This document shows, in pieces, positions 1-47,341 of a DNA stretch of 47,341 bases (positions are counted from its first letter, which is position 1; each line of letters opens with the position of its first letter). Location: positions 1 through 47,341 of IMG/VR virus record IMGVR_UViG_3300042887_002465; one strand, 5' to 3'. The notes under the pieces were generated by a model, which did no database searches, was not told the origin of the DNA, and saw only the letters and a list, made by a program, of their open reading frames with translations. A program made the translations under genes and the position numbers. The DNA comes from a virus.

Positions 1-982
1 ATCCCCATCCTTCGTTTGAACCTCTGTTAATAGTAACGTCACATGAGTTGTATAACTTACACATATCGTCTGGTGAGTATCTTGCGTTTGTGAATATTAT
101 GTTATCCTGCAGCTCTGGACACAGAGTATCAATGACAGCTAGTAGGTTAGTTCCGTTATCATCCACCGGTTGAGTATGCATCACTAATCGAGTCTTTTTT
201 ACCTGCTCTGGTGTTAGTTTGCTTGTGAATAACTTGAATGCTAGTATAATATCACTAGTCATCTTACGACGAATATTTCTATTGTTATATAGAATAGAAA
301 ACTCAATATCTTCGCCATTAAATAAGCGTGATTTAAATAATCCGAGCTCTGGGCTTGGTTCAAGCTTTTTGAATGTGTCATGGTTGATACCATGCGGAAC
401 GTAGCAAGTCTTAGGTAATGCTTGTGCAATTTCCTCTGCTGTAGTTTTATCTGTAAGTTCTGTGTAATTTCCTTCACCTAATACAAGATGTGATATGTTT
501 ACAGACTGTTTACTAATACCCATCAACAAGTCACAAGACTCATAGAAAGCTTTGTTGTAGTGTGGTGCTGGAAGATCGTCCCAAATATGATAGTAGAAGA
601 TAGGAATCTGTTGGCGAATCTCAGCAGACATCTGATATAACCATACCCAATATCTAGGATCAGTAAAGTGTACGATAGCGTCTATCTTGTGAGCACCCAT
701 TAAGTGACGAATAAGTCCTTGATCACCATATCCGTTATAAGGATAAAGTAAAACGCTTGCATCGTCGATTCCCACCTCCTTATTAACATCTTGTCCTAAG
801 TCGAATATCTTACCAACATCAGGATGGTTGATACCTGCTCCTACGTGAACATAGTTAAAAATGTGTGCGGTACCGAGAATTAACTCTCGTGTCATTGTAC
901 CAATACCAGATGGCATACGCATGTCATCTGCTAGAAATAGAATAGTCTTTCTCTGATCTTTTGGAATGTAACCTTGTTTCAT
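1..982 (-). CDS. GT-B glycosyltransferase, truncated by the window edge
   Basis: The frame opens with ATG at 982 (MKQGYIPKDQRKTILFLADD) and stays open for 327 codons to base 1, so the C-terminus lies outside the window. The visible part has a GT-B look: an N-terminal Rossmann-like strand (TILFLADD) followed by a glycine-containing loop (RMPSGIGTMTREL), the acceptor-domain segment FYYHIWDDLPAPHYN, a linker CYVPHGINHDTFKK where GT4 enzymes move into the donor domain, then ILYNNRNIRRK. At the edge is the GT4-type donor loop INRGSNEGWG, comparable to the usual S-x-x-E-G-F-G. Such enzymes transfer a sugar from a nucleotide sugar. The acceptor cannot be told; modified phage DNA or a surface glycan are both possible. 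A TATATTAA box lies at 999-1006 but without a TTG 20 nt upstream. Confidence 0.8.
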   Translation of the reverse strand, partial: MKQGYIPKDQRKTILFLADDMRMPSGIGTMTRELILGTAHIFNYVHVGAGINHPDVGKIFDLGQDVNKEVGIDDASVLLYPYNGYGDQGLIRHLMGAHKIDAIVHFTDPRYWVWLYQMSAEIRQQIPIFYYHIWDDLPAPHYNKAFYESCDLLMGISKQSVNISHLVLGEGNYTELTDKTTAEEIAQALPKTCYVPHGINHDTFKKLEPSPELGLFKSRLFNGEDIEFSILYNNRNIRRKMTSDIILAFKLFTSKLTPEQVKKTRLVMHTQPVDDNGTNLLAVIDTLCPELQDNIIFTNARYSPDDMCKLYNSCDVTINRGSNEGWG

Positions 983-1021
983 ACTTTTGATTTATAACTT
1001 AATATACGACCTTTTTTTCGA

Positions 1022-1162
1022 TTATCCCTGGCCGACGTAGGGTTTTTTGTAGTTTTTGCTATTTTTATTTTTGCTTTGCTTTGTTTTTGCAATAACTCCT
1101 GGACGTTTAACCTTTGGTTTTGCTTTGTACGTTGTTACGTTGCTAACTTTTGCCTTTGCCAT
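1022..1162 (-). CDS. Small, very basic 46-residue protein
   Basis: A short frame of 46 codons plus TAA starts at ATG 1162. It is extremely rich in lysine: it begins MAKAKVSNVTTYKAKPKVKR and ends with the block NSKNYKKPYVGQG. No acidic residue is present, which suggests binding to nucleic acid. The ending SKNYKKxYxGQG is one I associate with small basic proteins of large marine phages, but I know no function for it. It fills the gap between the 125-residue protein and the glycosyltransferase, with 48 bases to the former and 39 to the latter. It could be a packaged DNA-binding protein, which is inference only. Confidence 0.65.
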   Translation of the reverse strand: MAKAKVSNVTTYKAKPKVKRPGVIAKTKQSKNKNSKNYKKPYVGQG

Positions 1163-1210
1163 TTGATAACATTTGTTTAACTGGTTATTATTAACGTAAC
1201 TGTATTAACT

Positions 1211-1588
1211 TTAGTCTCTGTTTCTGCAATGTCTTTTTCCTGTAAGGTATGGTTTAGGACAAGATGTCCCTTTAACATGCTTATGTCCACACTTACCACA
1301 ACAAGTACTTGTTCCTTCGTTCATAGTATCACCACCACAACTCATACAATCTTGCTCTGGCGAGTACATATGGTTCTTGTGCGCTGCTTGAATGTAGTCA
1401 GCTGCCTTGGTAATCTTCGATTGTACCCAACCTTCTAATTCCTTAGGTCTTTCGTTTTCTAAGTGTTGAGCCAACTCCGCAGCCATATTAGCTATTGCTC
1501 TTAGGTCTGTAATTGCCATTTCTACCTCATGGTCATCCATAGGCATACTTGGGCCCATCATGTTCTCTAGAATCTTCTTGAATTTCAT
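1211..1588 (-). CDS. 125-residue protein with C-terminal zinc-binding cysteines
   Basis: The start ATG at 1588 overlaps the TGA of the upstream metallopeptidase (ATGA), which indicates translational coupling. The N-terminus MKFKKILENMMGP is short, basic and amphipathic. The middle (about residues 20-75, including LRAIANMAAELAQHL and EGWVQSKITKAADYIQAAH) is helical and resembles a small helical family seen in marine myoviruses. The C-terminus holds C-x2-C, CC-x2-C and further Cys/His residues (CMSCGGD, CCGKCGHKHVKGTSC), consistent with a zinc ribbon. The zinc-ribbon reading comes directly from the cysteine spacing; the function is unknown. Confidence 0.7.
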   Translation of the reverse strand: MKFKKILENMMGPSMPMDDHEVEMAITDLRAIANMAAELAQHLENERPKELEGWVQSKITKAADYIQAAHKNHMYSPEQDCMSCGGDTMNEGTSTCCGKCGHKHVKGTSCPKPYLTGKRHCRNRD

Positions 1589-1989
1589 GCTTTGCTATAC
1601 TTTTGTTTGTCTGTAAAGTCTCTGAACATCATGTTGCCTCTTAGATTTGCATCCATTTCCATCTTACGAAGGTAAGGGTTGGTTTGTGCGTATGCTGGAT
1701 CTTCTGATATTGCTTTCTGAGTGTTGAAGAGACCTCTTAGATTTTGATCGTGGTGAATTAGCTCATGTGACAAGCTACGTAAAACATCCTTAGGATGTCT
1801 GTTCATTGTATACACGACAACCGTCATTGTCTTTGGATCGTAGTAACCAGTACTACCATAGATATCCTCTCCGTGCTGTGGGTCTGCTATAAACTTGAGC
1901 TTCGGTAGTGGATTCATCATCAGCCCATTCTGCTGATAATTCTCTATCATTTCCTTTAAGACTTTTTTAAATTTAGGGTCTTTGTGCAT
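1585..1989 (-). CDS. Zincin-type metallopeptidase (HELIHH)
   Basis: The protein has 134 residues. The motif SHELIHHDQNLRG gives an HExxH zinc site (H75, E76, H79), the mark of zincin metallopeptidases. ATG 1989 is preferred over the GTG at 2004, because the upstream bases are the TATTTATA motif at 1993-2000 plus ATC. The N-terminus DPKFKKVLKEMIENY is basic and helical and contains V-L-K-E, loosely like the leader family at 8857-10473. A late-type motif right at the start and the leader-like N-terminus suggest a virion-associated peptidase, but this is inference. It ends in a 4-base overlap with the next gene. Confidence 0.7.
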   Translation of the reverse strand: MHKDPKFKKVLKEMIENYQQNGLMMNPLPKLKFIADPQHGEDIYGSTGYYDPKTMTVVVYTMNRHPKDVLRSLSHELIHHDQNLRGLFNTQKAISEDPAYAQTNPYLRKMEMDANLRGNMMFRDFTDKQKYSKA

Positions 1990-1992
1990 GAT

Positions 1993-2000
1993 TATAAATA
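1993..2000 (-). promoter_or_regulatory. TATTTATA motif (possible late promoter)
   Basis: TATTTATA reads on the coding strand three bases before ATG 1989. No TTG lies 20 nt upstream, unlike the early-type elements elsewhere in the window. Confidence 0.35.
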
Positions 2001-2399
2001 TCACTCAAGGACGACAATCTTCTTATTTAATTTGCCTAATTTTGTTATGATGCTACCAGTCTTTTTGTCAGCACCAAACACTACACACATATCAACGTAA
2101 TCAGCATAGATACTATTACGCAAGAACATCTGCCTATTGGTATAGGGCTTTCCATACCAACTCTCAGGCATAACGCTATAGAGGTTCTTATTGGTGTGTG
2201 GTGCGTTCATTTCACGATAAGTGTAGCCAAACTCAATAGCATACTTCTTTACGTACTTGTCTGCTCCGAATGCTTCACCTAAACTTATTATTTCTATCTC
2301 TCCATCGAACTGCTTTCGAAGACCAAATATAAACTCTTTAATCTTGATCTTCCCCTCGTACAGTTTCGATCCAGTTACTCCTATTCTTAGTTTGCTCAT
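2001..2399 (-). CDS. SLOG / DUF2493-like nucleotide-binding protein
   Basis: The protein has 132 residues with a Rossmann-like layout. The opening strand and glycine turn is LRIGVTGSKLYEG. A second glycine segment, SLGEAFGADKYVKKYAIEFGY, corresponds to the GGARGAD...AERYA motif of DUF2493/SLOG proteins. A later NRQMFLRNSIYADYVDMCVVFG corresponds to the RNxxMxxxAD segment, followed by a GSIITKLGKL helix. Family members are thought to bind nucleotides or nucleotide-derived ligands. The start lies 62 bases inside the preceding M15 peptidase gene, a long overlap in another frame, so the two are likely co-translated. Role in this phage unknown. Confidence 0.65.
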   Translation of the reverse strand: MSKLRIGVTGSKLYEGKIKIKEFIFGLRKQFDGEIEIISLGEAFGADKYVKKYAIEFGYTYREMNAPHTNKNLYSVMPESWYGKPYTNRQMFLRNSIYADYVDMCVVFGADKKTGSIITKLGKLNKKIVVLE

Positions 2400-2874
2400 A
2401 TTTTGCTAATAAATCTATCATTGAATTTCCTAACAAATTCTGTACGTGGTATGGTTCAAAGTTAGTCCATCTCCATCCAGTATCCCATCCTTCTTCCTCA
2501 AACATAAACACTACTTTAAGCCATCTCTGACGCCAATACCAACGCTCATAAACATCTTCCCAAGTGAATAACGTTTTATTGAAATAAAGGCAAAAATCAA
2601 GGGCTAATCCGTAATTATGAGCTGAATGTCCTGGTCTGTTATTTGTTAGAACCTGGCCAGGTAAGTCTCTTCCATAGCGATACATTAGCTCTTGATCCTT
2701 TAATGGTCTTGTACCCCACATAATGTATAGTGGAATACCTTTACTACGAGCCTTATTAAACACTCTCATAGCTGAGTCTATCAGTTTGGGATTAAGTGTG
2801 TTAATCCTTTGTACTGATAGAGAATCGAATGTGTCTGATGGCGTTACAACGCTACTCTTTGCTTTTTTGGACAT
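2338..2874 (-). CDS. M15-family peptidoglycan peptidase (endolysin candidate)
   Basis: The 178-residue protein carries the M15 (D-Ala-D-Ala carboxypeptidase / L-Ala-D-Glu endopeptidase) signature. SAHNYGLALDF gives the zinc ligands H86 and D93, and FEPYHVQ gives H143 with E140 as likely catalytic acid. The preceding RYGRDLPGQVLTNNRPGHS matches the T5-endolysin-like (M15C) loop. Such enzymes cut peptide stems of peptidoglycan and usually act as phage lysins. No signal peptide or membrane segment is visible, so a holin elsewhere would be needed. It overlaps the nuclease gene upstream by 31 bases and the SLOG gene downstream by 62 bases. Confidence 0.8.
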   Translation of the reverse strand: MSKKAKSSVVTPSDTFDSLSVQRINTLNPKLIDSAMRVFNKARSKGIPLYIMWGTRPLKDQELMYRYGRDLPGQVLTNNRPGHSAHNYGLALDFCLYFNKTLFTWEDVYERWYWRQRWLKVVFMFEEEGWDTGWRWTNFEPYHVQNLLGNSMIDLLAKYEQTKNRSNWIETVRGEDQD

Positions 2875-3716
2875 CTTTCTTCGTCTTTATCGTATGGACA
2901 GTATTTGCATAGCTTTTGTTTAAGTGCCATGTGATTAGTATCTGTGCGATATTCTCCTTCCTCAGTAAAGCACTCACTTATGAAGTTATCGATTAACTTA
3001 ACTACTTTGTTACGTGTAGGCTTTCCGCTTGCTGGTACAAAGGTCTGTATACGCTTTGGTGCAAACTCCAAGTCCTCACTAATCTTACGTCTAAGGATAA
3101 TATACTCCACATCAACACTTTCCACATCCACATCAAACTGCTTTGCATAGTACTCCTTGTATAATACAAGCTGAGCTGTCTTACCTATGTCAGCCTTCTG
3201 ATACTTGTTCCAACCAGATGTACTTGTCTTGATGTCGTATATCTTTACACGTTTGTTTACCTCATCAAACATTACCAAGTCAATATACCCAATAAAGTTA
3301 ATGTTAGGTCGTACTTGAATTTCTAATGGTATCTCACAGCCAACAAGCTTAGTTCCCTTTGTACTAAAGTAGGCAGTACGTTTCTTACGTAGGTAGTCTA
3401 ATATGACAATACCATCGTTATAGAACTCAGTGAGTTGTTGTGGTGTACTGAAATGAGCCTGTCCTTCTGTTAGAGACTGTTTGTACCCATTCATTAAACC
3501 TTCTTTGAGAGCTTTACCAAAGTCTATACTATTAGACTCCTTTACCGACTTTTCGTATACAACTGTCAACCAGTTTTGAATCGTCTCATGCATAACTGTC
3601 CCGAATAGAGTGTGTATGCTCTGCTCGTACTTACGCAATCCATCCACGTAATCCAACTTCCATCGATTCGGACATTGGTGATATAAGCTAAATTGTGAGT
3701 AGGATATTTTCTTCAT
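2844..3716 (-). CDS. Cas4/RecB-like PD-(D/E)XK exonuclease with probable Fe-S cluster
   Basis: The start is ATG 3716, giving 290 residues beginning MKKISYSQFSLYHQCPNRW. Upstream in-frame codons run through the terminator and promoter and are not coding. The nuclease core is visible as GTVMHETIQ (RecB motif I), NFIGYIDLVMF (metal-binding Asp) and VKIYDIKTS (D-x-K), followed by AQLVLYKEYYA. A cysteine in the N-terminal YHQCPNRW plus the C-terminal LCKYCPYDKDEERC matches the four-Cys iron-sulphur site of Cas4 and AddB-type nucleases. T4-like marine phages often carry a nuclease of this kind; a role in recombination or host DNA degradation is inferred. The -7 box is 4 nt from the ATG, so the mRNA may be leaderless. 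Confidence 0.85.
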   Translation of the reverse strand: MKKISYSQFSLYHQCPNRWKLDYVDGLRKYEQSIHTLFGTVMHETIQNWLTVVYEKSVKESNSIDFGKALKEGLMNGYKQSLTEGQAHFSTPQQLTEFYNDGIVILDYLRKKRTAYFSTKGTKLVGCEIPLEIQVRPNINFIGYIDLVMFDEVNKRVKIYDIKTSTSGWNKYQKADIGKTAQLVLYKEYYAKQFDVDVESVDVEYIILRRKISEDLEFAPKRIQTFVPASGKPTRNKVVKLIDNFISECFTEEGEYRTDTNHMALKQKLCKYCPYDKDEERCPKKQRVAL

Positions 3717-3720
3717 TCTA

Positions 3721-3751
3721 TAAATATACAAAAAAAAACCGAGCAAGTCAA
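3721..3751 (-). promoter_or_regulatory. Early-type promoter of the nuclease gene
   Basis: On the coding strand TTG (3751-3749), 20 bases, then TATATTTA (3728-3721), then 4 bases to ATG 3716. The TTG lies inside the stem of the overlapping terminator. The element fits the Bacteroidota form TTG-N17-23-TAnnTTTG. TATTTATA also reads at 3726-3719. Confidence 0.65.
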
Positions 3752-3771
3752 CGGATGTCAACTGCCCGGTT
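3729..3771 (-). terminator. Rho-independent terminator after the groES-groEL-zinc ribbon genes
   Basis: Coding-strand ACCGGGCA pairs with TGCTCGGT (one G-U), extended inward by GTTGAC/GTTGAC around ATCC, and is followed by nine T. It closes the chaperonin operon and overlaps the next promoter. Confidence 0.85.
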
Positions 3772-3790
3772 TTAGCGTAACCTAGTTTTG

Positions 3791-4015
3791 TTATTCTTCC
3801 GGTAGGAAGTCTTTGTTTACGTGACCACACTTAGTGCAAGCAAATGCTTGTACTGGTACTACCATTTCCTGTCCGTTTGGAGACAAGAGCGCACTAAAAC
3901 TCTTTAATATGTGCACTACATTGAAATGGTTATGGCCGCATTCATCGCAGACTATCTCAGTTGACTGAGAAAAGTCTAATTGCATTTGTTGTTGTAACGG
4001 TTGCTTAGTATTCAT
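3791..4015 (-). CDS. Small zinc ribbon protein
   Basis: The 74-residue protein has two C-x2-C knuckles, CDECGHNHFN near residue 23 and CTKCGHVNKDF near residue 60, separated by a strand-rich segment (FSALLSPNGQEMVVPVQAF). This is a classic four-cysteine zinc ribbon. The LLSPxGQ linker between the knuckles is one I recognise from uncharacterised phage zinc ribbons. Its start overlaps the 3' end of groEL by 11 bases, so it is probably translated with the chaperonin. The function is unknown. Confidence 0.7.
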   Translation of the reverse strand: MNTKQPLQQQMQLDFSQSTEIVCDECGHNHFNVVHILKSFSALLSPNGQEMVVPVQAFACTKCGHVNKDFLPEE

Positions 4016-5621
4016 ACTGTGGTTGCTTTTCCTCTTCCTTCTCTTTCTCGATGCTAACTACACATTCTGTTGTCAAAAGTGTACCAGCAACTGAGCAAGC
4101 TAATTCTAAGGCTGTTCTTGTAACCTTGGTTGGGTCAATAATACCTGCTTGAATCATATCCACAACTTGGTTGTTGCGAGCATCATATCCTGCATTCTTA
4201 CCTTCACCTTCCGCTTTAATTTGCATTGCAACTGCTTCAGCATTCTTTCCTGCGTTCTCTAAGATTGCACGGAATGGTGCCTTACAAGCTTTCAATACTA
4301 CTTGGATTCCAAAGTTTTGATCTTCATTCTCAGCAGCTACTGATACGTTAGATGCAATAGTTTGTAAAGCAATACCACCACCTGGTACAATACCTTCTTC
4401 AACAGCAGCACGAGTAGCTTGAAGTGCATCATCAACACGGTCTTTCTTCTCTTTCAATTCGATCTCAGAAGCAGCACCAATGTTCAATACAGCTACACCA
4501 CCTACTAACTTACTCATACGCTCTTGTAAGTGTTGCTTATCGTACTCACTCTTTGCGTTATCGAATTGTGACTTAATGTCTTCGATACGAGCCTTGATAG
4601 CTTCTTCTTCTCCACCACCATCTACAATGATAGTTTCGTTTTGGCTAACAGTTACAGTACGTGCAGTTCCTAACATATCGATAGTCAACTTCTCAAGCTT
4701 CAATCCTTTAGCTGCACTGATAACAGTACCTCCAGTCAAGATTGCAATATCTTCTAAGTTAGCTGCCTTACGATCTCCAAAACCTGGTGCTTTGATAGCA
4801 CATACATTTAAGATACCACGAGCTTTGTTCAACACCATAGTAGCTAATGCTTCTCCATCTACGTCATCTGCAATGATAACAAGTGGCTTGCTCTGCTTAC
4901 TACAAGTCTCCAACAATGGAAGGATTTCTTTGATAGCGCTAATCTTCTTGTCATAGATCAAGATGTAAGGCTTCTCTAATGAAGTGGTCATTGTAGCTTG
5001 GTTAGATACAAAGTAAGGTGAAACGAATCCACGATCAATTTGCATACCCTCTACAATCTCTAATGTAGTCTCAGCTGTACGGCTTTCATCTACTTGGATA
5101 ACTCCATCCTTACCTACACTGTCCATAGCTTCTGCAATAATGTTACCAACACTATCATCGTTGTTTGCAGAAATTGTTGCTACTTGACGGATTTGGTCAT
5201 TAGTAGATACATCTGTTGATAAGCTACGCAATTCAGACACAATAGCTGATACAGCCTTGTCCATACCACGCTTCATCTCAACTGGATTAACTCCTGAGTT
5301 AAGGTGCTTCAGACCTTCGTTGTACATAGCTGCTGCCAATACTGTTGCAGTAGTTGTTCCATCTCCAGCTTGCTTTGCAGCACGCATAGATACTTCTTTA
5401 ATAACTTGAGCTCCCATATTCTCTACTGGATCCTTCAAGTTGATTTCTTTTGCTACAGACACACCATCCTTCGTAGATACTGGTGCTCCGTACTCCTTTT
5501 CAATCAACACAGTACGACCACATGGTCCTAAGGTTGATGATACCGCTGTTGCTAATTGATTAACACCAGAACGGATTTTCTCTCTTGCTTCCGAGTTGTA
5601 ATCTAGATTTTTAGTCTTCAT
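4005..5621 (-). CDS. groEL: Chaperonin GroEL (Cpn60)
   Basis: The 538-residue protein aligns along its length with bacterial GroEL (about 548 residues). Visible landmarks are the nucleotide site LGPCGRTVLI (normally LGPKGR, so K to C), the ATPase segment DGTTTATVLA with D87, KDGVSVAKEI, the apical domain from about 190 to 375, and EEGIVPGGG carrying the second ATPase loop. The C-terminus ends KEKEEEKQPQYEY and lacks the usual Gly-Gly-Met tail. It should form the folding ring with the GroES encoded immediately upstream (2-base gap). Phage-encoded complete chaperonin pairs are uncommon; the likely clients are phage structural proteins or enzymes, which is inference. Confidence 0.97.
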   Translation of the reverse strand: MKTKNLDYNSEAREKIRSGVNQLATAVSSTLGPCGRTVLIEKEYGAPVSTKDGVSVAKEINLKDPVENMGAQVIKEVSMRAAKQAGDGTTTATVLAAAMYNEGLKHLNSGVNPVEMKRGMDKAVSAIVSELRSLSTDVSTNDQIRQVATISANNDDSVGNIIAEAMDSVGKDGVIQVDESRTAETTLEIVEGMQIDRGFVSPYFVSNQATMTTSLEKPYILIYDKKISAIKEILPLLETCSKQSKPLVIIADDVDGEALATMVLNKARGILNVCAIKAPGFGDRKAANLEDIAILTGGTVISAAKGLKLEKLTIDMLGTARTVTVSQNETIIVDGGGEEEAIKARIEDIKSQFDNAKSEYDKQHLQERMSKLVGGVAVLNIGAASEIELKEKKDRVDDALQATRAAVEEGIVPGGGIALQTIASNVSVAAENEDQNFGIQVVLKACKAPFRAILENAGKNAEAVAMQIKAEGEGKNAGYDARNNQVVDMIQAGIIDPTKVTRTALELACSVAGTLLTTECVVSIEKEKEEEKQPQYEY

Positions 5622-5623
5622 GT

Positions 5624-5923
5624 TTATTGATTAATTTTAGTAATAACATCTCTCTCTTGTACCACTTGATACTCTTCGTTATCAATCTCTACCTTTTGTG
5701 CAGAGAAACGTTGGTACGCTATAACATCGCCAGGTTTAATCGTGGTCTCAATGAACAAGTCTACACCTGCCCAAAAACCTTTACCTGCGTAAAGTACTTC
5801 TGCTTTTAAACACTTCTTCTCCTCCATATCTGGAAGGATAATTCCACCTGCACTTACCTCATCCTGTTCAATAGGTCGGCAGATAAGTTTGTCGCCACAT
5901 GGCTCAAATAACTGTTTGCTCAT
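5624..5923 (-). CDS. groES: Co-chaperonin GroES (Cpn10)
   Basis: The 99-residue protein matches the length and layout of GroES. It has an opening strand DKLICRPIE, the mobile loop EVSAGGIILPDMEEKK (residues about 22-37, with the GGIIL contact to GroEL), PGDVIAYQRFSAQKVEIDNEEYQVV, and the closing strand RDVITKI. It lies 2 bases upstream of groEL and should cap the GroEL ring. Expression is predicted from the early-type promoter at 5945-5975, with a 21-base, A-rich leader that has no Shine-Dalgarno sequence. Confidence 0.96.
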   Translation of the reverse strand: MSKQLFEPCGDKLICRPIEQDEVSAGGIILPDMEEKKCLKAEVLYAGKGFWAGVDLFIETTIKPGDVIAYQRFSAQKVEIDNEEYQVVQERDVITKINQ

Positions 5924-5944
5924 AATTTGTTTTGATTTATTTAA

Positions 5945-5975
5945 CTAATATACTCCTAAAAACTCCTTAGGGCAA
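5945..5975 (-). promoter_or_regulatory. Early-type promoter of groES-groEL
   Basis: On the coding strand TTG (5975-5973), 20 bases, TATATTAG (5952-5945), then a 21-base leader to ATG 5923. The TTG-containing stretch CCCTTGCCCTAAGG is a weak inverted repeat followed by TTTTT and may also end the hsp20 transcript. Confidence 0.6.
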
Positions 5976-5982
5976 GGGTTTT

Positions 5983-6390
5983 TTACTTTATTTGTAAAGT
6001 TCTTGGTTTAGCTTCTTCTGCGAATGGGATTTGTATGTTTAACAATCCGTTCTCCATAGCAGCTGTACCTTTTGATAGGTCGTACTTAGATGAAATCTTG
6101 TAAGCTAGATTAAAGGAACGTCTTGATACGCCACGAGTTTGATACGTACGTTCTGTTAGTTCTTCTTGCTTTGGTTTACTGTAGGATATTTTAAGCACAT
6201 CGTGCTCAATGTTGATTTCCACTTCCTCTTTAGTTAGACCGGTACATGCGACTTCAAAGGTAAGTCCTTTCTTGTCTTCGTAAATGTCTACTGGGTGTGG
6301 TGCTTTGGCTTCTGATAGAATGTTGAAGCCTGATTGTGAATTGAATAAGTCCCTAAAAAGGACATCGAATGTTGTGAGTTCTCTGCTCAT
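5983..6390 (-). CDS. Small heat shock protein, Hsp20 / alpha-crystallin family
   Basis: The 135-residue protein begins MSRELTTFDVLFRDLF. The alpha-crystallin domain runs from HPVDIYEDKKGLTFEVACTG (about residue 32) through GLTKEEVEINIEHDVLKISY to the family signature region AAMENGLLNIQIPF (A-x-x-x-n-G-v-L), and ends with KPRTLQIK. Its length is typical of IbpA-like proteins. These ATP-independent chaperones hold unfolded proteins for refolding by other chaperones; here it is adjacent to groES-groEL. It has the clearest Shine-Dalgarno sequence I noticed in the window, AGGAGG 7 bases before the ATG. Confidence 0.92.
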   Translation of the reverse strand: MSRELTTFDVLFRDLFNSQSGFNILSEAKAPHPVDIYEDKKGLTFEVACTGLTKEEVEINIEHDVLKISYSKPKQEELTERTYQTRGVSRRSFNLAYKISSKYDLSKGTAAMENGLLNIQIPFAEEAKPRTLQIK

Positions 6391-6485
6391 TGTTTTACCT
6401 CCTAAGATGGTTAATGGTTAATAAATTGTTTGTTTTGAAACTCTCGCCCTAAGGTCGTTTCAGAAATAAATATATAGTGTTTTGA
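6391..6485 (-). promoter_or_regulatory. hsp20 leader with strong ribosome binding site
   Basis: The 95-base gap after the polymerase gene contains TATATATTTATT (about 6466-6477), a possible -7 box without a TTG at the usual distance. It also holds a six-base stem TGAAAC/GTTTCA around a 15-base loop, and AGGAGG at 6403-6398, 7 bases before ATG 6390. The strong ribosome binding site contrasts with the A-rich starts used elsewhere. Confidence 0.5.
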
Positions 6486-8783
6486 TTAAACGTGTCCTTC
6501 TCCAAAATTTTCTGCTACGTTTGGTTCCGCTATTAGTCCAGTTGCAATCTCTACTGTTGTCTCCATACACTCTTTTGTAATCTCTGCAGCTCTATCTACA
6601 CAGTTATCATTAGCGTTGATTACAAACTCATCGTGAATCTGTAACATGATCTGAGCATCTAGTCCTTCTTCTTTGAATCGCTTGTGGATTGCGATAGCTG
6701 ATCTGTTCATAATGCTTGCAGCCAATGATTGGATTTGGAAGTTCTTACAGTTGTTCAATCCGTTCTTGTATTCCATACGAATCATCTGTAGCTTCTTTAA
6801 CTCCTCTGCACTGCGCATAGACTTCTTTAAACGAAAGAACTCTCTTTGATCGAGTAAAGTGTCCTCCATACGCTCGTAAATCTTTTTAACCTTGTCTAAA
6901 TGTCGAATACGACCAGTCTTACTCTTTACATATCCAAACGTTTTAGCTCGTAACTCACTCTCAGCCATCCACTTTGCTAACTCAGGAAAACCTTCCAAGT
7001 AACCATCAATCAACACTTGTGCTTGGTCTGGTTTAATGTTTAGTGACTGACCTATCTGCCAAGCTCCTGCTCCGTATGGAATAGCAAGTGCAATACCTTT
7101 TGCACGTTGACGTAGCTCTGGTCTTACCTTCTTCACATAGTTTTCATCGTTCTTGTTTGCGCTCATACCTTTCAACTTGAAGGCTTGAATGGCTACGCGA
7201 CTGTATAAGTCTTCGTTGTGAATGAATACGTTGATTAGACTTGGGTCATTGCTTACTGATGCGAACACTCGTGGTTCAAGAGAGGATTGGTCACAAATAA
7301 TCAACTTACGACCATCTTCTGCTTTAATAAAGCTACGTAGAATGTTGTTGTACTTCAATACCAAGTCACTTACCTCTCCTTGTTCCAATACACGTGGCAT
7401 TTGCTGACAGTCAGAACTAAAACGTCCTGATGTAGTTCCATGCTGCTTGAAGTACCAGTAGTATCGTCCATCCTCACTATTGTCTAAGAAACGATCAATG
7501 TATGCTGAGTTGATCTTATTAAGCTTGTTGTAGTCACGAAGCTTTGCTGCCCATGTCCAATCCTTAGCTATCTCTTCAATTAAATCATCGTTGAATTGAT
7601 CTGTGCCCTTTCTCGTTTGTGAGATTGGTTTAATTCCCAAGTAATTGAAACATAAGTCAGCTAATTGTGATTTACTGCTGATGTTGATATACCCATCCTC
7701 TGTTTCTCTCAACAATTCCAAGCTAATACTCATAGCTAATTGTTCTCCTAATATCTTCTCATCACCACTATGTAAGAACTCTTTGACAGGTCCATCTGGT
7801 AATGTTGATAATGATTTAGCGTTAAGAGTAGCTCCTTTGTTGTTCTGAGGTAGTTCATACCCCATCTTCTCTATAAGCTTTTGTGCATACCTTCCTCTCT
7901 TGGATGGTGGGAAGTTCTTGTATGCTTTGATCATTATATACTCCTTAGCTTTTGGTTGGCTAATGATATCATCTGCAATCTCACTATGCAATCGTTTCAT
8001 CTCAGCCATGATGTCTTCCTTAACCTTCTTGATTTTAGGAATGTCCATCTCAGAGCCAAACTCTTCCATTTGGATAGTTACTGTCTTGTATAGTGGCATT
8101 ACTTCCTCTGTAAAGAAGAAATCCCATAGACCTTCTTCCTTAAGGATTGGTAAGTAGTGAGTCATAATGCGAAGAGTCAAGTCGGTATCTGCTGCTGCAT
8201 ATCGTCCTAACAACTCCATGTCAGCTTTAAAGATTTCAAAGTTCTCCTTTGTTACAGTACCCCCATTCCTCTTGATATTCTCTTTCATTAGGATTTGCTC
8301 TTCGTTCGCCTCTTTCTCAGCATCCAATCCTAATTGAGCTTGTAACTCGATAGCAGTGTCCTTCAAACCAAATGGTCCATCCTCTTTAAGAGTGTGACGT
8401 AGTAACATAGTATCACAATATAGAGCATCACGCAAGTCTACTCCATAGTAGTTCTTGGTGTACCGAATATCGAAAGATCCATTGTGCATCACAAGTCTCT
8501 TACCAGTAAGAAGGTTGATTAACTTCTTGGCTGCATCATCTGCTTTCATATCGCCAATGTGTAGGCAATCGAGTGTGCCTGCTTCTCTATTCCACTCCCA
8601 TGTTGGAAGGTAGTAACCTACTCCAATATCACCAGACACAGAGAACCCAATAATAGTACCAGTTCGAGGATTCAAACTAGTGGTCTCAGTATCGTATGCA
8701 ATGATGTCGCTGTTAACAATGTGTTGGTGTAACTCTATGAGTTGCTCCTTAGTTCTGACAATGATATAACTTTTTTCTTCCAT
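6486..8783 (-). CDS. Family A DNA polymerase with 3'-5' exonuclease
   Basis: The start is ATG 8783 (MEEKSYIIVRTKEQ), giving 765 residues. Codons upstream of it are promoter sequence. The exonuclease domain has DTET (D31, E33), NGSFD (N101-D105) and YAAADTDL. The polymerase domain has TSGRFS, motif A CDQSSLEPRVFAS, motif B RQRAKGIALAIPYG, and motif C LQIHDEFV. It lacks a 5'-3' nuclease domain; a separate RNase H/flap nuclease is at 23112. It is the probable replicative polymerase of this phage, unlike T4 itself, which uses a family B enzyme. The -7 box lies 4 nt from the ATG, so the mRNA is probably leaderless. Confidence 0.96.
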   Translation of the reverse strand: MEEKSYIIVRTKEQLIELHQHIVNSDIIAYDTETTSLNPRTGTIIGFSVSGDIGVGYYLPTWEWNREAGTLDCLHIGDMKADDAAKKLINLLTGKRLVMHNGSFDIRYTKNYYGVDLRDALYCDTMLLRHTLKEDGPFGLKDTAIELQAQLGLDAEKEANEEQILMKENIKRNGGTVTKENFEIFKADMELLGRYAAADTDLTLRIMTHYLPILKEEGLWDFFFTEEVMPLYKTVTIQMEEFGSEMDIPKIKKVKEDIMAEMKRLHSEIADDIISQPKAKEYIMIKAYKNFPPSKRGRYAQKLIEKMGYELPQNNKGATLNAKSLSTLPDGPVKEFLHSGDEKILGEQLAMSISLELLRETEDGYINISSKSQLADLCFNYLGIKPISQTRKGTDQFNDDLIEEIAKDWTWAAKLRDYNKLNKINSAYIDRFLDNSEDGRYYWYFKQHGTTSGRFSSDCQQMPRVLEQGEVSDLVLKYNNILRSFIKAEDGRKLIICDQSSLEPRVFASVSNDPSLINVFIHNEDLYSRVAIQAFKLKGMSANKNDENYVKKVRPELRQRAKGIALAIPYGAGAWQIGQSLNIKPDQAQVLIDGYLEGFPELAKWMAESELRAKTFGYVKSKTGRIRHLDKVKKIYERMEDTLLDQREFFRLKKSMRSAEELKKLQMIRMEYKNGLNNCKNFQIQSLAASIMNRSAIAIHKRFKEEGLDAQIMLQIHDEFVINANDNCVDRAAEITKECMETTVEIATGLIAEPNVAENFGEGHV

Positions 8784-8787
8784 AACT

Positions 8788-8818
8788 TTAATATACTCTA
8801 TAAAAAGCAAAAAGCCAA
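8788..8818 (-). promoter_or_regulatory. Early-type promoter of the DNA polymerase gene
   Basis: On the coding strand TTG (8818-8816), 20 bases, TATATTAA (8795-8788), then 4 bases to ATG 8783. The TTG is part of the 3' arm of the terminator of the upstream operon. Confidence 0.65.
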
Positions 8819-8832
8819 CACTTGGTTGGCTC
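8801..8832 (-). terminator. Rho-independent terminator after the leader-protein run
   Basis: AGCCAAC and GTTGGCT form a 7-bp stem (plus a flanking G-U) around a 5-base loop, followed by T-rich sequence with one GC step. It ends the operon that closes with the gene at 8857. Confidence 0.8.
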
Positions 8833-8856
8833 TTGCATATTCTGGGGGCGTGTAGT

Positions 8857-9249
8857 TTATTTTGCTATTGTCCAAATATAAAGCTCCTTCTCTAAATCGT
8901 CTTTAGGAGATATACGAGCTACTAATTGATAGTTCTTTGTGCCATCTAACTTTGACTTAACTTGTTGGAAAAGCTGACGTGCTTTGTTTACATCGCTTTG
9001 TGTCAAATCATCCTCTGCACTCTCTAATCCCATTGCTGGCATTTTTCCAATTGCTGCTTTTAGCTGGTCTAGGTTATTGTACTTTGCTACACCTTTTGCG
9101 TAGTCTACCGTAACAAATGGTGCATTGCTGTCAAAGACTCCAGCATCCTGCATAGCATCTAAGTGTTGTAAGCCTAGATCGCTTGCACTCTCTTTAAGAG
9201 CTCTGCGAACTTCTTCGCGTATTAGTCTTTTAAGTTTGATTACTGACAT
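8857..9249 (-). CDS. Leader-bearing small protein 1 (KLIREEV-type N-terminus)
   Basis: The 130-residue protein starts MSVIKLKRLIREEVRRALKE and then changes to unrelated sequence (SASDLGLQHLDAMQDAGVF...). The first 20 residues match the leaders of the three genes just upstream and of 13150-13641. The leader ends in L-K-E before S, compatible with the (L/I)-x-E cleavage rule of T4-type prohead proteases. The remainder is mixed alpha/beta with ISPKDDLEKELYIWTIAK at the C-terminus and is not recognised. It is the last gene before a terminator. A packaged, processed protein is inferred from the leader; the payload function is unknown. Confidence 0.7.
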   Translation of the reverse strand: MSVIKLKRLIREEVRRALKESASDLGLQHLDAMQDAGVFDSNAPFVTVDYAKGVAKYNNLDQLKAAIGKMPAMGLESAEDDLTQSDVNKARQLFQQVKSKLDGTKNYQLVARISPKDDLEKELYIWTIAK

Positions 9250-9257
9250 AGTGTATT

Positions 9258-9509
9258 TTATTTATCTAATCCTAATGCGATGATATACTCTTCCATCTCT
9301 TCTGGTCCTGCTTGTAGTAAGGTATCCATTAAGTGGGCTTGTGTAGCGTTTGGGTCATCGCAGACTACTAACGATACTTCTCTTTTTGCTGTTGGCGTAC
9401 TATTATATAGTGCCATTATTCTCTCGTAGTTTACATCTTCTTTTGGCATTTCGTTTAGGACTTTTCGTACCTCTTCGCGGATTAGTTTGCGAAACTCTGA
9501 TGCTTTCAT
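9258..9509 (-). CDS. Leader-bearing small protein 2 (KLIREEV-type N-terminus)
   Basis: The 83-residue protein opens with a near-consensus leader, F-R-KLIREEV-R-K followed by VLNE, then the short acidic payload MPKEDVNYERIMALYNSTPT... ending EEYIIALGLDK. Removal of the leader at LNE would leave about 63 residues. The ATG shares its A with the last base of the upstream gene's TAA stop (one-base overlap), and 8 bases separate it from the next gene, so the run is one transcription unit. No known domain is recognised in the payload. Confidence 0.7.
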   Translation of the reverse strand: MKASEFRKLIREEVRKVLNEMPKEDVNYERIMALYNSTPTAKREVSLVVCDDPNATQAHLMDTLLQAGPEEMEEYIIALGLDK

Positions 9510-9859
9510 TAATCTTTTGTATATCGGTTAATTAAATCTCCTAAAGATACATATGATCTGCCTCCACTATATCCTCGAGCTTCTGACATAGCTCTTAACA
9601 GCATTTTAGCTTCTGGAGAGTTCTCCATCTCCATGACCATTTTCTTGAGTTTAGCTTCGTATGTGAGTATTTTTGGAGCCATTTGTATAGCCAGGTCAAT
9701 TACCTTTTGACCATATCTCTTAACCATATCATCATCGTACTGAGTCTTTACACCAGAGTATCCGTATAGATCAGCTACCTTGTTTTCTAGACCACTTACC
9801 TCGCTCAAAGCTCCTTTGACTTCTTCGCGGATTAGTTTTTTGAATTGCGATGCTTTCAT
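9509..9859 (-). CDS. Leader-bearing small protein 3 (KLIREEV-type N-terminus)
   Basis: ATG 9859 is chosen because the encoded N-terminus (Q-F-KKLIREEV-KGALSE) aligns residue for residue with the neighbouring leaders. An upstream in-frame ATG at 9892 would add 11 residues copied from the 3' end of the previous gene. The 116-residue protein continues VSGLENKVADLYGYSG and is rich in helices (DLAIQMAPKILTYEAKLKKMVMEM), closing with GGRSYVSLGDLINRYTKD. L-S-E before V would be the cleavage site. Payload function is unknown. Confidence 0.7.
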   Translation of the reverse strand: MKASQFKKLIREEVKGALSEVSGLENKVADLYGYSGVKTQYDDDMVKRYGQKVIDLAIQMAPKILTYEAKLKKMVMEMENSPEAKMLLRAMSEARGYSGGRSYVSLGDLINRYTKD

Positions 9860-9870
9860 TTTTTTTATTT

Positions 9871-10473
9871 TTAACGTAAATCCAGAAACCATCCATTTTC
9901 TAAGGCCTCTCTTGGCATCTTGGTTGGTTTATCGTCTGCATAATCTGCTTCATAACGTAGAAAGCAGTTAGTACCTTCTATCTTTACTATGCTAGCAAAG
10001 TCTAAACCTGCAATCCTTACAAGATTATCACCAACTTTAAGTTTGGTTTGTGGAGTTATTCTTACCCACTTACCAGCTTTGAATGGCTTTATTGCTCTAG
10101 CATCCCCCCACCTTGGAAAGGCAGTTGGGTCTAAGTTGTCTTTGACATAAGCTATTAAGTCATCTACAGATCCTTGCAATGCACGATGTATAACAGTTAT
10201 TTTAGCAAGGCTTTCTAGCTCGTCTGGTTTTAACTTTCTACCTACTTTCTTTGCTCCTAACTTGTAGATTGCCATTAGTAAGTTAGCGGTATCCTTTTTA
10301 ACTTTGGTGTTGTTTGGGTAAGCGTTGAAGCGCTGTATAGCTTTGGTAAGAATGGTTTTCCACTGATCACCAGGGTTGGCAAAGTCGTAAGTAGTTGGAG
10401 CTGCCATTGGCGCTTCCATTATTGCTTTACTAACCTCCTCACGGATTAGCTTTTTAAATTCTGATGCTTTCAT
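9871..10473 (-). CDS. Leader-bearing protein 4, 200 residues
   Basis: This is the first and longest gene of the run. The leader E-F-KKLIREEV-SKAIME is followed by an Ala/Pro linker (APMAAPTTYDFANPG) and then a folded-looking domain of about 170 residues: a helical part (TILTKAIQRFNAYPN, KDTANLLMAIYKLGAKK) and a beta-rich C-terminus (KWVRITPQTKLKVGDNLVRIAG...GTNCFLRYEADY) that looks like a small barrel. No family is recognised. Cleavage after I-M-E is predicted from the T4-type rule. The upstream region has TATTTATA inside a 21-base block shared with the other isolated leader gene at 13641. Confidence 0.7.
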   Translation of the reverse strand: MKASEFKKLIREEVSKAIMEAPMAAPTTYDFANPGDQWKTILTKAIQRFNAYPNNTKVKKDTANLLMAIYKLGAKKVGRKLKPDELESLAKITVIHRALQGSVDDLIAYVKDNLDPTAFPRWGDARAIKPFKAGKWVRITPQTKLKVGDNLVRIAGLDFASIVKIEGTNCFLRYEADYADDKPTKMPREALENGWFLDLR

Positions 10474-10479
10474 TAAAAT

Positions 10480-10500
10480 TGATGTTTCCTATAAATAGTC
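10480..10500 (-). promoter_or_regulatory. Shared 21-base block with TATTTATA before leader genes
   Basis: The coding-strand block reads GACTATTTATAGG followed by AAACATCA and recurs exactly at 13653-13673. Both copies precede genes with the KLIREEV leader. No TTG lies 20 nt upstream, so it is placed in the putative late class. Confidence 0.5.
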
Positions 10501-11295
10501 AACTACTCCGTTAATACGACACTGTCCCTTCAGAAATTCCACGTTGCTCTTTACCAAGTCCATATTGATCTGACTCATGTCATATGTCTCCAAAAAGTTG
10601 TGTGGAGTAGGTATACGAGTAGTGTGATCGACGTTAAAGTCTTGATTGTGAGAAGCTGCAAGTACTGGGAATACTGAGTCTGTACTTCGCATTGCTGGAT
10701 GGTCATAGTAAGCAAACTCTGTTGGGTCTCCTTGACCTAAACAATGGATAGGCTTTAGTAATAGGTTATGCTCCTTCAAGTAGTCATAGGCCATATGACG
10801 AGCTTCCTTGATACCTTGATCATCTGAGAAGTCTTCTAACCAAGCTTGTGGTACAGCAATCTTAGAGAACCCAATAGTTTGAATCCAATCCTGCTCCAGT
10901 CCCCACTTGTATGCTTCCAACCAATCCTCCTTAGTCTTACCTTGTGGACAGAAGAAGATGTCAGTGCAATCCAATAAACCTTCTGCTTCCATACGGTCAC
11001 GGAACTTGATAGCATTAGCAATTGTAGCATCCTTATCGAATAGTACGTCTGGTGCAATTACTTCACTTGGAGCTAATTCCTTTACTACTTGGATCAATAC
11101 ATCCTCAGTCACTAAAGCTCGTTCAGCTGCTGAATTGTCTAATGTAATCCAACGTTCCAAGTCCTCATCCATTTGATCATAGATGAAGTTGCGATACTCT
11201 TCAGATTGTACCCACAAGTGGGCCAATACAAACAATCTATCCCCTAACTTCATAGGTTCAAGATTGCTTAATGGTGATATAACGTAAAAGTCCAT
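10489..11295 (-). CDS. DpdA-like 7-deazaguanine DNA transglycosylase (TGT fold)
   Basis: The 268-residue protein has features I associate with phage DpdA: TLDNSAAE with D53 at the nucleophile position, a PDV segment (EVIAPDVLFDKDAT, D83), FFCPQGKTKEDWLEAYKWG, IGFSKIAVP, and PIHCLGQGDP near the C-terminal side. Such enzymes are relatives of tRNA-guanine transglycosylase that swap guanine in DNA for a 7-deazaguanine base. FolE, QueD-like and QueE genes lie within 5 kb in the same direction, which strengthens the call. The start at 11295 (MDFYVISPLSNLEPMKLGDR) leaves 1 base after the previous gene. Another TGT-fold protein remains possible. Confidence 0.65.
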   Translation of the reverse strand: MDFYVISPLSNLEPMKLGDRLFVLAHLWVQSEEYRNFIYDQMDEDLERWITLDNSAAERALVTEDVLIQVVKELAPSEVIAPDVLFDKDATIANAIKFRDRMEAEGLLDCTDIFFCPQGKTKEDWLEAYKWGLEQDWIQTIGFSKIAVPQAWLEDFSDDQGIKEARHMAYDYLKEHNLLLKPIHCLGQGDPTEFAYYDHPAMRSTDSVFPVLAASHNQDFNVDHTTRIPTPHNFLETYDMSQINMDLVKSNVEFLKGQCRINGVVDYL

Positions 11296-11296
11296 C

Positions 11297-11500
11297 TTAG
11301 AATGTTAAGGTGTAGACTACTCTGATGACAATCTGATCAGGAGATAGGTCCTCTTTCAATTGCTTAGCTACTGCATAATCGATGCTAACGCCTGGCTTCC
11401 TTTCAATCCAAAGTTCATTAAGGAATGTTGATGATGTGACGTTACCTTCTTTGTTGCGTGTTACTTTGAACACTGCTACTTTTGCTTGTTCTTGATTCAT
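11297..11500 (-). CDS. 67-residue protein between folE and dpdA-like gene
   Basis: The preferred start is ATG 11500 (MNQEQAKVAVFKVTRNKEGN), preceded by the A-rich leader AACCAAATAAACAATAAC typical of this genome. The protein is compact, with the alternating pattern of a small alpha/beta or beta fold (VAVFKVTRNK, SSTFLNELWIERKPG, SIDYAVAKQLKEDLSPDQIVIRVVYTLTF). The frame is open further upstream to an ATG at 11668, which would add 56 residues of quite different, Ser/Thr/Gly-rich composition. I see no recognisable family. Position inside the deazaguanine operon suggests an accessory role, which is inference. Confidence 0.55.
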   Translation of the reverse strand: MNQEQAKVAVFKVTRNKEGNVTSSTFLNELWIERKPGVSIDYAVAKQLKEDLSPDQIVIRVVYTLTF

Positions 11501-11657
11501 GTTATTGTTTATTTGGTTACTATAAGTAATTGTTGTGCTATACGATGATGGTGCTGTTAATGTCAGTCCTGATGTTCCGTTTAGTGTCAGTCCTGATGAT
11601 CCGTTGGACAAAGGGATGCAACCACTAGTGAGGTCGCTAGGGGTTCCATAGTGAATT
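11501..11657 (-). other. Open 157-base stretch with fibre-like repeat, coding status unclear
   Basis: The stretch between folE and the 67-residue gene is open in the latter's frame from ATG 11668. It would encode a Ser/Gly/Thr-rich segment with two direct copies of an 8-residue unit, NGSSGLTL and NGTSGLTL, from a 24-base tandem repeat at about 11563-11610. Such repeats are typical of phage fibre proteins and unlike the enzymes around it. It may be an N-terminal extension, a relic of a fibre gene, or an untranslated leader. Confidence 0.4.
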
Positions 11658-12305
11658 TTAGGCTCCATAACGACTTTGATCTATAAGGTTAAAGAATTCT
11701 TGACGTGTACCAATCTCATTAGAGAAGAAGTATCCAGACATTTGTGAGGTCTTCATTACTGAGTCCTGCTTAATACCACGACACTTTACACAATTGTGTT
11801 GAGACTCAACTACTACAGCTACTCCACGATTACCTACACACAATTTATCAATGTGGTCGTGAATCTGCTTAGTCAAGCTCTCTTGGATATTAGGACGACG
11901 TGAGTAGAAGTCTACAATACGATTCAACTTACTCAATCCTACAACCAAATCATCTTTCTCCTTGCCTGGAATATAAGCTACGTGAGCTACTCCTGAGAAG
12001 GTTAGGTTATGATGCGCACACATACTCATTACTGGGATACGTGTTTGACAGATTAGTCCTGTATACCCTTCATCGTTAGGGAATGCAGTAATCTCTGGCT
12101 CTTCGCTAATTGAACCTGCGATAAGGTCATTCACCCAAGCTTTTGCTACACGGTAAGGTGTTCTATCGCTATGTGGATCTGCTTTCCAGTCAAACCCCAA
12201 TGCATTAAGGAACTGACCGTAATACTCAGCAGCTTGTTGGATCATTTGTTTCTTCTCTTCTTCTGTACGAGGCATATTGCCATTCGCTTTTTTAAGTAAC
12301 TCCAT
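11658..12305 (-). CDS. folE: GTP cyclohydrolase I
   Basis: The 215-residue protein is a clear type I enzyme. MSMCAHHNLTFSGVAHVAYIPG gives zinc-site C96 and H98/H99, VVGLSKLNRIVDFYSRRPNIQESLT is the central signature, and SQHNCVKCRGIKQDSVMKTS gives the second zinc cysteine C172. It converts GTP to 7,8-dihydroneopterin triphosphate, the first step toward both folate and 7-deazaguanines. With QueD and QueE nearby, the deazaguanine branch is the likely purpose. It starts 1 base after the upstream kinase gene's stop and its own stop overlaps the ATG at 11668. Confidence 0.96.
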   Translation of the reverse strand: MELLKKANGNMPRTEEEKKQMIQQAAEYYGQFLNALGFDWKADPHSDRTPYRVAKAWVNDLIAGSISEEPEITAFPNDEGYTGLICQTRIPVMSMCAHHNLTFSGVAHVAYIPGKEKDDLVVGLSKLNRIVDFYSRRPNIQESLTKQIHDHIDKLCVGNRGVAVVVESQHNCVKCRGIKQDSVMKTSQMSGYFFSNEIGTRQEFFNLIDQSRYGA

Positions 12306-12306
12306 A

Positions 12307-12750
12307 TTAGTTGTTTATTATTCTTAATTGTTTCTCAAATATACTAAAAATTTCCTGACATTCCAACTCAATTGGTTTGTTGTCAGCAACATCAAAAGGC
12401 TCTACGTCCTTTATGTCTCTACGAGATTCATATCGTCTCTTACGTTCTTCTACTGGAACCTCTAGCCAAACCAACTCTGCATCAGGATAGTGCTTCAGTA
12501 CCTCATGCACAATAGAAGCTTGTCTGATTCCATCTACAACAATGTGTGGATGCTCATCGATAATGTAATCGAGTGTATCGAGAATTGAGTTAGCAATCCT
12601 CTGGTCCAAGTGCATTGTGTTCTGTAGCTCTTCTCTGCTTGTGCTGTTGATAATATCTCTCACAAGATTAGATACCACAATACGACAAGAGTCTGGATAG
12701 TAGGAAGTCTTCCCACTACAAATACGTCCAAATAGTAATGTTACTCTCAT
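12307..12750 (-). CDS. P-loop nucleoside/nucleotide kinase-like protein
   Basis: The 147-residue protein opens MRVTLLFGRICSGKTSYY, a Walker A loop (G-x4-GKT/S) on the first strand. It continues with a helical lid region, IVVDGIRQASIVHEVLK (Walker B-like VVDG), LVWLEVPVEERKRRYESRR (an arginine-rich LID like that of dNMP and dephospho-CoA kinases), and a closing helix. This layout suits a small (deoxy)nucleoside monophosphate kinase, perhaps for an unusual nucleotide given the cluster, but substrate cannot be read from the sequence. The start overlaps the preceding stop by 4 bases (ATGA). Confidence 0.65.
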   Translation of the reverse strand: MRVTLLFGRICSGKTSYYPDSCRIVVSNLVRDIINSTSREELQNTMHLDQRIANSILDTLDYIIDEHPHIVVDGIRQASIVHEVLKHYPDAELVWLEVPVEERKRRYESRRDIKDVEPFDVADNKPIELECQEIFSIFEKQLRIINN

Positions 12751-13088
12751 ATCTCTACTATACCAAAAAATTCACCATCCTCTGATACTGAACAACGACA
12801 CAATCCAAAATAGTTTAATAAATCTTCGGCAATCATTTCGCAACTCATTGCTCCAAAGTTACAACATCCATAAGTTGGATCGTACCAAGTCTTAGCAACG
12901 TATTGTTTGATCTTGTGCTTAAAGTCGATGAACTCAATGTCACGATCTCCATGCTTTACCTCTGCTCTGCAGTTGATTTCAAAGGTATGTCTGTGTAAAT
13001 GCTTTAAGTATTCTACGTGAGGTAGATTACAATCTGGCCAGTGATGTAGGCCTTCAACGTCTAGTTTTACTTCTATGTACTTTCTCAT
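12747..13088 (-). CDS. 6-pyruvoyl-tetrahydropterin synthase / QueD-like protein (short paralogue)
   Basis: The 113-residue protein has a PTPS-type arrangement. GLHHWPDCNLPHVEYL is followed by HLHRHTFEINC (the H-x-H zinc strand), an acidic EFIDFKHKIKQYV segment like the QueD DFxxLK, SCEMIAEDLL (the conserved glutamate helix), and a closing CSVSEDGEFFGIVEI strand. It is shorter and more divergent than the second QueD at 15405. It may act on a pterin intermediate in the deazaguanine pathway or on a related substrate. The gene is first in its operon, with the -7 box 4 nt from ATG 13088, so the mRNA may be leaderless. Confidence 0.6.
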   Translation of the reverse strand: MRKYIEVKLDVEGLHHWPDCNLPHVEYLKHLHRHTFEINCRAEVKHGDRDIEFIDFKHKIKQYVAKTWYDPTYGCCNFGAMSCEMIAEDLLNYFGLCRCSVSEDGEFFGIVEI

Positions 13089-13092
13089 AACC

Positions 13093-13123
13093 TAAAGATA
13101 CAAAAAAAGGCTTACAAATGCAA
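13093..13123 (-). promoter_or_regulatory. Early-type promoter of the QueD-like/kinase/folE/dpdA operon
   Basis: On the coding strand TTG (13123-13121), 20 bases, TATCTTTA (13100-13093), then 4 bases to ATG 13088. The TTG is inside the terminator hairpin of the upstream gene. Confidence 0.6.
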
Positions 13124-13135
13124 GCCTTTTTCAAA
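13102..13135 (-). terminator. Rho-independent terminator after the 163-residue leader protein
   Basis: AAAAAGGCTT and AAGCCTTTTT form a 10-bp stem around GCATTTGT, running into a T tract. The A and T tracts on both sides could make it work in both directions. Confidence 0.85.
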
Positions 13136-13149
13136 TTATTTTTAACTCT

Positions 13150-13641
13150 TTACTTAATATCGCCTGTACGCAACATTGCTGATATGTCGGTAAAATATTG
13201 CATTTCTTCTGGAGTTAGCTTTGCCTTAATGTACTTAGCAATGTCAGTTAATTGATTTGCGCGTAAAGCATTGTTTTGTCTGGCTTTGGCTGTTATGCTA
13301 TCGCTATAAGGTGGTAAAGCTTTGTACATATCCTTAAGCTTTGTATCGTTTTGGAACTTTACCAATATTGGTTTAATAGTTTCTAAACGACCTTCTTTCT
13401 TTGCAATAGCAGCTGCTTGTTTTGCCTTCTTTTCCATTTTATCTGCTATAGCTCCGGCTGTTACTCCTAATGCACCTAACACAGCAGGTACACCAGTGAA
13501 TAATGCCCACAAGCCTGCAAGACCTCCTGCTACTCCTAAAGCGATATCACCAACTAAGGCCATATCTTCATTTAAACGTTGTTCGTTGACTGCGTTGCGA
13601 ACTTCTTCGCGTATTAGCTTTCTAAATTCTGTTGCTTTCAT
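13150..13641 (-). CDS. Leader-bearing protein 5 with hydrophobic segment
   Basis: The 163-residue protein carries the same N-terminal leader (EF-R-KLIREEV-RNAVNE), with V-N-E at the usual end and a second candidate cleavage site L-N-E four residues later. Next comes a long hydrophobic, Gly/Ala-rich stretch of about 40 residues (DIALGVAGGLAGLWALFTG, then PAVLGALGVTAGAIADK), long enough for one or two membrane passes, then a basic helix (KMEKKAKQAAAIAKKEGR) and a polar C-terminus. If packaged and processed it could insert into the host envelope during DNA entry; this is inference. A terminator follows directly. Confidence 0.7.
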   Translation of the reverse strand: MKATEFRKLIREEVRNAVNEQRLNEDMALVGDIALGVAGGLAGLWALFTGVPAVLGALGVTAGAIADKMEKKAKQAAAIAKKEGRLETIKPILVKFQNDTKLKDMYKALPPYSDSITAKARQNNALRANQLTDIAKYIKAKLTPEEMQYFTDISAMLRTGDIK

Positions 13642-13652
13642 TTTTTTGTTAA

Positions 13653-13673
13653 TGATGTTTCCTATAAATAGTC
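13653..13673 (-). promoter_or_regulatory. Second copy of the 21-base block with TATTTATA
   Basis: This block is identical to 10480-10500 and lies 11 bases upstream of ATG 13641. It is a putative late promoter for a leader-bearing gene. Confidence 0.5.
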
Positions 13674-13689
13674 TCCAGATAGCAAAAGA

Positions 13690-14172
13690 TTACTTTACAT
13701 CTTTATCTTTTTGCCACTGTCCATCATACAATTCAGCAGTACTGTTCTCGAAGATAATCACTTGAGCAACACGAGCTCCTAACTCAATGTCAATTGGTTG
13801 AGTAGCGATTAATACACCACCCATCTCGTCTACTTCGAATCCTGGATCGTATACACCACTTGTGATGATACCTCCACAACGCAATACGCTTGAACGATGT
13901 CTAATGAATGCTGTATGGTTAGCATCTAATTTGATTCCTTGCTCGAAGGTTAGTGAGTAGGTTCCTGGTTGTAGTTGGAATAGGAACTTCTCGTTTGAAG
14001 TGAATGTTGGCATCACATCAACGTAGTCCTCTAACTCTGTCTTGTCCTTCAACACTACACCACCACTAATCTGTTTCACTCCTTTAAGAGTTAGGTCGTA
14101 ACCTACTTGAGCCTTTGCACCTTTACCTTTGGTGTCCAAGAATTGCTCTACTTTGTTTGAATCTAATAACAT
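13690..14172 (-). CDS. dCTP deaminase / dUTPase superfamily enzyme
   Basis: The 160-residue protein has the beta-fold landmarks of the Dcd branch: AQVGYDLTLKG, LQPGTYSLTFEQGIKLDANHTAFIRHRSSVLRCGG (the conserved R-x-S-S), IITSGVYDPGFE (D-P-G-F/Y-E), and GARVAQVIIFE. Dcd enzymes deaminate dCTP to dUTP, and bifunctional forms also hydrolyse dUTP. A separate, canonical dUTPase is at 18534, so a deaminase role here would make a two-step route to dUMP. Substrate choice cannot be proven by eye. It is followed downstream by an isolated leader gene. Confidence 0.75.
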   Translation of the reverse strand: MLLDSNKVEQFLDTKGKGAKAQVGYDLTLKGVKQISGGVVLKDKTELEDYVDVMPTFTSNEKFLFQLQPGTYSLTFEQGIKLDANHTAFIRHRSSVLRCGGIITSGVYDPGFEVDEMGGVLIATQPIDIELGARVAQVIIFENSTAELYDGQWQKDKDVK

Positions 14173-14187
14173 ATGTTTTTATTTTTA

Positions 14188-14985
14188 CTATACGCCTCTT
14201 TTTGTATCAAAGGCAATGATATGATCTCTTCCTGTCATATTATATCCTTGCTCAGCACACATATCGAATACTAACGGATACATCTTAACTAACTCCTCTC
14301 GAGTATCTCCTGCTGGCATGATATAAGTCTTGTCCTTTGGAATGTTTAAGAATCGACGTGCTCCTTCAATCTGTGCAAGGTTCTCCTCAGTACCATCCCA
14401 AACTGGTTTGAAATGATAGTCATCATGGAACTCAATCATCTTTGTGATTGCTGGATAGTTGAGACGGAACTTGTTGTGTTGCTTAATCATTCTGTCATCT
14501 ACAATATCACCTTGTGGAGTTACTGCTCCTAATACTGGTACTGAGTTGTTGAACTTAGGGCTGATGCTTAACAATCCGATTGGGTAATCAGTCTCGATGT
14601 AATGCGACCCTTCAGTCTCAATTGTGATAAGAATACCTCTATCATGTGCAAAGTGAGTAAGCTCATTTACTAATGCTGGGTGCATTGTAGGAGATCCTCC
14701 AGTTAGCATCATCTCTTTAATGTGTGGGTTCTCATCATAAATCTTAATGATGTCATTGAACGTGAATGTACCCTTCTCAGGATGGATACTTGTGTACCAA
14801 CTATCACACCATCCACCTTCTCCAAAGTAGCAACGGTGAGTGCATCCAGTTGTACGTACAGCAATAGTAGGACGTCCAAAGCGACTGCCTTCGGATTGAA
14901 TGCATTTGTAAAGTTCGACTATAGGTAGTACCTTATTATAATCTTCTAATCTCTTGTTCATATTGAATTTATCTAAAGTACTCAT
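14188..14985 (-). CDS. queE: 7-carboxy-7-deazaguanine synthase (radical SAM), QueE
   Basis: The protein has 265 residues from ATG 14985, or 257 if the in-frame ATG at 14961 (MNKRLEDYNK), outside the overlap with the previous gene, is used. YKCIQSEGSRFGRPTIAVRTTGC corresponds to the QueE opening (LQGEG...R..GC), and MMLTGGSP to the SAM-binding GGEP, with E replaced by S. The Fe-S cysteines are C48, C52 and C60, spaced CX3CX7C instead of the usual CX3CX2C, with WCDSWYT matching the normal WCDT. It should convert 6-carboxytetrahydropterin to 7-carboxy-7-deazaguanine, the branch point of deazaguanine synthesis. It works with FolE and QueD in this window. Confidence 0.85.
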   Translation of the reverse strand: MSTLDKFNMNKRLEDYNKVLPIVELYKCIQSEGSRFGRPTIAVRTTGCTHRCYFGEGGWCDSWYTSIHPEKGTFTFNDIIKIYDENPHIKEMMLTGGSPTMHPALVNELTHFAHDRGILITIETEGSHYIETDYPIGLLSISPKFNNSVPVLGAVTPQGDIVDDRMIKQHNKFRLNYPAITKMIEFHDDYHFKPVWDGTEENLAQIEGARRFLNIPKDKTYIMPAGDTREELVKMYPLVFDMCAEQGYNMTGRDHIIAFDTKRGV

Positions 14986-15151
14986 TTAAGAACTCTACTG
15001 GGTATTTCAGGATCCGTCCTGTATACTTTGGAGTCTCAACAAAGTGTGAGTCAATTTTTACTCTTGCTTTAGCAGCTGCTTCAGCCACTTGCTTACCTAA
15101 CTCAGAGCCTGCTGGCTTACCTAAGTATTCAAATAACGATTTCGTTTCCAT
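14969..15151 (-). CDS. 60-residue protein (SLFEYLGKPAG type)
   Basis: This short protein begins METKSLFEYLGKPAGSELG and continues with an alanine-rich helix (KQVAEAAAKARVKI) and a closing YTGRILKYPVEFLNEYF. The composition and the KYTG...YxxEFLxEYF ending match small proteins I recognise from other myoviruses, but no function is known to me. Its 3' end overlaps the annotated queE start by 17 bases, and 3 bases separate it from the upstream gene. Confidence 0.65.
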   Translation of the reverse strand: METKSLFEYLGKPAGSELGKQVAEAAAKARVKIDSHFVETPKYTGRILKYPVEFLNEYFR

Positions 15152-15154
15152 ATT

Positions 15155-15442
15155 TTATAGTTGTGACATTAATTCTAAAACTCTTTCTTTTCCTCCTGCA
15201 TGTACGTACAAAGGAGTTCCTTCTCCAACATACGCACCGAAGACATTGTACTCAAGATAATCCCAAGCTTCTTCAGAAGACATACCATCTTCTTCCAACA
15301 TCTCAACCATCTTCTCGCGATCGTAGATTACTCGGAATACGTCTCCTGAGGTATCTAATCCAATGATTGCATCGTCGTAACCTTCTACGAGCATTGTCTC
15401 TTTATTACTCTCCATAGCTTGCTGCGTTTCTTTCATGTTCAT
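15155..15442 (-). CDS. 95-residue acidic protein of unknown function
   Basis: The protein has a recognisable core: YDDAIIGLDTSGDVFRVIYD, then KMVEMLEEDGMSSEEAWDYLEYNVFGAYVGEGTPLYVH. The pairing of a helix carrying EEAxxYxxYN with AYxGExTP is one I associate with small uncharacterised phage and bacterial proteins. The frame opens at 15442 inside the upstream queD gene; the second ATG, at 15412 (MESNKETML), would reduce that overlap to 8 bases and is equally plausible. It sits in the deazaguanine operon, but nothing links it to the pathway directly. Confidence 0.65.
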   Translation of the reverse strand: MNMKETQQAMESNKETMLVEGYDDAIIGLDTSGDVFRVIYDREKMVEMLEEDGMSSEEAWDYLEYNVFGAYVGEGTPLYVHAGGKERVLELMSQL

Positions 15443-15869
15443 ATACTTCTACTTTAGTAGCTTTAACTCTACCTTCTGTTTCTTCGTCTAAAAATGTATT
15501 AATTATATCATACAAATACTGAGCAAATCGTTCACAACCAGTTGATGGTAATATACGTAATTGAATAATACCATCCTTCTCCATTTGAATAAAGTTAGCT
15601 AAGTACGGATCGTCTTGTGCTATAATTGTAGTATGGTCTAATAACCAATTAAAATAATCTTTTGGAGACTTTCCAGCAATCTTAGTATTAGCTCTTTTCA
15701 TACCACCGAAATCAAATACCCAGTTACGATGGTCTAAGTCACCTTCAAACCACACTCTAAACGATACAGCGTATCCATGTAAGAATTGACAATGTGTTCC
15801 ATCTGCTTTCCATTGACGGAAGCAAGTTGAGTATCCATCGAATAACTTGGTTGATGTAAATTTGCTCAT
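15405..15869 (-). CDS. queD: 6-carboxy-5,6,7,8-tetrahydropterin synthase, QueD
   Basis: The 154-residue protein matches the QueD/PTPS fold: CFRQWKADGTHCQFLHGYAVSF (catalytic C27, zinc H31), WVFDFGGMK, LDHTTIIAQDDPY (catalytic H79), GCERFAQYLYDIIN (pterin-binding glutamate E113) and VEVYEHERNAASY. Compared with E. coli QueD, the zinc histidines at 16 and 33 are read as Cys and Tyr; I recognise this CFRQW...HCxFLHGY form as a distinct subfamily. It turns dihydroneopterin triphosphate into the substrate of QueE. It starts at ATG 15869, overlapping the upstream stop by 4 bases. Confidence 0.85.
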   Translation of the reverse strand: MSKFTSTKLFDGYSTCFRQWKADGTHCQFLHGYAVSFRVWFEGDLDHRNWVFDFGGMKRANTKIAGKSPKDYFNWLLDHTTIIAQDDPYLANFIQMEKDGIIQLRILPSTGCERFAQYLYDIINTFLDEETEGRVKATKVEVYEHERNAASYGE

Positions 15870-16303
15870 GCTTTTTGATTTTCTTTTGATAATTTTCTAT
15901 ACTCTGAATATAAGCAAACTAAGTCAGACTTGCAACGGCTAAGTGCTTTGGTCCAATGATCTTGTCCAAATTCTTTATGTAAGGCTTCTCTTAGGTTTGA
16001 TAGTAGTCTTTTTTCTTCGTTGTCGTGATCTTCCATTAGCTTGTTGTACCTCTTAACGTACTTGCGTTGGATTTCATCTAAACGATATTGCAAACTCTCA
16101 GGACCTGCATTCCAGCCTTTGATTAAAGCTGCTTGGTCTTTTTTACATGAGATGAGTTCTTGCTTGGCTTGGTCTGCGTAGTCGCTATAATCGAAGTCTC
16201 CGTGTTCGATTTGTTGTAGTAAGAACGATTTGCCTCTTAATGCGTCTTTACGCTGTAACTTAGCCTTAGGCTTATGCCTACGCCACCAATTGAACTTTCC
16301 CAT
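15866..16303 (-). CDS. 145-residue coiled-coil protein, unknown function
   Basis: The protein begins MGKFNWWRRHKPKAKLQRKD, strongly basic, and then is almost wholly helical and charged. IQRKYVKRYNKLMEDHDNEEKRLLSNLREALHKEF in the middle is a likely coiled coil. Two cysteines (ALSRCKSDLVCLY) occur near the C-terminus. No family is recognised. It is the first gene of the queD-queE-dcd operon, with an early-type promoter and an 18-base leader without Shine-Dalgarno sequence. Confidence 0.65.
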   Translation of the reverse strand: MGKFNWWRRHKPKAKLQRKDALRGKSFLLQQIEHGDFDYSDYADQAKQELISCKKDQAALIKGWNAGPESLQYRLDEIQRKYVKRYNKLMEDHDNEEKRLLSNLREALHKEFGQDHWTKALSRCKSDLVCLYSEYRKLSKENQKA

Positions 16304-16321
16304 AACTTGTGTGCTTTTTTA

Positions 16322-16352
16322 TAAATATACTCCTAAAAAAAGCAAAAGTCAA
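16322..16352 (-). promoter_or_regulatory. Early-type promoter of the 16303-to-queE operon
   Basis: On the coding strand TTG (16352-16350), 20 bases, TATATTTA (16329-16322), then an 18-base leader. The TTG sits in the 3' arm of the terminator stem. TATTTATA also reads at 16327-16320. Confidence 0.65.
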
Positions 16353-16370
16353 CGCTTGGTTGACTTTTTT
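16331..16370. terminator. Bidirectional-looking terminator hairpin
   Basis: AAAGTCAAC and GTTGACTTT form a 9-bp stem around a 5-base loop. T-rich tracts follow on both strands, so it can end minus-strand transcripts from 16372 and any plus-strand ones. Confidence 0.85.
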
Positions 16371-16371
16371 T

Positions 16372-18153
16372 TTAGATAGCTGCTAGCTCTTCGACTTCGA
16401 TCCGTATTTGATCTTTTGAGAATCTAAATACGAGAGTTGTTTTGTAGGTATGGTTGTTAATCGTAAGTAAGTACGTTATGTAGAAACCTGCCTGCCCTGG
16501 TGAGTCTATGACTTTGATGCTCTGTACAGACTTCTTTTCATCGACCGCTGAATTAGATGGAAATTCAGAAATAGTCCCAGTTGAAGCATCGTTCTTACCG
16601 ATTGCTTTGTAGAAGTTTGGATTTAGTCCATGTTGTGCAATTGCAAACATTGTAATTGCTACAAACGGATTCTTAACCTTATCTAGATAGTCTGCAAATG
16701 CTGGTGTTACTTGTTTTGTTCTCTCTGTCCACTTTTCTATTAGAGTAGATGCTAGATCGTAGGTTGCTGCCTTTTGAGATAAGAGTGCTTGGATCTTTCC
16801 GGAGTCTAATTTTCCCTTGTTATCTGCTTTGTTTTTAGCCTCGATACTCTTCAAAAAGCTTCGCGAGTCTCCCTCAACCTTTTCAATTTTCAAAGCTTTA
16901 AGGTTGCTTACAAATCTTGTGTAGGCTTGTTGAAAAGTTGTGGCTGTGTCAATGGACTTACCCAACTTACTGCTAACAGCCTTTGTTGCTTTCTGAATAA
17001 GCGCTTTGTTAGTAGATAGGTACTTGGTAAGCTCTCTGACTTCAGAAGACTTGCTTGGTACTCCTGATAAGTTTGCCATCTTAGCTAGTTGAAGTACTGC
17101 TTGTCTTACTTTAGCAAACACACCCTTGTCCTTTTTCCAGTCATCGGAGGTGAAATAATACTTATCAAGTCTTCTACTAATATCTCTAAATTTGATAATT
17201 TGTTGGTTACTTGTGTCTTTTCCTAGTTTATCTTCCTTAGTTACTCCATCAACAACTACATTCTTAATAAAGGTTGTTCCTTTGCCAGCTTGGGCTTGTT
17301 GCATCTTAAGCGATACTGCGATAATAGGACCTCTTGGATTGGCACTTCCGTAAAAGTAACTATTCAAAGAGCCTGCACCTACATTAAGTCTTTTGGTGTC
17401 TAATGCTTTTTTAGCTTTTGATTCGTCGAGAAATAGGTATATGTCCCCAGGGCACCAGTTGTCTGGAAAGTATCCTTTGATGCTGTAGTTTGATTCTATT
17501 AGTTTAACGGCGTGTGATCGAATTGCGTTAAAGACGGCTTCTCTGCGAGCCATTCCTGGTTGTATCTGATTAAATGCGCTTGTAATGGCATCGGCTGCTC
17601 CTACTCCATTATTGATAATCATTATATCAGCTTTGTTTGTTTTGATATCGCTAATTGCTTCACCAACGTAATCTCCCATCTTTGCGTATCCTGATATGCC
17701 ATAGTTTTTGCCGTACTTCTTTGCAATGATACCTAGTTTACTTTTTAACGCTTTGGAGATCTTAATTCTTTGGGTTGGATCAAGCTTCTTATCTAGACCA
17801 CTTCTATAAAGATCTACAATTGTCTTGTCTGTTAGGTTGGCATCTACAAAAAGACACACCAAGGCTTCTTTTACATCTGTAGGATTTGAGCTTAGTTCTG
17901 CTGTTGCTATTTCTGGTAAAGGAAGGCTTTCGCCAAACTTCTCTTCCAGTATCTCATTAAGAATCTTAACCTCTCCATACTCTGTAAATACACCATCCAC
18001 AATGGTAGGATACCCTTTTGGTATTCTATAACACCACTCAGTCATAATATCATTCCAGTTTAATTTAACTGCTGGAGCTTCTTCCTGCTTTTGTGGTTGT
18101 TCTTGCTTACTGTTTAACTGATTGTCTAGTATATTATCGAGGTTGATGGCCAT
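16372..18153 (-). CDS. 593-residue protein of unknown function (possible nuclease-like core)
   Basis: The N-terminus is a polar, Gln-rich tail (NILDNQLNSKQEQPQKQEEA) followed by a folded region. The most distinctive segment is GYFPDNWCPGDIYLFLDES...SLNSYFYGSANPRGPIIAVSLKMQQAQAGKGT. I associate this W-x-P-x-D-I-Y ... SLN ... I-x-V-SLK pattern with uncharacterised proteins of large phages, and the D...SLK spacing could suit a PD-(D/E)XK nuclease. A long Lys/Ala/Ser-rich helical region follows, then a beta-rich C-terminus (GFYITYLLTINNHTYKTTLVF). Its stop is close to the terminator. No function can be assigned safely. Confidence 0.7.
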   Translation of the reverse strand: MAINLDNILDNQLNSKQEQPQKQEEAPAVKLNWNDIMTEWCYRIPKGYPTIVDGVFTEYGEVKILNEILEEKFGESLPLPEIATAELSSNPTDVKEALVCLFVDANLTDKTIVDLYRSGLDKKLDPTQRIKISKALKSKLGIIAKKYGKNYGISGYAKMGDYVGEAISDIKTNKADIMIINNGVGAADAITSAFNQIQPGMARREAVFNAIRSHAVKLIESNYSIKGYFPDNWCPGDIYLFLDESKAKKALDTKRLNVGAGSLNSYFYGSANPRGPIIAVSLKMQQAQAGKGTTFIKNVVVDGVTKEDKLGKDTSNQQIIKFRDISRRLDKYYFTSDDWKKDKGVFAKVRQAVLQLAKMANLSGVPSKSSEVRELTKYLSTNKALIQKATKAVSSKLGKSIDTATTFQQAYTRFVSNLKALKIEKVEGDSRSFLKSIEAKNKADNKGKLDSGKIQALLSQKAATYDLASTLIEKWTERTKQVTPAFADYLDKVKNPFVAITMFAIAQHGLNPNFYKAIGKNDASTGTISEFPSNSAVDEKKSVQSIKVIDSPGQAGFYITYLLTINNHTYKTTLVFRFSKDQIRIEVEELAAI

Positions 18154-18515
18154 TACTGCAGATTTTCTAGTTTGTATTTTGTCGACAATATCAAAGTTAC
18201 GATTGTGTCTATGTCGTTCTGGAATTGAGATTCGTCTAGCTTAGGATCTTTGCGAAGTTTATCGATAATTGTTAGTAGCTTTTCAAAGTACTTAATGACA
18301 TTATCCTTCTCCGCATTGTTGTCCATGGTATCAACTGCATCAAACTCTATAAGTCCATGACGACCTTGGTATGCTTCTGCTAAACCATCTACTAATGGAT
18401 CGATGCCCTCATAGTACTTTTGCAGGGCCTTGTGAGCTGCGTAAGACTTTGTTCGTAAGTGAAATACGTGCGTTTGAGTTTGCGAGTGTAGTAATATTGA
18501 CGCTAATTCTTTCAT
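18153..18515 (-). CDS. Dps-like helical protein (DUF5856 type)
   Basis: The 120-residue, all-helical protein has the segment HLRTKSYAAHKALQKYYEGIDPLVDGLAEAYQGRHG. Its spacing of His/His/Glu/Asp-type residues over two helices resembles the ferritin-like Dps family and the phage DUF5856 group. Dps proteins bind iron and DNA; an actual ferroxidase site cannot be confirmed here. The last base of its stop is the first base of the following start codon. TATTTATA lies 10 bases upstream of its ATG. Confidence 0.6.
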   Translation of the reverse strand: MKELASILLHSQTQTHVFHLRTKSYAAHKALQKYYEGIDPLVDGLAEAYQGRHGLIEFDAVDTMDNNAEKDNVIKYFEKLLTIIDKLRKDPKLDESQFQNDIDTIVTLILSTKYKLENLQ

Positions 18516-18525
18516 GCTATTTTAA

Positions 18526-18533
18526 TATAAATA
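18526..18533 (-). promoter_or_regulatory. TATTTATA motif before the Dps-like gene
   Basis: TATTTATA reads on the coding strand 10 bases upstream of ATG 18515, at the 3' end of the dUTPase gene. A TATATTAA box overlaps it, with a TTG at 21 bases, so an early-type promoter is also conceivable. Confidence 0.4.
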
Positions 18534-18962
18534 TCACTTACCACTACTTCCAAAGCCCTTTTCCCCTCTTTCTGTCTCAGAAAGCTCTGTTTCTTCGACA
18601 AACTTCACTTGTGGGTATGGTATGATTACCAATTGTCCAATGCGGTCACCTATCTCATATATTGTAGAGCTTGAGTGACTTGTCTTGTGGAAAGTAAATT
18701 GTATCTCTCCTCTATAACCACTATCAATAACTCCTACTGAGTTTGTTAGGGCTAACTCATACTTACGAATTGAGCTTCTTGGGAAGATTAGTCCAACATA
18801 GTCTGCTGGTATCTCAAACGCTAATCCAGTCCCATAAGTAACTTGATTGCTATCATTACTAAGAATTCTCACTGCTGTTAAATCTAATCCAGCATCTCCA
18901 GGTTTTGCATAACTTGGAACTATTGCACTTGGGTGCAGTTTTTTAATTGCTACTTGTAACAT
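18534..18962 (-). CDS. dut: dUTPase (trimeric type)
   Basis: The 142-residue protein shows all five dUTPase motifs in order: AGLDLTA (1), PRSSI (2), NSVGVIDSGYRGEI (3), DRIGQLVIIP (4) and the glycine-rich C-terminal ERGEKGFGSSG (5). It hydrolyses dUTP to dUMP and pyrophosphate, keeping uracil out of DNA and feeding thymidylate synthesis. Its start overlaps the 3' end of the upstream homing endonuclease gene by 20 bases. Confidence 0.95.
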   Translation of the reverse strand: MLQVAIKKLHPSAIVPSYAKPGDAGLDLTAVRILSNDSNQVTYGTGLAFEIPADYVGLIFPRSSIRKYELALTNSVGVIDSGYRGEIQFTFHKTSHSSSTIYEIGDRIGQLVIIPYPQVKFVEETELSETERGEKGFGSSGK

Positions 18963-19527
18963 CGTTTATTTGTTGCTTTTTATTTTTTAATGTAATTAAC
19001 TCACATAGATATAAAAATCGATGGATTGGAAATGCATTTTTCATTAAATTCACATCTTTATGAACCCAGACTATATTATCTTCTGTGTAACCTTTGCTTG
19101 AGTCTAAGCGATCGACTGATGCTGTAGTTTCTTCTTTTGAATCTCTTGCATTTAGTTGTATAGGAATGCCCGTGAAAAAGCATTTTTTATTTTGTTTTTG
19201 ATAGAGTTCCCACAAGAGTTCTTTGGTGACATCAACTACTAATCCTCGTTGCTCTGCTCCTCTCACTAACCTAGAGTAGAATGTTTGAGAAACTCGGCCA
19301 ATGCCTTTAAATTTGGCATTAAATTCAAATTTATTCTTACACCCACAGGATTTTGTTTCACCTGCAATTAGCTCTCTCGATCTAACAACCTTTTCTTTCC
19401 CGCAATCGCACACACAAAGCCACCAAACACTCAGTTGCTTGCTTTTTGTGGAAGTAGGTTTTGGTGCTTGTTTAATTGCGGTTAGGTGACTAAACCTTTG
19501 ATTAGTTAAATCTTTGATGCTGCCCAT
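18943..19527 (-). CDS. HNH homing endonuclease
   Basis: The 194-residue protein has the two-part layout of phage HNH homing enzymes. The N-terminal Cys-rich domain is DLTNQRFSHLTAIKQAP, then WWLCVCDCGKEKVV and ETKSCGCKN. The C-terminal nuclease part is KCFFTGIPIQLNARD, ASVDRLDSSKGYTEDNIVWVHKDVNLMKN, where DR-x-DSSKGYTxDNIxWV is a common HNH-type core. Such enzymes spread by cutting intron- or gene-less alleles. It sits as a free-standing gene between the Cys-rich 74-residue protein and dUTPase and overlaps the latter, as an invading element would. Confidence 0.88.
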   Translation of the reverse strand: MGSIKDLTNQRFSHLTAIKQAPKPTSTKSKQLSVWWLCVCDCGKEKVVRSRELIAGETKSCGCKNKFEFNAKFKGIGRVSQTFYSRLVRGAEQRGLVVDVTKELLWELYQKQNKKCFFTGIPIQLNARDSKEETTASVDRLDSSKGYTEDNIVWVHKDVNLMKNAFPIHRFLYLCELITLKNKKQQINDVTSSN

Positions 19528-19538
19528 AGAGTTGAGGT

Positions 19539-19763
19539 TTATGATTCTTTATTATAAATATCATCCTCAACATCTTTTAGGTGAATAAATCTTGGGTCTA
19601 GTGTAGTATTTCCTTTTTCATTAGGCTTTGTGTACGGACAGTTTGTACAAACGTTTCCACAACACTCTCCTCTCTTCAACAAAAATTCAGCAGAAAGGGG
19701 CTCACGCTTTTTCTGCGCGAGCTCCTTTACATACTGCTGAAATATCCAATCTTTACTATCCAT
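19539..19763 (-). CDS. 74-residue Cys-rich protein (CCGNxCxxCPY motif)
   Basis: The protein has a compact cysteine motif, GECCGNVCTNCPYTKPNEKGN, following a short basic helix. The CCxxxCxxCPY arrangement is that of the DUF5522 / oxidoreductase-like family, where it may hold a metal or cluster. It lies 5 bases downstream of the ribonucleotide reductase gene, so a link with the redox chemistry of that enzyme is conceivable but unproven. Its C-terminus ends DVEDDIYNKES, and the bases encoding that end contain the TATTTATA motif before the HNH gene. Confidence 0.65.
   Translation of the reverse strand: MDSKDWIFQQYVKELAQKKREPLSAEFLLKRGECCGNVCTNCPYTKPNEKGNTTLDPRFIHLKDVEDDIYNKES
19553..19560 (-). 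promoter_or_regulatory. TATTTATA motif before the HNH gene
   Basis: TATTTATA reads on the coding strand 25 bases upstream of ATG 19527, without a TTG at 20 nt. It could drive the homing endonuclease separately from the reductase. Confidence 0.35.
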
Positions 19764-19768
19764 TTGGA

Positions 19769-21628
19769 TTACTTAATTTCACATGCACCACCACCACATG
19801 CAACTTCACCTTTTAGGTCAGTGTTGTCATCTATCTCAACAACTCTACTCAAGTCAATGTTAGATAAGTGTGCCATCATTTCGTTATACTTTTCTTCAGT
19901 ACAATCTTCGAATGGTGCTTGGATATAAGATCCTCCATCATAATTCAATACAGACAATCCGTTGTAGTGTTTACGATTTGTCCACATCCACTCTCCAACT
20001 GCTACCCACTCTTCTGGTTTAATAGAAACTGTAGCTGATACGTTGTGAGAGTTCTGTCCTGTTCTATGTCCTGGCTTAATCCACTCTTTGTGTACTCGTT
20101 TGATACGCTCAAGCAAGTCAATAGGACTCTCGTTTCTTAGAATAGCTCCTGCTGGCGCTTTTTGTGGAATCGAGATAACTGCTGTATCGTGTGGACGGAA
20201 ATACTCATCTTCGATTAGCTCTGGGTGGTAGATTGCTAAGTAAGAGTAGATTGCTTCGTTCTTACCTACACGTACACGTCTGATGTAGTAATCGTTGTGC
20301 CATGCATGGATACCTGAGCTTGTTCCTAGTGTTAGTGAAGTAGTACCAGCTGGCTTTACAGTTGTGCAACGAGCTGATGCATTGATTCCAATCAACTCAG
20401 CTACACGAGCATTCTCTTTAGTAACTTCGTTAGCTGCCTCAGTCATATCTAATCCTAATACAACTCCTGATCCAATACCAGTCATTGATACTCCGATCAA
20501 CGCATCCTTCTCAGTTGTACGCTTCCAAATATCACGTAGGTAGTGGAAGTTGGTATAGCTTGCTTGCAATGTTCCAATGAACGCTGCTGCCTTTACTCTT
20601 TCATTTAAGTCTTCTTGCGACTCAACATCCGATACATTCACTTCACATAAGTTACAGAATTGGAATGGACGTAGAGCGATCTCACAACATGGGTTAGTTC
20701 CCCAATCCTTATCGTTTGTCAAGTAGATACCAGGCTCACCTGCTCCACTTAATTCCACACGCTTCCACAAGTCCAAGAAGAACTCCTTAGTCATCTTATG
20801 ACGTAGCAATGCAGCTGAATTGTTTGCACGACCTCTTTGTGGATTGTTCTCCCACCAAGCGCCTGACTTACAAGCAATCATCTCATCATCATCCGCTGAA
20901 AAAAGCGAGATAAGGGCTGCACGACGAATACCGCCAGCAAGTACAGCGTCAGCAATATGGCACACGATGTCATGTACTTCAATTGGCGAAAGCTTTTCTC
21001 CATCCTGTTTTGTATCTAAAATTCCTTGTACTTTAACTAAACACTCTTTAAGAGGTTGTGGGCCTGGTGCCTTTCCCCCTGAAGTAACTAGTCTTGCACC
21101 TTTAGCTCGAATGTCAGAAAAGTCAAATTCTATCTTAGAAGATCCTGTGAAGTAGCTTTTTACTAAAGCTTTCACTGCATCTGCCCAACCTTCAATACTA
21201 TCAGCAATGAGGAATCTTTTTGTACGCTTTGTGTTAGGCTTACGAACTTCTGGTAACTTTTCAACGTGGTGCTTCTGTACTGAGTATCCAACTCCAGTAC
21301 CTCCTAATAAAAGGAACATAGCTTCACCAAATGCTCTCCAGTCATCAATTGGCATATAAGCACAATTGTAAACACGGTTTGGGCTAATCTCAATTGGCTT
21401 ACCAGCAAACTGCATACTGCGCATTGATGGCAAAATCTTTTTGTTCAAGACAAAGTCATATGCATGCTCTATCTCTTCTTTTAACTGCGGGAACTTCTTG
21501 ACGTGCATCTCCTTGTTACGAGTCACTAACTCGTCCCACGTCTCTCTTCTTTGTAGCTCAGGGATATACTTACTGTACTTCATAAAGACAGTGATATCGC
21601 TAAGAATCTCATTGCTAATTTCTTTCAT
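19769..21628 (-). CDS. Class II (adenosylcobalamin-dependent) ribonucleotide reductase
   Basis: The 619-residue protein resembles the monomeric class II reductase of Lactobacillus leichmannii in its order of motifs: VYNCAYMPIDD (C89, redox cysteine), the loop LLGGTGVGYSVQ, TNPCCEIALRPFQFCNLCEVN (thiyl radical C314, E316, partner C325), KPAGTTSLTLGTSSGIH, and a C-terminal redox pair in ACGGGACEIK (C611, C616). It makes deoxyribonucleotides with B12 as radical source and needs no oxygen or second subunit. It depends on cobalamin from the host or environment. The ATG is preceded by an A/C-rich leader; see the 21629-21726 gap. Confidence 0.9.
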   Translation of the reverse strand: MKEISNEILSDITVFMKYSKYIPELQRRETWDELVTRNKEMHVKKFPQLKEEIEHAYDFVLNKKILPSMRSMQFAGKPIEISPNRVYNCAYMPIDDWRAFGEAMFLLLGGTGVGYSVQKHHVEKLPEVRKPNTKRTKRFLIADSIEGWADAVKALVKSYFTGSSKIEFDFSDIRAKGARLVTSGGKAPGPQPLKECLVKVQGILDTKQDGEKLSPIEVHDIVCHIADAVLAGGIRRAALISLFSADDDEMIACKSGAWWENNPQRGRANNSAALLRHKMTKEFFLDLWKRVELSGAGEPGIYLTNDKDWGTNPCCEIALRPFQFCNLCEVNVSDVESQEDLNERVKAAAFIGTLQASYTNFHYLRDIWKRTTEKDALIGVSMTGIGSGVVLGLDMTEAANEVTKENARVAELIGINASARCTTVKPAGTTSLTLGTSSGIHAWHNDYYIRRVRVGKNEAIYSYLAIYHPELIEDEYFRPHDTAVISIPQKAPAGAILRNESPIDLLERIKRVHKEWIKPGHRTGQNSHNVSATVSIKPEEWVAVGEWMWTNRKHYNGLSVLNYDGGSYIQAPFEDCTEEKYNEMMAHLSNIDLSRVVEIDDNTDLKGEVACGGGACEIK

Positions 21629-21726
21629 TTTGGTTTTTTGGTTTTTATATTATTAACTTTCGTAACGACTGTAGGGATAAATACCCCATATGCTCTCGTT
21701 GAAACGTTATTCTATATTAAAAAATC
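21629..21726 (-). other. Unexplained 98-base leader before the ribonucleotide reductase
   Basis: The gap between helicase stop and reductase start contains CAACGA and TCGTT about 35 bases apart, enclosing GGGG-TATTTAT-CCC, so a two-level hairpin is possible. No TTG-N20 box element and no TATTTATA-plus-A copy is present. I do not see a B12-box, so it is not called a riboswitch. Confidence 0.35.
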
Positions 21727-23091
21727 TTAAACTAATCCTTGAAGTTCTTGGAACTTGTTTCGTAGTGTACTCTTCAGCACCTCTTCGTGGTTAGCCATTG
21801 TCTTTTTAGTATCAATTCCTTCTATAGTGTTCTCTGCAAAGATGTTGATCTTACACACACTCATGTTCATCTTACTTGGGAAGGTTAATCCATCTGGTCC
21901 GAATCGATTCTTGATAACGTGCCATCTTCCAGTACCACTCAACTTATCTGTCGTTTTACGTGATAGTGATACTACAAAGTCAGCAATCATCACCTTGGAG
22001 TAAGACTCTGCAATCTTCTCTGCACCAATGATATCCTCTTCCAATGCTGATCTGTTTGCTTGCGATGCTGTCCATACTGGAAAGCCATAAGTACCTGATA
22101 GACCTCTCAAGTCTTCGTAGATGCTACCCAATGCTTGGTCGTGTCGTTTAGTAGAACTGACATTTGTTTCTCTCAACAAGTCAGCGTAATCGACAAGCAC
22201 AATGTCTGGTTTGAATCCTTGCATCGTACACTTTTCTAAGTGTGCTGTCAATGTACCCACTGTAGCTGTCTTAGTTGGATAGTACTTGATAATAAGATTA
22301 CCTTTCAACTTACCAACTGCATCCTTAACTTCGTCAATGTGAAACTTCAAGTCCTGGGATGGTATGTTTGTATAGTATGAGTCAAATCGCGATCCTACAT
22401 ACCCTTCAGCCAACTCCATTGTATAGTAAATGACATTCATTCCTCTTTCAACAGCAGCTGCTGCAATACTAACCAATGCCATAGACTTACCAATACCAGC
22501 TGGTGCTACAAAGACTCCTAACTCACCCTTACCTAATCCTCCATCCATAATCTCATTAATTACTTCCCATGGAGTTTCAACTGGGTGACGTACATTAGCT
22601 TCGTATCGTGCATCAACATCTTCATTGTACTCGTGACCAATGTTACGATCACTACCAGCCTTCATTGCATTATCAATGTTAGCTTTAATCTCATCATACT
22701 TACCACCTTTCAACAATTCAACACTCTCTAAGATGGCATTCTTCAGCTTTTGATTTTTACAGAAGTTAAGAAACTGGTCTTTAACGAACTGTACGTCATC
22801 AGCATCCAAATAGTTCATGATGTCCTTTAGTTGCATAATTACAGCTGTCTTGAGAATATCAATTTCGATAGACTCAACATGGACCTTCAACGCATCTAGA
22901 GTAGGTGTTGTCTTGTATTGTTTGTGATAGTCTAAGATGGTCTTAGCTATCCACTTTGAAGCATCAGAACTCATATAGTCTGGTTCAAGCAAGTCGCTAA
23001 TCTGTTGCAAAAACGGCTTGTCTTTCATAAGAACTGCCAAGACTTTCGCTTGGAAGCTTGTTCCATATTTTTGTATTGTATCTGAACTCAT
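21727..23091 (-). CDS. DnaB-type replicative helicase (gp41-like)
   Basis: The start is ATG 23091 (MSSDTIQKYGTSFQAKVLAVL), giving 454 residues; codons upstream belong to the promoter and the RNase H gene. The N-terminal helical domain resembles DnaB (FLQQISDLLEPDYMSSDASKW). The RecA-like motor has Walker A APAGIGKSM (about 196-203), MELAEGYVGSRFDSY, Walker B DIVLVDYADLL, and TASQANRS with the sensor residues. It should be the hexameric 5'-3' helicase at the phage fork. I saw no separate primase gene in this window. The -7 box ends 4 nt from the ATG. Confidence 0.93.
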   Translation of the reverse strand: MSSDTIQKYGTSFQAKVLAVLMKDKPFLQQISDLLEPDYMSSDASKWIAKTILDYHKQYKTTPTLDALKVHVESIEIDILKTAVIMQLKDIMNYLDADDVQFVKDQFLNFCKNQKLKNAILESVELLKGGKYDEIKANIDNAMKAGSDRNIGHEYNEDVDARYEANVRHPVETPWEVINEIMDGGLGKGELGVFVAPAGIGKSMALVSIAAAAVERGMNVIYYTMELAEGYVGSRFDSYYTNIPSQDLKFHIDEVKDAVGKLKGNLIIKYYPTKTATVGTLTAHLEKCTMQGFKPDIVLVDYADLLRETNVSSTKRHDQALGSIYEDLRGLSGTYGFPVWTASQANRSALEEDIIGAEKIAESYSKVMIADFVVSLSRKTTDKLSGTGRWHVIKNRFGPDGLTFPSKMNMSVCKINIFAENTIEGIDTKKTMANHEEVLKSTLRNKFQELQGLV

Positions 23092-23095
23092 AAAT

Positions 23096-23126
23096 GTAAT
23101 ATAGGTAAAAATTAATGAGTTTGCAA
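23096..23126 (-). promoter_or_regulatory. Early-type promoter of the helicase gene, inside the RNase H gene
   Basis: On the coding strand TTG (23126-23124), 20 bases, TATATTAC (23103-23096), then 4 bases to ATG 23091. The TTG lies within the last codons of the upstream gene. Confidence 0.6.
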
Positions 23127-24161
23127 AGCAAATCCATCTAACTTTTGGAACACATCTCGCAACCACATATCCGGATTCTTGATAGCTCCAGTCATCTTAT
23201 CTTCCATAAGCATTTTATGAAAGTGAATTTTGTTGCATCTTGGAATTGGCTGCTCTAGTGTGTCAATGATTCGCATCTTAACTGTCATATTAATGTTGCT
23301 CTCAGAGAGCTGCATTAACTGAACATTTCTGTTTATTAAGTCCTCAGATGCTAGGAACTTCTGGTAGATTTTCACCTTAGCTGGTTGGGTGGCTGCAAAG
23401 TCCATTAGCTCCTTTAGAGTCACCTCTCTATCCTCTGTTAGAAGGTTAAATTTACTATGAACTGTCTTATCACCAATTCCATCCACTCCACCAATGTTAT
23501 CACTTTTATCGCCAAGTAATGCACGATAAAGAGCAAAATTACGTGGGTAAATGCCAAACTCAGTATGAACATCCTCTGTGTAATAGAATTTCTTTTTGGT
23601 AGGGCTCCAAATGTGGATTCTCTCATCCACTAACTGGTAGAAGTCTTTATCTGAAGACATAATGAACACTTGACTATCCTTCTTTTGTAGTAAGTAATCG
23701 TTAGCGATGTAAGCAATTACATCATCTGCTTCAGTTGCTTCTGCTGTGATAACGGTAACTGGCAAGTGTGCCAAGTATTCGACCATTCGTATTAGTTGCT
23801 CAAGTTGGTTGTCTTGTTTATCAACAACTTCCGATCTATTCAATCGAATCTTGAACTTTCTATTTGCTTTGTATTCTGGGTAGACTTGTCTTCGTTTAGC
23901 TGAACCATTCTTACCATCAAACGTCATAATCACTCTTGTTGGATTAATGTTCTTAATAGCGTGTCCAATGCTAAGTAGTGTGCCTGAGATACCACCAACG
24001 TGCTCTCCGTCGCTATTGGTAACAGGGCTTGCTGCATACGATCTGATGAACGTATTAAGGCCATCGATGATCAACACCCTAGAATTAAGGTGTTGATCGT
24101 CTTGTGGTCCTCTTGTTCGTAGTTCGTTTAGTAGAGCTAGATAATTAGTCTGCGAGCTCAT
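23112..24161 (-). CDS. 5'-3' exonuclease / RNase H (FEN family)
   Basis: ATG 24161 (MSSQTNYLALLNEL) gives 349 residues. The FEN-type acidic residues are visible in IIDGLNTFIRSY, MTFDGKNGSAKRRQVYPEYKANRK, ATEADDVIAYIAN, MSSDKDFYQLV and LLGDKSDNIGGVDGIGDKT (the helix-hairpin-helix-like DNA clamp). In T4 the comparable RNase H removes RNA primers from Okazaki fragments. It fits the absence of a 5'-3' nuclease domain in the DNA polymerase. It overlaps the 3' end of the RecA gene by 17 bases. Confidence 0.93.
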   Translation of the reverse strand: MSSQTNYLALLNELRTRGPQDDQHLNSRVLIIDGLNTFIRSYAASPVTNSDGEHVGGISGTLLSIGHAIKNINPTRVIMTFDGKNGSAKRRQVYPEYKANRKFKIRLNRSEVVDKQDNQLEQLIRMVEYLAHLPVTVITAEATEADDVIAYIANDYLLQKKDSQVFIMSSDKDFYQLVDERIHIWSPTKKKFYYTEDVHTEFGIYPRNFALYRALLGDKSDNIGGVDGIGDKTVHSKFNLLTEDREVTLKELMDFAATQPAKVKIYQKFLASEDLINRNVQLMQLSESNINMTVKMRIIDTLEQPIPRCNKIHFHKMLMEDKMTGAIKNPDMWLRDVFQKLDGFALQTH

Positions 24162-25290
24162 CGTCGTCAACTGTTATACTATCTGGGTCAATGTCGTTAT
24201 CTCCCTTGTACTTCATAATAAAGATATCACATATCTTCTTGTAAGAGTACTCGTAAAGATCTTTGTTTGTAGCCAAAAGCTCTTTCCACTCCTTAGCCAT
24301 AAAGCGATGAACTTCTCCAGTCTCTTCATTAACTAATGTGTAATAGGCTCCTGACGTACTAACAACTCCATAGTCCTTCATTAAAGCCAACCAACTGTTC
24401 TGATCATCGATTCCAGAATTGAAATAGATATCGAATGTAGCTTTCTTGAATGGAGGTCCCATCCTGTTCTTGATAACTTGAGCTTCGGTTTGCACACCAA
24501 TGATTTGTTCAGTTTTACCTGAGCCACTCTTTAGCTTACCAACTCCCTTTAGTCTTACTCTACAACTTGCATGGAATCCTAAAGCCTTACCACCAGAGGT
24601 AGTGTACTTGTCTCCAAACATTACACCCATCTTCTCACGAAGTTGAGATGCGCATAGTAATAAAACTCGTTGCTTTCCAATCACGTTAGTGATCTTACGC
24701 ATAGCTTTCGACATAACGATAGCTTTTGCTGTTGCCCATCCATCCTTATCATAATCTGCATCCTGCTCAATCTTAGTTGTAGCTGCTGATACAGAGTCGA
24801 TAACAATCGATACCAATCGGTCCTTAGAACTTTTACGAACTGTTTCGATTATGTTCTCAACTGCTTCAAAGATATCCTCAATTGTCTCCAATGGGATATA
24901 AAGCATGTTGTTTACGTCTACTCCAATAGCTTTTAAGAACTCTTCACTCAAAGCATTCTCAGTGTCAATGTATACTGCTAATCCACCTTTCTTTTGTGTG
25001 TTAGCTAATACGTGTGCCATGATTAAGCTTTTTCCTGAAGCCTCCATACCTTGCAACTCTACAATACGACCTACTGGAAATCCTCCATTAGGTCTGTTAG
25101 AGATAGCCAAGTCTAACAAAGTGGATCCTGTTCCGACCCACTCTGTTAAATCAGTTGGAGTTTCCTCTTGCCCATTCAGAAAATGAGCAGCTTTGAAGTC
25201 TTTAAACTTTTTGTTGAGACTGTCTGCGAGCAATGATGCAAGCTCATCTCTTCCGGAAATCTCATCCGGTGTTACTGACTTCTTTGCCAT
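24145..25290 (-). CDS. RecA/UvsX-like recombinase
   Basis: The 381-residue protein has the RecA-core landmarks: GSTLLDLAISN, Walker A GMEASGKS (81-88), YIDTENALSEEFLKAIGVD, Walker B SIVIDSVSA, ALLLCASQ-type strand VLLLCASQLREKMG, and the L2 region YTTSGGKALGFHASCRVRL. It ends with an acidic tail (DNDIDPDSITVDDDELAD), as in UvsX and RecA. It should promote strand exchange and recombination-dependent replication together with the SSB encoded just upstream (5-base gap). Confidence 0.95.
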   Translation of the reverse strand: MAKKSVTPDEISGRDELASLLADSLNKKFKDFKAAHFLNGQEETPTDLTEWVGTGSTLLDLAISNRPNGGFPVGRIVELQGMEASGKSLIMAHVLANTQKKGGLAVYIDTENALSEEFLKAIGVDVNNMLYIPLETIEDIFEAVENIIETVRKSSKDRLVSIVIDSVSAATTKIEQDADYDKDGWATAKAIVMSKAMRKITNVIGKQRVLLLCASQLREKMGVMFGDKYTTSGGKALGFHASCRVRLKGVGKLKSGSGKTEQIIGVQTEAQVIKNRMGPPFKKATFDIYFNSGIDDQNSWLALMKDYGVVSTSGAYYTLVNEETGEVHRFMAKEWKELLATNKDLYEYSYKKICDIFIMKYKGDNDIDPDSITVDDDELAD

Positions 25291-25295
25291 AAGGA

Positions 25296-26078
25296 TTAAG
25301 AGTTAAAAAGTTCGTCGAATGCTGAGTTAATGTCCTCTACTTTAGTAGCAGTAGCTGCTGACTTGATCTGAGACTCTCCTTTAGGAGTTCCAGGTGCTTC
25401 TGCATTAGTGTCTGGGTTTAACCACTTCTCTAATGCTGTAGTCATTTCCTCGTAGCTCAACTCAGTATACAACTCAGTGATTTGCTTTTGACCATTTACG
25501 ATCAATGCAGCAACTTCTTTATCAGTTGTAGCTGGAGTCTGGTTAGGTTTAGGTCTAACTGTGTAGCTTGGGAAAGCACCTTCTTTCTCTGCAGCAACGT
25601 GTTCTACTGTAATGTCACGTCCATTCATAATGTCAGTGATGTCACCGTAGTCTGGGTCAGCAATTACTCCCAAAAGCTCTTGGTAGATTTGTTTACCGAA
25701 GCTCCAGAAGCGTACTCCCTTTTCTTCTTCCCCACGAACAATTACAGGAACGTAGCAACGGAACTTTGGTTCAATTTTCTTACCTAGCTTCCAGTCTTCT
25801 TTGTTACCAGAACGCTTTAACTTTTCAGCAAACTCAACGATTGGGTCAGGACGTCCAAATGAAGTTGGCGATACCATAGTACGCTTTCCAATCTCATAGT
25901 GGAAGAACATTTCAATGAATGGGTTGCTTTTATCGAACGCATAAGGAACGATACGAACTTGGCTTTTTCCTACTGGTGGCTTCCAAAGGTATTCTGATAC
26001 CCCAGATCCTCCACCGGAATTAGCACTCTTTTGCATCTCTTGGAGACGACTTTTAATTGCATCTAAATTGATTGCCAT
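25296..26078 (-). CDS. Single-stranded DNA-binding protein (gp32-like)
   Basis: The 260-residue protein matches the T4 gp32 type. It has a basic/hydrophobic N-terminus (MAINLDAIKSRLQEMQKS), a core with YLWKPPVGKSQVRIVPY, FHYEIGKRTMVSPTSFG, FRCYVPVIVRGEEEKGVRFWSFGKQIYQELL and DITVEHV, and a flexible, mildly acidic tail (KVEDINSAFDELFNS) that would contact replication partners. The four zinc ligands of T4 gp32 are not evident. Its gene has an early-type promoter and a 26-base A-rich leader. Confidence 0.9.
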   Translation of the reverse strand: MAINLDAIKSRLQEMQKSANSGGGSGVSEYLWKPPVGKSQVRIVPYAFDKSNPFIEMFFHYEIGKRTMVSPTSFGRPDPIVEFAEKLKRSGNKEDWKLGKKIEPKFRCYVPVIVRGEEEKGVRFWSFGKQIYQELLGVIADPDYGDITDIMNGRDITVEHVAAEKEGAFPSYTVRPKPNQTPATTDKEVAALIVNGQKQITELYTELSYEEMTTALEKWLNPDTNAEAPGTPKGESQIKSAATATKVEDINSAFDELFNS

Positions 26079-26104
26079 GTTTATAACTTATTTATTTATT
26101 TCTA

Positions 26105-26135
26105 CAAATATACGAAACTTTTATGGATTAGACAA
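26105..26135 (-). promoter_or_regulatory. Early-type promoter of the SSB-recA-RNase H genes
   Basis: On the coding strand TTG (26135-26133), 20 bases, TATATTTG (26112-26105), then a 26-base leader to ATG 26078. This -7 box is a perfect match to the Bacteroidota TAnnTTTG form. Confidence 0.7.
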
Positions 26136-26501
26136 CTCTTTTATTAGAATTGTTTTATATCCATCTTCTCCCTGCGATAATAGCATGCAGTCTTTATAGT
26201 CGTTCCAGTTGATGAGGTACGACTTGTCCAACACACCATTGTTTAGTGCTCTGATTAGAGCGTTTAACGCATTGATGCTATATAGGGTGTTGGTCTCTTT
26301 CTTTCTGTTTATTGAAATTGTATCTCTCAATCTTCTATCATTACTATATACGTTATACACGCATACTATGTTATCTGGATTATGAATATAGGTATAACAT
26401 TTCAGATTTGCAACATCATTGCTGTAGGTCTTGTGAATATTACCAATGCAATAAGGTAAATCTTGTAGATTTGTGAAAGTGCACAATAATTGAGGTCTCA
26501 T
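26121..26501 (-). CDS. 126-residue protein of unknown function
   Basis: The protein is a compact alpha/beta sequence starting MRPQLLCTFTNLQDLPYCI. It has NIVCVYNVYSNDRRLRDTISINRKKETNTLYSINALNALIRALNNG in the centre and ends KTILIKELSNP. The segment TISxxRKKExNTLYxINALN looks like a small conserved phage family I cannot name. It lies between the coiled-coil gene and SSB, in the replication block, 3 bases after the previous stop, so a replication-linked role is possible but only inferred. Confidence 0.65.
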   Translation of the reverse strand: MRPQLLCTFTNLQDLPYCIGNIHKTYSNDVANLKCYTYIHNPDNIVCVYNVYSNDRRLRDTISINRKKETNTLYSINALNALIRALNNGVLDKSYLINWNDYKDCMLLSQGEDGYKTILIKELSNP

Positions 26502-26504
26502 CTA

Positions 26505-26717
26505 TTAATTCTTCTCTAGGTCGTCTATCTGCTTCTGTAGATTTGCCTTCTGCAACTGCAACTTAGCAATTTGATCATCAAGCTTAGCTTTTTGTATCTG
26601 CAACTGTGCGGCTTTTGTTGTGTCAGCTGTGCTTGAAGCCGACTCTAGTTCATTAAGGGCACCTTTTTTAAAAGCTCCGTAATTTATCCCAGTGTAGTCT
26701 ATATCTTTGTTTTTCAT
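26505..26717 (-). CDS. 70-residue coiled-coil protein
   Basis: After a short polar start (MKNKDIDYTGINYGAFKKGA), residues 25-70 form a regular heptad coiled coil with repeated Q/K/L units (LQIQKAKLDDQIAKLQLQK, then ANLQKQIDDLEKN). It should form a dimer or trimer. It starts 4 bases after the stop of the polymerase-like gene, so it may be a partner of that protein, which is inference. No function known. Confidence 0.65.
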   Translation of the reverse strand: MKNKDIDYTGINYGAFKKGALNELESASSTADTTKAAQLQIQKAKLDDQIAKLQLQKANLQKQIDDLEKN

Positions 26718-26721
26718 AGGA

Positions 26722-28011
26722 TTATACTATATGACTATAATTATCTCCTTCCTTCACCTTAAATGGAAATTTACTTGGAATTGTAGAGTGCAATATATCG
26801 AGCAGTATGCTCTTCTTTTCTGCTGGAATGTCAAACAATATACTGTCGTATGTGTAGAGTACTGGAAGCATGTCTTCGTGCAGCTCGCTGAACACCTGAG
26901 AGAGTAGTTGTACGTTCTGTTCAGTCTCTTGTAATTGAATAAAGTAGTTCAATACCTTTGTTGGAGACGCATCCTCTACATTAGCTATCTTACGTTTGGA
27001 TATAGGACTTTGCACGTAACCTTGCTCACAGTACATTTTCCATAGTAGATCGGTTATTGCTTGTATTCTTGCAAAGTACTCTATGTGTTGGTATTGTCTC
27101 GATATGCCACCATACAATTGTCTAAAGGTCATTTCCTTTGCTTGCGCTATCTGCTCGTTAGTTGGATTAGCTCCAAAGTATTCCTTAGCTAAGTGTTCGT
27201 ATATATTATCGTCATCAGCAATGTTGTATCTAGTTAGACTGGCTAGGATTCTTGGGTGGTACGATGTAAAGTCAACTTCCACCAATAGACCATTATCGTA
27301 TCGTGATTTGAAACATTCACGAGAACCATCCTCCTTGTTCAAAGCTGCGTAGTTTACTCCACCAAATCTATTACTCGGTCTTCCTGTTGAGGTGTATAGA
27401 TTATACTTGGTGTAAGCTTTTCCTTCCTTAACATAGCCTTGTCCTCCAAATGATTCCTTAAATAAGTCTTCGTGTACAGCAATACCATTCTTTTCTATTG
27501 TGTGGAAGGTTGTCTTAACCGCTCTATAAAACTCATTCGTATTCTCAGTATCGATTGGTAGCTTATCTACAAGCTCTCTACAATGCTGCTGTATCTTGAT
27601 TGGATCAACTAAGAAGTTTGAGCATGCTGATCCTACTCTCTTTCTATAGAAGTTGATTTGGAGGTTGTACTCTTGCTCAGGTATGGTGTTAAATGACAAA
27701 TAGCTGTTGATTAACGCATCCTCCATGTTTGGCAATGGTTTGTATCCACTGTAGCTTAAGATGTCGAAATCAACGATGTAACACCGTGTAGCAGTGGTAA
27801 AGTCTTCGTATGCATCCTTCTTTAGTAGAGCTTCTGGGTGTTCTATGAAGATTGTGAACTCATCTCCATCCAATACCTTAACGTACCAACCTATGATGGT
27901 GTTGTCCACAAGATGTTTTTGTGGATGCAAGCCAATAGCATGGCAGACAATATGCTTATCTGCTATTTGGTTCTTAAAATTATTGTATTGAGCTGTTGAG
28001 TCTATTATCAC
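26722..28011 (-). CDS. Second, divergent family A DNA polymerase-like protein
   Basis: The 429-residue frame starts at GTG 28011. It carries degenerate family A motifs: YTSTGRPSNRFGGVN (TGR motif, about 206-220), motif A EVDFTSYHPRILAS (D247, with His at the position of the steric-gate Glu), motif B AKEMTFRQLYGG (K292, F296, Y300; the upstream Arg is absent), and motif C LYTYDSILFD (Y388-D389-S390 in place of HDE). The N-terminal 200 residues may be a degenerate exonuclease-like domain; I see no intact D-x-E triad. Both metal-binding Asp residues remain, so activity is possible. It differs from the main polymerase at 6486. The -7 box is 4 nt from the start codon. Confidence 0.75.
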   Translation of the reverse strand: MIIDSTAQYNNFKNQIADKHIVCHAIGLHPQKHLVDNTIIGWYVKVLDGDEFTIFIEHPEALLKKDAYEDFTTATRCYIVDFDILSYSGYKPLPNMEDALINSYLSFNTIPEQEYNLQINFYRKRVGSACSNFLVDPIKIQQHCRELVDKLPIDTENTNEFYRAVKTTFHTIEKNGIAVHEDLFKESFGGQGYVKEGKAYTKYNLYTSTGRPSNRFGGVNYAALNKEDGSRECFKSRYDNGLLVEVDFTSYHPRILASLTRYNIADDDNIYEHLAKEYFGANPTNEQIAQAKEMTFRQLYGGISRQYQHIEYFARIQAITDLLWKMYCEQGYVQSPISKRKIANVEDASPTKVLNYFIQLQETEQNVQLLSQVFSELHEDMLPVLYTYDSILFDIPAEKKSILLDILHSTIPSKFPFKVKEGDNYSHIV

Positions 28012-28015
28012 TCAA

Positions 28016-28046
28016 CTAATATACTAAAAAAGATTCGGTTCAGCAA
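28016..28046 (-). promoter_or_regulatory. Early-type promoter of the second polymerase-like gene
   Basis: On the coding strand TTG (28046-28044), 20 bases, TATATTAG (28023-28016), then 4 bases to GTG 28011. The TTG lies in the last codons of the structural gene upstream. Confidence 0.6.
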
Positions 28047-28647
28047 ACTCAGTATAATTCCTGAATGCAAATTGCATCATTGGGTATCTTCTGATGATAG
28101 GCTCAAGTGTTCTTCTGTTTTGCGCTTCTATGCTTAGTATAGGTGGTCCAGGTTGTCCTGTTTGTGGATTTGTTGTTATGGTTGTCTCTAAGCTTCCTAC
28201 AATTACCCATTTGATTCTGTGCAGTGTCCATATGCCTGAGTCTATACCTAAACTTCCTCCATAGGTGTTTACTTGCGATATTCCTATTTCAACTGGGAAC
28301 TTTGTTGTGTCGAGGTTGTGCGATACGATATATCGTTGTATTGATCCTACTTCATAGTCGGTAGGTGTTGGAGCTGGTCTAAAGAACCTAGGTTGCACGA
28401 AAAGCTTTACACGACTATTGAATCGCAATTTCTTATCGTATGTGTAAATGTCTTGATTAGTAAAGGTTCCTGGGATTAGCTTCTGAATTCCAGATGACTT
28501 TGGCTTTCCTGTGTAAGCTACACCATCCACAATATGATACTGTCCTTTATACTGCTCACCGGTAGACTCTACAATATACTCATTCCCTTTTGTGTATAAG
28601 GTGTTGTTGGTATACGTTACGCTATATTTGCTAGTTGTCCTTGCCAT
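28024..28647 (-). CDS. 207-residue putative virion/baseplate protein
   Basis: The protein begins MARTTSKYSVTYTNNTLYTKG and contains GEQYKGQYHIVDGVAYTGKPKSS, a pattern (Y-x-G-x-YH-x-H/V-x-G-x-AYTG) that I link to baseplate-associated proteins of marine myoviruses. The rest is beta-rich with few charged clusters and ends PMMQFAFRNYTEFAEPNLF. It is the last gene of the tail operon. Its start overlaps the stop of the 703-residue structural protein by 1 base. Structural role inferred from position and composition. Confidence 0.55.
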   Translation of the reverse strand: MARTTSKYSVTYTNNTLYTKGNEYIVESTGEQYKGQYHIVDGVAYTGKPKSSGIQKLIPGTFTNQDIYTYDKKLRFNSRVKLFVQPRFFRPAPTPTDYEVGSIQRYIVSHNLDTTKFPVEIGISQVNTYGGSLGIDSGIWTLHRIKWVIVGSLETTITTNPQTGQPGPPILSIEAQNRRTLEPIIRRYPMMQFAFRNYTEFAEPNLF

Positions 28648-30758
28648 TAGAATCGTTTTCTTGCTACTGTGTTAATGGTTGTTGTCCAATCATCGGGTGA
28701 TACATCGTGTTCTACTGTGGTTACTTGGTACTTGGTAAGTCTTTGCATATCTGCTGGAAGTCTGTCACAAGTCACTGTCTGTCCCCATCTAAAACCTCCA
28801 ATACCGGTTAGAGTTGCATTAAAGCTCATTGGTAATGCTGCTGTTGCACAATAAGCTGATATCCCTTCGTTTTGCAATGCTGCTAACTCTCCTTTACGTT
28901 TTTGACTCTCAAGATAAACTCTTGCTCCATCAATGTTTACACCAACTGCTTCTTTTTGTAATTTATCAACTGGATGCTCTACTTCATTAGATTCGTTGCA
29001 CACTTTCATAGTTTGACAAAATCTCTCAAGAGCGTTGTTTCCGCCACTTGGAGCTTGAAACTTACCTAAGTTTCTTTTTAGGTCTCTGGTGTATTGCATG
29101 AAGCGACTAGAGCATGGTGTGTTCCCTGATGATGGTATCGATGAACCATCTGATGAGCCATTAGCTCCATATAGAGCTTGCGTCTTCATAGCGTCAGTCA
29201 TTTTTAGCTCCAATTTTATTTCGCGACAGAATCCTCCGTTAGCTGGTGTTGCTAAGAATACAAATGGCTCTGCTTTAAGCTCTGGTGCGTTGGCATCGAT
29301 GATTGCTAAGTGTGTTACGCCACCTGCTGATGCTCCTGCTTGCATCGATACATCTATCAGCTCGAATTCCCATGGACTTCCACAAGCTTTGTTTACATCA
29401 GACAATAAAGTCTTGAAAGCTGTCATTACAGTATCCTTGTTAGTTTCAAATTCCTTTAATCGTTTGAGAAGGTGAATTGTACTAACTCGTATATCTGTAA
29501 GCTTTATGGTGGTGTCTGACTCAAAGCAATTTCCTGAGCTTTCTCCGTAGACAGGACCTGCATTATCTCCTATAGGTGGTGATGCGAGTAATCCAAAGGA
29601 AGCAATTGATAAGGCTGTTTGGAAACCTGCTGATGCTAGTTCTCCAGCTGCTGCTATAGTTTGGCTGAAGTCAGATGGGCGTTCGAATGATAATCCACCA
29701 CCAGGTAATATGCATACACGAGGATCTGCACTAAACCACTTACCCTTTTCTTGTGTTGGTACTTTTACGGTCAAGCCTCTTGAATCTACTTTAAAGGCTG
29801 CAGGCCCATTGTCAGTTAGTTGCTGTGCACTAAAGTATGAGAATAGAGATTCTACTGTTCCCCAAGAAATATAAGTCTCTTCTGCATCTAAGTCGGCGTC
29901 AATAAACAAAGTACTATCAGAATCCTCCTTACCAGTCTCGTCTCTTGAGAATCCTGGGTAAGCAATCCTCTCTGCTACAAATTCTCCATCATAACCCACA
30001 GCTCCAGATTTTACTGCAGTTATGTTATCTGGATCATCGTACAACTCCAAAAGAGCTGCTTGTAGTGCTGATGATTCCTCTACAACCTCTTCTTCTTGGT
30101 TTTCACCATCTGCAGTTTGTCCTGTGACTTTTTTCTGACACTTGCAGTTATCGCTCATTGTTGATACCGCTGTCTCAGATACTGAGTTGGCTGCTCCAAC
30201 AAGTTCTAAGGTTACCGACCAGACATTGTCTTTTGGTTCTAAAGTCACATTCCAACTTACTACCCTTCCTTGAAATCCTTCGTAGTTAGCATATTGTGCT
30301 GCTATGCTTTCCATTTCTTTTAAAGCATCATTATCGAGCATTGGGCCTGTAATTGGCTGTACTCTTGGTTCTCCTGATGCACCAACACTCCATCCCCACT
30401 GCACTCGTACTGACATATCGGGTATGAGGTATGAGTTTGAAAAGTAGTTTAGCTCATCGTCAGAAAAGAATTTAAGTCCAAGTGTTGCTGATCGTGTAGT
30501 TCCGTATTCACCTTTAGCTGCTACCTTTAGGCTTTCAATAAGTCTTCTTGGTCTATTGTATTGGTCGTAAGCTAGTGAGTAGCTGTCGAATGTGCTAAGT
30601 GGAAAAGGCTCTCCATCAGCAAGAGACATTACATATATCCAAGTCTTTGCTTGCCCATGCATTGCATTCCAAGTCTTACTCGCACGTGCATTGAGTTCAG
30701 TCTGCACTGCTCCTGGTACTTGCTTTTCGCTGAACAGAGATGAGTTTGATATTGCCAT
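28647..30758 (-). CDS. 703-residue baseplate/hub-like structural protein
   Basis: The N-terminal quarter has RPRRLIESLKVAAKGEYGTTRSATLGLKFF and SYLIPDMSVRVQWGWSVG (residues about 110-126), followed by GRVVSWNVTLEPKDNVWSVTLELVG. These beta-rich segments with a V-x-W-GW strand resemble hub-type proteins that form the tube-like ring under the tail tube in large phages. A middle segment has an acidic cluster and a CKCQKK motif; the C-terminus (RWGQTVTCDRLPADMQRLTKYQVTTVEHDVSPDDWTTTINT) looks like a barrel strand set. It lies between gp53-like and the 207-residue protein in the tail operon. Exact T4 counterpart unclear. Confidence 0.6.
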   Translation of the reverse strand: MAISNSSLFSEKQVPGAVQTELNARASKTWNAMHGQAKTWIYVMSLADGEPFPLSTFDSYSLAYDQYNRPRRLIESLKVAAKGEYGTTRSATLGLKFFSDDELNYFSNSYLIPDMSVRVQWGWSVGASGEPRVQPITGPMLDNDALKEMESIAAQYANYEGFQGRVVSWNVTLEPKDNVWSVTLELVGAANSVSETAVSTMSDNCKCQKKVTGQTADGENQEEEVVEESSALQAALLELYDDPDNITAVKSGAVGYDGEFVAERIAYPGFSRDETGKEDSDSTLFIDADLDAEETYISWGTVESLFSYFSAQQLTDNGPAAFKVDSRGLTVKVPTQEKGKWFSADPRVCILPGGGLSFERPSDFSQTIAAAGELASAGFQTALSIASFGLLASPPIGDNAGPVYGESSGNCFESDTTIKLTDIRVSTIHLLKRLKEFETNKDTVMTAFKTLLSDVNKACGSPWEFELIDVSMQAGASAGGVTHLAIIDANAPELKAEPFVFLATPANGGFCREIKLELKMTDAMKTQALYGANGSSDGSSIPSSGNTPCSSRFMQYTRDLKRNLGKFQAPSGGNNALERFCQTMKVCNESNEVEHPVDKLQKEAVGVNIDGARVYLESQKRKGELAALQNEGISAYCATAALPMSFNATLTGIGGFRWGQTVTCDRLPADMQRLTKYQVTTVEHDVSPDDWTTTINTVARKRF

Positions 30759-30762
30759 AACT

Positions 30763-31062
30763 TTATTTGTTTAATTCGTCGAACAGTCTTTGTATTCTTA
30801 CTGGATCGGCTGGTATTCTTACTTGTGTTCCTTCTGGGATAGCTATACTACCCTTTCCTAAGTTGTTTGCGTGAGCAATAATCCACCAATACTTTACATT
30901 TCTATAAAATTGATGGGCAAGTAAATCTAATCGATCTGTTGCAACTGTTCGAACATAAATATCTTTTGCATCAAAAGGTATGTTAGGATACAATACCGGT
31001 GGTACATATCTCCTTCCTTTATCATCTTTTTTTGTTGGTATGTTGTCGTATCTTCCTGACAT
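30763..31062 (-). CDS. Baseplate wedge protein, gp53/LysM-like
   Basis: The 99-residue protein has the LysM-like stretch VRTVATDRLDLLAHQFYRNVKYWWIIAHANNLGKGSIAIPEGTQVRIPAD. The R-x-D-x-x-A-x-x-x-Y ... WWxIAxxNN ... G-x-x-IP pattern matches gp53-type wedge subunits and related tail LysM proteins. These sit in the baseplate wedge and may touch peptidoglycan-like surfaces. It lies directly between two large baseplate genes (2 and 4 bases away), consistent with the role. Confidence 0.75.
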   Translation of the reverse strand: MSGRYDNIPTKKDDKGRRYVPPVLYPNIPFDAKDIYVRTVATDRLDLLAHQFYRNVKYWWIIAHANNLGKGSIAIPEGTQVRIPADPVRIQRLFDELNK

Positions 31063-31064
31063 GG

Positions 31065-33149
31065 TTATGGATTATAGAAGTTTCCACCTCTTACTAGTAG
31101 CTTATCGTCTTCCATTGCAAGTACTGCCAAATCTAGTGATATGTTATATAATTGTGGTTTTTCTGAATCAACGTCCCATGTAGCATCTGCAATTGGAACG
31201 TCTACCTTAACGCTACTGCAAGCACAAATTAAACCAGTCACCAATCCTGCTATTTGTATCCTTATAATAGGACCTTTAATATACTGGCCAGATACTGCAC
31301 CAACTCCGCAAACATTCATTAATCTGTTTATTTTTGCTAAGGTGCCTGCTGAGTCAGATGTGCTGTTTGTAAAGTCAGTTGATCCTGGCATAGCTACTAC
31401 ATCAAAGCTTAGAGCAAGTTGTCTTGTTGTTCCTTGGTACACTTTAAATGTGTCCATTTGTCCAATGTGCTTATAATCACCATAAGCTACATTCAAGCTA
31501 TCTGACAAGTTCTTTATGAACGCATCAAATATTATCAAATCCCCACCTTCTACTGGTGCGATTGATATTGTTGAATTTGGACGCTTAGCATTTGATCTAG
31601 GCGATCTGTTTACTGCTTGAATGATTTGGTCATAGGTGGTTACGTCACCATAGTATCTATACGATCCATTGAAGCCTTTTCTGTGTTGTCTGAAATCTAC
31701 TTCGCTTTTTATTAAGTTGTTTATTTCAGTAGTAGGGTCATTTGCATCGCTTCCTAATACATTAGTAATAGGAATGTTTGGGTTTGGTTGGTTTCGTATA
31801 CCCCCAACTTCGACACTCGCCACTGTGTTGTTTGGAGACTGATTTGCTGATTTGAAGTACTTTTCATAATCATCAACACTCTTCTCGTTAGCTCTACCAT
31901 TAGACGCATCGTCCATGACAAGCTTTATCAGAGTAGCTGCTTGGTCTCCTCCTATCCCAGTTACTGGGTTGAGGATATTGATTGCTAGTTGTGATCGTGC
32001 TTGTGAGTTATATGTTCCTGCGTTTTGGAATGTCAGGTTGTCATTATTAGAATTTGGACCCACTCTATCGTATTGATCCAAACCACCTCCACCAGCACCA
32101 GGAGCAATCCCAGATTGTAGTTGAGCTTGCGTAAAGGCTGATGTTCCAGCTGGTGGGTTAAGTAACTTAGATACTGTCGCTGAGCGTGTGTGTGTTATCC
32201 TAAATCCACTCTCACCCTCCAACTCGTTTGTTGGGTTCAATCCTCCTTCACTATGTTGAGTTACTGCGTTGTTATCTGCAGATAAAGCGTATCTTGGCGA
32301 CTCTCCACCTTGCACTATTACTGGTAGAAATCTTAGACCAAAGCCCAAAGATAGGTAACCTACAGTACGCAAGTCGATGCTCTGCTCATTTATAAACGCA
32401 TTCTCTCCAGCTGCTGGTGTTGGTTCAACTCCATTTCCTTGAAGGACTTGCGGTACAGGTATCACAATGCTTGTCTGTGACCTTGCTTTGCCATTAATCG
32501 TTACAATACCTTGGGCAATCTCAATTTCGCCTACTGATGTAGCTTTTTCTGGAGTTGTTCCACCTTGGTTCTTTATTGTAATTATCTTCTTAATCTCAAC
32601 AGTTCCTTGTTGTACTGTAGCTGTTGGTTCTTCTAATTGAATTACGCTAAGGTATTGTCCGTTGAGATAGTAAGTGCCTTGCGAAAGCTTTTTATCTACT
32701 TCACTACTTGGATATATTACCGTTATGCTACTGACATCATAAGCGTCTGGTACCCTAATTACTCCTTGTTTCTCTGCTAAATCGTATCGTATAGCTCTTG
32801 GATCGGACTCTCCGTGTATTGGTGTAAACAAAATTGGTCTTGGAAGCTCTCCTCCTTGTTGTCTAGTTTCTGATGGTAGTCCTATTGTCACTAAACTATC
32901 CTTTGGGATATCAATAGGCTTTTTAATTTTTATTACGTTCGTAAAAACATCTGTAACAAAGTATTGTGCTAGGTGCTTTGTTGTTCCTAAGCTACTCTGC
33001 TTTAGCCTATCCGCTAAACTAATCTGCTTTGCAAATCCTGGATTGATCTTTTGACCACCTTGAGATGGTGTACCGCTTGGAGTGAGTACGCTCGGCCTAG
33101 CTAATTTACTAAGTCTATCGAAATTTGCAAAAGGTCTGTTTACTGCCAT
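31065..33149 (-). CDS. 694-residue baseplate/tail structural protein
   Basis: The protein is long and low in cysteine, with a Gly-rich linker (APGAGGGGLDQYD) near residue 355. The C-terminal 150 residues (DLIIFDAFIKNLSDSLNVAYGDYKHIGQMDTFKVYQGTTRQLALSFDVVAMPG..., then RLMNVCGVGAVSG, YIKGPIIRIQIAGL, and DVPIADATWDVDSEKPQLYNISLDLAVL) follow the plan of the generic tail/baseplate protein family of marine T4-like phages (gp48/gp54 region). It is flanked by tape measure and gp53-like genes. The exact T4 counterpart is not certain. Confidence 0.65.
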   Translation of the reverse strand: MAVNRPFANFDRLSKLARPSVLTPSGTPSQGGQKINPGFAKQISLADRLKQSSLGTTKHLAQYFVTDVFTNVIKIKKPIDIPKDSLVTIGLPSETRQQGGELPRPILFTPIHGESDPRAIRYDLAEKQGVIRVPDAYDVSSITVIYPSSEVDKKLSQGTYYLNGQYLSVIQLEEPTATVQQGTVEIKKIITIKNQGGTTPEKATSVGEIEIAQGIVTINGKARSQTSIVIPVPQVLQGNGVEPTPAAGENAFINEQSIDLRTVGYLSLGFGLRFLPVIVQGGESPRYALSADNNAVTQHSEGGLNPTNELEGESGFRITHTRSATVSKLLNPPAGTSAFTQAQLQSGIAPGAGGGGLDQYDRVGPNSNNDNLTFQNAGTYNSQARSQLAINILNPVTGIGGDQAATLIKLVMDDASNGRANEKSVDDYEKYFKSANQSPNNTVASVEVGGIRNQPNPNIPITNVLGSDANDPTTEINNLIKSEVDFRQHRKGFNGSYRYYGDVTTYDQIIQAVNRSPRSNAKRPNSTISIAPVEGGDLIIFDAFIKNLSDSLNVAYGDYKHIGQMDTFKVYQGTTRQLALSFDVVAMPGSTDFTNSTSDSAGTLAKINRLMNVCGVGAVSGQYIKGPIIRIQIAGLVTGLICACSSVKVDVPIADATWDVDSEKPQLYNISLDLAVLAMEDDKLLVRGGNFYNP

Positions 33150-35878
33150 TATCTAACTCCGCTTGTATTCATTGCTAAACGTAACGTCTCTCCAACTTTC
33201 TTGCCATCCATATTAACAACACCACCCTTAGACATCTCTGTTCTAAGACCTCTGATCTCGTCTATAAGTATTTGCATTTTGTCTTCTTCCTTACCACCAG
33301 CCTCTTCTTCTTCTCCACCACCCATTCCAAACATATCACCCAATGCAGTTAGTGCTGGTGCAACTGCTGCTAATCCTATCAAAGCTCCTATGATTGGTAG
33401 TGCTGCAAATCCTGCTAAGGCCATGACCGATAATCCAGCTCCCATTAGCATTAGAGCGCTTCCCACCATCATTAAAGCTGGTCCTGCTGCTCCTAATCCT
33501 ATTAAGTTTACTGATAAGTTTGTTAATGCATCCGTATTTGCTATGCTTTGTACCAAAGCTAAACCAGGTACCATTGCCATTAATCCTGCTCCTGCTAATA
33601 ACAACCCTGGGGCTGCAAACCAAGCAGATGCTCCTAATGCTGTTAATCCAACTCCCACTGCTGCTAATCCAATACCGACTGGAATAAGAATCTGCCAGTT
33701 GTCAGCAAAAGCTTGGAATATCATCACAAACGATTCAGCAACAGACTTAACTAATATGGACATTCCTTCAAATACCTTAAGTACTACATTTCCAAATGCT
33801 TCAATTACTGGGGCAAGTAGGCTTAGAGCGTAGGTTAGTGGGATCAAGGCTATGCCAAACATTCCTATAACAAGTGATGCTATTGCAGCTGCCTTAATAA
33901 GAGCAGGCGATCCCAATGCCTTTATGCCACCAGCTATTGCTTTTGCGTTCATTTTAAATGCTTCGCCAAGTCCTGGTATAGACAATACTGCTAATGCTGG
34001 TAGTGCTGCGGTCATTGTTACGAGAGCTAATGCTGACAATGCTAATCCTCCAGCTCCCTTTATTACTTGCGCATTGCCAAAAGACTTGATTCCTGTTGCT
34101 ATATCTTGTAACGTCTTTTTGATGCCAGGAGCTCCTTTTGGTACTTTTTGAGCTTTTGTTGCAACATCCATTGCTTTATCCTCACCACCAAGACCTAATG
34201 CACCTTTAAAACCGCCTTTAAGCTTGCCCATTAGTCCTTGTCCACCAGCCATTCCTTTGAATAAACCAAGTACTGATGACAGTGTGTCTTTTGATGCTTG
34301 TTTCATTTCAGAAAAGCCTTTTACAAAAGACCCTACAAGAATAACACCATCCTTCATTTTACCTAAGAATCCTGAGGTTGATGATAGTATCTCGTCCATT
34401 GAGGCTTCTCCTGATGCAAGGGCTTGTTGTTGTTCTTCTGTTAAGTCATTTAGTTTATCTTGGTTTTTAATCATCTTACCAAGATCCTGTACAGATACTC
34501 CCAACGAATCAGCCAAAGCCTTACGTTGAATAGCATTCATTTTATTATACTCTGCTTCTCCTCCTACGTTAGCTAACACTTCGTTGGTCATTGTTACCAA
34601 ATCTCCGTTGAGAGCTGCTTCACGTGCTTTATCTAAGTTTATTTCTTTTCCTAACAAAACAGAAGCTTCCATTTGTTTGTTGATAGAAGATTCGAAATCT
34701 AAGAGTTGGTCAGCCATCTTTGTTAGAGAACCAAATTCCATTCCTAACTTTTTGGCAGCTACTGCAGCTACTGCTATGTTTTTACCACTATCCTTACTAT
34801 ATAAAGCTACATCTTCTGAACTAGCAGCTATTTCTGCCATTACTTTACCAGGAGCAACGTGTGCTGCAGTTGCTAAGTTTCCTGCGAATTCTAGTGTGTT
34901 ATTTGCAGTTTCTCCGGTAGCTCCAGGCATGTTCATAAACTGACCTGTAAGCTGTCCAGCAGCTACTTCAGATATACCAAAAGTCTTTCCTAATTGTGCT
35001 GCGTTTCCAATAACATCTGCAGTTGCTTCTGATGTTGATCCTAAAGCCTCAACAAGACCTTTTTGAGCCTCCATTGCTTCTTTAAAGCCAACTCCCCACG
35101 TTGAGAAATATACACCAACGTTCTGGGTAACTTTGCCTAATGATTGTGTTATTGTAAATCCTTCTTCTCTAATCTCAGCATAGCCTTCTATAACGGCCTC
35201 ACGCATTTGATTCAGCTTACCGATAAAAATACCTGCTGCTACTGTGCTGTCTGTGAAGATAGCTTTCATAGTATCTATGAACTTACCAGTGCTACCTAAT
35301 AGCTCCTTTGTCTCTTCGCCTATCTTCTTTAATTCCTCTGCATGCTCTAATTCTTTTTCCATTAACTCATTCCTCTCCTCCTGCTGATGAAGGACATGAT
35401 CCATCTCATCTGCTAGTTGACGAATTTCGTTATTAGAAGCTACTAATCCTGCTATATCATTTTGCTTGGCTAGTAACTCATCCTGCATGCGTAGCAAGCT
35501 TTCTGTGTTATCTGTTCGTAAAGCTATCTGCATGTTCTGCTCTATTTCAGCAGCAATTTGCTTATGCTTCATTATTAACAAATCGTTTTCTCCAATTTGT
35601 CTTTCTGCCATTATTTTTACAGCAGCTCTTTCACCTGAGATTTGATCTTGTAGTGCTCTTGTTTGTACGTCAGCGTTAAATTTGAGTTGCTCTAATCTAG
35701 ACTTACCATCTTTGAGCTGTTCTTTGAGTTCGTTTGTAAGATCCTTTGCTCCTTTGGCAGCATCCTTCATCCCCTTAGAAACTCCAGAAGTTGTAGCTTC
35801 TGCGATAGCCTTAGCTAATATGTTTGCTAAGTCAGTGACATCAATGTCATTGGGATTTATTTTTACTTGTTTAGCCAC
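33149..35878 (-). CDS. Tail tape measure protein
   Basis: At 909 residues it has the tape-measure plan: long coiled-coil N-terminal region (about 45-205, LTNELKEQLKDGKSRLEQL...), a helical middle with Ala/Gly-rich turns, and repeated hydrophobic segments between about 610 and 850 (GGLALSALALVTMTAALPAL, IASLVIGMFGIALIPLTYAL, VGIGLAAVGVGLTALGASAW, GSALMLMGAGLSVMALAG) likely to enter the host membrane. An acidic EEEEAGGKEEDK stretch precedes the C-terminus. By the usual rule of about 0.15 nm per residue it would set a tail of roughly 135 nm. It lies between the hub and baseplate genes. Confidence 0.88.
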   Translation of the reverse strand: MAKQVKINPNDIDVTDLANILAKAIAEATTSGVSKGMKDAAKGAKDLTNELKEQLKDGKSRLEQLKFNADVQTRALQDQISGERAAVKIMAERQIGENDLLIMKHKQIAAEIEQNMQIALRTDNTESLLRMQDELLAKQNDIAGLVASNNEIRQLADEMDHVLHQQEERNELMEKELEHAEELKKIGEETKELLGSTGKFIDTMKAIFTDSTVAAGIFIGKLNQMREAVIEGYAEIREEGFTITQSLGKVTQNVGVYFSTWGVGFKEAMEAQKGLVEALGSTSEATADVIGNAAQLGKTFGISEVAAGQLTGQFMNMPGATGETANNTLEFAGNLATAAHVAPGKVMAEIAASSEDVALYSKDSGKNIAVAAVAAKKLGMEFGSLTKMADQLLDFESSINKQMEASVLLGKEINLDKAREAALNGDLVTMTNEVLANVGGEAEYNKMNAIQRKALADSLGVSVQDLGKMIKNQDKLNDLTEEQQQALASGEASMDEILSSTSGFLGKMKDGVILVGSFVKGFSEMKQASKDTLSSVLGLFKGMAGGQGLMGKLKGGFKGALGLGGEDKAMDVATKAQKVPKGAPGIKKTLQDIATGIKSFGNAQVIKGAGGLALSALALVTMTAALPALAVLSIPGLGEAFKMNAKAIAGGIKALGSPALIKAAAIASLVIGMFGIALIPLTYALSLLAPVIEAFGNVVLKVFEGMSILVKSVAESFVMIFQAFADNWQILIPVGIGLAAVGVGLTALGASAWFAAPGLLLAGAGLMAMVPGLALVQSIANTDALTNLSVNLIGLGAAGPALMMVGSALMLMGAGLSVMALAGFAALPIIGALIGLAAVAPALTALGDMFGMGGGEEEEAGGKEEDKMQILIDEIRGLRTEMSKGGVVNMDGKKVGETLRLAMNTSGVR

Positions 35879-35884
35879 CTTTTA

Positions 35885-36193
35885 TTAGAAAAACTTAGCC
35901 CAACGTGTTTTACCTACGTCATAGGCTAATAACTTTTTATACTTTCCTGGGTCGTTTTTTATATAGGAGGCTACTTTTGATACGAAGTCTTTTTCTGACA
36001 TACCATGCTTTTTAGCTAATGCTCTAAAGCTAGGGTCGTTGAATACTCTCGCATATTGATATTCTCCACGTCTGTTGATAACACCCTTAGCAATGTCCTC
36101 AGCCTTATCTAAAAGCCAATGAGTAAAATCAGCCTCAAGTAAAGCATCACGTTGTTCTTCTTGTACTATTTTGCGAAAAGTCTCTTTATCCAT
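35885..36193 (-). CDS. Leader-bearing small protein 6 (FRKIVQEE variant)
   Basis: From ATG 36193 the protein has 102 residues and begins MDKETFRKIVQEEQRDALLE, a variant of the KLIREEV leader with L-L-E at the expected end, before ADFTHWLLDKAEDIAKGVINR. An ATG three codons upstream (36202) is also possible. The remainder is helical and basic (ALAKKHGMSEKDFVSKVASYIKNDPGKYKKLL). It lies in the tail operon just before the tape measure gene, away from the main leader-gene run. The AATAAATA-type variant of the late motif (coding strand TATTTATT, 36207-36214) is upstream. Packaging is inferred from the leader. Confidence 0.65.
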   Translation of the reverse strand: MDKETFRKIVQEEQRDALLEADFTHWLLDKAEDIAKGVINRRGEYQYARVFNDPSFRALAKKHGMSEKDFVSKVASYIKNDPGKYKKLLAYDVGKTRWAKFF

Positions 36194-36237
36194 GATGCGC
36201 ATTTCTAATAAATATCAATCAAAGCAAAAAGCAGGCC

Positions 36238-36417
36238 TTATCTTTTAGATTTAGCCTTGCTGATTTGAGCTTGCTCTGCTTCGTGTTGTTTTTTGAGGTA
36301 GTCCGATAACTTTGTGTAATAGTACCGTCTTTGGAAGACTGGCATGTTATAAAGCTCGGAGTAGGTGAACCCCATTTTTCCATAATACATCAGATCAAAG
36401 ATCTGGTCGTACAGCAT
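36238..36417 (-). CDS. 59-residue protein after the hub gene (gp51-like position)
   Basis: This short frame (ATG 36417 to TAA 36238) begins MLYDQIFDLMYYGKMGFTYS and continues ELYNMPVFQRRYYYTKLSDYL, then a basic helix rich in Gln and Lys. The pattern of aromatic residues with YxELYNxPVxxRxxYxxxL resembles small proteins next to the gp26 hub gene in marine T4-like phages, some of which are assembly factors. It lies 10 bases after the hub stop in the +1 frame, and the frame is open upstream to a T7 run in the hub gene at 36442-36448, so a frameshift fusion is possible. Confidence 0.7.
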   Translation of the reverse strand: MLYDQIFDLMYYGKMGFTYSELYNMPVFQRRYYYTKLSDYLKKQHEAEQAQISKAKSKR

Positions 36418-36427
36418 GGGCCTGTAA

Positions 36428-37294
36428 TCAGACCCCAGGCCAAAAAAACTTCACCGTGATGGGCATAGCCATCTTTGGTACTTCGTGACCGCAACTCTCA
36501 CATTCGTGATGGAAGGTTGTGTCTATATCTGGAGTGTTTGCTTTTAGAAACTCTCTTAGTGCTAAACTATCTCTGGATAGCATGTTTTGTGATAGCTTGA
36601 ATATTTCTGCCTTATCTTCGTTACCATCTATAGCTACTATCATTTGACGTAAGCGTGTTGTAAGCTCTGGGTCAATTCCTGTAATCTTAGATAGCTTCTT
36701 GGAAGCCTTCATATTCTCATCAATTTGCTTCTCGTCACCGTGTGTTAAGAACTTTAATGTAAGCTTCTTCTTGGTTACTGGTAAAGTAAAGTCGAAAGTA
36801 GTTTTACCTTTTTCGAATTGATCCCAGTCAATTGCTTTCTCGCTAAAGTCTCCTAAGTCGATTACATCTGTTTGCTTTGCTTCACATGATGGGCACGTTA
36901 CCTCTACTGGATAGCTGTTACCATATGCTAGAATACGTGCAGCAATAAAGATTGCATTCTTATCCACTAATAACAAGTCATCATACTTAACTTTCGTTAC
37001 AATAAGTGATTGCAATAGTTTATCAATAACAACACCTTGTTTGATTAAGGTAGCTGAGCTTAGGATATCTTCTTCCTTAGCTGTCATGTATTTAATCTCG
37101 ATTTTCCCTTCTGACAGAGGATGTCCTTCTGGATAGAAGTAACCTTTAGATGGTAGGTCAATGATCTCTGTTGGACCATCGTACTTGCTTTCTACATTAG
37201 TTACAAAATCTTGGGTAAATTGGGCTTTCAAATCCTCGTCTGAAACTACAGGTCTTTTGCCTGGTAATGAATCGTTTACAACTGTGTTGCTCAT
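36428..37294 (-). CDS. Baseplate hub protein, gp26-like, with zinc ribbon
   Basis: The 288-residue protein resembles the baseplate hub family that includes T4 gp26. ILDLPSKGYFYPEGHPLSEGKIEIKYMTAKEEDILSS near the N-terminus is typical, followed by PVEVTCPSCEAKQTDVIDLG with C-x2-C, a GDEKQIDENMKASKKL helix, and a second C-x2-C in HHECESCGHEVPKMAMPITV that would complete the zinc ribbon. It helps nucleate hub and wedges before tail tube assembly. The gene ends in a T7 tract followed closely by the stop. It has an early-type promoter with a 19-base leader, unlike the sheath and tube genes. Confidence 0.82.
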   Translation of the reverse strand: MSNTVVNDSLPGKRPVVSDEDLKAQFTQDFVTNVESKYDGPTEIIDLPSKGYFYPEGHPLSEGKIEIKYMTAKEEDILSSATLIKQGVVIDKLLQSLIVTKVKYDDLLLVDKNAIFIAARILAYGNSYPVEVTCPSCEAKQTDVIDLGDFSEKAIDWDQFEKGKTTFDFTLPVTKKKLTLKFLTHGDEKQIDENMKASKKLSKITGIDPELTTRLRQMIVAIDGNEDKAEIFKLSQNMLSRDSLALREFLKANTPDIDTTFHHECESCGHEVPKMAMPITVKFFWPGV

Positions 37295-37313
37295 ATTAAT
37301 AACTGTTTATATA

Positions 37314-37344
37314 TAAGTATACGCTAAATAAAAAGTAAAGCCAA
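37314..37344 (-). promoter_or_regulatory. Early-type promoter of the hub/tape measure operon
   Basis: On the coding strand TTG (37344-37342), 20 bases, TATACTTA (37321-37314), then a 19-base leader. The TTG lies in the loop-proximal part of the terminator hairpin. Confidence 0.6.
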
Positions 37345-37360
37345 CATTTCTGCTGGCTTT
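37337..37360 (-). terminator. Terminator after the tail tube gene
   Basis: AAAGCCAGC and GTTGGCTTT form a 9-bp stem (one G-U) around AGAAAT. The T tract downstream is interrupted, so strength is moderate. Confidence 0.65.
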
Positions 37361-37383
37361 TCCTTATTAAAGTTTTGTGTGTA

Positions 37384-37872
37384 TTAGTATTCCAATACGC
37401 AATAGTCTACTGCTAGAGTCAATTGAATCTCAACTTGAGTCTCAGTTGACCAGTCTAAGTCACCAAATTGTGCGGTCTTGATATAAGCACCTTTCACTTT
37501 CCAGTTCTCAATCTTGTCACCTACTGGACCTAATACAAAGATATCAAAATCTTTTTTGTAGAAGTCTGCATATCCATCACGACCAGTTACTGATTCGTGT
37601 TGAGTACGTACCCACTCCATTACAGCTTGGGCACCTGATGGTACGATTGGATCGTATAACGTCATTGTAATATCTCCCCACTTACACTTTCCTTTTACTT
37701 TACGGATAATGTTAATGTGGTCTAATACTACCTCACCGCATTCGATTTGTGGACGGGATACCTTCTTCATAATGAAAGAAGGTATACCATCAACTTGTAA
37801 TATGAATCGATTCTGCACCTTAGGTTCGTAAGGTGTGTAGAATATTTTATCGTTTTCTATTAAGTTTGCCAT
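37384..37872 (-). CDS. Tail tube protein (gp19-like)
   Basis: The 162-residue protein has the plan of T4-like tail tube subunits: KVQNRFILQVDGIPSFIMKKVSRPQIE, then LDHINIIRKVKGKCKWGDITMTLYDPIVPSGAQAVMEWVR, and a C-terminal KGAYIKTAQFGDLDWSTETQVEIQLTLAVDYC, where the FGDLDWS strand is typical. Stacked hexamers of it form the inner tube. It follows the sheath gene by 28 bases. A TATTTATA motif 14 bases upstream suggests a late promoter of its own. Confidence 0.92.
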   Translation of the reverse strand: MANLIENDKIFYTPYEPKVQNRFILQVDGIPSFIMKKVSRPQIECGEVVLDHINIIRKVKGKCKWGDITMTLYDPIVPSGAQAVMEWVRTQHESVTGRDGYADFYKKDFDIFVLGPVGDKIENWKVKGAYIKTAQFGDLDWSTETQVEIQLTLAVDYCVLEY

Positions 37873-37886
37873 TTTGCTTTATTTGT

Positions 37887-37894
37887 TATAAATA
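37887..37894 (-). promoter_or_regulatory. TATTTATA motif before the tail tube gene
   Basis: GATATTTATAAC reads on the coding strand 14 bases before ATG 37872 and has no TTG 20 nt upstream. Tube protein is needed in excess, which suits a separate late promoter. Confidence 0.45.
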
Positions 37895-37900
37895 TCTCGA

Positions 37901-40315
37901 TTATGCGTTTTCGAATGATGCTCCAGTAGGTAAGATGTTGAAATCTAATACAATAAATTCTGCAGTCTTAGCTGGTTGGATAAAGATTTGACCGTACATT
38001 TGGTTTCTATCGATTACATCCGGTGTGTTATTGGTTTCATCCATTACTACACGGAAAGCATATAGTCCTTGACGTGCTTTTACTCTTTCTAAGTAAGGGT
38101 TAACAATGTTTAAGAATCTTTGACGAGTCTCAGTTGTATTGTTCTCGAATACTAAGTAGCGAGTAGAGCTTGCGATGAATTTCTTCAAAGCGATCAACAA
38201 GCGACGTACATTGATACGATCTAAAGCAGATGCTCTAACTTGTAGTGTCTTTTGACCCCATACACAGATACCTTGACCTGGGAATGTTGCGATTGGGTTG
38301 ATTCTAGCTTCATATAAAGCATCACGTTGAGAGAAAGTTAATTTAGCCTCTACGTCCACTGCTTCAGCAATTCCACCACGATTCAATCCTGCTGGTGCAA
38401 ACCATTCAAATGCTACGTTATCGTTATAAGCGTAGATGTTTGGTAGAACAACACTTGGTGGTACCCATACTGGCTTATTCTTGTCAGTATCCATGATCTT
38501 AATCCATGGCCAGTAAGTTCCTACATATGAGCTATCGATTCCTGCGTTAGCTACTGCTGCTACAGCAGTTCCTAAAGTTTGGTTTTGGATAACTGGATCA
38601 GCAATGTAGAAAGTATCTCCTCTTGTTTCAGCAACATCAATCGCTTTGGCAACTACACTTGAGTGGTTTGCTATTGTGATACCTGGTGTTGCAAGAAGGT
38701 TCATATCATACTGCTCAGAGTTTTGAATGATATTCAATGCCTTGATGTAAGCTTGGCTACCTAATGAGTTAGCATTTGTACAATCTAAACCTTGAGTATT
38801 TGCACTTGTAATGTTTGCTCCAACGTATTTTGGTACTGCTGGGTCATCTCCGTTAAATCCATCTTGGAATGGTACGCTAAATTTCAATATGTTAGATACA
38901 TCCAATCCTCTTAGGGTTGATCCTGATAATGATGCTCCTCCTGTAAATCCAGTTGATGTGCTATCTACTGCTGAAGCACTTGGGTGGAAGAAGCAGTTAT
39001 CTAAGTTAAATAACGTGTTTGCTCCTGCTGCAGATGCACTTGGCAACGCTTTTAGGTAGTTTTTGTTATCGTTTGCGCTAAAGTCAAAGCCATAGTATGC
39101 TTTAAGGTTGTAGATACCGTTGATAACAAGGTTTTGTGTTACGTATGTTGCTGGAGGTAAGCTAAATACTCCTGCGAATGGTTGTGTTAAGCTTTGGTGT
39201 CCTTTTGGATACAAAGCAAATGAGGTACCACCATTCTCAACGTCAGCATCCAAATCTACTCGAATATACTTACTTACGTTTGGATAGTCGCCTAATACCT
39301 TAACACTGTTATCTACAGCGTTAATTTGGTTATACCTATCTCCTATTCGACGAGCAATAAAGTTCGCAGAGTTTGGATCTAAATCCAAGTTATTAAACGA
39401 CTCAAGCACTACTGGACGTTGATCAGTATCGTTGTAGTCACGAACAAGTACTGTGAAAGTTCCGTATACGTTTCCTATAGATGATGAAGTAGGTAGCGTT
39501 TGGTTGATTATACTAATCTTTACCTGTGTGTTTGTGTCTGTACCATCAGCTAGTGTAAAGAAGCGGAAAAGTGCTTTTGGATTTTGACCTGCTATTAGCT
39601 GAGAAGTTACGTATGGAGTTCTCGCTGGGCGGTATGGTCCAAATGTCGATCCTGATAAGTTGAGTGCTGTTGAAGCAGATAACTGCATTAATGCTGTTGG
39701 ATTTGCATTGTTAGCAGCCATAAAGTCGCTAAACCACAAATACGCAAATGCATTTTGATTTGACTTAACGTTAGTACCTAATACCTTATCGAAGCTAATG
39801 TTGCTTGAAGGCACAAAAGATGCAGATAATGCAAAGTTTGTGAAAGATCCACCTGATCCAGATACTGATAAGTAGAATGATCCTGATGCACTGCCAGATC
39901 CAAATGAACCTATAGAAGATGTGATATTTGAGTTTGCTAGAGATAATCCATTGCTTTGCAATGCCTTAGCACTTGGAAGAGCAACACCTACAATTCTCTG
40001 TACGCTACCTGAGCTGTATGTTATTGCAAGTACGTTGTTTACGTTATATCCACCTTCCTGTAAGATACGAACTACTGTTACAGTGCTTGCATTTTTCAAG
40101 TAGCTTTTTACAGCATACGGTACATACGTCTCTTCGCTCAATCCACCAAACATATTAATGAAATCATTAAAGTTTGATACTACTGTCGGTACGAAAGCAG
40201 GACCTTTTAGGGTTGGACCAACGATAGCTGCACCTATGGCAGCAATACCGGCTGGTAAGAATGATAAGTCTTTTTCGTTTGTAAAGACTCCTGGGCTAAC
40301 TATTTTTTCGGCCAT
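37901..40315 (-). CDS. Contractile tail sheath protein (gp18-like)
   Basis: The 804-residue protein opens with the sheath signature SPGVFTNEKDLSFLPAGIAAIGAAIVGPTLKGPAFVPTVV, then FNDFINMFGGLSEETYVPYAV. The C-terminal domain has KPVWVPPSVVLPNIYAYNDNVAFEWFAPAGLNRGGI, INPIATFPGQGICVWGQKT and RRLLIALKKFI, all standard for sheath subunits. At about 800 residues it is longer than T4 gp18 (659), with a Ser/Ala/Gly-rich insert between about 125 and 240. It contracts to drive the tube through the envelope, and marks this phage as a myovirus. Confidence 0.96.
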   Translation of the reverse strand: MAEKIVSPGVFTNEKDLSFLPAGIAAIGAAIVGPTLKGPAFVPTVVSNFNDFINMFGGLSEETYVPYAVKSYLKNASTVTVVRILQEGGYNVNNVLAITYSSGSVQRIVGVALPSAKALQSNGLSLANSNITSSIGSFGSGSASGSFYLSVSGSGGSFTNFALSASFVPSSNISFDKVLGTNVKSNQNAFAYLWFSDFMAANNANPTALMQLSASTALNLSGSTFGPYRPARTPYVTSQLIAGQNPKALFRFFTLADGTDTNTQVKISIINQTLPTSSSIGNVYGTFTVLVRDYNDTDQRPVVLESFNNLDLDPNSANFIARRIGDRYNQINAVDNSVKVLGDYPNVSKYIRVDLDADVENGGTSFALYPKGHQSLTQPFAGVFSLPPATYVTQNLVINGIYNLKAYYGFDFSANDNKNYLKALPSASAAGANTLFNLDNCFFHPSASAVDSTSTGFTGGASLSGSTLRGLDVSNILKFSVPFQDGFNGDDPAVPKYVGANITSANTQGLDCTNANSLGSQAYIKALNIIQNSEQYDMNLLATPGITIANHSSVVAKAIDVAETRGDTFYIADPVIQNQTLGTAVAAVANAGIDSSYVGTYWPWIKIMDTDKNKPVWVPPSVVLPNIYAYNDNVAFEWFAPAGLNRGGIAEAVDVEAKLTFSQRDALYEARINPIATFPGQGICVWGQKTLQVRASALDRINVRRLLIALKKFIASSTRYLVFENNTTETRQRFLNIVNPYLERVKARQGLYAFRVVMDETNNTPDVIDRNQMYGQIFIQPAKTAEFIVLDFNILPTGASFENA

Positions 40316-40340
40316 CGTTATATTAGTTGATTAGTTTACA

Positions 40341-40348
40341 TATAAATA
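40341..40348 (-). promoter_or_regulatory. TATTTATA motif before the tail sheath gene
   Basis: ACTATTTATATG reads on the coding strand 25 bases before ATG 40315, with no TTG at the early-type distance. Confidence 0.45.
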
Positions 40349-40381
40349 GTATAACGTAACCCGAAACCTTATAGAATCCTC

Positions 40382-40657
40382 TTAGGAAATGGGAGTAAAT
40401 ACTCCACTCTCTAGATCGATTTCACCCTTTCCGTACTTCTCTTCTAGATTTTTAGCAATCTTTCTTTCTGTATCATTTAGCTCTAAAATACGCTCAGTAA
40501 GCACCTTCTCTTCTGATTCGTAAGTCTCTAATTGATTCTTTGCGCTGAGGATTGCAAGTTTGATTTGAACCAAGTCAAGTCCTAATTTTTGATAATTTCC
40601 TTGAACTTGTTTGATTTCCGCAATCTCTTCTTCTGAAAACTTGATTTGTTGTGACAT
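40382..40657 (-). CDS. 91-residue coiled-coil protein upstream of the sheath gene
   Basis: The protein is helical and charged from end to end (SEEEIAEIKQVQGNYQKLG, LETYESEEKVLTERILELND) and ends NLEEKYGKGEIDLESGVFTPIS. The EKYGxGxIDxExGxF closing motif is shared with small coiled-coil proteins of many marine myoviruses. A role in tail assembly is suggested by position, but the family is uncharacterised to my knowledge. It has both TATTTATA and a TATATTTA box with TTG at 23 nt upstream. Confidence 0.65.
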   Translation of the reverse strand: MSQQIKFSEEEIAEIKQVQGNYQKLGLDLVQIKLAILSAKNQLETYESEEKVLTERILELNDTERKIAKNLEEKYGKGEIDLESGVFTPIS

Positions 40658-40678
40658 GATAATAACTGTTTTGTTTTA

Positions 40679-40686
40679 TATAAATA
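40679..40686 (-). promoter_or_regulatory. TATTTATA motif before the 91-residue coiled-coil gene
   Basis: CGTATATTTATATA reads on the coding strand, 21 bases from ATG 40657. A TTG lies 23 nt upstream of the TATATTTA box instead of 20. Confidence 0.4.
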
Positions 40687-40693
40687 TACGCAT

Positions 40694-40924
40694 TTATACT
40701 AAAGTTAGACCCAAAGCTTGAATAAAATTTTCTGGTGTGTTGTATTGTACTTCGTTGCATGACATGGCTGTAATGTCAAACACAATTAGTCCATTTGTAG
40801 TATCGACCAAAAAGTTAACTGGTGAGGTTATTTCGTAAGAGTTGGGAAGTTGATCTGTGTCGAAGAGCAACTCTTCACCTCTTAAAATAAATCCATTTGG
40901 AATTGTTTGTACGTCTAAAATCAT
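40694..40924 (-). CDS. 76-residue protein of unknown function
   Basis: This short acidic protein starts MILDVQTIPNGFILRGEELL and ends CNEVQYNTPENFIQALGLTLV. It is beta-rich with no cysteine pair or membrane segment, and lies between fibre-type and sheath genes, its ATG overlapping the preceding stop by 4 bases (ATGA). A small virion or fibre-accessory protein is plausible from context only. Confidence 0.55.
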   Translation of the reverse strand: MILDVQTIPNGFILRGEELLFDTDQLPNSYEITSPVNFLVDTTNGLIVFDITAMSCNEVQYNTPENFIQALGLTLV

Positions 40925-41835
40925 AATACTTGTTCTATTGAATATCCTAATCCATATCCTGAGTCGGTGGTACCTAATGTTACTGTGTATATTAGGTATT
41001 GATCAGCAGCCCAGTTTATTGTAGTTAGTGTTTGAGTGTTGGTGGTATCGTCTGTAGCAATACTAACTCCTGACCCTACCGAGGTAGTAGCGTTGCCTTG
41101 AGCAATATAGAAATCTCTTTTCATACTGTTGTGCACTGTGTTAGCTGTTAGTGTAGCTAATGTAGTTGCACCAGCGACTGCGTTTGAGGTATTAACTAAT
41201 ATATTGTAGGTAGCATTAGCGTTTGTAGATAATTTTCTGAATCTAAAATATGTTCTGATTATATCACCTGCTACTAGAGTATTGGCAGATATGAGTTGTG
41301 AATACACTATTGTTTGTGCTGTTACACCAGTACCAATTGTAGAACCAGATACTGCTGAGCCGTATCTTCCTGTTCTTGTACTTGTAACTACATTGCCACT
41401 ACTATCCACTCCTAAACCAGCTACTGGAGTTCCTGTAAATGAGGTTGGACCGTTGTAGGCTGGGAGTTGCATTTGTAAATTATGCATGTTCCAGGCAGCA
41501 ACTTCTCCAGTACTACCAGCGTTTGTGCCTTTGAGTATTCTAATTCTGTTTTGATAAAGATCGATAAAGGAAGCAGAAGTATAAGTACCACCAGAAGCAT
41601 TAAATCCGATTTGACCTCCTTCCTGGACACTATCACGAGCTCCTAAGGTTATTGTATTTTCACTTGGTCCTAAGCTTGCAGTGGCTACTGATAGAGAACC
41701 GGTTATTATAGCATTACCGTTATATGGTAGTAAGTTAGCCCCACCTGCTCCTGATAAGGCGTATGACGCTGTAACTGCTAATGAAGCGGTGGCAGCATTT
41801 ATTAAATTACCATTTATTTGAGATATATTAGCCAT
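40921..41835 (-). CDS. 304-residue fibre-like virion protein
   Basis: The N-terminus carries the Ala/Ser-rich tandem NAATASLAVTASYALSGAGG, then ANLLPYNGNAIITGSLSVATASLG, the same module (FPYTG-A-I-I-TGSL) that recurs in the large fibre next door. GLGVDSSGNVVTSTRTGRYG follows. The C-terminal 150 residues form a predicted beta domain (TIVYSQLISANTLVAGDIIRTYFRFRKL...NWAADQYLIYTVTLGTTDSGYGLG) resembling a trimer-forming or receptor-binding fibre tip. It ends with a 4-base overlap to the next gene. Likely a second fibre or fibre-extension. Confidence 0.65.
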   Translation of the reverse strand: MANISQINGNLINAATASLAVTASYALSGAGGANLLPYNGNAIITGSLSVATASLGPSENTITLGARDSVQEGGQIGFNASGGTYTSASFIDLYQNRIRILKGTNAGSTGEVAAWNMHNLQMQLPAYNGPTSFTGTPVAGLGVDSSGNVVTSTRTGRYGSAVSGSTIGTGVTAQTIVYSQLISANTLVAGDIIRTYFRFRKLSTNANATYNILVNTSNAVAGATTLATLTANTVHNSMKRDFYIAQGNATTSVGSGVSIATDDTTNTQTLTTINWAADQYLIYTVTLGTTDSGYGLGYSIEQVL

Positions 41836-41844
41836 AAATTATTT

Positions 41845-44800
41845 TTATATTATATACCAATCGTTACTTGGTCTAAATTTCATTGTCCACCAATTTATAT
41901 CTGTTGTACTTTGATAATAGATATGACCTACTATTCTTACTACATTATTAGTAGATGAAGGAGCAGTTATTGTCATTCTACCAGTAGTATCAGAAATATA
42001 TACAGGTAAACCGTGATCTGCGCCTGATATGTATACACCTTGGCTATTGTCATCACTTACTCCTATATCACCTTCTATTAAAACATAACCACTTGCTTGA
42101 TCAACACATATACCTAACATTTTATCCGGCCCGTACCCGACAGTAGCTTTAGGATTATACCATGTTCCATCAGTTTCTAAGTAAACTAAACTGTAGTCAG
42201 CTACTCCAACAGCTACAGTTGCTTGAATTACTTGACCACCATATGCTGGTGTATCTGCTACAGCTCTTTGTACTTGGCCTGGGATTACATTACGGTAATA
42301 TAATTGACTATTAACATATGTGTCACTAGAATATTCTAAAGCAACATACGTACCTGTACCTTCTGATAGTGTTCTATTTTCCCAATCTATACTAGTTCCG
42401 CCAGCCGTATCATATAAAACTCTACTTTCCCAGTCTAAGCTAGATATAGTTGAAGCATCTTGTAATTGTTTGTTTATCCAATCTACAGAAACTACATCAC
42501 CTCTACTTAATGTACCAACTACAGTATCTATACGAGGATTATTAACGCCAGGAACTCCTACTCGTAATGACCCAGTTATTACTAAACTACCGGATATAAT
42601 AGCACTTCCTGTATATGGGAATGTTGGAGTGCTACTTCCGCCCGGTGCCCATGATGCTGATAAAGCAAATGAGGCTGAAGTTGCTCTAGAAGCACTTACT
42701 GCCCAAGATGCTGTTCCTAAAAGTGAACCTGTAAGCGAGGTGGCTATTAATGAACCTGTTATTTGAAACTGCGATCCAGAAGCAAAAACTAAATTAGATC
42801 TATTACTACCATCAACTCCATTTCCTATAATGAAAGCACTTTGTGCTGATGAAGCTAGGTTATATGATCCTTGAGCATGTTGGTATAATCCCAATGCTAT
42901 AGTTCCTACCCCTTCAGCATGTGAATAATCTGCTGATGCTGATGTATATCGACCTTCAGCGTGTGATGCAATTCCTACTGCTACTGTAGCTTCACCTTCA
43001 GCGTGTGAGTTATCACCATAGGTAGTAGTCGATTGACCTTCAGCATGTGAATACGCGCCTATTGTTGTTGTGCCTTGACCTTCAGCATGTGAATACGCGC
43101 CTAATGTTGTTACTACAAACCCTTCAGCATGTGAATAATCTGCGTTAGCAGTTGATCCGAATCCTTGAGCATGAGCAAACAATCCAGTAGCCGCCACAGA
43201 TGTTCCTTGAAAAAGTATACCTCGTATTGAAGCTGATCCTGTAATCCCTAAGCTACCTGTTATTAATGCTGAGCCTGTGAATGGAAATGGGTTTGAGGCA
43301 ACACTTGGCGCCCATGATGCTGATAAGGCTTGAGAAGCACTCTGTGCCCAAGATGCTGTGCCAAACAATGAACTTGTTATACTTCCACTTACCTTTAATG
43401 AACCTGTTACTGTGTGAGTATCGGTTATAATATTACCTATATCTACCCCAGTTCCTGTTACTCTAAGTTCTACTGAGCTACCGCTGGTGAAAATAAATTG
43501 AGATCCTGTTACTGTAAGTCCATTTGTGAATCGACCTGATCCACTTACGTCTAAAGTAGAAGCAGGTGATGTAGTTCCAATACCCACAAAGCTGCCTGTC
43601 ATTCTAACTAAATCGGCATTGTTTACTCTAAAGTTTAAGTATGATGAAGGAAATGAATTGTTAATTGAAAACATATCAATCCCAACAGGTACAACTGAGT
43701 TGTCTGAAATTCCAATTTGGAAACTTCTGGCACTAGGGTTAGCTGCTATAAATGCACCTTCCTTAGCTCCAACACTCCCCGATGAGGTAATTAATATTTG
43801 ACCGGTGGTTTGGTATATAGCTCCATTAACTTCTAACGGATATGCAGGAGTATTTGTTCCAATTCCAACATTACCACTTCCACTAACATAAAGTATATTG
43901 TTTGCTGCTGGCGAATCTATTTTTAATAACCCAGAGTTAGATGAACCTGTAATATGAAGTGATGTAGAGGGTGCAATTGTTCCTATTCCTACATATCCAT
44001 TATCTAATACTACTAGAGAAGGAGATGCGCTTGAGTTTTCTACTCGAAGTGCTGTTGTAGCAGATGTTGCACCTGAACCCCGTACTTGAAGGCGGGAAGA
44101 TGCTGTAGTAGTTCCAATACCAATACCTAAATTACCTGTTGTTGATATATTAACCTGAGTTGTAGAGGTGGTGAGGTCTGTAAATCTTAACCCGCTGATT
44201 CTGATATTAGAGTTTGAGGGGCCAAAAAAGTAAATATCATTATTTACATAGAATGAAGCTCGAGTTACTATATTACTATTTGCATCGAGTGAAAAACCAG
44301 ATTGAGGAATATTACCTATACCAACTCCACTACCCGAAATAAGCATTTTAGTAGAACCATTTGTTCTAAATGCTAATGATTGATTGTCATTAGTACCTAA
44401 TAAAGCAGTAGCACCAAAACTATTTCCACCTTGTACAAATGCGTTTGTACTTGCAGTATTAATAAATGAAGCTGTTAGGGCATTTGTAGCCCAACTTGCG
44501 GTACCAAATAATGATCCTGTGAATGAACCATTAAACGATCCATTAAATGAACCTGTATTTGATAAAAATTGGTCTACACGATTTACTGTTAATATTACAG
44601 ACGGTATTCCTGGGTGTGTACCTGAAATTGGTTCTGCGAGTAGTCTTATATTAGTATCAGCAGATATCCATATGATTTGATAATAATCTCCAGCTGCAGA
44701 TGAGACAAACCAGTTCCAAGCTGCTACTTGTTTGTCATTGTTACCACTTAATGTTAAGGTAGTTGCTGTATCAGTTAAATCAATTCCATTTTTACGTAAC

Positions 44801-45627
44801 CATATTACTATTTCGTCTGCTCCACTATCTGTTTTATCTACTTGCGCTGAGAATTGAATGTCATATACTCCAGCGTTAGTTGTTTTAATATATGTGTTAA
44901 AAGGATTTGTTGATCCAGATATTGATACTCCGTTTGTTATGTCTGTTGAATTAAAAGACATTGAACGAGGTACATTAGCTACAGGATTAGTTTGGGTTGT
45001 TGTATCATAAAAACTACCATATGATCCTGTTGCTGTGTTAAAGATTGTACTCCCACTTAATGTAGCACTAACTGTTACTTGACCTAAACCATTTGTTGGT
45101 GATAAGGTAACATTAGGACCTGCTAATAGTTGAGTTACACCACCATTAGCGGCGTAAGAAGCAGATAAAACGTAAGATGCTGTTGATGGTATGAGAGAGG
45201 TTAAGTCAATTGTATCTGTAGTGCCATCTCCTTTTGCAATTAAAAGATAGGTGTTTGCAAATAGAATGTTGGATGGCGATGATACGTAGAATGAGCTTGT
45301 GTCGATTGATGATGGAACATACGAAGCAGATAATGCATAGCTTGCGCTAGTTGCTGTTCCGTAAAGTGGGCCGTAGAAATTTCCACTAATGTTAATTACC
45401 GTTGGTAGGAAGTAAGATGCAGAGTAGGTTTCAAAACTATCTTTGTCAAATTCAATCGAAGATGAGTATTGGAAATCATCAGCAACAAGCCATCTATCGA
45501 CAATCTCAACTGCTCCTTCTCCTGATCCTGAGTCATACGCTGAATAGTCGTATGATACAAGGTCTTCTAGTCTCAGTCCTACCTCGGACTGCTTTTGTAC
45601 ATCTCTACCTTGGTAACTTATTCCCAT
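41845..45627 (-). CDS. Large repeat-rich tail fibre protein, 1260 residues
   Basis: The protein is built of fibre repeats. It has several LFGTASWA...SASxALSASWAP modules followed by FPxTGSAxITGSL, five or so GIGTxxPxxxLxVxGS units, and eight tandem 14-residue HAEG repeats (see 42838-43173). The N-terminal 70 residues (MGISYQGRDVQKQSEVGLRL) probably attach to the baseplate. The C-terminal region (WYNPKATVGYGPDKMLGICVDQASGYVLIEGDIGVSD, ending NWWTMKFRPSNDWYII) is non-repetitive and may be the tip. No S74 chaperone motif is evident. It is the main candidate for host recognition. Confidence 0.82.
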   Translation of the reverse strand: MGISYQGRDVQKQSEVGLRLEDLVSYDYSAYDSGSGEGAVEIVDRWLVADDFQYSSSIEFDKDSFETYSASYFLPTVINISGNFYGPLYGTATSASYALSASYVPSSIDTSSFYVSSPSNILFANTYLLIAKGDGTTDTIDLTSLIPSTASYVLSASYAANGGVTQLLAGPNVTLSPTNGLGQVTVSATLSGSTIFNTATGSYGSFYDTTTQTNPVANVPRSMSFNSTDITNGVSISGSTNPFNTYIKTTNAGVYDIQFSAQVDKTDSGADEIVIWLRKNGIDLTDTATTLTLSGNNDKQVAAWNWFVSSAAGDYYQIIWISADTNIRLLAEPISGTHPGIPSVILTVNRVDQFLSNTGSFNGSFNGSFTGSLFGTASWATNALTASFINTASTNAFVQGGNSFGATALLGTNDNQSLAFRTNGSTKMLISGSGVGIGNIPQSGFSLDANSNIVTRASFYVNNDIYFFGPSNSNIRISGLRFTDLTTSTTQVNISTTGNLGIGIGTTTASSRLQVRGSGATSATTALRVENSSASPSLVVLDNGYVGIGTIAPSTSLHITGSSNSGLLKIDSPAANNILYVSGSGNVGIGTNTPAYPLEVNGAIYQTTGQILITSSGSVGAKEGAFIAANPSARSFQIGISDNSVVPVGIDMFSINNSFPSSYLNFRVNNADLVRMTGSFVGIGTTSPASTLDVSGSGRFTNGLTVTGSQFIFTSGSSVELRVTGTGVDIGNIITDTHTVTGSLKVSGSITSSLFGTASWAQSASQALSASWAPSVASNPFPFTGSALITGSLGITGSASIRGILFQGTSVAATGLFAHAQGFGSTANADYSHAEGFVVTTLGAYSHAEGQGTTTIGAYSHAEGQSTTTYGDNSHAEGEATVAVGIASHAEGRYTSASADYSHAEGVGTIALGLYQHAQGSYNLASSAQSAFIIGNGVDGSNRSNLVFASGSQFQITGSLIATSLTGSLLGTASWAVSASRATSASFALSASWAPGGSSTPTFPYTGSAIISGSLVITGSLRVGVPGVNNPRIDTVVGTLSRGDVVSVDWINKQLQDASTISSLDWESRVLYDTAGGTSIDWENRTLSEGTGTYVALEYSSDTYVNSQLYYRNVIPGQVQRAVADTPAYGGQVIQATVAVGVADYSLVYLETDGTWYNPKATVGYGPDKMLGICVDQASGYVLIEGDIGVSDDNSQGVYISGADHGLPVYISDTTGRMTITAPSSTNNVVRIVGHIYYQSTTDINWWTMKFRPSNDWYII
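42838..43173 (-). repeat. Eight tandem 14-residue HAEG repeats in the fibre gene
   Basis: Eight consecutive 42-base units encode HA(E/Q)G followed by ten variable residues, mostly ending in -A-x-Y-S. They start at 43173 and end at 42838. The unit length and the conserved G resemble the beta-roll of the YadA head, here inside a phage fibre. Confidence 0.85.
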
Positions 45628-45651
45628 ACTAATAAATAGGGCAAGTTACTA

Positions 45652-45987
45652 TTATACTACCGGCTCTTCTGGAGTTGGTTCAGGTGCTGGAGGAGAATAT
45701 TTTGTGAATGTTGATGCACTATTGATGGCATTAGCATTTTGAAGATTGTCAATTACATAGGTGTCTAAAGCGTCAATCAATTGGGTGTATGCATCTGTGA
45801 TTGTAGGATCATACGTTAAAGTGGATTTGTCAATGCTTTGATATCCTACTGCTCCATTACCTCCAATGAATACGTCCATTGCAATTGCTCCAGCGTATTG
45901 AAGATGTGGTACTAATGTTAATAGAGGAGAGTCGTAAATCAATCCTGTTTGTGGATTCTGAAAAAATCCTGTTACTTTAACTGCCAT
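45652..45987 (-). CDS. 111-residue virion-associated protein
   Basis: The protein starts MAVKVTGFFQNPQTGLIYDSPLLTLVPHLQYAG and ends with a Pro/Glu-rich tail (PPAPEPTPEEPVV). The first part (TGFFxNPxTGxIYxSPxLxLxP) is a recurring small protein in marine phage fibre regions. Its gene lies between LamG-type and large fibre genes, and has the TATTTATA/TATATTTA motif with AAGGA before the ATG. Function unknown; attachment or trimerisation of fibres is possible. Confidence 0.6.
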   Translation of the reverse strand: MAVKVTGFFQNPQTGLIYDSPLLTLVPHLQYAGAIAMDVFIGGNGAVGYQSIDKSTLTYDPTITDAYTQLIDALDTYVIDNLQNANAINSASTFTKYSPPAPEPTPEEPVV

Positions 45988-46001
45988 GTTATTCCTTTTG
46001 C

Positions 46002-46009
46002 TATAAATA
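46002..46009 (-). promoter_or_regulatory. TATTTATA motif before the 111-residue protein
   Basis: AGTATATTTATAGC reads on the coding strand 14 bases before ATG 45987, without a TTG at 20 nt. The ribosome binding site AAGGA lies between. Confidence 0.4.
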
Positions 46010-46011
46010 TA

Positions 46012-46707
46012 CTATGACAATCCAAATCTAGTTTTTGTAGCGTTGTAGTTTTGTGTTATTTCTTGTTGGGAGAGTGCTCTGTTGTACATCCTATAACTAG
46101 CTATACTACCTGTAAAGAAACAATTAATATTATTATTATCTCGGCCTAAGTTCCAAGTGTTTGTAGGCCATACTGTATCTCCTAGCCAAGTTAAACTTCT
46201 TGATGCTTTTAATTCACCATTTAGATAAATGTAAGAGTTTGTAGGAGTACCTTGAAATACTATATTATTCCAAGAACTATCATCTCTAAAATTAGAAGTG
46301 TGGGTGTATGATAAATATTGAAATGAAGAGCCTGAGGATAGTCCAAATTGTATGTTATTGGTTGAGTTAAAATTTGCTCTAATTCCGTATGTAAATCCAA
46401 ATAAACCCGGGATAGTACCTGTAGTAGGAACAGTGCCTTTGCTTTGAAACCATAAGTCAATTGTAAGATTAGTTAAAGGAAAAAAGGTATTTCCTGTGCC
46501 AAAGTTAATAGTATCATTTACACCATCAAAGTCAAATACTCCATTATTAGCAGATCCAAATGTTACTCCAGATAGAGATCCAGTTTTATTATTCCCACTT
46601 AAATCTCTCCATGTCGTACTCCCACTAACATAACTTTTTGTGTTACCAGCATCTAATGCTAATACTAATCCATTAGTAACAATACTATTTCTTGTGTTTA
46701 CAGCCAT
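46012..46707 (-). CDS. LamG/concanavalin A-like lectin-type adhesin 1
   Basis: The 231-residue protein starts MAVNTRNSIVTNGLVLALDAG, has WRDLSGNNKTGSLSGVTF and FDFDGVNDTINFG (the LamG/ConA-like start), then LTIDLWFQSKG, NIVFQGTPTNSYIYLNGELKASR and the closing GSIASYRMYNRALSQQEITQNYNATKTRFGLS. This is the standard jelly-roll of laminin G-like domains, often used for glycan binding at fibre tips. The C-terminal tail is nearly identical to that of the adjacent gene (see findings). A tail or capsid decoration role is likely. Confidence 0.8.
   Translation of the reverse strand: MAVNTRNSIVTNGLVLALDAGNTKSYVSGSTTWRDLSGNNKTGSLSGVTFGSANNGVFDFDGVNDTINFGTGNTFFPLTNLTIDLWFQSKGTVPTTGTIPGLFGFTYGIRANFNSTNNIQFGLSSGSSFQYLSYTHTSNFRDDSSWNNIVFQGTPTNSYIYLNGELKASRSLTWLGDTVWPTNTWNLGRDNNNINCFFTGSIASYRMYNRALSQQEITQNYNATKTRFGLS
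46019..46092 (-). repeat. C-terminal direct repeat of the two LamG genes (copy 2)
   Basis: This is the partner of 46716-46789 and could support recombination or adhesin swapping between the two genes. Confidence 0.8.
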
Positions 46708-46708
46708 A

Positions 46709-47341
46709 TTATGATAATCCGAATCGTGATTTGAGTGCGTTGTAGTTTTGGGTGATTTCTTGTTGAGAGAGTGCTCTGTTGTATATTTGAGTAAATCCTA
46801 TATTTCCGTTAAATCCTTGACTACCTAATGGAGATGTATAAGCTCCTATTGTAAATAATGATGTGGATCCGGATGCAGCATATATAGATGATGTATTATA
46901 TGTTCCATTAACATAACTACTAAAACTAGAGCTATCCCAAGTTAATGCAACATTATACCAAACTCCTGAAGGAGATGATCCTTTACCATGGGATACTCCT
47001 GGGTTACCACGGGTAAAACTAAATGCACCATCAAAACGATATATATAAAATCTATCTGAGTTAGTTCCAAAGGCTGCAAGTATATACCCGGCAGATGTAC
47101 CTATAGGGTACACCCACATATTAATTGTGCCTCCTAAATCTTGTAATATATTGCTATCAACTCTAGCATAACTACTTGTTCCATTAAATTGTAAAACACG
47201 ATTATTAGCCGATGGGAAAGTAGGAATACTTCCTGAGATACTAGAACTTGCTAGAGTCGCTGTATTGTTGTTCCCAGATAAATCAGACCATGTATTTCTT
47301 CTTCCATTTGTAGATGTACTTATAATGTATGGAGTAGCATA
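46709..47341 (-). CDS. LamG/concanavalin A-like lectin-type adhesin 2, truncated by the window edge
   Basis: The frame is open from base 47341 without a start, so the N-terminus is outside. It carries NTWSDLSGNNNTATLASSS, LQFNGTSSYARVDSNIL and INMWVYPIGTSAGY, then WYNVALTWDSSSFSSYVNGTYN and the closing IGFTQIYNRALSQQEITQNYN...RFGLS. An internal ATG at 47119 is not the real start because the LamG domain begins upstream. It is a paralogue of the protein encoded just downstream (1-base gap), and both probably belong to the adhesin set. Confidence 0.78.
   Translation of the reverse strand, partial: YATPYIISTSTNGRRNTWSDLSGNNNTATLASSSISGSIPTFPSANNRVLQFNGTSSYARVDSNILQDLGGTINMWVYPIGTSAGYILAAFGTNSDRFYIYRFDGAFSFTRGNPGVSHGKGSSPSGVWYNVALTWDSSSFSSYVNGTYNTSSIYAASGSTSLFTIGAYTSPLGSQGFNGNIGFTQIYNRALSQQEITQNYNALKSRFGLS
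46716..46789 (-). repeat. C-terminal direct repeat of the two LamG genes (copy 1)
   Basis: The coding strand for YNRALSQQEITQNYNA and the following residues is almost the same here and at 46019-46092, with only a few differences. The two copies lie at the 3' ends of adjacent genes. Confidence 0.8.

Follow-up and report, generated by a model that had tools for sequence, protein, structure and literature searches.

A common N-terminal leader on unrelated proteins of a T4-like phage fragment, a probable capsid-targeting propeptide with a large cargo repertoire

Several small proteins encoded in an environmental viral contig begin with almost the same 20 residues and then diverge completely, which raises the question of what such a leader does. 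The window, i.e. the whole stretch of DNA analysed (47,341 bases), is a viral-contig fragment of a T4-like myophage. Five minus-strand ORFs carry the near-identical start MKxxEF[KR]KLIREEVxxx[LIV]xE. The five starts proposed by the first-pass annotation (9249, 9509, 9859, 10473 and 13641) are all correct and the leaders read as it described; the leader at 9859 starts within a longer ORF, open from 9892, at an internal ATG. Four of these ORFs abut or overlap in an operon-like arrangement (9249, 9509, 9859 and 10473), while the fifth (13641) lies alone, 3 kb away. The five ORFs, and a sixth with a weaker leader, are as follows.

9871 to 10473, minus strand: ORF of 200 aa; leader MKASEFKKLIREEVSKAIME followed by A (codons 10414-10473); unrelated payload; heads the four-gene leader operon
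9509 to 9859, minus strand: ORF of 116 aa counted from the leader ATG, or 127 aa if read from 9892; leader MKASQFKKLIREEVKGALSE followed by V (9800-9859)
9258 to 9509, minus strand: ORF of 83 aa; leader MKASEFRKLIREEVRKVLNE followed by M (9450-9509)
8857 to 9249, minus strand: ORF of 130 aa; leader MSVIKLKRLIREEVRRALKE followed by S (9190-9249)
13150 to 13641, minus strand: ORF of 163 aa; leader MKATEFRKLIREEVRNAVNEQRLNE followed by D (13567-13641), then a hydrophobic Gly-rich segment
35885 to 36193, minus strand: sixth ORF, 102 aa from 36193; weaker leader MDKETFRKIVQEEQRDALLE followed by A, then a conserved domain; in the tail module

Scored with a position-specific profile made from 104 leaders outside the window, the five ORFs reach 37.7-49.1, whereas the top score among 1,773 internal control windows is 8.0. 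Past the leader the sequences are indeed unrelated, as had been claimed: no Pfam or PHROG family is common to the five payloads, scans of the window payloads against both collections gave nothing usable, and a database search with the 10473 protein found loci that match its first 26-34 residues only. The annotation had also noted that the core DNA is similar. This is partly right, since within the window matching residues share 64 codons against 48.5 predicted by codon usage (P=0.009); across phages, however, synonymous codons vary freely, so that the peptide is what is conserved. The AlphaFold model of the 10473 protein, computed without an alignment, is poor (pLDDT 43), and a low-confidence prediction of the isolated leader as a short helix is suggestive.

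The sixth gene (36193), which the same annotation had added to the family, scores under the cut-off for the leader. Its homologues have N-termini that vary in length and sequence and retain a hydrophobic-x-E just before the conserved domain. It is a weaker case of the leader. The domain itself is seemingly tandem-duplicated in L033, L035, L038 and L105, which are homologues of window 35885-36202.

Read from their translations, other genes of the window encode a tail tube, a tape measure, a DNA polymerase A, a RecA-like protein, a helicase, GroEL/GroES and queuosine and folate functions, in addition to a tail sheath, whose name alone does not depend on such a reading. No capsid, portal or protease gene was seen in the 47-kb window. 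An 8-nt box, TATTTATA, occurs in 11 copies (1990-46009, minus strand), all on the coding strand and all at most 45 nt upstream of a gene start. Copies bearing on the present question are listed below.

10490 to 10497, minus strand: TATTTATA box before the 10473 leader operon
13663 to 13670, minus strand: TATTTATA box before the 13641 leader gene, within GACTATTTATAGGAAACATCA
36207 to 36214, minus strand: TATTTATT, differing from the box by one base, ahead of the sixth gene
37887 to 37894, minus strand: TATTTATA box before the tail-tube gene, a reference for late structural genes
40341 to 40348 and 46002 to 46009, minus strand: TATTTATA boxes before the tail sheath gene and before 45987

Because the box precedes structural genes, it is a putative phage-specific late promoter. 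Several relatives likewise show an enrichment of the box ahead of genes, and among the matches listed 26% of leader genes have it upstream, whereas the figure is 10.5% for other ORFs and 1.4% for random windows. The 21-nt promoter-like stretch GACTATTTATAGGAAACATCA is identical upstream of 10473 and 13641, and promoter and leader therefore look like one duplicated cassette. Stretches like TTTTTTTGTATCTTTAG upstream of 13088 and 26078 (minus strand) resemble Bacteroidota-type promoters, a likeness that hints at a Bacteroidota host.

A degenerate DNA pattern of the leader, spanning residues 1-13 only, matched at least 118 viral stretches, whereas a scrambled-order control with the same codons and degeneracy matched none. 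In 84,980 cellular genomes the pattern found four stretches, three of which give mere frames of 17-29 residues; the fourth is a genuine leader ORF, with two successive leaders, on a 3.2-kb contig, which is probably binned phage DNA because its payload also occurs in a viral contig. By this measure the leader is phage-specific. A short-query tblastn search against cultured phages gave one weak match (E=6), which led to the 484-kb phage LR756508. The cultured Flavobacterium phage immuto has a single leader-family gene, at 81.5 kb. When the leader alone was used to collect payloads, whose diversity the annotation had anticipated, at least 209 leader ORFs fell into at least 149 payload clusters, of which 110 are singletons among the matches listed. 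Among these matches, 141 payload representatives have a mean column identity of 4%, and the payloads have a median net charge of 0 (46% positive). Scans of the 141 representatives gave scattered lone matches, including a weak Lar-like restriction-alleviation match, HTH and EF-hand, and no common function.

Since the search pattern stops at residue 13, residues 14-20 provide an independent test of where the leader ends. Of the 104 distinct proteins among the matches listed, 80 have Glu at residue 20 (7 expected) and 85 have L, I or V at residue 18; the residue after the Glu position is mostly A, E, G or S, with no conservation further on. The first such site falls at residue 20 in 77 cases, against 3.8 expected when residues 14-34 are shuffled. 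About a quarter of the leaders listed are without Glu at this position, and most of those have a site nearby. In the window, the third-last leader position is L or I in four of the five leaders, and the 13641 gene has two consecutive sites, AVNE (with V) and RLNE (with L), in ...AVNEQRLNE/DMALVG (a slash marks the end of the leader). A homologue of the 13641 protein has one site, ...VVNE/DAALVG, directly before the common domain; the site thus stays at the boundary.

T4 gp21 cuts after [LI]-x-E (PMC9026906), and the annotation had invoked this type of protease (Pfam PF03420, peptidase S77). The window, at 47 kb a fragment that lacks the head genes, did not show a protease of its own. Among the matches listed, half of the leader contigs that reach 30 kb have the S77 domain (11 of 22), as against none of 22 random viral contigs with the same minimum length (Fisher P=2e-4). 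It was also present in 4 of the 15 sheath relatives and in each of the three large reference phages (Mel-JY01, immuto and LR756508). This association is a clade-level one and is by itself no proof that the protease cuts the leader. The 11 leader contigs lacking S77 were searched for a portal, a sheath and gp19 of the T4 type; 3 have a contractile tail and 8 showed no marker, so that the leader is not proven to be confined to T4-like phages. Furthermore, when the capsid proteins of ten such T4-like phages are aligned to T4 gp23, the T4 site FLTE/A (after residue 65, the propeptide length being taken from PMC9026906) coincides with a conserved Q[LI][ILV]xE/[AG], a motif that, on this alignment, appears to be the same as the one ending the leader.

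Some protease frames are themselves unusual. In LR756508.1 (156507-158102; L348/L349) the S77 protease matches as two pieces, separated by some 1 kb, of a single 576-aa open frame; an intein or inserted domain is the probable cause. The L089 contig (60,859 bases) has a similarly split S77 protease in a 600-aa frame. L195, on the 36,896-base contig of L091, has three in-frame TGA codons in the protease frame, and TGA is also where a nearby leader ORF stops; in this phage the codon may stand for an amino acid.

The leader genes appear from synteny to be accessory insertions. Indeed, most window genes are matched in order in a 127-kb relative (G001), at about 24-93% identity, and all five leader genes are missing from it. 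The 13150-13641 gene sits between queD-like and dCTP-deaminase-like genes whose G001 orthologues abut (46534/46534), as expected of a clean one-gene insertion. A distant relative has a homologue of the 9859 protein (54%, identical leader) whose gene neighbourhood is a different one. Of 18 leader-like ORFs in LR756508, where the first 240 kb were scanned, 15 lie within 53 kb around the terminase, portal, protease and capsid genes (4 expected). Some leader genes directly adjoin the protease gene (G037, G028, G033 and G026). Small head-module genes with shorter tags, e.g. MKLKKLIEN, MKLINLIPLREADE and MKFKKFIKEAEE, occur in G001 (L026 contig, 92242-107026) and G037 (L126 contig, 1908-12995). These tags recall the 10-residue T4 tag and are possibly a second class of packaging propeptide, to which window 1211-1588 (MKFKKILENM) may also belong.

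The first-pass annotation had taken the leader for a cargo-targeting tag, and this reading is supported by the unrelated payloads, the S77 protease, the match to the gp23 site, the accessory nature of the genes and the putative late promoters. Judged from sequence, the leader is likely (probability about 0.8) a capsid-targeting propeptide of the T4 type, with a sequence that is longer than and unrelated to that of T4 and with a large cargo repertoire. A short amphipathic helix (about residues 3-19) would bind the prohead core, and the leader would carry whatever protein follows it into the assembling head, where the phage S77 prohead protease would cut after the Glu of [LIV]-x-E (residue 20, or residue 25 at 13641). 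By analogy with T4, packaging and cleavage of the leader proteins are both likely. Once freed, the payload would stay beside the DNA inside the head and most likely enter the next host at infection, such ejection being, on the same analogy, somewhat less assured than packaging and cleavage. Anti-defence roles such as anti-restriction would be plausible for the payloads in the light of T4; they are unsupported by annotation, which offers the one weak Lar-like match only.

The leader could also direct proteins to the prohead and be cleaved there while the payloads are structural or assembly parts (core, scaffold or inside decoration). The adjacency of some leader genes to the protease gene, as named above, would fit such a role, as this is where T4 has its core genes 67 and 68. 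T4 IPIII, moreover, helps head assembly (PMC9026906). However, the leader genes of the window sit amid nucleotide-metabolism genes and are missing from the syntenic G001, and payload turnover is near-complete; at least 149 clusters from at least 209 ORFs, together with the G001 absence, suit exchangeable effectors better than structural parts, which we regard as unlikely. That the leader is instead an uncleaved docking helix for a phage or host partner (polymerase, membrane or tail), unrelated to the head, would agree with its low-confidence prediction as a short helix and with the place of the sixth gene in the tail module. The boundary Glu is, however, strongly conserved and followed by an A/G/S-rich residue, the leader end matches the processing site of the capsid protein, and leader-like ORFs crowd around head genes, all of which makes a docking role very improbable.

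Two further explanations were discarded. The common stretch might be a nucleic-acid element, DNA or RNA, that combines a promoter with a translation-start enhancer and spreads as a cassette, with the peptide incidental, as the identical 21-nt stretch before two leader genes and a codon agreement slightly above expectation might suggest; most leader genes, however, are without the promoter stretch, and residues are fixed while synonymous codons vary freely across phages, which rules this reading out. Chance likeness or a gene-calling artefact is ruled out in turn by the scrambled pattern (0 matches against at least 118) and by scores far over those of the controls.

If the leader is indeed an address label, a simple sequence search would name the injected proteins of many uncultured phages. 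Proteins so named would nearly all be of unknown function and would make a testable list of phage-borne proteins, and in T4-like phages that infect Bacteroidota and cyanobacteria the leader would serve as a packaging tag. A somewhat better than even case can be made for a broader claim, namely that a large environmental clade of the T4 superfamily, giants included, shares one exchangeable 20-residue packaging address, unlike the T4 tag, that loads well over 100 unrelated protein families into the head; this would be one of the largest hidden repertoires of injected effectors, and one readable from sequence. The principle of T4 internal proteins is already known. The tag sequence, its phage clade and the size of the cargo repertoire were not found in the literature searched, which is a part of the whole; a search of papers for the leader string returned nothing relevant.

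The closest known system is that of the T4 internal proteins, which a short N-terminal tag of 10-19 residues draws into the prohead core and which gp21 frees of the tag by a cut at [LI]-x-E (PMC9026906; PMC12373910). Many of them are ejected along with the DNA (PMC9026906), and IP1-3, which are injected and have only the leader in common, each block a different GmrSD restriction enzyme (PMC12373910). In T4 as in the window, a short N-terminal propeptide (the CTS of IPI, IPII, IPIII and Alt) stands on otherwise unrelated small accessory proteins, both peptides start with MK and end in hydrophobic-x-E/A, the IP genes lie outside the head module amid metabolic genes (ipII/ipIII adjoin denV and e), and an S77 protease is present in the phage group, here in other leader contigs and relatives. 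The two tags nevertheless have no sequence similarity (MKTYQEFIAE/A against MKASEFRKLIREEVRKVLNE); T4 IPI-III score about -25 with the leader profile, and a homology to the T4 CTS (MKT[YF]xEF...) was not found. The leader usually has 20 residues against the 10-19 of T4, its payload families are far more numerous and, unlike T4 internal proteins, not basic overall, and its phages belong to another lineage, with relatives that infect Flavobacterium and Microcystis.

Phage P1 packs its injected anti-restriction proteins DarA, DarB and Hdf in the head, where they serve to protect its DNA; we know of no short common leader of this kind on them. The inner-body and ejection proteins of phiKZ-like phages are large, partly paralogous inner-body components, unlike the small and unrelated leader proteins, and the leader phages differ from these giants in having a T4-type gp23, sheath and S77 protease. 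In phiKZ and SPN3US, head proteins are cut by a gp21-related protease, packaged with the DNA and ejected (PMC9026906, PMC5694885).
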